This document shows positions 1 through 36,110 of a stretch of DNA of 36,110 nucleotides, piece after piece. The notes beneath the pieces are model-generated. The model was not told where the DNA came from. It worked only from the letters and a program-made list of their open reading frames with translations, and did no database searches. Each line of letters begins with the position of its first letter. Positions within the stretch are counted from its first letter, which is position 1. Source of the DNA: an uncultured Hyphomicrobiales bacterium (GTDB taxonomy: Bacteria > Pseudomonadota > Alphaproteobacteria > Rhizobiales > TMED25); the NCBI GenBank assembly GCA_905181735.1, contig CAJIYR010000013.1, forward strand, positions 1 to 36,110, read 5' to 3'. The translations under genes were made by a program, and so were the position numbers.

Positions 1-5
1 TTTCA

Positions 6-53
6 CCAGTAAATATAGACAGTTATAATAATTGTGATAACATTCTCATTATG
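6..53 (+). repeat. Leader repeat, copy 1 (promoter/5' region of first paralog)
   Basis: This 48-base stretch, ending with the ATG of the gene at 51, recurs at 758-805 before the next gene; by hand count 44 of 48 positions match. It contains a perfect TATAAT at 24-29, with TTTCAC at 1-6 placed 17 bases upstream, so it may be a sigma-70-type promoter with a 5' leader of about 15 bases. No Shine-Dalgarno sequence is visible before the ATG in either copy. A more diverged version precedes the third gene near 2030-2067. The repeat is directly visible; the promoter role is inference. Confidence 0.65.
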
Positions 54-752
54 GGAAAACTATTAGCTATCATCACGCTCATTCTACCACTACTACTATC
101 ACAGAATAGTTGGGCTTCGAGTTTGCCTGAGTGTCAGGGGAGTCCTCTAAATGAGTCAAATTGGCAAGAATCGTCCGAGTGGAATAACTGCCAAGGAGCT
201 GTCACATTCTTTGAAGGTCTATCAGAAGAAGGAGAATGGATTTACGGTAAATTAAAATGGCAATCTGAGTATAATCGTAACGAACATTTAAGTGGAATTT
301 GGGAGATAAAAACGAATTCAATAAATGAAAAAATCTATTTTTACGATCAATGGATTGGTTTTTTAAACTCAGATCTTGTTTGTCAAATTTTATTTACAGA
401 AAAACCTTTTATAAGAAATAAAAATGCCAAAGACTATGGAGTAAAGAACCTTACATTCATAGTTTTGGGAACTAATTGTAAAACTCACAAGTTCCAAGAA
501 GAATTCCAAACAAGCTTTGATAATGTATTTATCGCAAATGAAGGTGAGTTAGTTTTATTTCAAACTAAAATTTTAAAAGAAAATGAGGAAACTGGTTATT
601 TAAACAGAACTTTTCCTAATGGAGCATTGTATAACAGTTTTGAAAAAAAGGATGTCGGGTTTTTAATGCTAAAACGAATTACAAAAAATATATCAAAAGA
701 AGATTTCCTCTCTAAATTTAAACATAAGTTTAAGAGCTTCACATCCAACTAA
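51..752 (+). CDS. Exported protein of unknown function, tandem paralog 1
   Basis: The 233-residue protein starts with a lipid-free signal peptide: a basic start, a leucine/isoleucine-rich core at about 4-17, and cleavage probably after the SWAS region near residue 23. It should be exported to the periplasm or beyond. The first ~35 residues closely match those of the next gene (both have LAIITLILPLL, then SLPEC and GSP, then a WxNCQG motif at 44-49). The rest lacks the MORN/YwqK repeats of its two neighbours and I do not recognise it. It may be a family member that lost or never gained the repeats. There is no Shine-Dalgarno before the ATG; the start is supported by the conserved leader. Confidence 0.75.
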   Translation: MGKLLAIITLILPLLLSQNSWASSLPECQGSPLNESNWQESSEWNNCQGAVTFFEGLSEEGEWIYGKLKWQSEYNRNEHLSGIWEIKTNSINEKIYFYDQWIGFLNSDLVCQILFTEKPFIRNKNAKDYGVKNLTFIVLGTNCKTHKFQEEFQTSFDNVFIANEGELVLFQTKILKENEETGYLNRTFPNGALYNSFEKKDVGFLMLKRITKNISKEDFLSKFKHKFKSFTSN

Positions 753-757
753 ACGCT

Positions 758-805
758 CCAGTAAATATAGACAGCTAGAATAATTATGGTAACATTCTCA
801 TTATG
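758..805 (+). repeat. Leader repeat, copy 2
   Basis: This is the second copy of the 48-base leader found at 6-53, differing at four positions by hand count. It begins five bases after the stop codon of the preceding gene and ends with the ATG at 803. The TATAAT of copy 1 reads TAGAAT here (776-781). Similarity continues into the signal-peptide codons, so the duplicated unit is promoter, leader and signal peptide together. Confidence 0.65.
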
Positions 806-1996
806 AAAAAACTATTAGCTATCATCACACTCATTTTACCACTTCTAATCTCTAGTGAGAGTTGGGGTTCAAGTTTGCCTGAGTGCGAAGGAAGTCCGTC
901 AGATAAGTCAAATATTCTAGTAACTTTCATTTGGGATAATTGTCAAGGAACAGCTGTATTCGAAAACAAAGAAAAATACGTCGGTGAATATAAAGACGGA
1001 AGATTTCATGGTCAAGGAACTTATGCATTCTCGGACGGTGAGGAATACGCGGGTGAATATAAAGAGGGCAATAGGCATGGCAAAGGAACGTACATATTCT
1101 TATCTGGTCAAATATATACAGGTGAATGGAAAGAGGGTTTAAGCCATGGTCAAGGAATTGATACCTGGCCAGATGGAAGAAAATACGTCGGTGAATATGT
1201 AAATAACTCATACCATGGTCAAGGAACATACACATATGTAGATGGTAGAAAAGATGAAGGTGTATGGGTGAACGGTCATTTTCTTTACGGAAAAATCACG
1301 CCAAAAAACAAGGATGAAGAGCTTTGTCTAGAGGTTCATGGTTTAATATACGATTCCTCTGAATTTGATAAATGCATTCAAGGGAGTTCTGAGGCATATA
1401 GTAATAAACATGTCAGTAAATATAAAAAAAATAGAGAGGAAATTTATACTTCTGATTTAGTGTACCGGGATAAACTTTACTATGAAAGCTCCTCCGATAT
1501 TCCCTTTACAGGCAAAACAATTGGACAGATTCAACGTTTGTATAAAGATGGTAAGATGCATGGTGAATCGCTTGAGTATCATGAAAATGAAAAGTTGGCT
1601 TCCAAACGTAACTATGTAGACGGCAAAGAACAAGGTGAGGCGGTTTGGTACTATGACAACGGAAAATTGGAAGCCAAATATAACTATTTAAACGGCAAAA
1701 AGCATGGTGAGGCGGTTTGGTACTATAATAACGAAAAGTTGATGTCTAAACGGAAATATATGAAGGGGAAAATATACGGAGAATCGCTTGCATATCATGA
1801 TAATGGACAATTAAAATCTAAACGTAAATATGTAAATGAGAAAGAACATGGAGAATCTCTTGCGTATCATGACAATGGACAATTAAAATCTAAACATAAA
1901 TATGTAAACGGAAAAAAGCATGGTAAATCGCTTACTTATAATGAGAATGGAGAGCTAGAGAGTAATGTTAATTATGAATGGTGGGGAATAAAATAG
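803..1996 (+). CDS. Exported MORN-repeat / YwqK-repeat protein, tandem paralog 2
   Basis: The 397-residue protein has a signal peptide (core 4-17, cleavage near 22-24), then two repeat regions. Residues about 59-155 hold four to five MORN repeats of about 23 residues (YxGEYKxGxxHGxGTY pattern). Residues about 247-390 hold six or seven repeats of the type annotated as YwqK family (HGExxxYxxNGxLxSKxxYxxGK). Between them lies a non-repetitive linker with the phrase IPFTGKTIG, which recurs in the next gene. MORN and YwqK repeats are beta-hairpin repeats linked to surfaces and protein binding; the antitoxin label often attached to YwqK is not supported here because no toxin gene is adjacent. The role is unknown. 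Confidence 0.8.
   Translation: MKKLLAIITLILPLLISSESWGSSLPECEGSPSDKSNILVTFIWDNCQGTAVFENKEKYVGEYKDGRFHGQGTYAFSDGEEYAGEYKEGNRHGKGTYIFLSGQIYTGEWKEGLSHGQGIDTWPDGRKYVGEYVNNSYHGQGTYTYVDGRKDEGVWVNGHFLYGKITPKNKDEELCLEVHGLIYDSSEFDKCIQGSSEAYSNKHVSKYKKNREEIYTSDLVYRDKLYYESSSDIPFTGKTIGQIQRLYKDGKMHGESLEYHENEKLASKRNYVDGKEQGEAVWYYDNGKLEAKYNYLNGKKHGEAVWYYNNEKLMSKRKYMKGKIYGESLAYHDNGQLKSKRKYVNEKEHGESLAYHDNGQLKSKHKYVNGKKHGKSLTYNENGELESNVNYEWWGIK
1778..1921 (+). repeat. Two tandem 72-bp units inside the repeat protein
   Basis: Units 1778-1849 and 1850-1921 each encode 24 residues of the YwqK-type repeat. By hand count 63 of 72 bases match, which is closer than the other repeats in the gene. This points to a recent in-frame duplication and a region prone to gain or loss of units. 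Confidence 0.7.
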
Positions 1997-2064
1997 ACAA
2001 AATACATTAGATTATTAGCCTATTATAACAATAGACAGGCAATGTAATTATGGTAATATTTAAT

Positions 2065-3198
2065 ATGAAAAGAATACTATTCATCGTTGCGCTCATTCTA
2101 CCAGTCATACTTTCACAGCACAGTTGGGCTAGTTTGTTTGATGAACTGGAATACCGTGATGAACTTAGCTATGAATATAGTTGGATTTATAATCACGATC
2201 TATTGATAGAACGCGATGGACTTGTTTACGTGCCTTTGGCCGATGTTCCTTTTACAGGAAAAACCACAGGGAAAATACAGACTTCGTATAAAGACGGTAA
2301 GTTACACGGTGAATATCTTAATTACTACGATAATGGACAGTTATACAAAGTAGCCAGCTATGTGAATGGCAAGGAACACGGTGAATATCTTAGTTACTAC
2401 GATAATGGACAGCTATGGTACAAAACCAATTATTTAAATGGTAAGCGAGAGGGAGAAACTGTTACTTACGGAGAAATTGGTGAGTTATTGGGCAGAGAAA
2501 ACTTTGTAGATGGCAAGAGGTATGGTGAACGTCTTACCTACTATAAGGGTTATTTAAATGAACGATTAAAATACAAAAGTAACTGGGTGAATGGTAAGGG
2601 GCACGGTGAATTTTTTTCTTACAGAGGCAATGGAGAGTTAGAGTCTAAATCTAACTATTTAAACGATAAATTACACGGTGAACTGATTAATTACGATGAG
2701 AATGGAAAAGTATGGGAGACAAATACCTATGTGAATGGTGTGTTAAAATCTAGTATATCGATTTGTAATGATAGCTTAAGCCAAGAAACCTACCTGAGAA
2801 TATATGATGAAATGGGTCTAGATGTGAATCTTGACCGCTACGAGCTAACTCAGGTTAATAGCAATATTTGTCACTTTAAACTTTACCTATCGACTCATCG
2901 TAGAAATTATATCTATAAAATAAAAGAAGATAAATTGGTTAACTTAACAGACGGTGATTTGCTATTTGAATATCGTCGCGATAAGGGTATTACGGTGAAA
3001 GTTAAGGGTCAGAAATCCTACCTTAACGATTTAGGTGGAGCAATCTGGTATAATTCTGAAAGAGATCTCGAAGGTAAATTGCTTGCATTGTTAGATATAG
3101 AGGAAGGCACATGGATCTCAAAAGATCAATTTGACGATGAATTTCAAGCGCAATTAACGGCCCAAGGACAAGACGGACTCGTTGTCTTTCAAAAATAA
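2065..3198 (+). CDS. Exported YwqK-repeat protein, tandem paralog 3
   Basis: I chose the ATG at 2065 rather than the in-frame ATG at 2050, because 2065 aligns with the starts of the two upstream paralogs (MKRILFIVALILP against MKKLLAIITLILP). This gives 377 residues. The signal peptide ends near SWAS (~23). Then comes the PFTGKTTG phrase shared with paralog 2, and about seven YwqK-type repeats (HGEYLxYYDNGQL, YxNGK). The C-terminal ~130 residues are non-repetitive and unrecognised, ending in GLVVFQK, which resembles GELVLFQTK in paralog 1. A terminator-like hairpin overlaps its stop codon, so the three-gene set probably ends here. Function unknown; presumably periplasmic or surface-exposed. 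Confidence 0.75.
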   Translation: MKRILFIVALILPVILSQHSWASLFDELEYRDELSYEYSWIYNHDLLIERDGLVYVPLADVPFTGKTTGKIQTSYKDGKLHGEYLNYYDNGQLYKVASYVNGKEHGEYLSYYDNGQLWYKTNYLNGKREGETVTYGEIGELLGRENFVDGKRYGERLTYYKGYLNERLKYKSNWVNGKGHGEFFSYRGNGELESKSNYLNDKLHGELINYDENGKVWETNTYVNGVLKSSISICNDSLSQETYLRIYDEMGLDVNLDRYELTQVNSNICHFKLYLSTHRRNYIYKIKEDKLVNLTDGDLLFEYRRDKGITVKVKGQKSYLNDLGGAIWYNSERDLEGKLLALLDIEEGTWISKDQFDDEFQAQLTAQGQDGLVVFQK

Positions 3199-3222
3199 GC
3201 CAACGAACAGCTTATGTTTTTT
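3195..3222 (+). terminator. Rho-independent terminator after the three-paralog cluster
   Basis: Arms ATAAGC (3195-3200) and GCTTAT (3210-3215) flank a nine-base loop and are followed by G and six T. The stem overlaps the TAA stop of the upstream gene. The stem is short but the T run is clear. Confidence 0.55.
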
Positions 3223-3244
3223 ACAAAAATACGCATAAAAATAT

Positions 3245-3313
3245 GACTTGTCACGCCAGAGGTCTTGGGTTTGAGTCTCGTCATTCCCGCCACTTAAAAA
3301 GTTGTAGATTCCT
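3245..3313 (+). pseudogene. Truncated tRNA-Asp 3' end, fragment A (att-like scar)
   Basis: The sequence resembles the 3' part of an alphaproteobacterial tRNA-Asp: TGTCACGCC (GTC anticodon region) at 3249-3257, the variable region GAGGTC, a decayed T arm (loop TTTGAGT), the acceptor strand CATTCCC, discriminator G and encoded CCA (3290-3292). No matching 5' half (a GGGAATG start) lies upstream. About 20 bases of downstream flank (CTTAAAAAGT...GATTCCT) are shared with fragment B at 4008-4072. Mutations in the T stem make it non-functional. Such 3' tRNA copies are typical products of integrase-mediated insertion at a tRNA gene; no integrase is visible here. Confidence 0.7.
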
Positions 3314-3473
3314 AGATTCCAATAGTAAAATTCTTAACCTTACCTAAGAAGAGGTAATAGCAAGGAAGTTATAGATAAAATTTCTATGTTTGATTGTCAT
3401 GTTGATGTAATCTTTAAATACACATAAAAATATAAATAATAATTATTTAATTAATGATTTAATGGAGAATATT

Positions 3474-3917
3474 ATGAACAAAACAAACAAGATGCTGATC
3501 ATTCCGGAGCCGGTACCTGCAAATGGTAATTATGCTCCGTTTCACATAGAAGGCAATTTAATTTATGTCTCTGGCCAATTGCCAATTAAAGATGGAAAGC
3601 TTGTAAAATCAGCGGGTAATAATAGTTTCTTAGATGTTGCATCTCTCCAAATGGAGCTAGTGACCTTAAATATCTTATCGCATGTTATGTCCGCTGTGAA
3701 TAATGATCAGAGCAAGATAGAGTCTTGTGTAAAATTAACTGCCTATTTGGTGCCTCCAGACGATTTTTTTGAACACGCACTTATCTCAAATATTGCATCA
3801 GATATGATAAACGATTTCCTTAAACCGATAAAAAATCATACTAGAACAACTATTGGTATAAAAAGTCTACCACTTGGATCGTTGGTTGAGGCCGATGCAA
3901 TATTCAAAATTACTTGA
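3474..3917 (+). CDS. RidA/YjgF/YER057c (Rid) family protein
   Basis: The 147-residue protein has the Rid-family layout: an N-terminal APFHIEGNLIYVSGQLP stretch (about 21-37), then R124 and E139 at positions matching the conserved arginine and glutamate of RidA (LPLGSLVEADAIF at the C-terminus). RidA hydrolyses reactive enamine/imine intermediates from PLP enzymes, but other Rid subfamilies have different or unknown roles, so the substrate is not assigned. The ATG at 3474 was chosen over the in-frame ATG at 3462 because GGAG at 3464-3467 is a well-spaced ribosome binding site for it. The gene stands alone between two truncated tRNA-Asp ends, so it may be cargo of an integrated element. Confidence 0.85.
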   Translation: MNKTNKMLIIPEPVPANGNYAPFHIEGNLIYVSGQLPIKDGKLVKSAGNNSFLDVASLQMELVTLNILSHVMSAVNNDQSKIESCVKLTAYLVPPDDFFEHALISNIASDMINDFLKPIKNHTRTTIGIKSLPLGSLVEADAIFKIT

Positions 3918-4007
3918 TCAACTGCTAGTAATATAAATAGTTTTTACCTTTATGATAATCGATGGATTATATTTATTATGTTTTTTAAAAAAAGAACATA
4001 AGACACA

Positions 4008-4072
4008 GGCCTGTCCGGAGGTCGCGGGTTCGAGTCCCGTCATTCCCGCCACTTAAAAAGTGATAGATTCCT
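4008..4072 (+). pseudogene. Truncated tRNA-Asp 3' end, fragment B (att-like scar)
   Basis: GGCCTGTC (anticodon arm, with about four bases missing after it) is followed by GGAGGTC, an intact T arm (GCGGG, loop TTCGAGT, CCCGT), CATTCCC, G and CCA ending at 4051. The downstream flank CTTAAAAAGT...GATTCCT matches fragment A. The T arm is better preserved than in fragment A, suggesting a younger duplication. The D arm and 5' acceptor strand are absent, so this is not a functional tRNA gene. Confidence 0.75.
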
Positions 4073-4099
4073 CTCATAATTCAACCTTGATTTAGTTTT

Positions 4100-5239
4100 T
4101 CAAACCTTATAATTATAAAGCCAATCGTATTTCGATAAGTGAAAATCTCCCGATAAATTTTTTAGATACATATTTCTTATATGCTCTAACACACCATTAA
4201 GGTGAAAGATTTCCCCGTTCATGTTTGCGTTTCTAATCACTTTATTCACTCTAGAAAATCTTTTTTTATAGTACTCCTGATGCATTTCTTCTGTTGTTCT
4301 TTTTGATGCAAGTATTTCTGCTAAAACATACCCATCCTCTAGGGCCATTCCGGCACCTTGCGCTAAATGCGGTGGCATAGGATGAGCAGAATCTCCAATT
4401 GAAAAAATAGGTAAGTTGAAATTATTTTTTTGAATTGTGCAACTCTCGTTTAAAGACCATGATTCCCATTTAATGGATGAAATTAGCTCATTAATTTTTT
4501 TAGAAATATTTCCAGGAAGGTTTTCCCCATCTATAGTTTTATTAACCTTATTGTAGTATTTCTCTTTGGCTATTAGAACAAAATTGAAGACATTAACATC
4601 AATAGGATAGACCACTAAGTGCATTGTATCTCCAAGCCAAACGTTCACTTTATTCATTTCTAAATTTAAAGGAATCTCGTTTTTATTTAACGTTGCTCTA
4701 AAGGCTCTAAATTTTAATTTTTTTCTGAGAATTTTTTGTGTGGCAGGATATAGACTCTCTGAATTTATTCCGCTGGATAAAATAACTGTATTTGTATGGT
4801 GGGTGGTATTTTTATTGATAGAGATACTTGTGTTTTCTTCTGTAACGCAAGTTGACGTTATCTCAGAATTATAGTTAATAACTGTCTTGTTTTCTTCGGC
4901 TAAATTTCTCAGAGATTCGTGTAAGGTATTCCTGTTTATCGTGTAGTAATCAGAATGATACCGCTCTCTTGCAAATTTTCCAATTGGTAGGCATGTTAAT
5001 GTTTTTTCATCTCTGGCTGAGATTAACTCTATCGTTTCTATCTTATGCATTTGAGGGATTATTTTTTCTAAAACCCCTAATTTTCTTAGTATGTTTGAAG
5101 CATTTGGTGAGATTTGAATTCCATAAGCTTTTGGTGAATTTTTTGAATATTTATCAAAAATCTCATGGTCAATGTTTTTTTCTGTCAGTGAAATACTGCA
5201 ACTAAGACCAGCAATCCCTGCTCCAATAATACTATGCAT
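4100..5239 (-). CDS. FAD-dependent monooxygenase (class A, UbiH/salicylate hydroxylase-like)
   Basis: The 379-residue protein has the N-terminal dinucleotide-binding motif GAGIAG (6-11) and the second FAD motif IGDSAHPMPPHLAQGAGMALEDG (281-303), which binds the ribityl/phosphate part of FAD. The family hydroxylates aromatic or related substrates using NAD(P)H and O2. The middle DG motif (usually ADGxxS) reads SSGINS (155-160), so its aspartate is missing. It lies 18 bases downstream of the zf-CHCC gene on the same strand; this pairing recurs in alphaproteobacteria. Possible substrates range from a ubiquinone precursor to salicylate-like aromatics; none can be singled out. The start has no clear Shine-Dalgarno. 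Confidence 0.85.
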   Translation of the reverse strand: MHSIIGAGIAGLSCSISLTEKNIDHEIFDKYSKNSPKAYGIQISPNASNILRKLGVLEKIIPQMHKIETIELISARDEKTLTCLPIGKFARERYHSDYYTINRNTLHESLRNLAEENKTVINYNSEITSTCVTEENTSISINKNTTHHTNTVILSSGINSESLYPATQKILRKKLKFRAFRATLNKNEIPLNLEMNKVNVWLGDTMHLVVYPIDVNVFNFVLIAKEKYYNKVNKTIDGENLPGNISKKINELISSIKWESWSLNESCTIQKNNFNLPIFSIGDSAHPMPPHLAQGAGMALEDGYVLAEILASKRTTEEMHQEYYKKRFSRVNKVIRNANMNGEIFHLNGVLEHIRNMYLKNLSGDFHLSKYDWLYNYKV

Positions 5240-5257
5240 AATATTTACTTAAATTTA

Positions 5258-5494
5258 TTAATCTCCAACATTACAATTTGGTGGATTTGTTTCTTTAAGC
5301 CCTAGGCTTTTTTTAAATTTATATAATGTCGAACAATAAGGGCATACAACCTTATTTTCTTTCCCTAGATCCAGGTATATATGAGGATGATCATGCGGTT
5401 GAGTAGCCCCAATGCACTTGAACTTTTTTACCCCTAGCTCTATTACCTTTGCCCCAACATCATTTGTAAAATGTGGGATTATCGTTTCAGACAT
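5258..5494 (-). CDS. Zinc-finger (zf-CHCC) protein, NDUFS6-like
   Basis: The 78-residue protein has candidate zinc ligands C27, H36, C51 and C54 (CIGATQPHDHPHIYLDL, then VCPYCSTLYKF). This is the zf-CHCC domain found in alphaproteobacteria and in the mitochondrial complex I subunit NDUFS6, where it binds zinc at the complex I surface. A GGAG ribosome binding site sits six bases before the ATG. It is the first gene of a two-gene unit with the FAD monooxygenase. A complex I role is suggested by the family only. Confidence 0.85.
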   Translation of the reverse strand: MSETIIPHFTNDVGAKVIELGVKKFKCIGATQPHDHPHIYLDLGKENKVVCPYCSTLYKFKKSLGLKETNPPNCNVGD

Positions 5495-5785
5495 TTAATG
5501 CTCCAATATATAGAAATGTTATACTTATACTTATATGTATATTTATATTATATTATAAAGTTAATTTATACATATAAATGCCTTGATACGCTTATTTAAC
5601 AATTATTTTTTAAAATTATTAATTTAATTTAATGATCAATTAGTATATTCTGAATAAAGTTTAAAAAAAAAGATAAAATATAAGTCTTGTTTACTTTTTG
5701 AGTATAAAATTTATTTTATTAAATAAAAAATAATGCCAATAACATATTCACACTTAGTGAATACTTCGATGTAAGGTTAACGATA
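5495..5785. other. AT-rich divergent intergenic region
   Basis: These 291 bases separate the leftward zf-CHCC gene from rightward cysE and should carry both promoters. The sequence is strongly AT-rich with many near matches to -10 boxes, so I cannot single out a promoter. No tRNA, riboswitch or coding sequence was seen. AAGG about nine bases before the cysE ATG is a possible ribosome binding site. Confidence 0.4.
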
Positions 5786-6622
5786 ATGTCGGTAAAATAC
5801 AGAATTGATGGTGAAGAAGACAAGATATCAGATTGTGATCCTGTGTGGAATTCAATCATTAAAGAAGCTGAACTCGCTATAAAGAATGATCCTGCTGTTG
5901 GTAATTATATGAATTCCTTAATCCTCGGACAAGATTCATTGGAAAAATGCATTTCATTAAAACTGGCTCAGACTCTTGATAGTTGTTATATCGACATAAC
6001 AACTGTTAAGGAGATATTTGATGAATTTTACAACAGCGATCCTGTGATTTCTCAAATAATAAGAGCTGATATAGCTGCTGTGTATGATAGAGATCCTGCC
6101 TGCAATAGATATATGGAGCCTGTTTTGTATTTTAAAGGCTTTCATGCAATACAAATCCATAGAGCTGCACACTGGTTGTGGAAGAATAACCGTAAAGATA
6201 TAGCATATCATTTCCAAAGCATGAGTTCAAAGCTGTTCTCGGTAGATATTCATCCTGCCGCTATATTTGGCAGGGGAATTTTTATAGATCATGCTACCGG
6301 TATCGTTATAGGTGAGACTGCCATTATAGAGGATGATGTATCGATGTTGCATGGGGTTACATTGGGTGGAACCGGTAAAAAAGGTGGCGACAGGCATCCT
6401 AAAGTTAAAAGCGGAGTACTTATCGGAGCAGGCGCAAAGATTTTAGGAAACATAACAATCGGCAAAAGATCAAGAGTTGCATCAGGAAGTGTTGTTTTAA
6501 ATTCTGTTCCAGAAAATACTACTGTAGCTGGAATACCGGCTAAAGTAGTAGGTGAAGTTGGTGAAGAAAACCCTTCTACTCTTATGGATCATCAGTTCCC
6601 TTCAAGAAAGATGCCACGCTAA
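5786..6622 (+). CDS. cysE: Serine O-acetyltransferase
   Basis: CysE transfers acetyl from acetyl-CoA to L-serine, the first committed step of cysteine synthesis in the cytosol. The 278-residue protein has the helical N-terminal domain and the C-terminal left-handed beta-helix with hexapeptide repeats. The catalytic dyad is visible as D154 (DIHPAA) and H169 (DHATG), with the same 15-residue spacing as E. coli D143/H158, followed by TLGGTGKKGGDRHP (192-205). The C-terminal tail lacks a terminal isoleucine (ends RKMPR), so regulation through binding of the tail to cysteine synthase is uncertain. It is followed after 24 bases by a DUF3126 gene, a usual alphaproteobacterial order. Confidence 0.95.
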   Translation: MSVKYRIDGEEDKISDCDPVWNSIIKEAELAIKNDPAVGNYMNSLILGQDSLEKCISLKLAQTLDSCYIDITTVKEIFDEFYNSDPVISQIIRADIAAVYDRDPACNRYMEPVLYFKGFHAIQIHRAAHWLWKNNRKDIAYHFQSMSSKLFSVDIHPAAIFGRGIFIDHATGIVIGETAIIEDDVSMLHGVTLGGTGKKGGDRHPKVKSGVLIGAGAKILGNITIGKRSRVASGSVVLNSVPENTTVAGIPAKVVGEVGEENPSTLMDHQFPSRKMPR

Positions 6623-6646
6623 AAAAATATTTAATACGAGGATAAA

Positions 6647-6856
6647 ATGACCAAAGAAGAATGCAATAAAGTTGAAATTTTTTTAAGAAAAACCTTCAGG
6701 TTGGACGCTATAAAATTAAAGCCATTGCCTAAAAAAGACGATACATTAGAAGTGTATATTGACAATGAGTTTACAGGTCTTATTTACCGAGATGACGAAG
6801 AGGGTGAGGTATCTTATTCTTTTCAGATGGCTATACTGGATTATGATTTAGACTAA
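6647..6856 (+). CDS. DUF3126 family protein
   Basis: This 69-residue acidic protein (KVEIFLRKTF near the N-terminus, LEVYIDNEFTG, and a DDEEGEVSYSFQMAILDYDL end) matches the small DUF3126 family, typically found after cysE in alphaproteobacteria. Its function is unknown. GAGG about eight bases before the ATG is a fair ribosome binding site. It is probably cotranscribed with cysE; its stop codon lies inside a palindrome shared with the convergent hisI end. Confidence 0.85.
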   Translation: MTKEECNKVEIFLRKTFRLDAIKLKPLPKKDDTLEVYIDNEFTGLIYRDDEEGEVSYSFQMAILDYDLD

Positions 6857-6872
6857 TATTGGTAATCATAAT
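6840..6872. terminator. Inverted repeat between convergent DUF3126 and hisI genes
   Basis: Perfect 9-base arms ATTATGATT (6840-6848) and AATCATAAT (6864-6872) are separated by 15 bases. The structure spans both stop codons and is followed by TTTTG on the plus strand. It may act as a weak bidirectional terminator; its low GC content makes that uncertain. Confidence 0.35.
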
Positions 6873-7345
6873 TTTGTAGGGTTTTCTTTTCCCTTATAGA
6901 CAATTTCAGGATCAAATATCTTTTCTTTCTCTTCAAATTTAAGTAACGCTTCACCATTCTTTAAGTCTATTGATCTGTAAAAGCATGATCTGTAACCAAC
7001 GTGACAACTGGCACCAGACCCTTGCACGTCAACGGATATCCATATTGAATCTTGATCATCATCAACTCTTATTTGAATAATACGTTGTGTTAGACCTGAT
7101 GTTGCACCTTTGTGCCAAATACTTTTTCTTGAACGACTCCAATAATGAGCCTCACCAGTTAATATGCTTTGAGATAAGGCTTCTTTATTCATATAACCAA
7201 CCATTAATACTTCGCCAGTTTTTGAGCAAGTTGTGACAGAAGGCAACAAGCCATCCTCGTTAAATTTTGGAGCCAACTCTAATTGCTCTTCAACCTGGTG
7301 GATGCTTTTTCTTTCGGAATATTTTATGGTATTATTTGAACTCAT
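6866..7345 (-). CDS. hisI: Phosphoribosyl-AMP cyclohydrolase
   Basis: HisI opens the adenine ring of phosphoribosyl-AMP in histidine biosynthesis. The 159-residue protein has the single-domain form with WSRSRKSIWHKGATSG (69-84), the metal site DDDQD (95-99) and the zinc cysteines C114 and C121 (SGASCHVGYRSCFYRS). Many family members have DCDxD at 95-99; the DDDQD variant, lacking that cysteine, is common in alphaproteobacteria. There is no HisE domain. The start lies five bases after the folE stop and AAGGA within the 3' end of folE provides the ribosome binding site, so the two genes form an operon. Confidence 0.95.
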   Translation of the reverse strand: MSSNNTIKYSERKSIHQVEEQLELAPKFNEDGLLPSVTTCSKTGEVLMVGYMNKEALSQSILTGEAHYWSRSRKSIWHKGATSGLTQRIIQIRVDDDQDSIWISVDVQGSGASCHVGYRSCFYRSIDLKNGEALLKFEEKEKIFDPEIVYKGKENPTKL

Positions 7346-7349
7346 AAAG

Positions 7350-7952
7350 CTATCCTTTTTCGATTAACCTTAAAAAACGGTCTCTTAAATTTTCGTTGGT
7401 TTCGAATTCGCCTATAAATCTAGTTGTAATTGTTGATACGCCTTCTTTTTTTACCCCCCTTAACGACATACACGTATGTTCTGCATCTATTACTATTGCA
7501 ATCCCTTTGGGTTTAAGAGATTTTTGCATAGCGTTTGCGATTTGAGCAGTCATCGTTTCTTGGGTTTGTAATCGGTGGCCATAGATATCAATAAGCCTTG
7601 CCAACTTAGAAATACCAACAATTTTTTCTGATGGAAGGTAAGCTATATGAGCTTTTCCTACAAAAGGGCAGATGTGGTGTTCACAAAAAGAATTGAATGA
7701 AATATTTTTTAGCAATACAATGTCGTCATAGCCACCTACATCAGAAAATGTTTTTGACAAAACATCCTCACCATTTTCATTGTAACCTTTGAAAAACTCT
7801 CCATAAGCTTTTATAAATCTTTTAGGAGTTTCAAGAAGACCTTCTCTGTTGGGATTTTCTCCTATCCACGATAATATTGTTCTAACAGCTTCCTCAGCTT
7901 CTTCTTTTGAGGGTCTTGTCTCTAAATTTTCTATTTTTGATATTTTGTTCAT
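7350..7952 (-). CDS. folE: GTP cyclohydrolase I
   Basis: FolE converts GTP to 7,8-dihydroneopterin triphosphate, the entry to folate (and queuosine precursor) synthesis. The 200-residue protein carries zinc ligands C90 and H93 (FCEHHICPF) and C161 (AEHTCMSLRGV), the same spacing as C110, H113 and C181 of E. coli FolE. The substrate loop KLARLIDIYGHRLQTQE (116-132) is intact. It is first in the folE-hisI unit; the upstream intergenic region is AT-rich and divergent to the NifU-like gene. Confidence 0.96.
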   Translation of the reverse strand: MNKISKIENLETRPSKEEAEEAVRTILSWIGENPNREGLLETPKRFIKAYGEFFKGYNENGEDVLSKTFSDVGGYDDIVLLKNISFNSFCEHHICPFVGKAHIAYLPSEKIVGISKLARLIDIYGHRLQTQETMTAQIANAMQKSLKPKGIAIVIDAEHTCMSLRGVKKEGVSTITTRFIGEFETNENLRDRFLRLIEKG

Positions 7953-8066
7953 ATTTAGGAGGCCTTATTGTATGTATAAATTGGTAATTTTTCTAATTTA
8001 ATATTTTTATAATCTATTAATATTGATAAATAATAATAACGTATATATATGATAATTAAGTAAACT

Positions 8067-8115
8067 AAATATTTATTTATAATAACAAATATTTATTTAT
8101 AATAACAAATATTTA
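8067..8115. repeat. 20-bp tandem repeat, 2.4 copies, in the folE / NifU-like intergenic region
   Basis: The 20-base unit (AAATATTTATTTATAATAAC) occurs exactly at 8067-8086 and 8087-8106 and is followed by nine bases of a third copy. It lies in the 247-base divergent region between folE and the NifU-like gene. It may be slippage or a phased AT-tract that affects the promoters. Confidence 0.8.
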
Positions 8116-8199
8116 GATATAGTATACGATATATGTATATATTTGTTTTAGTACAAGTATAAAAGATAATTTTAATTTATTTATTGTAAATAAAAATAC

Positions 8200-8634
8200 A
8201 TGAGTTCTAAGATGCTAGATGATATTTATAGTAATAAGATTGTGGAGCTAGCTGCAGACATCCCTTTAATAGGGAAGCTTCAGAATGCTGATTCTAGCGC
8301 TACTGCTGTTAGCAGGTTATGTGGGTCAAAGGTTACTGTATTCATAAAAGTTGAAGGCAATAAAGTTATTGATTTTTCCCATGATGTTAAGGCTTGTGCT
8401 CTTGGTCAGGCTTCATCTTCTGTTATGGCAAGAAATGTTATTGGTTCATCTTTTGATGAGTTAAAAGAATTAGCCAATGTGATGAGAAAAATGTTAAAAG
8501 AGAATGGGGCCCCTCCTAGCGGAAAATGGTCTGAGTTATCAATTTTAGAGCCTGTTAAGGATTTTAAATCAAGACATGCCTCCACGCTATTAACATTTGA
8601 TGCAGTTAATGATGCAATTGAAAAAATAAAATAA
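8200..8634 (+). CDS. NifU/IscU-like iron-sulfur cluster scaffold protein
   Basis: The 144-residue protein belongs to the IscU/NifU N-terminal fold, which assembles Fe-S clusters for transfer to apoproteins. Conserved cysteines C41 (RLCGSK) and C66 (KACALGQASSS) are present. The third scaffold cysteine of classical IscU is absent; the corresponding C-terminal part reads VKDFKSRHAST, as in the alphaproteobacterial family next to yidD. An alternative start at 8212 (MLDDIYSNK) agrees better with homolog starts as I recall them, with GAG seven bases upstream; no Shine-Dalgarno precedes 8200. It heads the run with yidD and thrS. Confidence 0.88.
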   Translation: MSSKMLDDIYSNKIVELAADIPLIGKLQNADSSATAVSRLCGSKVTVFIKVEGNKVIDFSHDVKACALGQASSSVMARNVIGSSFDELKELANVMRKMLKENGAPPSGKWSELSILEPVKDFKSRHASTLLTFDAVNDAIEKIK

Positions 8635-8672
8635 TCAACTAAAATTTTATTATAAGCGTGTGCAGAATAGAA

Positions 8673-8975
8673 ATGATTAGAAAAGTATTTATAGCTCCAT
8701 TTGTGTTTTTAATTAGACTGTATCAATTTACCTTTTCATTTTTCTTAGGTCATCATTGTCGATATTTGCCAACATGTTCTCATTATACCATAGAATCCCT
8801 TAAATTACATGGTTTGTGGGTAGGTTCGTGGGTCTCTCTCTCAAGGTTACTTAGGTGTGGTCCATGGGGAGGGTCTGGTTACGATCCTGTTCCGTTAGAT
8901 TTTGGTAAAAATGCCGTATGGTACAAGCCTTGGATATATTGTAATTGGAAAAAAATAAAAGATTTAAAAAATTAA
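8673..8975 (+). CDS. yidD: Membrane protein insertion efficiency factor
   Basis: YidD is a small inner-membrane-associated protein that aids YidC-dependent insertion. The ~100-residue protein has the family signature: an amphipathic N-terminus, then [15 protein letters not shown] and [15 protein letters not shown], including the conserved cysteines. I prefer the ATG at 8673; an in-frame GTG at 8658 would add five residues, and neither has a good Shine-Dalgarno. It follows the NifU-like gene after 38 bases and precedes thrS, as in many alphaproteobacteria. Confidence 0.93.
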
Positions 8976-9068
8976 TTGATTTAATTGAAAAGTTAAATAT
9001 TAATGTTACTAGAATGGTGATAATAAATACTTACCTGTATTGTGAACAGTGACTGAGTGGAGATAAAT

Positions 9069-10997
9069 ATGTATAATTATATTTTACCTGATGGTAATAA
9101 AAAACAGTATCCTAAATTAATTGATGGACTTACTTTTGCTAAGGATATATCGAATTCTTTGGCAAAAAAAGCTGTTGCCATAAAGGTTAATGGTAATTTA
9201 CATGATTTGAGTGATATAATTGAAGATCAATCTGAAGTGGAAATAATTACCCGGGACCATCCGGATTCTTTAGAACTTATTAGACATGATTGCGCTCATA
9301 TTTTAGCAGAAGCTGTTCAGGAGTTGTTTCCCGATACCCAAGTAACTATAGGCCCTGTAATTGAAAATGGGTTTTATTATGATTTCGCAAGAGAAGAATC
9401 ATTCAAATTAGATGATTTTGATCGGATAGAGAAAAAAATGCACGAAATCATCTCACGGAACATGCCATTTGAGAAGAAGGAAGTCTCATATGAAGAGGCT
9501 TATGATATGTTCAGTAAAAAAAATGAGGGGTACAAATTAGAACTTCTAGAAGCAATTCCAAAAAATGAAAAAATTAAACTCTATTCACAAGGGGAATGGT
9601 TAGATTTATGCAGAGGACCTCATATGGCCTCGACCGGGTTTGTCGGAAAAGCATTTAAATTAATGAAAATCGCAGGCGCTTATTGGAGAGGCGACTCAAA
9701 TAATGTTATGTTGCAAAGAATATACGGAACAGCTTTTGCTTCGGAAAAAGATTTAAATAATCATCTTAATATGTTGGAAGAAGCAGAGAAACGTGATCAT
9801 CGGAAATTAGGTAGAGAAATGGACTTGTTTCATTTCCAAGAAGAGGGGCCTGGATCTGTTTTTTGGCATAAAAAAGGTTGGGCATTATTCTCAGAATTAG
9901 TTGGTTATATGAGAAGAAGGAGTCATCGAGCGGGTTATATGGAAGTAAATACACCTGATATGCTAGATAGGTCATTGTGGGAAGCTTCTGGTCATTGGGA
10001 AAAATTTGGTGAAAACATGTTCACAAGTGAAACGCCTGATGCAAAAATTTATGCTTTAAAGCCAATGAATTGTCCTGGCCATGTTCAAATATTCAAAAAT
10101 GGCCTTAAAAGTTACAAGGAGCTACCTATTAAATATGGTGAATTTGGGAAGGTGCATCGTTATGAGCCATCAGGAGCTCTCCATGGATTAATGAGAGTTA
10201 GACATTTTACTCAAGATGACGGGCATGTATTTATAACAGAAGACCAGATAACTGAAGAGTGCGTTAAAATTCATGAACTTATTTTATCAATCTATAAAGA
10301 TTTTGGTTTTAGTAATATAGTTGTTAAATTCTCAGATAGACCAGAAAAGAGGGTTGGTGAAGACGCAGTGTGGGATAAGGCTGAGGAAGCACTTAAAAAT
10401 GCAGTTATATCTACGAACCAAGAATTTGAGCTTAATCCAGGAGAGGGTGCGTTCTACGGCCCGAAACTTGAATATGTTCTTAGAGATGCAATAGGAAGAG
10501 ATTGGCAATGCGGAACCTTGCAGGTTGATTTAAATTTACCTGGTAGATTAGGTTCTTTTTACATTGGCAAAGACGGTGAAAAACATGTTCCTGTAATGTT
10601 GCATAGAGCTATCTTTGGTTCACTGGAAAGGTTTACAGGAATTCTAATAGAGCATTATTCAGGAAAACTTCCTTTATGGTTAGCTCCTTTGCAGGTTGTT
10701 ATTGCTACAATAAGTTCGAATGCAGATGATTACGCAGAAGATGTAAAAAAATACTGTGATAACAATGGTATAAGAGTAACTTTTGATAATAGAAATGAAA
10801 AGATAAATTACAAAATACGCGAACATAGCCATGCAAAAGTACCAATTATGTTTATAATTGGCGATAATGAAGTTGCTAATAATACAGTTACAATTCGTAG
10901 GTTAGGTGATAATGAGCAGAAAGAGTTGCCGTTTGAATTGGCTGTAAATTATCTTAAAAAAGAATGCCAGCCTCCGGACATTGATAATTTAAGTTAG
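9069..10997 (+). CDS. thrS: Threonyl-tRNA synthetase
   Basis: ThrRS charges tRNA-Thr and edits mischarged serine. From the ATG at 9069 the protein has 642 residues, the same length as E. coli ThrRS. GGAG at 9059-9062 is six bases before this ATG, which excludes the in-frame GTG at 9057. Domains in order: TGS (about 1-60), editing domain with HDCAH (H73 and H77), catalytic core with zinc ligands C335 (MNCPGH), H386 (DDGH) and a C-terminal histidine in the [17 protein letters not shown] region, then the anticodon-binding domain. The 3' end overlaps the convergent nadK by nine bases. No T-box or leader was seen. Confidence 0.97.
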
Positions 10998-11756
10998 GAA
11001 TTGCTCCCTTATTATTCTCTCATCCAAGCTATAATCGGGATCAAACATCAATCTTATTTCTTTGTCTTTTTCAATCGTAATCTTTATTCTTTTAGCTTGC
11101 TTGATTTCTCTGCTGTCAGCAGTAGCACTCACATACCTGTGTTTGTGGTCTATTACTTCAATATCAATTTCAGAGTTTATATTCAATAAAGCACCCTTCC
11201 ACCGTCTTGGTCTAAAAGCATTTATTGGCATTAATGATAATAATTTCGCATTTATTGGTAGTATCGGTCCATTGGCTGACAAGTTATAAGCAGTACTCCC
11301 AGCCGGAGTGGCGACCATAATACCATCACAAATTAGTTCTTTTAATCTCAATTTTCCGTCAACAGAAATTTTTAATTTTGCTGCTTGATAGGATGTTCTA
11401 AAAAGTGATACTTCATTAATTGCTAATTCCTCGTAGGTATTGTTTTTGCTATCGGTAACTTTCATTTTTAAGAGGTTAACCTTTACTATTTCAGCTTTTG
11501 ATATTCTCTCGTTTAGATTTTTTTTGTTAAATTCATTCATTAAGAATCCAATTGATCCTAGGTTCATTCCATAAATTGGTTTGTTGGAATCGATGTATTG
11601 ATGAAGCGTTTGTAGCATTAAGCCGTCTCCACCAAGTGCAATAATAATATCCGCATCTTCAGGTAATTCTGACCCATAGATACTTTCAAGCTCTTTTTTT
11701 GCTTTTAGAGCTTGCTTTGTTGCGCCTGCTACAAATGATATTTTTTTATATTTCAT
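10989..11756 (-). CDS. nadK: NAD kinase
   Basis: NadK phosphorylates NAD to NADP with ATP or polyphosphate. The 255-residue protein carries the GGDG motif (42-45), the [13 protein letters not shown] segment (62-74) and the NAD-binding region [21 protein letters not shown]. Its length fits the short alphaproteobacterial form. It converges on thrS with a 9-base overlap (10989-10997), so there is no space for a terminator between them. Upstream lies a divergent region with a long inverted repeat. Confidence 0.95.
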
Positions 11757-11783
11757 TTTCTTTTCTTTTTAGAAATATGCAGT

Positions 11784-11822
11784 TAACTATATAATTAACG
11801 TATTATATTTATTATATAGTTA
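11784..11822. promoter_or_regulatory. 12-bp perfect inverted repeat between nadK and a Gfo/Idh/MocA gene
   Basis: Arms TAACTATATAAT (11784-11795) and ATTATATAGTTA (11811-11822) are separated by 15 bases. The element is in the 134-base divergent region, upstream of both genes, so it could be an operator. AT-rich sequence makes chance dyads more likely; no regulator is encoded nearby. Confidence 0.35.
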
Positions 11823-11890
11823 TTATTTATATAACATATATATTTGAAAATATTGATAATTTTAATCGTTTTTTTAGAAAAAAAATATAA

Positions 11891-12895
11891 ATGACAATAA
11901 AAGTTGGAATTATTGGCTGTGGCAGGCAGGCGCCAAAACATATCTCTGGATACCAAGCTTATGGGAATGTTGAGCTTATTGTATCTGATATTGCGAATGA
12001 TAGCGCTTTGGCATTATCCAGAAAATTTTCAACACGAGTTATGTCTTTAGATGAAATTATAAATGATCCTGAGATAAAGGTAGTTTCTGTATGTACTCCT
12101 GTTAAGACGCACGATGAGATAATCAGCAGATTAGTTGAAAATAAAAAACATTTTATTTGTGAAAAGCCCCTATCTACATCTAAATCCAATCTAAATGCAA
12201 TAAATGCAAAAATAGAAATAAATAATTTAGTCGGAATGGCTGGTTATATATATAGGTTTGCTTCAGCATTTACGCTTGGTAAAAATTTTATTGATAAAGT
12301 TAAATCTTCTGAAAATTCTGAAAATAATATTTCTGAATCAATAGACAGAGCCTATTTTAGGATAGGTGGACCTGGTTCTCATGCTGTATGGCAACATAAA
12401 AAAGATGACCAGGGTGGCGCTATTAATGAGATGTTAGTGCATATGTTAGATTTGATGATCTGGTATTTTGGAAATATCACCGACATCTATGAAGTAAAAA
12501 AACGAATCCATTACCCAACTAGAATAGTTAATGGGCAAACTATAAATGCTGATGTGGAAGATTATGTTTTAATAAGAGTTAAAACGGAGAAATCGGTAGA
12601 TGTTACGATAGAAGCTGATCTTATGTCTTCATCCTTTACTCAATATGCTCATTTTTCAGGAAAAAAAGCATCATACACTGGTTCTATTCAACCAACCATC
12701 CCAACATGTTTGCATCTTAAGGGTGATAAACTAGATAGCCCTTCGGTCCATATGCACGGGTATAAAAATCTCTACGTTGACCAAATAAAATATTTCTTGG
12801 ACTGCGTTTTAAAATCTAACAAACATGATAAATGCACGTTAGAAGATTCGATTAATATATTAAATTCAATACAACGAATACAAAACTTTAATTGA
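11891..12895 (+). CDS. Gfo/Idh/MocA family NAD(P)-dependent oxidoreductase
   Basis: The 334-residue protein has the N-terminal Rossmann motif VGIIGCGRQA (5-14) and the family's EKP motif in HFICEKPLS, whose lysine is the usual catalytic residue. The C-terminal beta-sheet domain includes GGAINEMLVHMLDLM, resembling the GGxxxDxxxHxxD region. The family oxidises or reduces sugars, inositols or hydroxy acids. The substrate is unknown. No Shine-Dalgarno is visible before the ATG. The 3' end overlaps the convergent amidohydrolase by eight bases. It opens the 19-kb block of catabolic enzymes. Confidence 0.85.
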   Translation: MTIKVGIIGCGRQAPKHISGYQAYGNVELIVSDIANDSALALSRKFSTRVMSLDEIINDPEIKVVSVCTPVKTHDEIISRLVENKKHFICEKPLSTSKSNLNAINAKIEINNLVGMAGYIYRFASAFTLGKNFIDKVKSSENSENNISESIDRAYFRIGGPGSHAVWQHKKDDQGGAINEMLVHMLDLMIWYFGNITDIYEVKKRIHYPTRIVNGQTINADVEDYVLIRVKTEKSVDVTIEADLMSSSFTQYAHFSGKKASYTGSIQPTIPTCLHLKGDKLDSPSVHMHGYKNLYVDQIKYFLDCVLKSNKHDKCTLEDSINILNSIQRIQNFN

Positions 12896-13883
12896 TTAAT
12901 ATCTTGGATGCTGTATTTCCTGCAATCATATCAATCTGGTCTTGCCCTAAGCCTTCTATAGAATTTAGCCACTTTATTGGATTTTTTACCGCCATATCAG
13001 CTGGGAAATCAGTGCCAAGTAGCAATCTTTCTATGCCAACAATATCAATAACTTGTTTTAGACCGGAATCTGAATGTGTTATGGTGTCGTAATAGAAAGA
13101 TTTTAAGTAGTCGGAAGGAGGTCTTTTTAGGTTTTCCCTAGCTTCAGATCTTTCATTGTACCCATGATCAAATCTTCCGATAGCAAAAGGAAGGTATCCA
13201 CCAGCATGGCTTAAGCAAATTTTAAGTTTAGGTAATCTTTCCATTGCACCTGAGAATATTAGAGATGCTGCGGCAACAGTTGTTTCCATCGGGTTGGCAA
13301 TAAGATTAGTAAGATGGAAATTTGGCATTATATTATTTGCACGTGTAGAAAATGGATGCAAAAGTATAAACGCACCAAGCTCTTCTGCTTTTTGTAAAAT
13401 GGAAAATAGATATGGAGTATTCCAGTTTTGCCCATCAACATGTGACCCAACAATAAATCCTGATAATTTTAATTCTTTCACAGACCTTTCAAGTTCATTA
13501 ATAGAGGCTTCTGCATCCTGCAAGGGAAGCGTTGCGAGACCTTTGAAACGATCTGGTCTTTTCGCTATAGCATTAGCTATTTCATCGTTTACAGATTGTG
13601 TAGCTTTGATGGCGACATCAAGAGGTTCGCAATCTCTGAACAATTGAGGGTTAAGAGAAAGTACCTGGACATCAATTTCTGCATCATCCATTAGAGGAAT
13701 TCTCTCTTTATAATCCAACCAATATTCAGGGGTGCTCATGGCATTTTTTCTTTTTCCAGTTAGCAGGAGTGTTCTACCTTCAGTTGTCCTTTCAATGCTT
13801 GTTCCAAACCATTTTTCATTATTATTATAAGCATCTGATACAGATCTTGGAAGTATGTGTGCGTGTATATCAATTTTTTTCAA
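12888..13883 (-). CDS. ACMSD-type amidohydrolase (metal-dependent decarboxylase family)
   Basis: The 331-residue TIM-barrel protein has H7 and H9 (DIHAHI), H176 (LLHPF), H226 (CLSHAGG) and D292 (GTDFP). This matches the metal ligand and catalytic spacing of 2-amino-3-carboxymuconate-6-semialdehyde decarboxylase (H9, H11, H177, H228, D294). Relatives decarboxylate gamma-resorcylate, 5-carboxyvanillate or 2,3-dihydroxybenzoate, others hydrolyse. A decarboxylase acting on an aromatic-derived acid is the best guess. It is 15 bases downstream of the second Gfo/Idh/MocA gene on the same strand, so the two are probably cotranscribed. Confidence 0.85.
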   Translation of the reverse strand: MKKIDIHAHILPRSVSDAYNNNEKWFGTSIERTTEGRTLLLTGKRKNAMSTPEYWLDYKERIPLMDDAEIDVQVLSLNPQLFRDCEPLDVAIKATQSVNDEIANAIAKRPDRFKGLATLPLQDAEASINELERSVKELKLSGFIVGSHVDGQNWNTPYLFSILQKAEELGAFILLHPFSTRANNIMPNFHLTNLIANPMETTVAAASLIFSGAMERLPKLKICLSHAGGYLPFAIGRFDHGYNERSEARENLKRPPSDYLKSFYYDTITHSDSGLKQVIDIVGIERLLLGTDFPADMAVKNPIKWLNSIEGLGQDQIDMIAGNTASKILIN

Positions 13884-13898
13884 TTTCTAACTCCATAT

Positions 13899-14981
13899 TT
13901 ATTTGATTAAGTTTATTATTTTTTTTGTTTTCGCAGCTTCCTCAATCGCAAGTGTTACTTCAAGGTTTTTTCTAGCCTGGATGGCTGTTGTGTTTGGGCA
14001 ATCAATGCCGGTTGATAGAAAGTCTAACCAAGACCTTGTTTCCTCTCCGAATGGCCCCCAATATTTTCCTAATGCCCAGTTTCCAGATGCATTGCTTGTT
14101 AAAAAAGCCATTTCTGTATCCTGCCCTACATAAGCGTGGTGCATTCCATCCTCAGAAAAACCTATATGTTCTTTTCTGTCATCATCAAAAAAAAGAACTC
14201 CTTTTTCACCGATTAATTCAGCTCTTATTAATCTACCGTGTGAAGGATAATTAGATGGCAAGCAATATCCAAGACTAAGGTTTACAATAGTTCCATCTGA
14301 ATAAGTTATAATTGCTGATGTAATTTCATCCGCATCGTGGCCAAGTTTTCTGTATATAGTCCCATGGCTTCTTGCTATGACTTCAATAGGATAATTTCCT
14401 TCTAGATACCAGCCAAATAAATCTACCAAATATGTTAGTGCATCTTGTATAAAAGAGGCTTCTTTTGATCTTTTTATAATTTCAAGACCAGTAGCTTTGC
14501 TATTGTAAAATCTTCCGGTACAGGAAATAATATTCCCAATTTTATCTTCTAATATTTGCTGTTTTCCAATTAAATAATGTCTATTAAATCTTAATGTATA
14601 GCCAACATGTAAGGTAGTGCCACCTTTTATAGCGGCATTTATCATTCTGTCTGCATCTTTTAAGGTTAAAGCTATTGGTTTTTCTACTAATACCGGTTTT
14701 CCTAACTCTAAAGCTCTAACAGCAGGTTCGCAATGTTCCGGTTCACTTGTTGACACGATAACAGCATGAACATTATCGTTTTCAACTATATCCATATTAT
14801 TTGTTGAAATTTTATCTGCTTTTATATCTAAACCTAAATTTTCTGCGTTCTTCGATACTCTGTCGGATATTGCAATATAATCAACTGCTGGATGGCTTGT
14901 AGATATAGAAGATCTCAATCTTCCCATTCTGCCACAGCCAACTACACCAATACCTATATTTTTATGGTTTATATTTTTCAT
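13899..14981 (-). CDS. Gfo/Idh/MocA family oxidoreductase (second copy)
   Basis: From the ATG at 14981 this encodes 360 residues; a TTG at 14996 in frame would add five. The Rossmann motif is IGVVGCGRMGR near the N-terminus and the EKP motif is in GKPVLVEKPIALTL. The segment FIQDALTYLVDLFGWYL corresponds to the dehydrogenase active-site helix, but the usual histidine of the HxxD pattern is not obvious, which may matter for activity. The family resembles myo-inositol and glucose-fructose oxidoreductases. It starts a two-gene unit with the ACMSD-type amidohydrolase. Substrate unknown. Confidence 0.83.
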   Translation of the reverse strand: MKNINHKNIGIGVVGCGRMGRLRSSISTSHPAVDYIAISDRVSKNAENLGLDIKADKISTNNMDIVENDNVHAVIVSTSEPEHCEPAVRALELGKPVLVEKPIALTLKDADRMINAAIKGGTTLHVGYTLRFNRHYLIGKQQILEDKIGNIISCTGRFYNSKATGLEIIKRSKEASFIQDALTYLVDLFGWYLEGNYPIEVIARSHGTIYRKLGHDADEITSAIITYSDGTIVNLSLGYCLPSNYPSHGRLIRAELIGEKGVLFFDDDRKEHIGFSEDGMHHAYVGQDTEMAFLTSNASGNWALGKYWGPFGEETRSWLDFLSTGIDCPNTTAIQARKNLEVTLAIEEAAKTKKIINLIK

Positions 14982-15107
14982 TATACGCAATCTCAATAAT
15001 TAATGGATTAACTATATTATGCTATTAATAAAAATTAAAGAAAAATGTGAAACTCTAGTATTCTGATGTTTAAGAAAAACTATTAATTATAAATTAGGGA
15101 GAAAAAA

Positions 15108-15518
15108 ATGATTTCAGATGAAAGCTATAAAAAGGGTTTAAAAAAAATGAAAGAAATGGGCAGAGAAGATACGATGCTCAATCAACGCAAAATCTCTGAA
15201 GATATGTATAGAATGTCTGTGGGTGCCTTGTTTGGAGATGTTTGGGATAGACCTCACTTAACGTTACGTGAAAGACAATTAATAACACTTGCAGCTAATA
15301 TAGCTTTGTCAAGGCCGCATGGCTCACATACTCACTATAGAAGTTCTCATCATATCGGGATAACACACGAAGAGATTTGTGAAGTAATGATGCATGTTGG
15401 CATGTATGGTGGTTGGCCTTGTATTGCCCATGCAACCGAACAATATTTAGAAGTTTTAAAAGAGCGAGGTGATCCTATGGCTGATGCAAAACCTAAAAGA
15501 GATCCGATAGAGGAGTAA
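15108..15518 (+). CDS. Carboxymuconolactone decarboxylase (CMD) family protein
   Basis: The 136-residue protein shows the CMD fold: LTLRERQLITLAANIAL (51-67), then HGSHTHYRSSHHIGITHEEICEVMMHVGMYGGWP (71-104). It lacks the CxxC pair of AhpD-type peroxidase relatives, so it resembles the PcaC group, which removes CO2 from gamma-carboxymuconolactone in protocatechuate degradation. No other pca gene is visible, so the substrate is open. A strong GGGAG lies about seven bases upstream of the ATG. It is transcribed alone, divergent from the second Gfo/Idh/MocA gene. Confidence 0.82.
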   Translation: MISDESYKKGLKKMKEMGREDTMLNQRKISEDMYRMSVGALFGDVWDRPHLTLRERQLITLAANIALSRPHGSHTHYRSSHHIGITHEEICEVMMHVGMYGGWPCIAHATEQYLEVLKERGDPMADAKPKRDPIEE

Positions 15519-15521
15519 TTA

Positions 15522-15543
15522 AACTTTTAAAATTTTAAAAGTT
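15522..15543. terminator. 22-bp perfect palindrome between convergent genes
   Basis: Arms AACTTTTAAAA (15522-15532) and TTTTAAAAGTT (15533-15543) are exact reverse complements with no spacer. The element follows the CMD stop by three bases and contains the stop codon of the convergent gene. On either strand it can fold into a hairpin of about seven to nine pairs. It is probably a bidirectional terminator, though AT-only stems are weak. Confidence 0.45.
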
Positions 15544-16608
15544 ATCTGGTGGGGTTATGTCTGCTTCTCTTAGAACTATATCTATATTACCTCTTGAGGG
15601 AACGGCTTCACCAGAATCGATTTTTAAAATCATGTTAACTGTTGCTTTAGTTGCTGGGACATCTAGGCCAACTTCTTTTGCTTTTTGAAGCACATGTCCG
15701 TTCATAAATCTAATTTCTGTTGCTCTTCCTTTGATAACATCCTGTGCCATTGAAGGTCGCCTGTTCGGTCCTTGACTTCTTCTTGCTATCATTTCATCTA
15801 ACTCAAAGTATACATCTTTATCTTTCGCATTACTCCATTTTCTTGCATCTGCCCCACCGAAATTATCGATATTATAGCCTAGCTTGATTCCTGTTATTGA
15901 AGCTTCTTTGGCTAAGTTAATTTGTAAGCATCTGCAAATAGGGTCGGAGGCTAATTCCGCTGTTCCCATATTTGACATTGCAACCACTGGATTTCCCATG
16001 CAATTTTGACCTAACTTCGCCCACCTCTCACCCCATAGGTTATTAGTAACCAGACCGGAATCTATTGGATCTAAAATTTTTATTAATTCCTCTGCCCTAC
16101 TTGTTATCTCTCCATTATGTTCGCCGGCTCTAAATACATCGTGACCTTGGTCTCTCATTCTTGATATCCCTGGTCTACTGACTTTACCTGGTTCGTACAT
16201 TTCGGCAGATATGTTCGACATAACGAGTCCAATTGTTCTTTTTTCTCCAACAGCCTCTGCGATTATTAGATCTGGCCAACAATTTTGAGCTGATACGATA
16301 AAACCATCATCTGAAATATAACTGTCTATAAACTTTGCAGCCCATGACGTGTCGTAAGCTTTCATAGCAATGAAGCCGATATCAAATTTCTTTTCGCGAG
16401 AGAGCTTTTCCGATTCATGGAAATGGATCATTCTAGGAAATGAGGTAATAGTTTCATGTGGGCCAGAGATTTCTAGGCCATCCTTATTAACCTTATTAAC
16501 TTGATCGGCCCAAGGATCAATAATTGTTACATCGTTACCGGTATGCTTGAGCCATCCTCCTAAGTAAGATCCAACAGCGCCCGCACCAAGAAACAATATT
16601 CTTTGCAT
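15535..16608 (-). CDS. Ketopantoate reductase (ApbA/PanE) family protein
   Basis: The 357-residue protein has the N-terminal GAGAVGSYLG motif (8-17), the MKAYDT segment (82-87) and candidate catalytic K198 (ERWAKLGQN), with an asparagine-rich helix following. PanE reduces 2-dehydropantoate with NADPH, but many longer members in catabolic clusters act on other 2-keto acids. At 357 residues it is longer than the ~300 of E. coli PanE. It is the last gene of the four-gene operon that begins with the BKACE gene and lies three bases after its upstream neighbour. A catabolic 2-ketoacid/2-hydroxyacid dehydrogenase role is more likely than pantothenate synthesis. Confidence 0.85.
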   Translation of the reverse strand: MQRILFLGAGAVGSYLGGWLKHTGNDVTIIDPWADQVNKVNKDGLEISGPHETITSFPRMIHFHESEKLSREKKFDIGFIAMKAYDTSWAAKFIDSYISDDGFIVSAQNCWPDLIIAEAVGEKRTIGLVMSNISAEMYEPGKVSRPGISRMRDQGHDVFRAGEHNGEITSRAEELIKILDPIDSGLVTNNLWGERWAKLGQNCMGNPVVAMSNMGTAELASDPICRCLQINLAKEASITGIKLGYNIDNFGGADARKWSNAKDKDVYFELDEMIARRSQGPNRRPSMAQDVIKGRATEIRFMNGHVLQKAKEVGLDVPATKATVNMILKIDSGEAVPSRGNIDIVLREADITPPDNF

Positions 16609-16611
16609 TAA

Positions 16612-17616
16612 TTACTTACCTATATTCTTCATAGCAACTTGGAGGTCGTATTCGCTATCTGGTACAATTCTTGGAATATGGTCACCTTTTAAATAAGCTA
16701 GTAAGCATTCTGCTGCTTGAATTTCCATTCGCGCTCTAGAAATTTTTGTATTTGCGCCCATATGGCATGTCATTATTACATTTGGAAGCTTTGATAAAGG
16801 ACCTCCTTCATAAGGCTCAATGCCATATACATCTAATCCTGCACCGGCTATCTCATTGTTTTTTAGCGCTTGTAATAAAGCATCTTCGTTAACAAGCCCA
16901 CCCCTTGCACAATTTATTAAAAAGGCATCGTTTTTCATTTTTTTTAATTCTTCGTAGCTAATTAGATCTAGCGTATCAGGTGTTTTTGGAACGTGTATTG
17001 AAACAATATCCGATTCTTTTAAAAGTCTATCCTTGCTAACCCATTCAATTTTTATATGATCATGTATGCTCTCATCTGGATTAATATCATTTGCAATAAT
17101 TCTTGCTCCAAACATTGATAAATATTTTGCAACTCTTCTACCAATGCGTCCTACACCAATAATTCCAATTGTTAGCTCTTCTAAACTTCTTCCTAACACT
17201 CTTAGCCATTTTCCTTCTCTCATGAGACTGTCGCCTTGCTGCACTCCTCTAATTAATGTAAGTATATGACTAACGGTTAATTCTGCAACGGCTTCTGCAT
17301 TAGCTCCAGGAACATAAGAAACGCCAATATTTCTTTCTCTTGCCGCCATTAAATCTATGCTATCAAGTCCAACTGCACATCTTGCAATAAATCTAAGATC
17401 TGGAGCTTGATCCATAACATTAGCCGACATTGGTTCCGCTCCACATATTGCAACATTGCAACCTTTTATCAGCTCTTTCATTTCTGGTTCAATTAACAAT
17501 CTTTTCTTTTCATTCCTTATGAGTTTTATTCCAGCTTCTTCTAGCATTGTTCTTGACATAGGATCACAAGCTCCCCACTGTTCTGGTGAAACCATGGCTA
17601 TTGTATTTTTTTTCAT
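16612..17616 (-). CDS. D-isomer-specific 2-hydroxyacid dehydrogenase (SerA-like)
   Basis: The 334-residue protein has the NAD motif GVGRIG (154-159) and catalytic residues R238 (NCARGGLVNE), E267 (YGIEPY) and H285 (TCHMGANT). The family interconverts D-2-hydroxy acids and 2-keto acids with NAD(P). It lacks the ACT domain of long SerA enzymes and sits in an operon with a BKACE, a TauD-type dioxygenase and a PanE-like reductase, so it is probably catabolic rather than serine-biosynthetic. The upstream TauD gene ends 40 bases before it. Confidence 0.87.
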   Translation of the reverse strand: MKKNTIAMVSPEQWGACDPMSRTMLEEAGIKLIRNEKKRLLIEPEMKELIKGCNVAICGAEPMSANVMDQAPDLRFIARCAVGLDSIDLMAARERNIGVSYVPGANAEAVAELTVSHILTLIRGVQQGDSLMREGKWLRVLGRSLEELTIGIIGVGRIGRRVAKYLSMFGARIIANDINPDESIHDHIKIEWVSKDRLLKESDIVSIHVPKTPDTLDLISYEELKKMKNDAFLINCARGGLVNEDALLQALKNNEIAGAGLDVYGIEPYEGGPLSKLPNVIMTCHMGANTKISRARMEIQAAECLLAYLKGDHIPRIVPDSEYDLQVAMKNIGK

Positions 17617-17656
17617 ATTGTATTCTTTCTATGTTTTAAGATTATGTTATATAAAA

Positions 17657-18496
17657 TTAATACGGAGATTCTTCGCCCATAATTGTAATTCTATGCATCC
17701 TTCTTCGATGTCCAGCATAATCGTCTATCGCATAATGTTGAGTGCATCTATTGTCCCATATTGCAATAGAACCTTCTCGCCATGTAAAACGGCAAGTAAA
17801 CTCTGGAATTATTGCGTGATTTTTTAGATAATTTAATATTGGAGTACTTTCGTTTTTTGTAAAGGACTCGAGTTCTATAGTGTGTCCACCAACATATAAT
17901 GATTTTTTTTTGCTATCGGGATGAGTTCTAACGGCTGGATGGTAGGTTCTAACCTGTGTCTTTCCAGGATCTTTTTGATTCATGCTCTTTGCGCCAGAAA
18001 AACTAGCTAAAGGCTGGTCTCCAACATTTAAACCTCTTGTTGAGAGTAGTGTTTTTTTCATTCCGTCGGACAGCGTATTATAAGCTTCGTACATGTTTGA
18101 AAATAAAGTATCTCCACCTGCTGGAGGAATTTCTAAAGAATAAAGCATGGTTGCTTTTGGAGGAATTTCTGTAAAACTTCCATCGGAATGCCAAACGTTA
18201 CCAAAAGCATATGTATCGTTCTCTGTTTTTAAAATTTCAAGAATTTCTGGATGGCTATCAAGTCCTTTCATATAAGGATAATGATGTATTTCTCCCCAAC
18301 GTTTTCCAAAGGCTAAATATTCATCTGATGTAAGAGATTGCTCTCTAAAAAAGATAACTTGGTAATCAACGAATGCAGAATATATCTCACTAAATGTCTC
18401 TTCATTAAGTTTTTTTAAATCAACATCTAATATTTCTGCGCCTAATGACCCTGCAATTGGTTTGACTGTGATGTTTTTGTATGTTTTTTTCCCCAT
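17657..18496 (-). CDS. TauD/TfdA family 2-oxoglutarate-dependent dioxygenase
   Basis: The 279-residue protein carries the iron facial triad H103, D105 (WHSDGSF) and H254 (RCTQHYA), and the arginine-rich RRRMHRITI (264-272) that binds the 2-oxoglutarate carboxylate. Family members hydroxylate taurine, 2,4-D, alkyl sulfates or related acids, using O2 and 2-oxoglutarate. The substrate is unknown. AGGGA before the ATG is a good ribosome binding site. It is second in the BKACE operon, 25 bases after the first gene. Confidence 0.88.
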   Translation of the reverse strand: MGKKTYKNITVKPIAGSLGAEILDVDLKKLNEETFSEIYSAFVDYQVIFFREQSLTSDEYLAFGKRWGEIHHYPYMKGLDSHPEILEILKTENDTYAFGNVWHSDGSFTEIPPKATMLYSLEIPPAGGDTLFSNMYEAYNTLSDGMKKTLLSTRGLNVGDQPLASFSGAKSMNQKDPGKTQVRTYHPAVRTHPDSKKKSLYVGGHTIELESFTKNESTPILNYLKNHAIIPEFTCRFTWREGSIAIWDNRCTQHYAIDDYAGHRRRMHRITIMGEESPY

Positions 18497-18521
18497 TGTA
18501 TTTCCCTATAATAATTTATTT

Positions 18522-19394
18522 TTAAATTTTTAATATGTCCCTAGCGTCATTCGAGGTTGCTACTTCATAACCCATATTTGTAATTATATTTACAGCCCTC
18601 TCTACTAACGAAGCGTTTCCAGGAGCTAAAACTCCTTTTGATAAGAAGATGTTATCTTCTAACCCAACCCTAACATGTCCGCCTAATAACACAGATTGTG
18701 CAACCATTGGTAATTGGTTTCTTGATATTCCAAATGACGACCATAGCGCATCCGAGGGAAGTGCATTTCTCATTGTCATCATAATTTCAGGGGTTGCTTC
18801 TGCCGCCCAAGGAATACCAAGGCAAATTTGAAATAAATACGGTTTCTTTACATAACCATTTTTAATTAACTCTTTTGCTTGTCTTAGTCCACCAAGATCA
18901 AACACTTCTAATTCTGGTTTTACCCCAATATCCAATATTCTTTTTGCCATTTTATTTACATTTTCAGGGCTATTGACAAAAATATGCGGACCAAAATTAA
19001 AGCTTCCAATATCAAGACTGCATATATCTGGCTTGATGTTTTCTATATGTAAAACTCTTTTGGATGGTGTTGTAAGAGTGGTTCCTTCTCCAAAATCTGT
19101 TGGCTCGTCCTTGCCCAATACAATTCTTGCTCCTGGCCCCGTTGTTAAGTTTACAAGAACATCTTGATTTTTCTCTTTAATGCGATCAACAGCCTCTACA
19201 TACAGCGACTCGTCCATACTAGGTTTTCCTGTATTTGGATCCCTGACATGAATATGAACAATTGCAGCGCCAGCATCATAAGCCTCTAGGCACTCGTTAG
19301 CTATTTGTTTTGGTGTTATTGGGATTGCAGGATTTAAATGTGTGTGATCTGCTGCGCCTGTAACCGCACAACTTATGATGATTTTTCTTGACAA
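18522..19394 (-). CDS. BKACE family beta-keto acid cleavage enzyme (DUF849)
   Basis: BKACE enzymes condense a beta-keto acid with acetyl-CoA and split it into acetoacetate and a CoA ester; the founding member is Kce of lysine fermentation. The 290-residue TIM-barrel protein has the zinc motif H47, H49 (VHIHVRDP), ELEVFDLGG (162-170) and GGHVRVGLEDN (239-249), where E247 is a candidate third ligand. The start is TTG at 19394, supported by a strong GGGAGGT (19399-19405) four bases upstream; no other start fits. It is first of four genes (BKACE, TauD, 2-hydroxyacid dehydrogenase, PanE-like) and has a good predicted promoter. The substrate specificity cannot be read by eye. Confidence 0.9.
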   Translation of the reverse strand: MSRKIIISCAVTGAADHTHLNPAIPITPKQIANECLEAYDAGAAIVHIHVRDPNTGKPSMDESLYVEAVDRIKEKNQDVLVNLTTGPGARIVLGKDEPTDFGEGTTLTTPSKRVLHIENIKPDICSLDIGSFNFGPHIFVNSPENVNKMAKRILDIGVKPELEVFDLGGLRQAKELIKNGYVKKPYLFQICLGIPWAAEATPEIMMTMRNALPSDALWSSFGISRNQLPMVAQSVLLGGHVRVGLEDNIFLSKGVLAPGNASLVERAVNIITNMGYEVATSNDARDILKI

Positions 19395-19433
19395 TTTTAC
19401 CTCCCAGTAAATTATATTGAAAATATAATACTA

Positions 19434-19462
19434 ATTAAAAATATAATATGTTGGTTTGTCAA
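19434..19462 (-). promoter_or_regulatory. Predicted sigma-70 promoter of the BKACE operon
   Basis: Reading the minus strand, TTGACA (19462-19457) is followed after exactly 17 bases by TTTAAT (19439-19434). This predicts a transcript start near 19427 and a leader of about 33 bases carrying the GGGAGGT ribosome binding site. The -35 is a perfect consensus and the -10 has five of six bases. Confidence 0.6.
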
Positions 19463-19580
19463 TATTATTCATTATAATAATTTACAAATCTTAATGAAAA
19501 AACTTTTTTATCTTATTTATTGATGTATTTTTTGTTAATTACGAATTATTAAAATATTAATTCCCATGGAGTTATTAATT

Positions 19581-20678
19581 ATGCGACTTGGCTTCTTTAC
19601 AATGCCTGTGCATCCAGAAAATAAGAACTGGGGTGTTTCTCTGCAGGAAGATAGACAGGCGGTAATACTGGCAGATAAATTAGGTTATTACGATGCTTTT
19701 ATAGGAGAGCATCTAACGGATAAATCTGAAAATATCACAAATAGTATGATATTTTTATCTTCATTGATATCTGATACTAAAAATATCAAACTTGGAACCG
19801 GTACTACGAATCTATCGCATATGCATCCTGTTTTAATTGCATCACAAGCTGCGATGTTTGATCATTTATCCAATGGTAGGTTTATTTTTGGAATTAGCCC
19901 TGGAGCCTTAAAGTGTGACGCTGAGGTTTTAGGTATTATAAATGAAGACAGAAATAAAATTTTTGCAGAGTCAATTGATGTTATTCTAGAAATATGGAAA
20001 AGCGATCCTCCTTATAATATAAATTTTCCTGACAATAGGTTTCCTGTATCAACGCTAGAAACAAGTTATTTAGAAGTTGGGGTTGGTTATTTACAAAAGC
20101 CACTGCAGAAACCTAGACCAGAGATCATCGGAACAGTTGTAGCTCCTTACTCAAAGGGTGTTATAGCAATGGGTGAAAAAGATTTTCATCCTATCTCAGC
20201 GCACTTCCTTCTCCCTAAGTGGGTAAAAACTCATTGGCCAAACTATATAGAAGGCAAGAAAAATGTAGGAGAGGTCGCCGATAAGAACGATTGGAGGATT
20301 GCGAGAACAATCTTTGTTTCCGATGACGATAAAGTTGCAAAAGAATATGCTAGAGATAGCATAAAAAGCCCCTATACTTTTTTTTATCATCACCTCTTTA
20401 AAAAGCTAGAAAAAAGTGGAAGACTCGGTGTTTTCAAAGAATCTTTTGATCAACCTGATAGTGAAATTAATATTGAAAAAATTATGGATAAGCTAGTCAT
20501 TCATGGTTCAGTTAATAATGTTGTTGATCAGATACTATCATTTAGAGAAGAGGTTGGCGATTTTGGTGAGATAGTATATGGTGGCGTTGATTGGGCTGAT
20601 AAAGGTTTAGCAGAAAAATCTATGGAACTTATGGCTACAAAAGTTATGCCATTGGTTAATGAGGGTATTGGTTCCTAA
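19581..20678 (+). CDS. LLM class flavin-dependent oxidoreductase (luciferase-like)
   Basis: I chose the ATG at 19581 (MRLGFFTMPVHP) because GGAG at 19568-19571 is nine bases upstream; the in-frame ATG at 19566 overlaps that site. The 365-residue protein has luciferase-like TIM-barrel landmarks: GYYDAFIGEHL, IKLGTGTTNLSHMHPVLIA and the DHLSNGRFIFGISPG segment. These enzymes use reduced FMN or F420; FMN with a partner reductase is likelier in this group, and no reductase is visible. It is probably a monooxygenase in the surrounding catabolic block. Divergent from the BKACE operon. Confidence 0.88.
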   Translation: MRLGFFTMPVHPENKNWGVSLQEDRQAVILADKLGYYDAFIGEHLTDKSENITNSMIFLSSLISDTKNIKLGTGTTNLSHMHPVLIASQAAMFDHLSNGRFIFGISPGALKCDAEVLGIINEDRNKIFAESIDVILEIWKSDPPYNINFPDNRFPVSTLETSYLEVGVGYLQKPLQKPRPEIIGTVVAPYSKGVIAMGEKDFHPISAHFLLPKWVKTHWPNYIEGKKNVGEVADKNDWRIARTIFVSDDDKVAKEYARDSIKSPYTFFYHHLFKKLEKSGRLGVFKESFDQPDSEINIEKIMDKLVIHGSVNNVVDQILSFREEVGDFGEIVYGGVDWADKGLAEKSMELMATKVMPLVNEGIGS

Positions 20679-20726
20679 TATTTATTTACGTATTCTTCAA
20701 TTAATTTAAAGAAAGTTTTTACCTTC

Positions 20727-21122
20727 ATGCGTCCTATTTTTCTAATATTATCAATTTTTTTAATCATATCTTTTTTGAGCAGCCTTTTCGGTGAAAAAGT
20801 TCCTGGTCAAAAAGAGAATCCTGGTGTTGCAAAAATAAGGCTATGCGATTCTGCTACATTTTTTCATGATAACTTTCTAAGCAAATATCTTGAAAGTGGT
20901 ATATTAAAATCTCATAAAAAATCTTCTGTTAATAATACTTATAATTTCTATGTAGATGTTGAGAAATGGGACAATGAAATGCTTGCCTCACAAGAAGTTT
21001 TAGGAATTATTGGTTATTGCAGATCTGCAACAAAAGATGGAATTGGAGAAGTTTATATATACGACCATGAAAATGAGAATATTTTAGCAAAAGTAGTTGA
21101 TGGTAATTATACAATAGAATAG
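20727..21122 (+). CDS. Small secreted or membrane-anchored protein of unknown function
   Basis: The 131-residue protein begins with a hydrophobic stretch (about 4-20: IFLILSIFLIISFLSSLF) that could be a signal peptide or membrane anchor. The remainder is soluble, with C38, C97 and the segment VLGIIGYCRSATKDGIGEVYIYD. I recognise no family. It lies 48 bases after the LLM gene and ends five bases before the end of a convergent 28-codon gene. It may be cotranscribed with the LLM gene. Confidence 0.6.
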   Translation: MRPIFLILSIFLIISFLSSLFGEKVPGQKENPGVAKIRLCDSATFFHDNFLSKYLESGILKSHKKSSVNNTYNFYVDVEKWDNEMLASQEVLGIIGYCRSATKDGIGEVYIYDHENENILAKVVDGNYTIE

Positions 21123-21127
21123 GTGGT

Positions 21128-21214
21128 TTACTTTTTTTTAATATACCGCACGATCAAAATACCAACAAAAACTCCAATCAATACCCAAATATATGTATCT
21201 ATTTGTCCAATCAT
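21128..21214 (-). CDS. 28-residue single-pass membrane peptide
   Basis: Reading the minus strand from the ATG at 21214, an open frame of 28 codons ends in TAA. The peptide is MIGQIDTYI at the start, a hydrophobic core WVLIGVFVGILIV (10-22), then a positive tail RYIKKK, the layout of a small membrane protein with its C-terminus in the cytosol. A good ribosome binding site, AGAGGA, sits seven bases before the ATG. It is convergent with the 131-residue gene (5-base gap) and divergent from the GMC gene. Small peptides of this kind often modulate membrane proteins, but there is no evidence for a partner. Confidence 0.55.
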   Translation of the reverse strand: MIGQIDTYIWVLIGVFVGILIVRYIKKK

Positions 21215-21297
21215 TTTAAGGTCCTCTTATTATTGCGATTTTATAAATTTTTATAATTATATATTGTTATGGTCAATAAAAAATATAATATACACAT

Positions 21298-22899
21298 ATG
21301 TCAGATAAATATAAATATGATTTTCTTATAGTTGGGGCAGGGAGTGCTGGATGTGTTCTGGCAAACAGGCTTTCTGAATCTGGTAAATATAATATTTTAC
21401 TATTGGAGGCTGGTGGGAAAGATACAAATCCATGGATTCATATTCCACTTGGTTACGGTAAGCATTTTAGCAATCCAAAGGTTAATTGGCTTTATACTTC
21501 CGAACAAAGTGATAGTAGTGGTAATAGGAAGATAGCTCAGCCTAGAGGTAAGGTCATGGGTGGGTCATCTTCTATTAATGGTCTTGTTTATATAAGAGGT
21601 CAAAGAGAAGATTACGATGAATGGGATGTTAAAAAAAATAAAGGCTGGTCATACGAGGATGTTCTTCCTTTTTTTTGTAAAAGTGAATCAAATCAAAATA
21701 AAGTTTCAATGTACCACGGAAAATCTGGAGAATTATGTGTCTCTGACCCACCGGAAAAACATGTTTTAGCTGATGCTTTTATAGATGCAGGGGTAGATAG
21801 CGGATATCCATTGAATGATGACTTTAATGGAGAAAGGCAAGAAGGATTTGGATATCTTCAAATGACCGTTAAGAACGGCCTTAGGTCGAGCGCTGCAACA
21901 AGCTTCATAAGGCCAATAAAAAAACGGAAGAATTTAACTATTATAACAAATATTCACGCTACAAAAATTATATTTGATGGACTTAGAGCTGTTGGTGTTA
22001 GTTGTTTGAAAAATGGAATAAAGAAAGATTTCTTTTCGAATAAAGAAATAATTTTGGCATGTGGTGCAATTAATACCCCACAATTATTACAGTTATCAGG
22101 TGTAGGTGAACCCCAGCTTCTTGAAAGTCATGGTATTGATGTCGTCCATGAATTACCTGGTGTTGGAGAAAATTTACAAGACCATTATAATGGTAGGATA
22201 ATATATAAAACAAGTATAAAAAATACTTTAAATGACTCTTTAAGAAATCCGTTAAAAGGTTTGAGGGAAGTTATTAGGTATGCTTTTCTTAGAAAAGGAT
22301 TTCTTAATATGGGGTCATCTGTTGTTGCTGGATTTATTAAAACTAGCAATAAAATAACAAGACCGGATCTGCATATTAGTTTAATTCTGTTTAGCACCGA
22401 TAAAGCGGGTGATGCTTTACATAAATGGTCGGGATTTTCAATTATTGTAAGATTACTAAGACCGAAGAGCAGAGGGTACGTTCGAATAAAAAGTAAAAAT
22501 CCTATCGAAGCGCCTGCAATTCAACCTAATTATTTTATGGACAAAGATGATAGAAAAGATCTTGTGAAGGGCTTTCAAATTACCCGTAAAATTATGAATT
22601 CTAACCTTATAAAGAAATATATTTTATCAGAATATGCACCTGGAAACGAATGTCAATCTGATAGCCAAATTGAAGATTTTTTAACAAAAAAAGGTGGTAT
22701 TAGCTACCATCCTGTTGGTACATGTAAAATGGGAGACGATAAGATGGCGGTAGTTGATTATTCTCTAAAAGTTCATGGTATTGATAATCTTCGTGTTGCA
22801 GATGCGTCTATAATGCCTAACATTGTATCTGGTAACACCAATGCACCTGTAATCATGATCGGAGAAAAGGCAGCTGATATTATATTAAAGGATATCTAA
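21298..22899 (+). CDS. GMC family oxidoreductase (choline dehydrogenase-like)
   Basis: The 533-residue flavoprotein has the N-terminal FAD motif VGAGSAG (12-18), the GMC signature GKVMGGSSSINGLVYIRG and, near the C-terminus, candidate catalytic H471 (YHPVGTCKMG) with the GNTNAP motif (512-517). The family oxidises alcohols such as choline or alkanols to aldehydes. There is no adjacent betB-type aldehyde dehydrogenase or bet regulator, so choline is not implied. A perfect TATAAT at 21284-21289 lies so close to the ATG that the mRNA may be leaderless, consistent with no visible Shine-Dalgarno. It ends four bases before the end of the convergent lactonase-like gene. Confidence 0.9.
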   Translation: MSDKYKYDFLIVGAGSAGCVLANRLSESGKYNILLLEAGGKDTNPWIHIPLGYGKHFSNPKVNWLYTSEQSDSSGNRKIAQPRGKVMGGSSSINGLVYIRGQREDYDEWDVKKNKGWSYEDVLPFFCKSESNQNKVSMYHGKSGELCVSDPPEKHVLADAFIDAGVDSGYPLNDDFNGERQEGFGYLQMTVKNGLRSSAATSFIRPIKKRKNLTIITNIHATKIIFDGLRAVGVSCLKNGIKKDFFSNKEIILACGAINTPQLLQLSGVGEPQLLESHGIDVVHELPGVGENLQDHYNGRIIYKTSIKNTLNDSLRNPLKGLREVIRYAFLRKGFLNMGSSVVAGFIKTSNKITRPDLHISLILFSTDKAGDALHKWSGFSIIVRLLRPKSRGYVRIKSKNPIEAPAIQPNYFMDKDDRKDLVKGFQITRKIMNSNLIKKYILSEYAPGNECQSDSQIEDFLTKKGGISYHPVGTCKMGDDKMAVVDYSLKVHGIDNLRVADASIMPNIVSGNTNAPVIMIGEKAADIILKDI

Positions 22900-22903
22900 A
22901 CTT

Positions 22904-23788
22904 CTAGAAGCCATATAAATATGCAGGATTATCTACTAATACTTTTTTTTGGATTAATTTATCGGGAATCCAATCATCGAGCAGATCTAGTAGATCTGCA
23001 TCATTAGGCATTTTATTTTTTTGCATTACATGAGGCCAATCAGATCCCCATAATAATCTGTCTGGAGCATTTTCAACTAATTTTGAGGCAAAAGGAAAGA
23101 CATCAGAATAGGGTAAGTTTTTCTCCTGGGAAATACGGTAAGGACCAGTTAATTTTATCCAGCATTTTCCATCTTTTATAAAGGATAAGAAGTTTTTGTA
23201 ACCATCGTCCTCTAGACCCTTTAGTGTTTTTGTATAACCAAAGTGACCAACAACAGAGGGAACATGAAGGTTGTCCAATAATTTAATTATGTTGATACTT
23301 TTGTCTTCAACGTGGACTAGAAACTCAATATGCCATCCAAGTTCTGAAATTCTTTGTGATATTTTGATTATTTCATTCATAGAATCAAACGGCATTCCAC
23401 CTTTATCAACCAAGTTAACTCTAATACCCCTAACGCCCTGTAAGTGAAGATCTTCAATCTCTTTGTCTGTAATATTTTGGTTTACAGAAGCAACAGCCCT
23501 TAATTTTTTTGGAGATAACTTAACCATATCTAGAATTGCTCTATTATCAGTTCCATGTACGCTTGCTTGGACTATTACTGCTCTTTCTACATTAAGTTTA
23601 TCATGGAGTCTAAAAATTTTCTCAGGACCACAATCTCTCGGTGTATAAGATCTGTCATCTTGATAAGGATAATGTTTTTCTGGTCCAAATACATGAATAT
23701 GAGTATCACATGAATTATTTGGTAATTTCAATTTTGGTATTTTTTTAGTGGTAATTGGTGCCGCGCAGTATGGAGCGAATACATTCAT
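22904..23788 (-). CDS. LigI-like TIM-barrel amidohydrolase (lactonase type)
   Basis: The 294-residue protein shows H30 and H32 (CDTHIHVFGP), H153 (WHIEF), H182 (VVGHFGY) and D250 (LLWGSDWPH), the pattern of the group with 2-pyrone-4,6-dicarboxylate lactonase (LigI), galactarolactone and sulfomuconolactone hydrolases. A ring-lactone hydrolase of a catabolic intermediate is likely. The start is two bases after the stop of the alpha/beta hydrolase, so it is the last gene of a four-gene operon starting at 26040. Confidence 0.87.
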   Translation of the reverse strand: MNVFAPYCAAPITTKKIPKLKLPNNSCDTHIHVFGPEKHYPYQDDRSYTPRDCGPEKIFRLHDKLNVERAVIVQASVHGTDNRAILDMVKLSPKKLRAVASVNQNITDKEIEDLHLQGVRGIRVNLVDKGGMPFDSMNEIIKISQRISELGWHIEFLVHVEDKSINIIKLLDNLHVPSVVGHFGYTKTLKGLEDDGYKNFLSFIKDGKCWIKLTGPYRISQEKNLPYSDVFPFASKLVENAPDRLLWGSDWPHVMQKNKMPNDADLLDLLDDWIPDKLIQKKVLVDNPAYLYGF

Positions 23789-23790
23789 AT

Positions 23791-24969
23791 CTAATCCATT
23801 GAATTAAAAATTGATGTTAACCAATCTGCAGCATAATTTATACCAACTTGCCTATCATCAACATGAGCGTGTTCGCATCCTCCATCTATTGCGGAGAATA
23901 TTTTAAGTTTTTTTATTGTTGATTCTGGTATGGCGTCATAAAGTTTCTTTGCGTTAATGACTGGAATTATTTTATCATTTTCACCATGTGTCACAAGAAA
24001 AGGTATCTTTATTTTATTTGCGATGACTTTTGTGCTAAATTTTTTTGATTTTTCTAGGGCATCTTCGCTTGTTTTTGATCCAACGACCCACTGAAACTGA
24101 AAGTTTGATTGAGCTATAGATTTCCCATTCTTTATGGCTTTCGCAAGCGTTTCTCTTTGGAATTCATGCAAATCCCAATGACCTGCTGTAAGGGAAATTC
24201 CGGCTGCAAATCTTTTTTCAAAAGCTGCAATCCTTGATGCATAATAGCCTCCAAAACTATAACCGATAATAGCAATTTTTCTTTCATCAACATCGCTTCG
24301 ATCCCTAGCCCAATCGTAAGCTAAAGTTCCGACAACTTCGTAATCATATCGAGCATTAATTCCTCGTAATCTTAGAGACTCGCCTTGACCAGGTCCGTCG
24401 ATAGCCAATACATTGTATCCTCTATTTGAAAATTCTAGCCCTGCAAAGAGAATACTCATTTCTTTGCAATTATCCATTCCATTAAAGATTATAATGGTAG
24501 GAGCTGGTTTTGAATTATTTTTCGCAGGATAGAATAACCCTGGTAATGAGGTGTCTTCGTAAGGCAATTCGATAAATTCTATTTCAGGATATTTTTTTTT
24601 GAGGCCCGAGTGGTAGCAATTAAAAGCTTTTTTACTTAATTCTAACTTTTCTTCTCCTGGGGGGATGAATCTCTCTCCTGTGTAGAAGTAATTACCTGCT
24701 CTAAGATAATACAAACCAGAGGTTTGAAACTTTTTTTCTTTTTCTGCTAATTTAGCTTTCTTAAAATTTATATTAGCTTCATTGCACCAGATATCTTTCC
24801 AATTCTCGCTTGTAACTTCCACTTTTCTTAATTCAATAGAAATTCTTGTTAGATCATTCATGGACACACAGCCGAATGGTGACATACCCTTGCAAACAAG
24901 CATTGCGTTTGACCATTGGAAGTTATCTGAAAACTGCTCAACCCAACTGTTAATTACGCTACCAATCAT
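23791..24969 (-). CDS. Alpha/beta hydrolase with helical N-terminal domain (dihydroxypseudooxynicotine hydrolase-like)
   Basis: The 392-residue protein has an N-terminal ~130-residue helical region, then an alpha/beta-hydrolase core with NGMDNCKE (163-170, oxyanion region), nucleophile S238 (GYSFGGYY), D332 (HGENDKIIP) and H367 or H369 (GGCEHAHVDD). The overall form resembles 2,6-dihydroxypseudooxynicotine hydrolase, a C-C bond hydrolase of nicotine breakdown, and FrsA-like esterases. C-C bond or ester cleavage in a catabolic pathway is inferred; nicotine itself is not implied. It starts five bases after the NIPSNAP stop with no clear ribosome binding site, suggesting translational coupling. 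Confidence 0.8.
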   Translation of the reverse strand: MIGSVINSWVEQFSDNFQWSNAMLVCKGMSPFGCVSMNDLTRISIELRKVEVTSENWKDIWCNEANINFKKAKLAEKEKKFQTSGLYYLRAGNYFYTGERFIPPGEEKLELSKKAFNCYHSGLKKKYPEIEFIELPYEDTSLPGLFYPAKNNSKPAPTIIIFNGMDNCKEMSILFAGLEFSNRGYNVLAIDGPGQGESLRLRGINARYDYEVVGTLAYDWARDRSDVDERKIAIIGYSFGGYYASRIAAFEKRFAAGISLTAGHWDLHEFQRETLAKAIKNGKSIAQSNFQFQWVVGSKTSEDALEKSKKFSTKVIANKIKIPFLVTHGENDKIIPVINAKKLYDAIPESTIKKLKIFSAIDGGCEHAHVDDRQVGINYAADWLTSIFNSMD

Positions 24970-24974
24970 TTTAT

Positions 24975-25289
24975 TTATTTAAGTGGTGAAAAATTAGAAC
25001 CATTCATAATTTTATCTTCTTGGCTTGCAATCATTCCAGCTGTCTTCTCTCGAAAGTCCGACCAACCAGCGTCTGCGGCTCTTTTTTTTCTCATTTCATT
25101 GAATTCATTTAGATCTTTGTACTCCCATATGTGTACAATTTGGTTCTGCGGTCCAATATCACTAACGAAATATCCTATTAACTTAAATCCATATTTATTG
25201 TTTACTGGCATTGCGTATTTTTCAAATATGTCGACGTATTTATTTAACATTCTTGGAATACAATTATATGTTCTAACGTTATATATCAT
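24975..25289 (-). CDS. NIPSNAP family protein
   Basis: The 104-residue protein opens with MIYNVRTYNCIP and has YVDIFEKYAMPVNNKYGFKLIGYF and VHIWEYKDLNEFNEMRKKR, the pattern of NIPSNAP dimeric alpha+beta barrels. No enzymatic function is established for the family; single-domain forms in catabolic operons may bind or isomerise small molecules. A strong AGAGGA precedes the ATG by seven bases. It is second in the operon that ends with the LigI-like gene. Confidence 0.83.
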   Translation of the reverse strand: MIYNVRTYNCIPRMLNKYVDIFEKYAMPVNNKYGFKLIGYFVSDIGPQNQIVHIWEYKDLNEFNEMRKKRAADAGWSDFREKTAGMIASQEDKIMNGSNFSPLK

Positions 25290-25329
25290 CTTTAAATCCT
25301 CTTTTTTCTAATCAAATTATAAAAATATA

Positions 25330-26040
25330 TTATTTAACAGGTGGCCATATTCTATAACCAATACTCGGAGACCCTGGTGCATGTACTGTCTCGTCAACAG
25401 TTTTTCTACTGAAAGGGTCAAAGGGCTTTACGATATCTTTTCTTCTGTCCTCATGTGATGTAAATTCGTATAAAACAGAATGCTTTGCCCAACCTACAGT
25501 TGAAAGCATTTTTCTTGCTCTAATCGCTCCGTTAACACCCGCAACAAAAGGAAAACGAACTTGGGCATACCATTTGCCAATTTCAATCTCATTTTCAACG
25601 CTTGTCATGTTGTAGCTACCCATTTGTATTGCTTCTGCAGGAACGCCGCCTGGTGTGACTTTATCAAAGTTAGGGCCATTTACCCTTGCTTCTTCAACTA
25701 AAATAGCTGTTCTTGCTTCTTTTCTTTCTGCAAAACGATTTATAGTTTCATTGGATTGATTTTCTTTGAATAAAGGGGAATTTGGTTTATAGAAGACATG
25801 TGGTGAAGTGGCTGCTATTAGGCAAATAAATTGCGTGCCCTGAGGAATAGATTCAGTTGTATGGGGAAGTGTATCCCTTCTTTCTTTGTAATCTTCTTCA
25901 TCAACTCTATAGTGAGCGACCCAAGCTATACCGTCATGGCTTCTGATTTTTGGCAAATAGTTATTATGCAACCAGTCTATATGATCGTTTTTATTATCGT
26001 TATCTAGATTATACCATGTTGCCCATATTCCGTTGTCCAT
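25330..26040 (-). CDS. Dimeric alpha+beta-barrel (EthD-like) protein of unknown function
   Basis: The 236-residue protein seems to consist of two ferredoxin-like halves. The first contains WATWYNLDNDNKNDHIDWLH and IRSHDGIAWVAHYRV (histidines at about 19, 25, 34 and 42); the second has MTSVENEIEIGKWYAQVRFPF and VGWAKHSVLYEFTS. This is the layout of EthD/antibiotic-monooxygenase type barrels. I do not recognise a named family. It has a GGGGG-containing ribosome binding region before the ATG and heads the operon with NIPSNAP, alpha/beta hydrolase and LigI-like genes. Function could be enzymatic or binding. Confidence 0.65.
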   Translation of the reverse strand: MDNGIWATWYNLDNDNKNDHIDWLHNNYLPKIRSHDGIAWVAHYRVDEEDYKERRDTLPHTTESIPQGTQFICLIAATSPHVFYKPNSPLFKENQSNETINRFAERKEARTAILVEEARVNGPNFDKVTPGGVPAEAIQMGSYNMTSVENEIEIGKWYAQVRFPFVAGVNGAIRARKMLSTVGWAKHSVLYEFTSHEDRRKDIVKPFDPFSRKTVDETVHAPGSPSIGYRIWPPVK

Positions 26041-26133
26041 ATTACCCCCATTTAAGTCTACAATTCCTATGTTTTAATAGTGTATATGATAAATTATGGA
26101 TTTTAAATATATTTTATTAGAATTATTGATATT

Positions 26134-26178
26134 ACATATTTACAATATGTTGTAGACTATATAATTATAGTATTGTAA
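26134..26178. promoter_or_regulatory. Cluster of overlapping dyads in a divergent promoter region
   Basis: In the 193-base region between two divergent operons I see ACATAT-5-ATATGT (26134-26150), TACAA-4-TTGTA (26141-26154), TTACAATA (26140-26147) paired with TATTGTAA (26171-26178), and CTATA-4-TATAG (26157-26170). TACAA/TTGTA elements occur three times, which resembles an operator array for a dimeric repressor. Binding is not established and AT richness raises the chance background. Confidence 0.4.
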
Positions 26179-26233
26179 AAATTATTTAGTTTAATACTAA
26201 TTTCAAAAAAATATTATATTAAGGGAGAATCGT

Positions 26234-27442
26234 ATGTCAGATATTGGAATGTTACCGGTTGATTGGGAAGCTCGTTTTGATCCTCAAAGAATGTTGAGAG
26301 AACGTCTTGATAGAGCAAAAGAAGCATTAGATAACTCAAACTGTGATGTATTGTTTGTCTTTAGAACCGAGGATGCACGATATCTGATGGGTTATAGGCA
26401 TCATTTAGGGCCTGCTTTTATTATGGGTAACGCAGTGGTGGTTTTGGCTAGAGGTCATCAACCAATTTTGTGGACTATGGATTACGAGCATTGCAAATTA
26501 AGAATGCCTTGGCTTGAACCTCAACAGATTCAACCCCGAGCTAATTTCAGAGAAAAAGTTGGTATGAAGCGTTGGGCTGACCAAGTTGAAGGTTTTATCG
26601 GGTCGTTAAAAGGTAAGACGATTGGAATTGATATTTGGGACATAAATATGGAGACCGCTATTAAAGAGACATTCCCAAAATCAGAATTTGTAGATGGATA
26701 TCAAAGTGTCTTAATGAGAGCTAAAGAAATTAAAACGCAAGATGAAATACATTGTTTAAAAATTGCAAACGCTATGACAGAGGCGGCTTTAGATAATGCA
26801 TTAGATTTTCTAAAACCTGGTGTTAAAGAATGCGAAGTTCTTGCCGTAGCATGGGAAACGATGACTGCAATGGGTTCGGAATGGACTCAATGCTCAAATA
26901 TTGTTGCATCAGGACCATATACAGCTCCATATAGAAGGTTTACATCTGATAGGATTATACGTAATGGTGATCCTGTAATTATTGATATAGGTGCGTGCTT
27001 TAATGGTTATTATGGAGATTTAACAAGAACCTGGATTTGTGGAAATGTTAAACCAACAGAAGAGATGAAAAAAGTTCATCAACATTGTTACGATGCATTA
27101 TTTAATGCTGGAGGAGCCGTTAAACCTGGAGCAACAAATGCTGATGTTTTTGCGCAAGCTGATCCTTATGTTCTCGATAGCCTTGGACATGGAGCAGGAG
27201 TAAATCCTTGGGAAGCTCCTTATTTCTCTCCAGCTTCTAAAGACCAGCCTGTAGTATTAAAAGAAGGTATGGTTTTTAATCTTGAGCCTTACGCTGGTGT
27301 TGTTGGTGTCGGTGGTTTTAGATTGGAAAACGATCATATTGTCACAGCAGATGGTGTTGACATTTACACTACATACCCTTTTGATGAAAGACTTGTATTG
27401 GATCTTCATCCATTAGACCCTACAACTGGAAGAACAAGGTAA
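26234..27442 (+). CDS. M24 family metalloenzyme (Xaa-Pro peptidase/creatinase fold)
   Basis: The 402-residue protein has an N-terminal creatinase-type domain and a pita-bread catalytic domain. Five metal-ligand positions are visible: D251 (IIDIGACFNG), D262 (YGDLTRTW), H319 (SLGHGAG), E351 (FNLEPY) and E365 (FRLENDH), with M24 spacing. This fits a two-metal Xaa-Pro dipeptidase-like enzyme. Other M24-fold enzymes are not peptidases (creatinase, the DMSP lyase DddP), so the catabolic context leaves function open; the motif does not match the FDTD pattern I recall for DddP. GGGAG is six bases before the ATG. One base separates its stop from the SDR start. Confidence 0.87.
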   Translation: MSDIGMLPVDWEARFDPQRMLRERLDRAKEALDNSNCDVLFVFRTEDARYLMGYRHHLGPAFIMGNAVVVLARGHQPILWTMDYEHCKLRMPWLEPQQIQPRANFREKVGMKRWADQVEGFIGSLKGKTIGIDIWDINMETAIKETFPKSEFVDGYQSVLMRAKEIKTQDEIHCLKIANAMTEAALDNALDFLKPGVKECEVLAVAWETMTAMGSEWTQCSNIVASGPYTAPYRRFTSDRIIRNGDPVIIDIGACFNGYYGDLTRTWICGNVKPTEEMKKVHQHCYDALFNAGGAVKPGATNADVFAQADPYVLDSLGHGAGVNPWEAPYFSPASKDQPVVLKEGMVFNLEPYAGVVGVGGFRLENDHIVTADGVDIYTTYPFDERLVLDLHPLDPTTGRTR

Positions 27443-27443
27443 T

Positions 27444-28238
27444 ATGTCAGAAAGTAAATTATCCCCAGTTTCGTTTGATCTTAATGGTAAAATTGCGATT
27501 GTAACAGGGTCCGGAACTGGTATTGGTAGAGCAATAGCTGAAACTTATGCCAGTGCCGGTGCTTATGTTATACTAGCTGCACGCAATGAAAGCAATTTAA
27601 TTAAAGTTAAAGAAAGTATATTAAAATCAGGAGGTTATGCTGATTACTTAGTAACAGATATTACAAAAATAGATCAGATAAAAAATCTTTCTAGCCTTGC
27701 AAGGAAAGTTAGCATTGAAAGAGATGCTGATCTTATACTTGTTAATAATGCTGGTTTTGGTTTTACTAAATCTGCCGTTGAAGTTACCGAGGATGATTTT
27801 GATAAAATTACATCCACCCATTTAAAAGGCACTTTCTTCTGTTGTCAAAAAATCGCAGAGATTATGCTTGAACGTGGCTATGGAAAGATAATTAATATGG
27901 GCTCGACATGGGGCGAGGCAACTGATGCAAAAAAAGCTCCATACTGTATGGCAAAAGCCGGAGTTGCTCACATGACACGTGCGCTTTCAACAGAATGGGC
28001 TCCTCATGGTATAAGAGTTAACACTTTAGCGCCAACGGCAACTTTAACTGAGTTTACATCCGAAGCAATGCAAAATAACCCAGACAGAGCAAAAGGCATA
28101 GTTTCCAGAATAAAACTTGGAAGATTTGCTGTTCCTAGTGATCACATGGGTGCTGCTATTTTTTTGGCTTCAACAGCTTCTGATTTTATAACAGGCCACA
28201 CTCTTTATGTTGACGGTGGATTAGTTGCAGCAGGATAA
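27444..28238 (+). CDS. Short-chain dehydrogenase/reductase (SDR, classical)
   Basis: The 264-residue protein has the cofactor motif TGSGTGIG, the NNAG motif and the active site Ser (INMGS) with YCMAK, and ends in the typical DGGLVAAG tail. It would oxidise an alcohol or reduce a ketone with NAD(P). It begins one base after the M24 gene stop, so the two form an operon and probably act in one pathway. It converges on the Mo-hydroxylase large subunit with one base between stops. Substrate unknown. Confidence 0.92.
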   Translation: MSESKLSPVSFDLNGKIAIVTGSGTGIGRAIAETYASAGAYVILAARNESNLIKVKESILKSGGYADYLVTDITKIDQIKNLSSLARKVSIERDADLILVNNAGFGFTKSAVEVTEDDFDKITSTHLKGTFFCCQKIAEIMLERGYGKIINMGSTWGEATDAKKAPYCMAKAGVAHMTRALSTEWAPHGIRVNTLAPTATLTEFTSEAMQNNPDRAKGIVSRIKLGRFAVPSDHMGAAIFLASTASDFITGHTLYVDGGLVAAG

Positions 28239-28239
28239 T

Positions 28240-30342
28240 CTATTCATTTAACGCGGCAACTATATCATCACGTGTTATTGGTATGCTCTTAATTCTAATT
28301 CCGAGTGCTTTTCTAAGCGCATTGCTTATGGCTGCGGCCGTTGGTCCATGTGCAGCTTCTCCAACGCCAAGGAAAGGCAGATCAGGGTGGCTTACGATGT
28401 TTACAAAAGTTCTCGGTACTTGGTTAAATTTAATAATGGGATAAGTTTCCCAATCTTTTGATTGGATTTCTTCATTTTCAAAATTTACTTTTTCTATTAA
28501 CGTGCAACTAGCAGATTGAATTATTCCACCTTCTATTTGATTAATAATACCATCAGGGTTTATGCATTCTCCTGCATCTACACTTGCCCATACATTTATC
28601 AACTCTATGTCTTCGTCAACTTTAATTTCAACTACAACTGCACAGTATGCTCCTGAATTCTTGTACCGAGAGAAAGCTATCCCTTTAAATGTATTGCCAT
28701 CGTCCTTTTTGTTCCAATCAGATAGTTTTGCTACATTTTCTATAACGCCTTGTATCCTTGTATCCGAAGAATGGCTCAGTCTAAATTGAACAGGATCAAG
28801 ATTCAACTCGGAAGCTATATCATCCATTAATGTTTCTATAGCATATACATTAACAAAAGCACCCAATCCGCGCATAGCAGATGTTCTCCACGGAAGATCA
28901 TAAATAATTTGTTTTTGTGAAGTAAGGTTAGGGATATCATATAAAGGTACTGAATTCCTATCTGCTGCACCACCTTTGTCTAAAGCTGTGTCAATTGGAT
29001 TAGGAGAGAGTATTGGTTCTAATAAATAGTCCGCTGATAATAAATTAACAGCAGCTGCACCAACCGGTCTTTTTACATGTGGAGGACTTTTTATCATGAG
29101 ACTCATGTTCTCAATTTTACCATCGTTGTTCACATAAGCGCTGGCTTGGGTGACCATTGCTGGAGCTAGCGGAGACCAAGATAACTCATCTTCTCTTGAC
29201 CATTGAACTCTTACTGGAATTTCTGGGATAGCTTTTGCGACTAAAGCTGCATCAAGAGCGACGTCATCAGAGCCGTTGTGCCCATAACAACCCGAACCTT
29301 GGTGATGTATGACATCTATGGTATTTTCATCGACCTTAAACACAGCTGCCAAAGATCTTTGAAGAGGAAATACACTTTGGCTGTGGGTGTGAACCTCTAA
29401 ATTATTCTTGTTCCAGCAGGCTATTGCACAACAAGGTCCTATTGATGCGTGGCACAAATATTGTCTTGATACTTCTGTTGAGAAGTTAATCTTATCATTG
29501 TTTAGAGCTTCACCTTTTAAGAGTCCTGTTTGAATTTCACCGTTAAAATTTTTTATATATACAATTGGATCTGCAACAGCTTTTGGAGCTTTAGACCACT
29601 TACATAATTTCTTAACCTGTTCAGCGACTTTAACTGACACTTCTTCTCTTTTGCAAATAACTGCAATGAATGAGCCGTCTTGCACAAGTTTAATTAATCC
29701 TTTTATTTTTAAGGTTGAATCCTTATCAATACTAATAAGTCTAGATGATTGTGACGGAGGCCTTACTATCCTTGCATGTAGCATGTTGTCTAATTCAAGG
29801 TCGTGAATAAATATTGGTTTTCCAGTAACTTTAAAAGGTAAGTCAATTCTATTTAATTTTTTCCCGACCAGTTTTCTTTCATTTGGCTTCTTTGGATTCA
29901 TATAACTCTCAACCTTTTTATTGAGATCCAAAGCATCACTTAAAGACCAATAACTAATATTGGTTGTATTTCCATTTAGAAAAACTTCTCCATCTTTTAT
30001 ACTTAATTCACCAGCGTTTGATTGAAGTAGTTCAGAAGCTTTTTCTAGCATAACAACTCTCGCGGCCGATGCAGCTTTTCTTAACGACAACCCTTCGGTT
30101 TGCATTGATAGAGATCCGGATGTGCATCCACCATCAAGTTTTGTACGAGTATCACCGGCTGTTAAATCTATTCTTGATGGATCTATGTCTAATTCTTCTG
30201 CTGCAATTTGAACGAACGCAGTATTAATACCTTGTCCGATCTCAACTTTTCCAGAAATCATCTCGACTTTTCCGTTATCTGTAAATTTAAACCAATCTGC
30301 TATGTTGGGTGCTGAGATAAATGAGTTAGGAAACATATTCAT
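28240..30342 (-). CDS. Molybdopterin-binding subunit of a xanthine-dehydrogenase-family enzyme (IorB/CoxL type)
   Basis: The 700-residue subunit has the IorB-type order, starting with MISGKVEIGQGINTAF (28-43) and IAAEELDIDPSRIDLTAGDT, then a hammerhead region, and ends with GVGEAAHGPT in which E662 is the expected catalytic glutamate. Family members hydroxylate N-heterocycles (isoquinoline, nicotinate) or aldehydes using a molybdenum cofactor and water. It is slightly shorter than most IorB proteins and has no Tat signal at the N-terminus, so it should be cytoplasmic. It overlaps the small Fe-S subunit by four bases (ATGA), indicating coupled translation. No FAD subunit gene is adjacent. Confidence 0.88.
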   Translation of the reverse strand: MNMFPNSFISAPNIADWFKFTDNGKVEMISGKVEIGQGINTAFVQIAAEELDIDPSRIDLTAGDTRTKLDGGCTSGSLSMQTEGLSLRKAASAARVVMLEKASELLQSNAGELSIKDGEVFLNGNTTNISYWSLSDALDLNKKVESYMNPKKPNERKLVGKKLNRIDLPFKVTGKPIFIHDLELDNMLHARIVRPPSQSSRLISIDKDSTLKIKGLIKLVQDGSFIAVICKREEVSVKVAEQVKKLCKWSKAPKAVADPIVYIKNFNGEIQTGLLKGEALNNDKINFSTEVSRQYLCHASIGPCCAIACWNKNNLEVHTHSQSVFPLQRSLAAVFKVDENTIDVIHHQGSGCYGHNGSDDVALDAALVAKAIPEIPVRVQWSREDELSWSPLAPAMVTQASAYVNNDGKIENMSLMIKSPPHVKRPVGAAAVNLLSADYLLEPILSPNPIDTALDKGGAADRNSVPLYDIPNLTSQKQIIYDLPWRTSAMRGLGAFVNVYAIETLMDDIASELNLDPVQFRLSHSSDTRIQGVIENVAKLSDWNKKDDGNTFKGIAFSRYKNSGAYCAVVVEIKVDEDIELINVWASVDAGECINPDGIINQIEGGIIQSASCTLIEKVNFENEEIQSKDWETYPIIKFNQVPRTFVNIVSHPDLPFLGVGEAAHGPTAAAISNALRKALGIRIKSIPITRDDIVAALNE

Positions 30343-30812
30343 TTACTTGCCTCTATAATTCCAACTTTTTCTAAAGCTCTTAGTATTCTTGATTGAGAAC
30401 CACAACGACATAAGTTTCTATCCAAATCATTTGCAATATCAGAAATGCTGGAGTTAGGATTATTCTCAATAAAAGCTTTAGCTCTCATTATAATACCGCT
30501 TAAACAATAACCGCATTGGCCACCTTGTTCATCTATCAAAGATTCTTGTATAGGGTGTAATTTAGAGCTAGTTGATATCCCTTCAATGGTTTGTATTTTT
30601 TTGTCTTTTATTGACCATACAGGAGTATCGCATGAAAAAATTGCTTTTCCATCTGAAATTACTGTGCATGCGCCGCATAAACCATCGCCGCAACCAAACT
30701 TTGTGCCTTTAAGTTTTAAGTCGTTTCTTAGTACGTAGACAAGAGGTGTATCTGGGTCGCATTCAACATCTTGGTTGGTACCATTTATGTTTAAATTAAA
30801 TATCTCTGTCAA
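30339..30812 (-). CDS. [2Fe-2S]-binding subunit of a molybdenum hydroxylase (IorA/CoxS type)
   Basis: The 157-residue protein has two [2Fe-2S] sites. The plant-type site is C41, C46, C49 and C61 (FGCGDGLCGACT...FSC). The second, helical site is C100, C103, C135 and C137 (GGQCGYC...NLCRCG). It passes electrons from the Mo subunit. The start is TTG at 30812, with AGAGG eight bases upstream; no ATG occurs in the N-terminal part. It is the first of a two-gene unit. The redox partner (cytochrome or FAD subunit) is not in the window. Confidence 0.93.
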   Translation of the reverse strand: MTEIFNLNINGTNQDVECDPDTPLVYVLRNDLKLKGTKFGCGDGLCGACTVISDGKAIFSCDTPVWSIKDKKIQTIEGISTSSKLHPIQESLIDEQGGQCGYCLSGIIMRAKAFIENNPNSSISDIANDLDRNLCRCGSQSRILRALEKVGIIEASK

Positions 30813-30953
30813 ATTCTTTGCCTCTAATTGATTAATTAATAATTTAAACTATTATATTATTAGTGTGCAAGTTAATTTCTGATTATATATTTCAATTTAA
30901 AGTTAACAATACACATAATAAAGTTTTTATTTAAAAAAATAATGTATAAATAT

Positions 30954-30975
30954 AACCACTTCTAAATAAGTGATT
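30954..30975. promoter_or_regulatory. 22-bp imperfect palindrome before the D-amino-acid transaminase gene
   Basis: Arms AACCACTT (30954-30961) and AAGTGATT (30968-30975) flank six bases and match except for one C/A position. The element lies 13 bases upstream of the ATG at 30989, where an operator or RNA hairpin would affect initiation. It is a single observation with modest support. Confidence 0.3.
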
Positions 30976-30988
30976 AATGGGTTTTATT

Positions 30989-31837
30989 ATGAATATAGCA
31001 TATGTAAATGGTGAATATGTTCCAATTGAAGATGCAAAGGTATCTGTGAGGGACAGAGGATTAATGTTTTCTGACGGAGTTTATGAAGTTGCTGCTATAA
31101 TTAACGGAAAGCTTATAGATAACTTTGAACATTTAAAAAGACTTGAAAGGTCTTTAAGTGCAATCAAATTACTTTCTCCTGTTCCAGTTTCAGAAATACC
31201 AGATTTAGAAAAAGAATTATTAACCAAGAACAACATCAAAGAAGGGACTTTATACCTGCATGTAACAAGAGGTGAAAGCGATAGAGAATTTGCGTTCCCT
31301 GATATTGTTAAGCCTAGCTTAGTGATGTTTGTTCAAAGTAAAAATTTAATACACTTAAAACCCGACGATTTGAGTGCGATTGTTATTACAGTCCCTGATA
31401 TCAGATGGAAAAGAAGAGATATTAAATCAATAGCTCTTATCGCTCAAGTGATGGCTAAGCAAATAGCAAAAGAAGAGGGCGCTGACGAAGTTTGGATGGT
31501 AGAAGACGGATGCATCACAGAAGGAGGGTCAAGCAATGCCTTTATTATTAAAGGGGATAAGTTAATAACAAGAAATACTGATAATATGATTCTATCTGGC
31601 ATTACACGTAAGGCTATTATGACTTTAGCAGAAGATTTTGGTATATCGATTGAAGAAAGAGCGTTTACTGTAGATGAGGCTTACAATGCAACAGAAGCTT
31701 TTTTTACTAGCGCTTCTGCATTTATCATGCCAGTGGTTAGAATTGACGGTAAACTAATATCGGGTGGTAAACCTGGTCCTATTAGTTTAAAGTTACGTGA
31801 GCTTTATATCAATTTTGCAATTGAGACAGCTATTTAA
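30989..31837 (+). CDS. dat: D-amino-acid transaminase (class IV aminotransferase)
   Basis: This PLP enzyme transfers amino groups between D-amino acids and 2-keto acids, supplying D-alanine or D-glutamate or degrading D-amino acids. The ATG at 30989 gives 282 residues, the usual family length, and places the PLP lysine at K146 (RDIKSIALIAQV) and E178 (CITEGGSSN), next to the K145/E177 of Bacillus D-amino-acid transaminase. The in-frame ATG at 30977 would add four residues. The N-terminal pattern YVNGEYVPIEDAKVSVRDRG is typical. Branched-chain transaminase or aminodeoxychorismate lyase are less likely alternatives. It precedes the ribB-type gene by 23 bases, in the same direction. Confidence 0.88.
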   Translation: MNIAYVNGEYVPIEDAKVSVRDRGLMFSDGVYEVAAIINGKLIDNFEHLKRLERSLSAIKLLSPVPVSEIPDLEKELLTKNNIKEGTLYLHVTRGESDREFAFPDIVKPSLVMFVQSKNLIHLKPDDLSAIVITVPDIRWKRRDIKSIALIAQVMAKQIAKEEGADEVWMVEDGCITEGGSSNAFIIKGDKLITRNTDNMILSGITRKAIMTLAEDFGISIEERAFTVDEAYNATEAFFTSASAFIMPVVRIDGKLISGGKPGPISLKLRELYINFAIETAI

Positions 31838-31860
31838 TAATCTGATAATTAGGAGTTTTT

Positions 31861-32955
31861 ATGAAATTTAATACTGTAGAAGAGGCCGTTAAGGCAATTG
31901 CAAATGGAGAAATGATAGTTGTAGTTGACGATGATGATCGTGAGAATGAAGGTGATCTAATAATGGCTGCATCTAAAGCCACGCCTGAAAAAACAGGTTT
32001 CATAATTAGACACACTAGTGGTATTGTTTGTGCTCCTGTTACACAAGAAATCGCTGAAAAATTACATCTTGAGCCGATGGTATCGTCAAATGATGCTCCT
32101 TTAGGTACTGCATTTACAATATCCGTTGATTGTAAAGATGGATTAACTACAGGTATTTCTGCTGCAGAGCGCTGTAATACAATCAGAGCGCTTGCTAATG
32201 GCAATATTGGTTCGAGAGATTTTGTTAGACCAGGTCATGTTTTTCCATTAATTGCACGTGAAGGTGGAGTTTTAATGCGTTCTGGTCACACAGAAGCATC
32301 TGTTGATCTTGCGAGACTAGCGGGCGAACCTCCTGTTGGACTTTTGGCTGAATTAATGAATGATGACGGCACTGTAAAAAGGGGTGAGCAGGTATCAAAT
32401 TTTGCATTAGAACATGACCTTAAAATTATATCAGTTGCTGATATAATAACCTATAGAGAACAAAGGGAACAATTAATACAGAGAATTCAAAAAGTTAGCA
32501 TTAACACTAACTTTGGACCAGCAGAAGCTTACACTTACACCACACCTTTTGATGAATTACATCATATTGCGATAGTATATGGAGATATAGGGGACGGCTT
32601 AAATGTTAACACACGAATTCATCGTGAAAATATAATTTCAGATGTATTTGGAGACCATTCTGTTTTAGGGAAGGCAATGGAAAAAATAAGTAACGATGGA
32701 AGAGGTGTTGTTATATATCTAAGAGAAGGCGCTATCGGGGTACAGTCCCGTTCAGCAAAGAATACAAGAGGAGTTGATGAAATGACTGAAAGTGAAAATC
32801 AACGCGTAGAGGAGTGGAGAGATATCGGACTGGGTGCGCAAATATTGCGCGATTTGGATATAAATTCTATTTGCCTAATAACCACAACACAAAGTCATTT
32901 TGTTGGATTGTCAGGTTTTGGTATAGAAATTACCTCTAGAAATCCTTTGGAGTAA
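31861..32955 (+). CDS. ribB: 3,4-dihydroxy-2-butanone 4-phosphate synthase with degenerate GTP cyclohydrolase II domain (RibBX-like)
   Basis: The first ~205 residues are an intact RibB: DDRENEGD (25-32) and SGHTEASVDLARLAG (141-155) carry its metal and substrate residues. It makes the four-carbon precursor of riboflavin from ribulose 5-phosphate. The remaining ~155 residues align with GTP cyclohydrolase II (RibA), but the zinc motif that normally has three cysteines reads HRENIISDVFGDHSVLG (254-270) with none, and QEGRGIG is replaced by LREGAIG. Such RibB fusions without RibA activity (RibBX) are known. The window has no other GTP cyclohydrolase II. AGGAG lies five bases before the ATG. Confidence 0.9.
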   Translation: MKFNTVEEAVKAIANGEMIVVVDDDDRENEGDLIMAASKATPEKTGFIIRHTSGIVCAPVTQEIAEKLHLEPMVSSNDAPLGTAFTISVDCKDGLTTGISAAERCNTIRALANGNIGSRDFVRPGHVFPLIAREGGVLMRSGHTEASVDLARLAGEPPVGLLAELMNDDGTVKRGEQVSNFALEHDLKIISVADIITYREQREQLIQRIQKVSINTNFGPAEAYTYTTPFDELHHIAIVYGDIGDGLNVNTRIHRENIISDVFGDHSVLGKAMEKISNDGRGVVIYLREGAIGVQSRSAKNTRGVDEMTESENQRVEEWRDIGLGAQILRDLDINSICLITTTQSHFVGLSGFGIEITSRNPLE

Positions 32956-32987
32956 TATTTGTAATTTTTTTAATTTAGGCGCAAATT

Positions 32988-33659
32988 ATGACAAATACAC
33001 CTAATCTAAAGGTTAGAGTTAAAACGGCAAGAGGTAGGACTTTATCATCTACTCGCTGGCTACAAAGGCATTTAAATGACCCCTTTGTTCACGAAGCTAA
33101 GAAAAAAGGCTACAGATCTAGGGCTGCTTTTAAGATAGTAGAAATAGATGATAAGCATAAGCTTTTTAAAGTTGGACAGAAAGTGTTGGATTTGGGTGCG
33201 GCTCCTGGAGGCTGGAGTCAGATTGCAGCTGAAAGAATAGGGGCTATAGAGGGGAAGGGTAAGGTTATTGCCGTTGACTTACTTGAGATGGATCCATTGC
33301 CAGGTGTCGAAACCTTGTTGCTAGATTTTTATGATGATGATGCCGAATCTATTATCAAGTCTTATTTAGGTGATTCTCTAATAGATTTGGTTTTATGTGA
33401 TATGGCAGCATCCGCTACAGGTCATAAATATACCGATCACTTAAAGATAATTGGCCTTTTAGAGGCAGCGCTTGATTTTACAGAAAAGGTTTTAAAACCG
33501 GACGGTGCTTTTTTAGGAAAAGTGTTTCGAGGAGGAACAGAAAACACAATATTAACCAGAATGAAAAAAGAATTTAAAAGCGTTAAGCATATAAAACCTA
33601 AATCAAGTCGATCCGATTCAACAGAATTATATGTATTGGGCAATGGTTTTAAGGGATAG
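32988..33659 (+). CDS. rlmE: 23S rRNA 2'-O-methyltransferase (RrmJ/FtsJ)
   Basis: RlmE methylates the 2'-O of U2552 in 23S rRNA late in 50S assembly. The 223-residue protein has the SAM motif LDLGAAPGGWSQ (67-78) and the K-D-K-E tetrad at K49 (RAAFK), D138 (LCDMA), K178 (FLGKVFRGG) and E213 (STELYVLG), matching K38, D124, K164 and E199 of E. coli. The basic N-terminal extension (about 11 residues longer) is typical of alphaproteobacteria. It is 32 bases after the ribB-type gene and precedes guaB. Confidence 0.95.
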   Translation: MTNTPNLKVRVKTARGRTLSSTRWLQRHLNDPFVHEAKKKGYRSRAAFKIVEIDDKHKLFKVGQKVLDLGAAPGGWSQIAAERIGAIEGKGKVIAVDLLEMDPLPGVETLLLDFYDDDAESIIKSYLGDSLIDLVLCDMAASATGHKYTDHLKIIGLLEAALDFTEKVLKPDGAFLGKVFRGGTENTILTRMKKEFKSVKHIKPKSSRSDSTELYVLGNGFKG

Positions 33660-33722
33660 GATTGTTATTTTGCAAAAAATAAAATATTAGCTTTTATTCA
33701 CGGCATTAGAATGCTATGAATT

Positions 33723-33744
33723 ATAGGTAATATAAATTACTTAT
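33723..33744. promoter_or_regulatory. 22-bp imperfect palindrome upstream of guaB
   Basis: Arms ATAGGTAAT (33723-33731) and ATTACTTAT (33736-33744) with a four-base centre match except for one position, ending 19 bases before the guaB ATG. It lies in the 104-base gap after rlmE. It could be an operator or the leader hairpin of guaB; a terminator is unlikely because no T run follows. Confidence 0.3.
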
Positions 33745-33763
33745 AATAATTAGTTAAGAATAT

Positions 33764-35221
33764 ATGATTACGGAAGCCCTTACTTTTGACGATGTTTTAA
33801 TTAGACCTAATGCATCGAGTGTTATGCCTAACGAAACAAACACGTCTGTCAATATCACCAAAAATATATCTTTAAATATTCCAATAATATCCAGCGCTAT
33901 GGATACTGTAACCGAAGCAAATTTGGCCATTGCAATGGCGCAAGCTGGTGGATTAGGCGTAATTCATAGAAATTTAGACCCCGACACCCAAGCTTCTCAT
34001 GTAAGGCAAGTAAAAAAGTTTGAATCTGGTATGGTGGTTAATCCAGTTACTATAGATTCTGGTAAGAGTTTAAAAGAAGCAATTTCATTGATGAAAGAGC
34101 ACTCAATATCAGGGATTCCTGTTATTGGAAAGTTAGATAAATTAGTTGGAATATTAACTAACCGCGATGTTAGATTTGCAACAGACGACACTCAATCAAT
34201 TGACTCTCTTATGACAAAAGAAAATATAATTACAGTTACCGAAGGCGTTAATATGGAGGAAGCTAAAGCTCTTCTTCATAAAAATAGAATTGAGAAACTA
34301 ATTGTTGTTGACGGTGAGTATCGATGTGTTGGTTTAATTACAGTAAAAGATATTGAAAAAGCTAAACTTCATCCTAACGCTACAAAAGACGAAAAAGGCA
34401 GATTAAGAGTTGCTGCGGCAACAACTGTTGGTAGCGAGGGAGAAGAAAGAACAGAAAAATTGATTGAAGCTGAAGTAGATATCATAGTTGTTGATACTGC
34501 GCATGGACATTCTTTAAAAGTCCTAAAAGCTGTTGAAAGTATTAAGAAAAAGTACCCAAACCTGCAAGTAATAGCAGGAAATATCGCAACAAAAGAAGGT
34601 GCTAAAGCTCTCGTTGATGCTGGTGCAGATTGCGTAAAGGTGGGTATAGGACCTGGTTCTATTTGCACAACAAGAATTGTTGCAGGAATTGGAGTCCCTC
34701 AGTTCAGCGCAATATTGGAAGTATCAGAATATTTGCAAACAATTGGGATTCCTATGATTGCAGATGGAGGTATTAAATACTCTGGTGATTTAGCAAAAGC
34801 GTTAGCTGCCGGTGCTAATTGTGCGATGATAGGATCATTGCTTGCTGGAACAGATGAAAGTCCTGGTGAGATATTTTTATTTCAGGGAAGAAGTTATAAG
34901 TATTATCGTGGAATGGGGTCTATAGGCGCAATGGCAAGAGGGTCCGCTGATAGATATTTTCAAGAAGAGGTTAAAAATATTCATAAATTAGTTCCAGAAG
35001 GTATTGAAGGGCAGGTTCCTTATAAAGGTCCTGTATCCGCTGTTATTCATCAATTAATGGGGGGTCTTAGGGCTTCTATGGGTTATACTGGCGCTAAAGA
35101 TTTGAAAGATTTTCAAAAGAAAGCTATTTTTCAAAAAATTACAAATGCAGGATTACGAGAAAGTCACGCTCATGACGTAACTATCACCCGTGAATCACCT
35201 AACTATCCTACTGTCCGTTGA
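33764..35221 (+). CDS. guaB: Inosine-5'-monophosphate dehydrogenase
   Basis: GuaB oxidises IMP to XMP with NAD, the first step to GMP. The 485-residue protein has the N-terminal barrel segment ([10 protein letters not shown]), a tandem CBS domain pair at about 90-200 that binds regulatory nucleotides, the catalytic loop [12 protein letters not shown] with C301, and the RGMGSIGAM flap region. The upstream gap is 104 bases with a palindrome. The stop overlaps the TTG start of rsmB by three bases, so the two are probably translated in series. Confidence 0.97.
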
Positions 35222-36110
35222 GAATATCTGCACAAGTCAGCTCTTCAATAGAAATTCTACACCAAGTGATTGATAGGTATCAACCTGTGCCAATCGCTAT
35301 AAGGGAATGGGCTAGAAACAATAGGTATGCTGGGTCTAGCGATAGAAATGCAATAAACAATATTGTGAATGCTACTTTGAGGAAGAAAAATTCTTCTGCC
35401 ACGCTAATGAAAGACGATAGCCCAAGATCACTGTGCATAGGTATGTTTCGATTATTGTGGGAGAAAAGTGTTGAAGAAATAAGTGATATTTTTAACGGAG
35501 AAATTCATTCTCCTGATATTTTAACAGAAGATGAACTTTTGCTAATCAAGGATGTTGCTGCTCTTGAAGATGCTCCTATTTGGGTAAGGGGCGATTACCC
35601 AGAATGGCTTGATGGCGAATTTCAAAAAACTTTTGGTGAAGATACTTTGGAGCAAGCGGTTGCGTTATCTTCTAGGCCATCTTTAGATATAAGGGTAAAT
35701 ACACTTAAAACAAAGCGAGATAGAGTTCTAAAAGAATTGAATAAATTTAATCCAGAAATCACTAAATATTCTGTAAAAGGAATTAGAATTAAGCAGAAAG
35801 AAGGATTAGACAGGTCGGTAAAAGTTGAAAATTCTAAATTTTTTATTAAAGGTTATTTTGAGGTTCAAAATGAAGGGTCTCAGATTGTCTCTTTATTATC
35901 TGGTGCCAAACCAGGAATGCAAGTTCTTGATTATTGTTGTGGTGCAGGCGGAAAGACGGCAGTTTTTTCTACGTTAATGGAAAATAAAGGGCAAGTATAT
36001 TCTCATGATATAAGTGAGGCGAGAGTAAAACCTATATATGAGAGGCTTAAGAGATTAGGAATTAGAAATAGCCAGATACGAATTGGCAAAGATAGTTTGG
36101 AAGACCTGAC
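35218..36110 (+). CDS. rsmB: 16S rRNA m5C967 methyltransferase, 3' end cut by window
   Basis: The frame is open from TTG at 35218, overlapping the guaB stop (TTGA), to the window end, giving 297 codons without a stop. RsmB makes m5C967 in 16S rRNA. The first ~150 residues resemble the NusB-like N-terminal domain of the alphaproteobacterial form (REWARNNRYAGSSDRNAI), and the methyltransferase part has the SAM motif VLDYCCGAGGKTAVFS. The PCSGxG catalytic motif lies beyond the window. No ribosome binding site stands out, which fits coupling to guaB. An in-frame GTG at 35266 is an alternative start. Confidence 0.9.
   Translation, partial: MRISAQVSSSIEILHQVIDRYQPVPIAIREWARNNRYAGSSDRNAINNIVNATLRKKNSSATLMKDDSPRSLCIGMFRLLWEKSVEEISDIFNGEIHSPDILTEDELLLIKDVAALEDAPIWVRGDYPEWLDGEFQKTFGEDTLEQAVALSSRPSLDIRVNTLKTKRDRVLKELNKFNPEITKYSVKGIRIKQKEGLDRSVKVENSKFFIKGYFEVQNEGSQIVSLLSGAKPGMQVLDYCCGAGGKTAVFSTLMENKGQVYSHDISEARVKPIYERLKRLGIRNSQIRIGKDSLEDL

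Follow-up and report, generated by a model that had tools for sequence, protein, structure and literature searches.

Truncated tRNA-Asp 3' ends around a RidA gene in an OCS116 bacterium as probable remnants of phage attachment sites

The integrases of temperate phages that use tRNA genes recombine within a core extending from the anticodon arm to the 3' end of the gene. The closest described case to the locus presented here is the additive flexible genomic island fGI-2 of Candidatus Methylopumilus, in which tRNA-Lys 3' ends recur and the variable content ranges from 330 bp to 42 kb with 1 to 63 CDS (PMC10872708).

The window, that is the whole stretch of DNA that was analysed, is the entire contig C13 (36,110 bp) of a genome of 1.39 Mb in 13 contigs (G000), and it was compared with a congeneric genome (G001) and with twelve others of the same family, taken from genome searches.

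Two truncated tRNA-Asp ends in the same orientation

A first-pass annotation had described two tRNA-Asp 3' ends in the same orientation and devoid of 5' halves on either side of a RidA-family gene, and alignment confirmed both; they are named here A and B, and both are cut at the anticodon arm. The features of the segment 1-5239 are the following:

14..83 (+), leader module copy 1 (promoter/leader and start of exported gene 1); 6-95 is 90% identical to 758-847, and the contig start adjoins
51..752 (+), exported protein gene 1; open reading frame with no Pfam match
803..1996 (+), exported MORN-repeat protein gene 2; Pfam MORN and MORN_2
2050..3198 (+), exported MORN_2-repeat protein gene 3; Pfam MORN_2
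3211..3241 (+), putative left arm of site A (P-arm-like), CTTATGTTTTTTACAAAAATACGCATAAAAA; 26/31 against the phage arm
3245..3303 (+), core of site A, tRNA-Asp 3' half and CACTTAAAAAGT; alignment, 8 G/C-to-A/T changes
3304..3313 (+), downstream flank TAGATTCCT, common to B and not to the intact gene; alignment
3379..3973 (+), RidA segment; 95% identical to G001 C6:12909-12315 (tRNA-Asp island), the homology ending at the start of the B unit
3462..3917 (+), RidA/YjgF-family gene, 151 aa; Pfam PF01042, E 4.9e-10
3976..4001 (+), putative left arm of site B, TTATGTTTTTTAAAAAAAGAACATAA; alignment to A's arm, weaker to the phage arm
4008..4062 (+), core of site B, tRNA-Asp 3' half and CACTTAAAAAGTG, with a 4-bp deletion; alignment and DNA search
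4063..4091 (+), junction between site B and the conserved chromosome; homology with G001 C56 begins at 4092
4092..5239 (-), right chromosomal neighbour, FAD monooxygenase gene (4100-5239); directly after tRNA-Leu(TAA) in relatives

The core of A (+ strand) is identical in alignment to the 3' half of the intact tRNA-Asp and its CACTTAAAAAGTG flank at 51 of 59 positions, every one of the 8 differences being a G/C-to-A/T change, while the core of B (+ strand) has 0 substitutions and its sole change is the deletion, located in the anticodon loop region. In the DNA search B matched the intact gene with E 2.4e-19 and A matched B with 5e-15, so the likeness is not due to chance. It had been claimed to cover the core and a downstream flank, which is correct but incomplete; in fact, A and B also resemble each other for about 30 bp upstream of the core (TTATGTTTTTTA...CATAA), a stretch that the intact tRNA-Asp lacks, and their common downstream flank stops at TAGATTCCT (3313 and 4072) and is absent behind the intact gene. 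The stronger decay of A is likewise borne out, but it does not establish the ages deduced from it (A older, the RidA segment younger), since either the donor or the recipient can supply the DNA 3' of the crossover in a tandem array.

The proposed tRNA and covariance-model searches gave no tRNA with ARAGORN over the window and sub-threshold matches only in the Rfam scan of the window for partial tRNAs; the genome-wide Rfam search returned full-length tRNA matches only, with A and B not among them. The sole intact tRNA-Asp(GTC) of the genome lies on contig C5, beside hupB, after hupB and tRNA-Val. Thus A and B form a direct repeat of a truncated tRNA 3' end, as in remnants of tRNA-targeted integrative elements. 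A third ectopic fragment of the core is found at G000 C6:6408-6448, near tRNA-Ala(GGC), followed by the downstream flank of the intact gene, which is the phage right arm described below; it is kept in the congener at G001 C23:91-131.

Position of the block and distribution of its cargo

In eight relatives (G001 and seven genomes of a sister genus) the gene order is cinA-gpt-tRNA-Leu(TAA)-FAD monooxygenase with nothing inserted, and at least 4.09 kb is inserted in G000 between the position of tRNA-Leu(TAA) and the FAD monooxygenase gene. The segment 1-4072, for which a presence/absence comparison had been suggested, is therefore absent from this place in 8 of the 8 relatives examined. Contig C9 ends within cinA, and the G000 assembly contains neither gpt nor tRNA-Leu(TAA), so the left edge of the block is hidden in an assembly gap. 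C13 is colinear with 155-184 kb of contig C1 of G002, where the genes of C9 are next in line; by gene order, the genes of C10 and C5 stand side by side around tRNA-Asp/TVP38, and one gene of the left end of C5 maps past the right end of C13 (45% identity). The contigs are likely arranged as C9-C13-C5-C10, the C13-C5 join being the weakest, and B would accordingly have tRNA-Asp roughly 150 kb to its right; no overlaps were found between the contig ends in question, and a join from C5 to C13 was rejected on gene order. An intact tRNA-Asp had been expected just beyond the left edge of the window, a prediction that fails, as the only copy is on C5 and synteny puts cinA-gpt-tRNA-Leu(TAA) (C9) on that side; the intact cognate tRNA that an in-place island, and not a moved remnant, needs at its other end was thus not found. 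Next to the hidden insertion point, G000 C9:1-400 is 100% identical to G001 C56, the rest being 89-98% identical, and is possibly a recent recombination tract.

RidA belongs to the tRNA-Asp island in the congener, about 1 kb downstream of tRNA-Asp, but is near tRNA-Leu in G000; in G001 the DNA search detected it without flanking tRNA-Asp cores. Close relatives of this gene are in marine alphaproteobacteria of OCS116/Rhodobiaceae. The RidA of the sister-genus genome G004 is 93% identical, far above the neighbouring proteins (37-74%), which points to horizontal transfer; that gene (L062:7392-7820) is located near tRNA-Asn and tRNA-Cys. The description of RidA as mobile cargo is therefore supported independently by the match in the G001 island (95%) and by that in G004, its attribution to a younger segment is not. 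A 41-bp relic of the 3' part of RidA, at G001 C6:11821-11781 between a small gene and yaaA, is a second RidA trace in the island. The stretch G001 C6:12283-12252, considered as a left-arm relic after RidA, resembles A's arm and not the phage arm and was left out.

The leader module, a repeat of 60-90 bp comprising a promoter and the start of a signal peptide, has three copies in the window (14-83, 752-835 and 2031-2103) and others at G000 C5:115113-115192 and 116761-116820 and at G001 C6:13385-13468; outside the window, strong copies are confined to the tRNA-Asp islands of these two genomes. It precedes unrelated genes, namely the MORN genes, a nuclease-like gene, a sulfatase and yaaA. In the genus the region between tRNA-Asp and TVP38 measures about 11 kb and is absent in the sister genus. 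Since genes and leader modules match the tRNA-Asp island and the block is now downstream of tRNA-Leu(TAA), the block was probably moved. A weaker copy of the module is present on G000 C6 (L005:3808-3871), and another variable stretch lies beyond TVP38 (G000 C10:86251-88474, L100), with a nuclease-like gene and a 357-aa ORF that are not at this place in G001.

A phage with the same attachment site and the origin of the block

Viral contigs were scanned for the tRNA-Asp 3' end and its flank, and a single one was recovered, IMGVR_UViG_3300028829_005403 (24.7 kb), which carries in this order the left arm CTTATGTTTCTTAGGAAACAACGCATAAAAA, the exact 59-bp core, the right arm and the gene of a 464-aa tyrosine integrase (Phage_integrase). 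It also encodes repressors and replication genes, then terminase, portal, scaffold and head/capsid genes, which identify it as a temperate phage. No other phage with the same attachment site was found, its integrase had no match among annotated phages, and no relative of RidA, of the MORN genes or of the leader module was found in viral contigs. Over the first 14 kb of this contig, the octamer CGCATAAA occurs 6 times on one strand and 0 times on the other, with 3 of the 6 copies around the core, and might be a candidate arm site of the integrase.

The left arm of A is identical to that of the phage at 26 of 31 positions, the best background value being 20 of 31 among about 224,000 31-mers. The left arm of B resembles that of A to a degree attained by 7 of 11,554 AT-rich background segments, A's own included, and its match to the phage arm is weak (56 of 11,554 score as high). 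The phage right arm, in turn, matches the flank of the intact tRNA-Asp in both G000 and G001 over about 90 to 130 bp past the core, and is absent from the sister-genus genomes, which have other flanks behind tRNA-Asp. The core is thus accompanied by an arm shared with the attP of an element, clearly in A and more weakly in B; because a viral contig joins an A-like left arm to the tRNA-Asp core, fragment A appears to be a phage attachment-site remnant (left arm and core) and B, less certainly, the same. An intact tRNA-Asp followed by the phage right arm, with left arm and core at the far ends, is the expected product of integrase action.

These data separate two parts of the first-pass claim that the fragments are the footprint of site-specific integration at tRNA-Asp. 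The marks of a tRNA-Asp-specific tyrosine-integrase system are supported, given the viral contig with the same arm and core by its integrase gene and the absence of the segment from this place in the eight relatives; integration in place is not supported. A tRNA-Asp far away or with another flank had been regarded as evidence against the claim, and both were found, the flank differing beyond CACTTAAAAAGTG; the distance does count against integration in place, but the flank is no objection to integration, being the very phage arm that should be left there. As to the integrase, for which a search near the locus had been proposed, none of an element remains there, in or near the block, as would be needed for an active element and not for a remnant. 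The tyrosine recombinase genes of G000 are two PF00589 genes only, on C3 and C7, of XerC/XerD size, and in the 14 genomes of the family no relative of the phage integrase was detected beyond a short weak match to a gene of XerC/D size.

The two fragments are probably decayed attachment sites of an array of tRNA-Asp-specific phages or satellites, whose cargo is now at an ectopic site. A tyrosine integrase of such elements would recombine within the tRNA-Asp gene, in a core that reaches from the anticodon arm to slightly beyond the 3' end; the phage core would restore the tRNA upon integration, the phage right arm would be left behind the intact gene, and left arm and core would mark the far end of each integrated element. 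Successive integrations would generate an array of units each ending in left arm and core, and 1-4072 would be the end of at least two tandem units, one with the exported MORN genes up to A and the other, with RidA, from A to B. Part of the array would then have been excised and re-inserted beside tRNA-Leu(TAA), as a circle or by recombination; this last step, whose left junction is missing, could be either integrase-driven at a secondary site or due to recombination. Successively, the integrase would have been lost, and the attachment sites would be decaying.

Insertion of the elements directly at a tRNA-Asp just left of the window, the version first proposed, is improbable. The intact tRNA-Asp is followed by the right arm and the window holds left arm and core with matching orientation, as expected for the two ends of such an island, but that tRNA is on C5 beside hupB, the right end of C5 pairs with C10 (TVP38) by gene order, the left end of C13 pairs with C9 (cinA), and relatives have tRNA-Leu(TAA) here. 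The block could also have left a tRNA-Asp island by ordinary homologous or illegitimate recombination, with the attachment scars as passengers and no integrase at the new site, an account that is possible though rather doubtful and that, as regards the last step, is a sub-version of the phage or satellite array. The leader modules and RidA common to tRNA-Asp islands and the loss of any integrase agree with it; however, two units of arm and core bound one gene and the RidA homology ends where the B unit starts, which is the pattern of tandem site-specific integration.

An assembly chimera, in which DNA of the tRNA-Asp island was fused to the contig of the FAD monooxygenase, deserves even less credit than insertion in place: the core is repeated within the genome and a different repeat stands at the contig start, but B and the intact gene have no unbroken common stretch longer than about 50 bp, and what borders that stretch on either side comes from neither the tRNA-Asp locus nor another place found. 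That A and B are degenerate duplicates of tRNA-Asp generated with no mobile element is the least credible of all. Several genomes of the order do match the tRNA-Asp 3' half at two or three places (DNA search), but both copies are cut at the anticodon arm and A runs on into the phage left arm and not into tRNA 5' sequence; gene duplication without an element was rejected on this arm.

Beyond the array itself, a rather unlikely extension is that the RidA unit (763 bp, A to B) acts as a minimal mobile cassette of one metabolic gene and an attachment site, which the integrase of a tRNA-Asp-specific OCS116 phage moves in trans and which is able to settle at ectopic sites beside other tRNA genes. 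If true, it would show how genomes devoid of element integrases of their own still swap single metabolic genes.

Comparison with described systems

Through this locus, a variable island in OCS116, a marine lineage that is uncultured and streamlined, is linked to one particular temperate phage whose attachment site is readable; the locus provides a likely host link for IMGVR_UViG_3300028829_005403 and a sequence tag for finding its satellites. Five papers found to mention both OCS116 and phage do so only in passing, judging by titles and term counts. In fGI-2, as here, a streamlined aquatic bacterium has an island of variable content that is marked by recurring tRNA 3' ends; here, in contrast, the repeat is of about 100 bp with a recognisable phage arm, derives from tRNA-Asp and is placed beside another tRNA gene. 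Tycheposons of Prochlorococcus (PMC10872708) and marine phage satellites (PMC11389934) are alike in cargo, tRNA genes, tyrosine recombinases and marine bacterial hosts, but no integrase or other element gene is present here and the units measure about 0.76 kb and at least 3.2 kb; in particular, the block does not show the combination of an own tyrosine recombinase next to a tRNA and a cargo of 4-200 kb. Integron cassettes and CALIN (PMC11389934) share the arrangement of one gene followed by a repeated recombination site, with the integrase absent, whereas the repeat described here is best accounted for as a tRNA-Asp attachment site and not an attC, and the likely cognate integrase is of the phage type, encoded beside the same attachment site. 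Lastly, in the attachment of temperate phages at tRNA genes the core also extends from the anticodon arm to the 3' end, the tRNA is restored by the phage copy and a truncated copy is left at the far side; the truncated copies here, however, are not downstream of the matching tRNA. The feature is therefore of an already known kind, to which the matched phage attachment site and the ectopic position are added, in the almost unstudied host clade OCS116.
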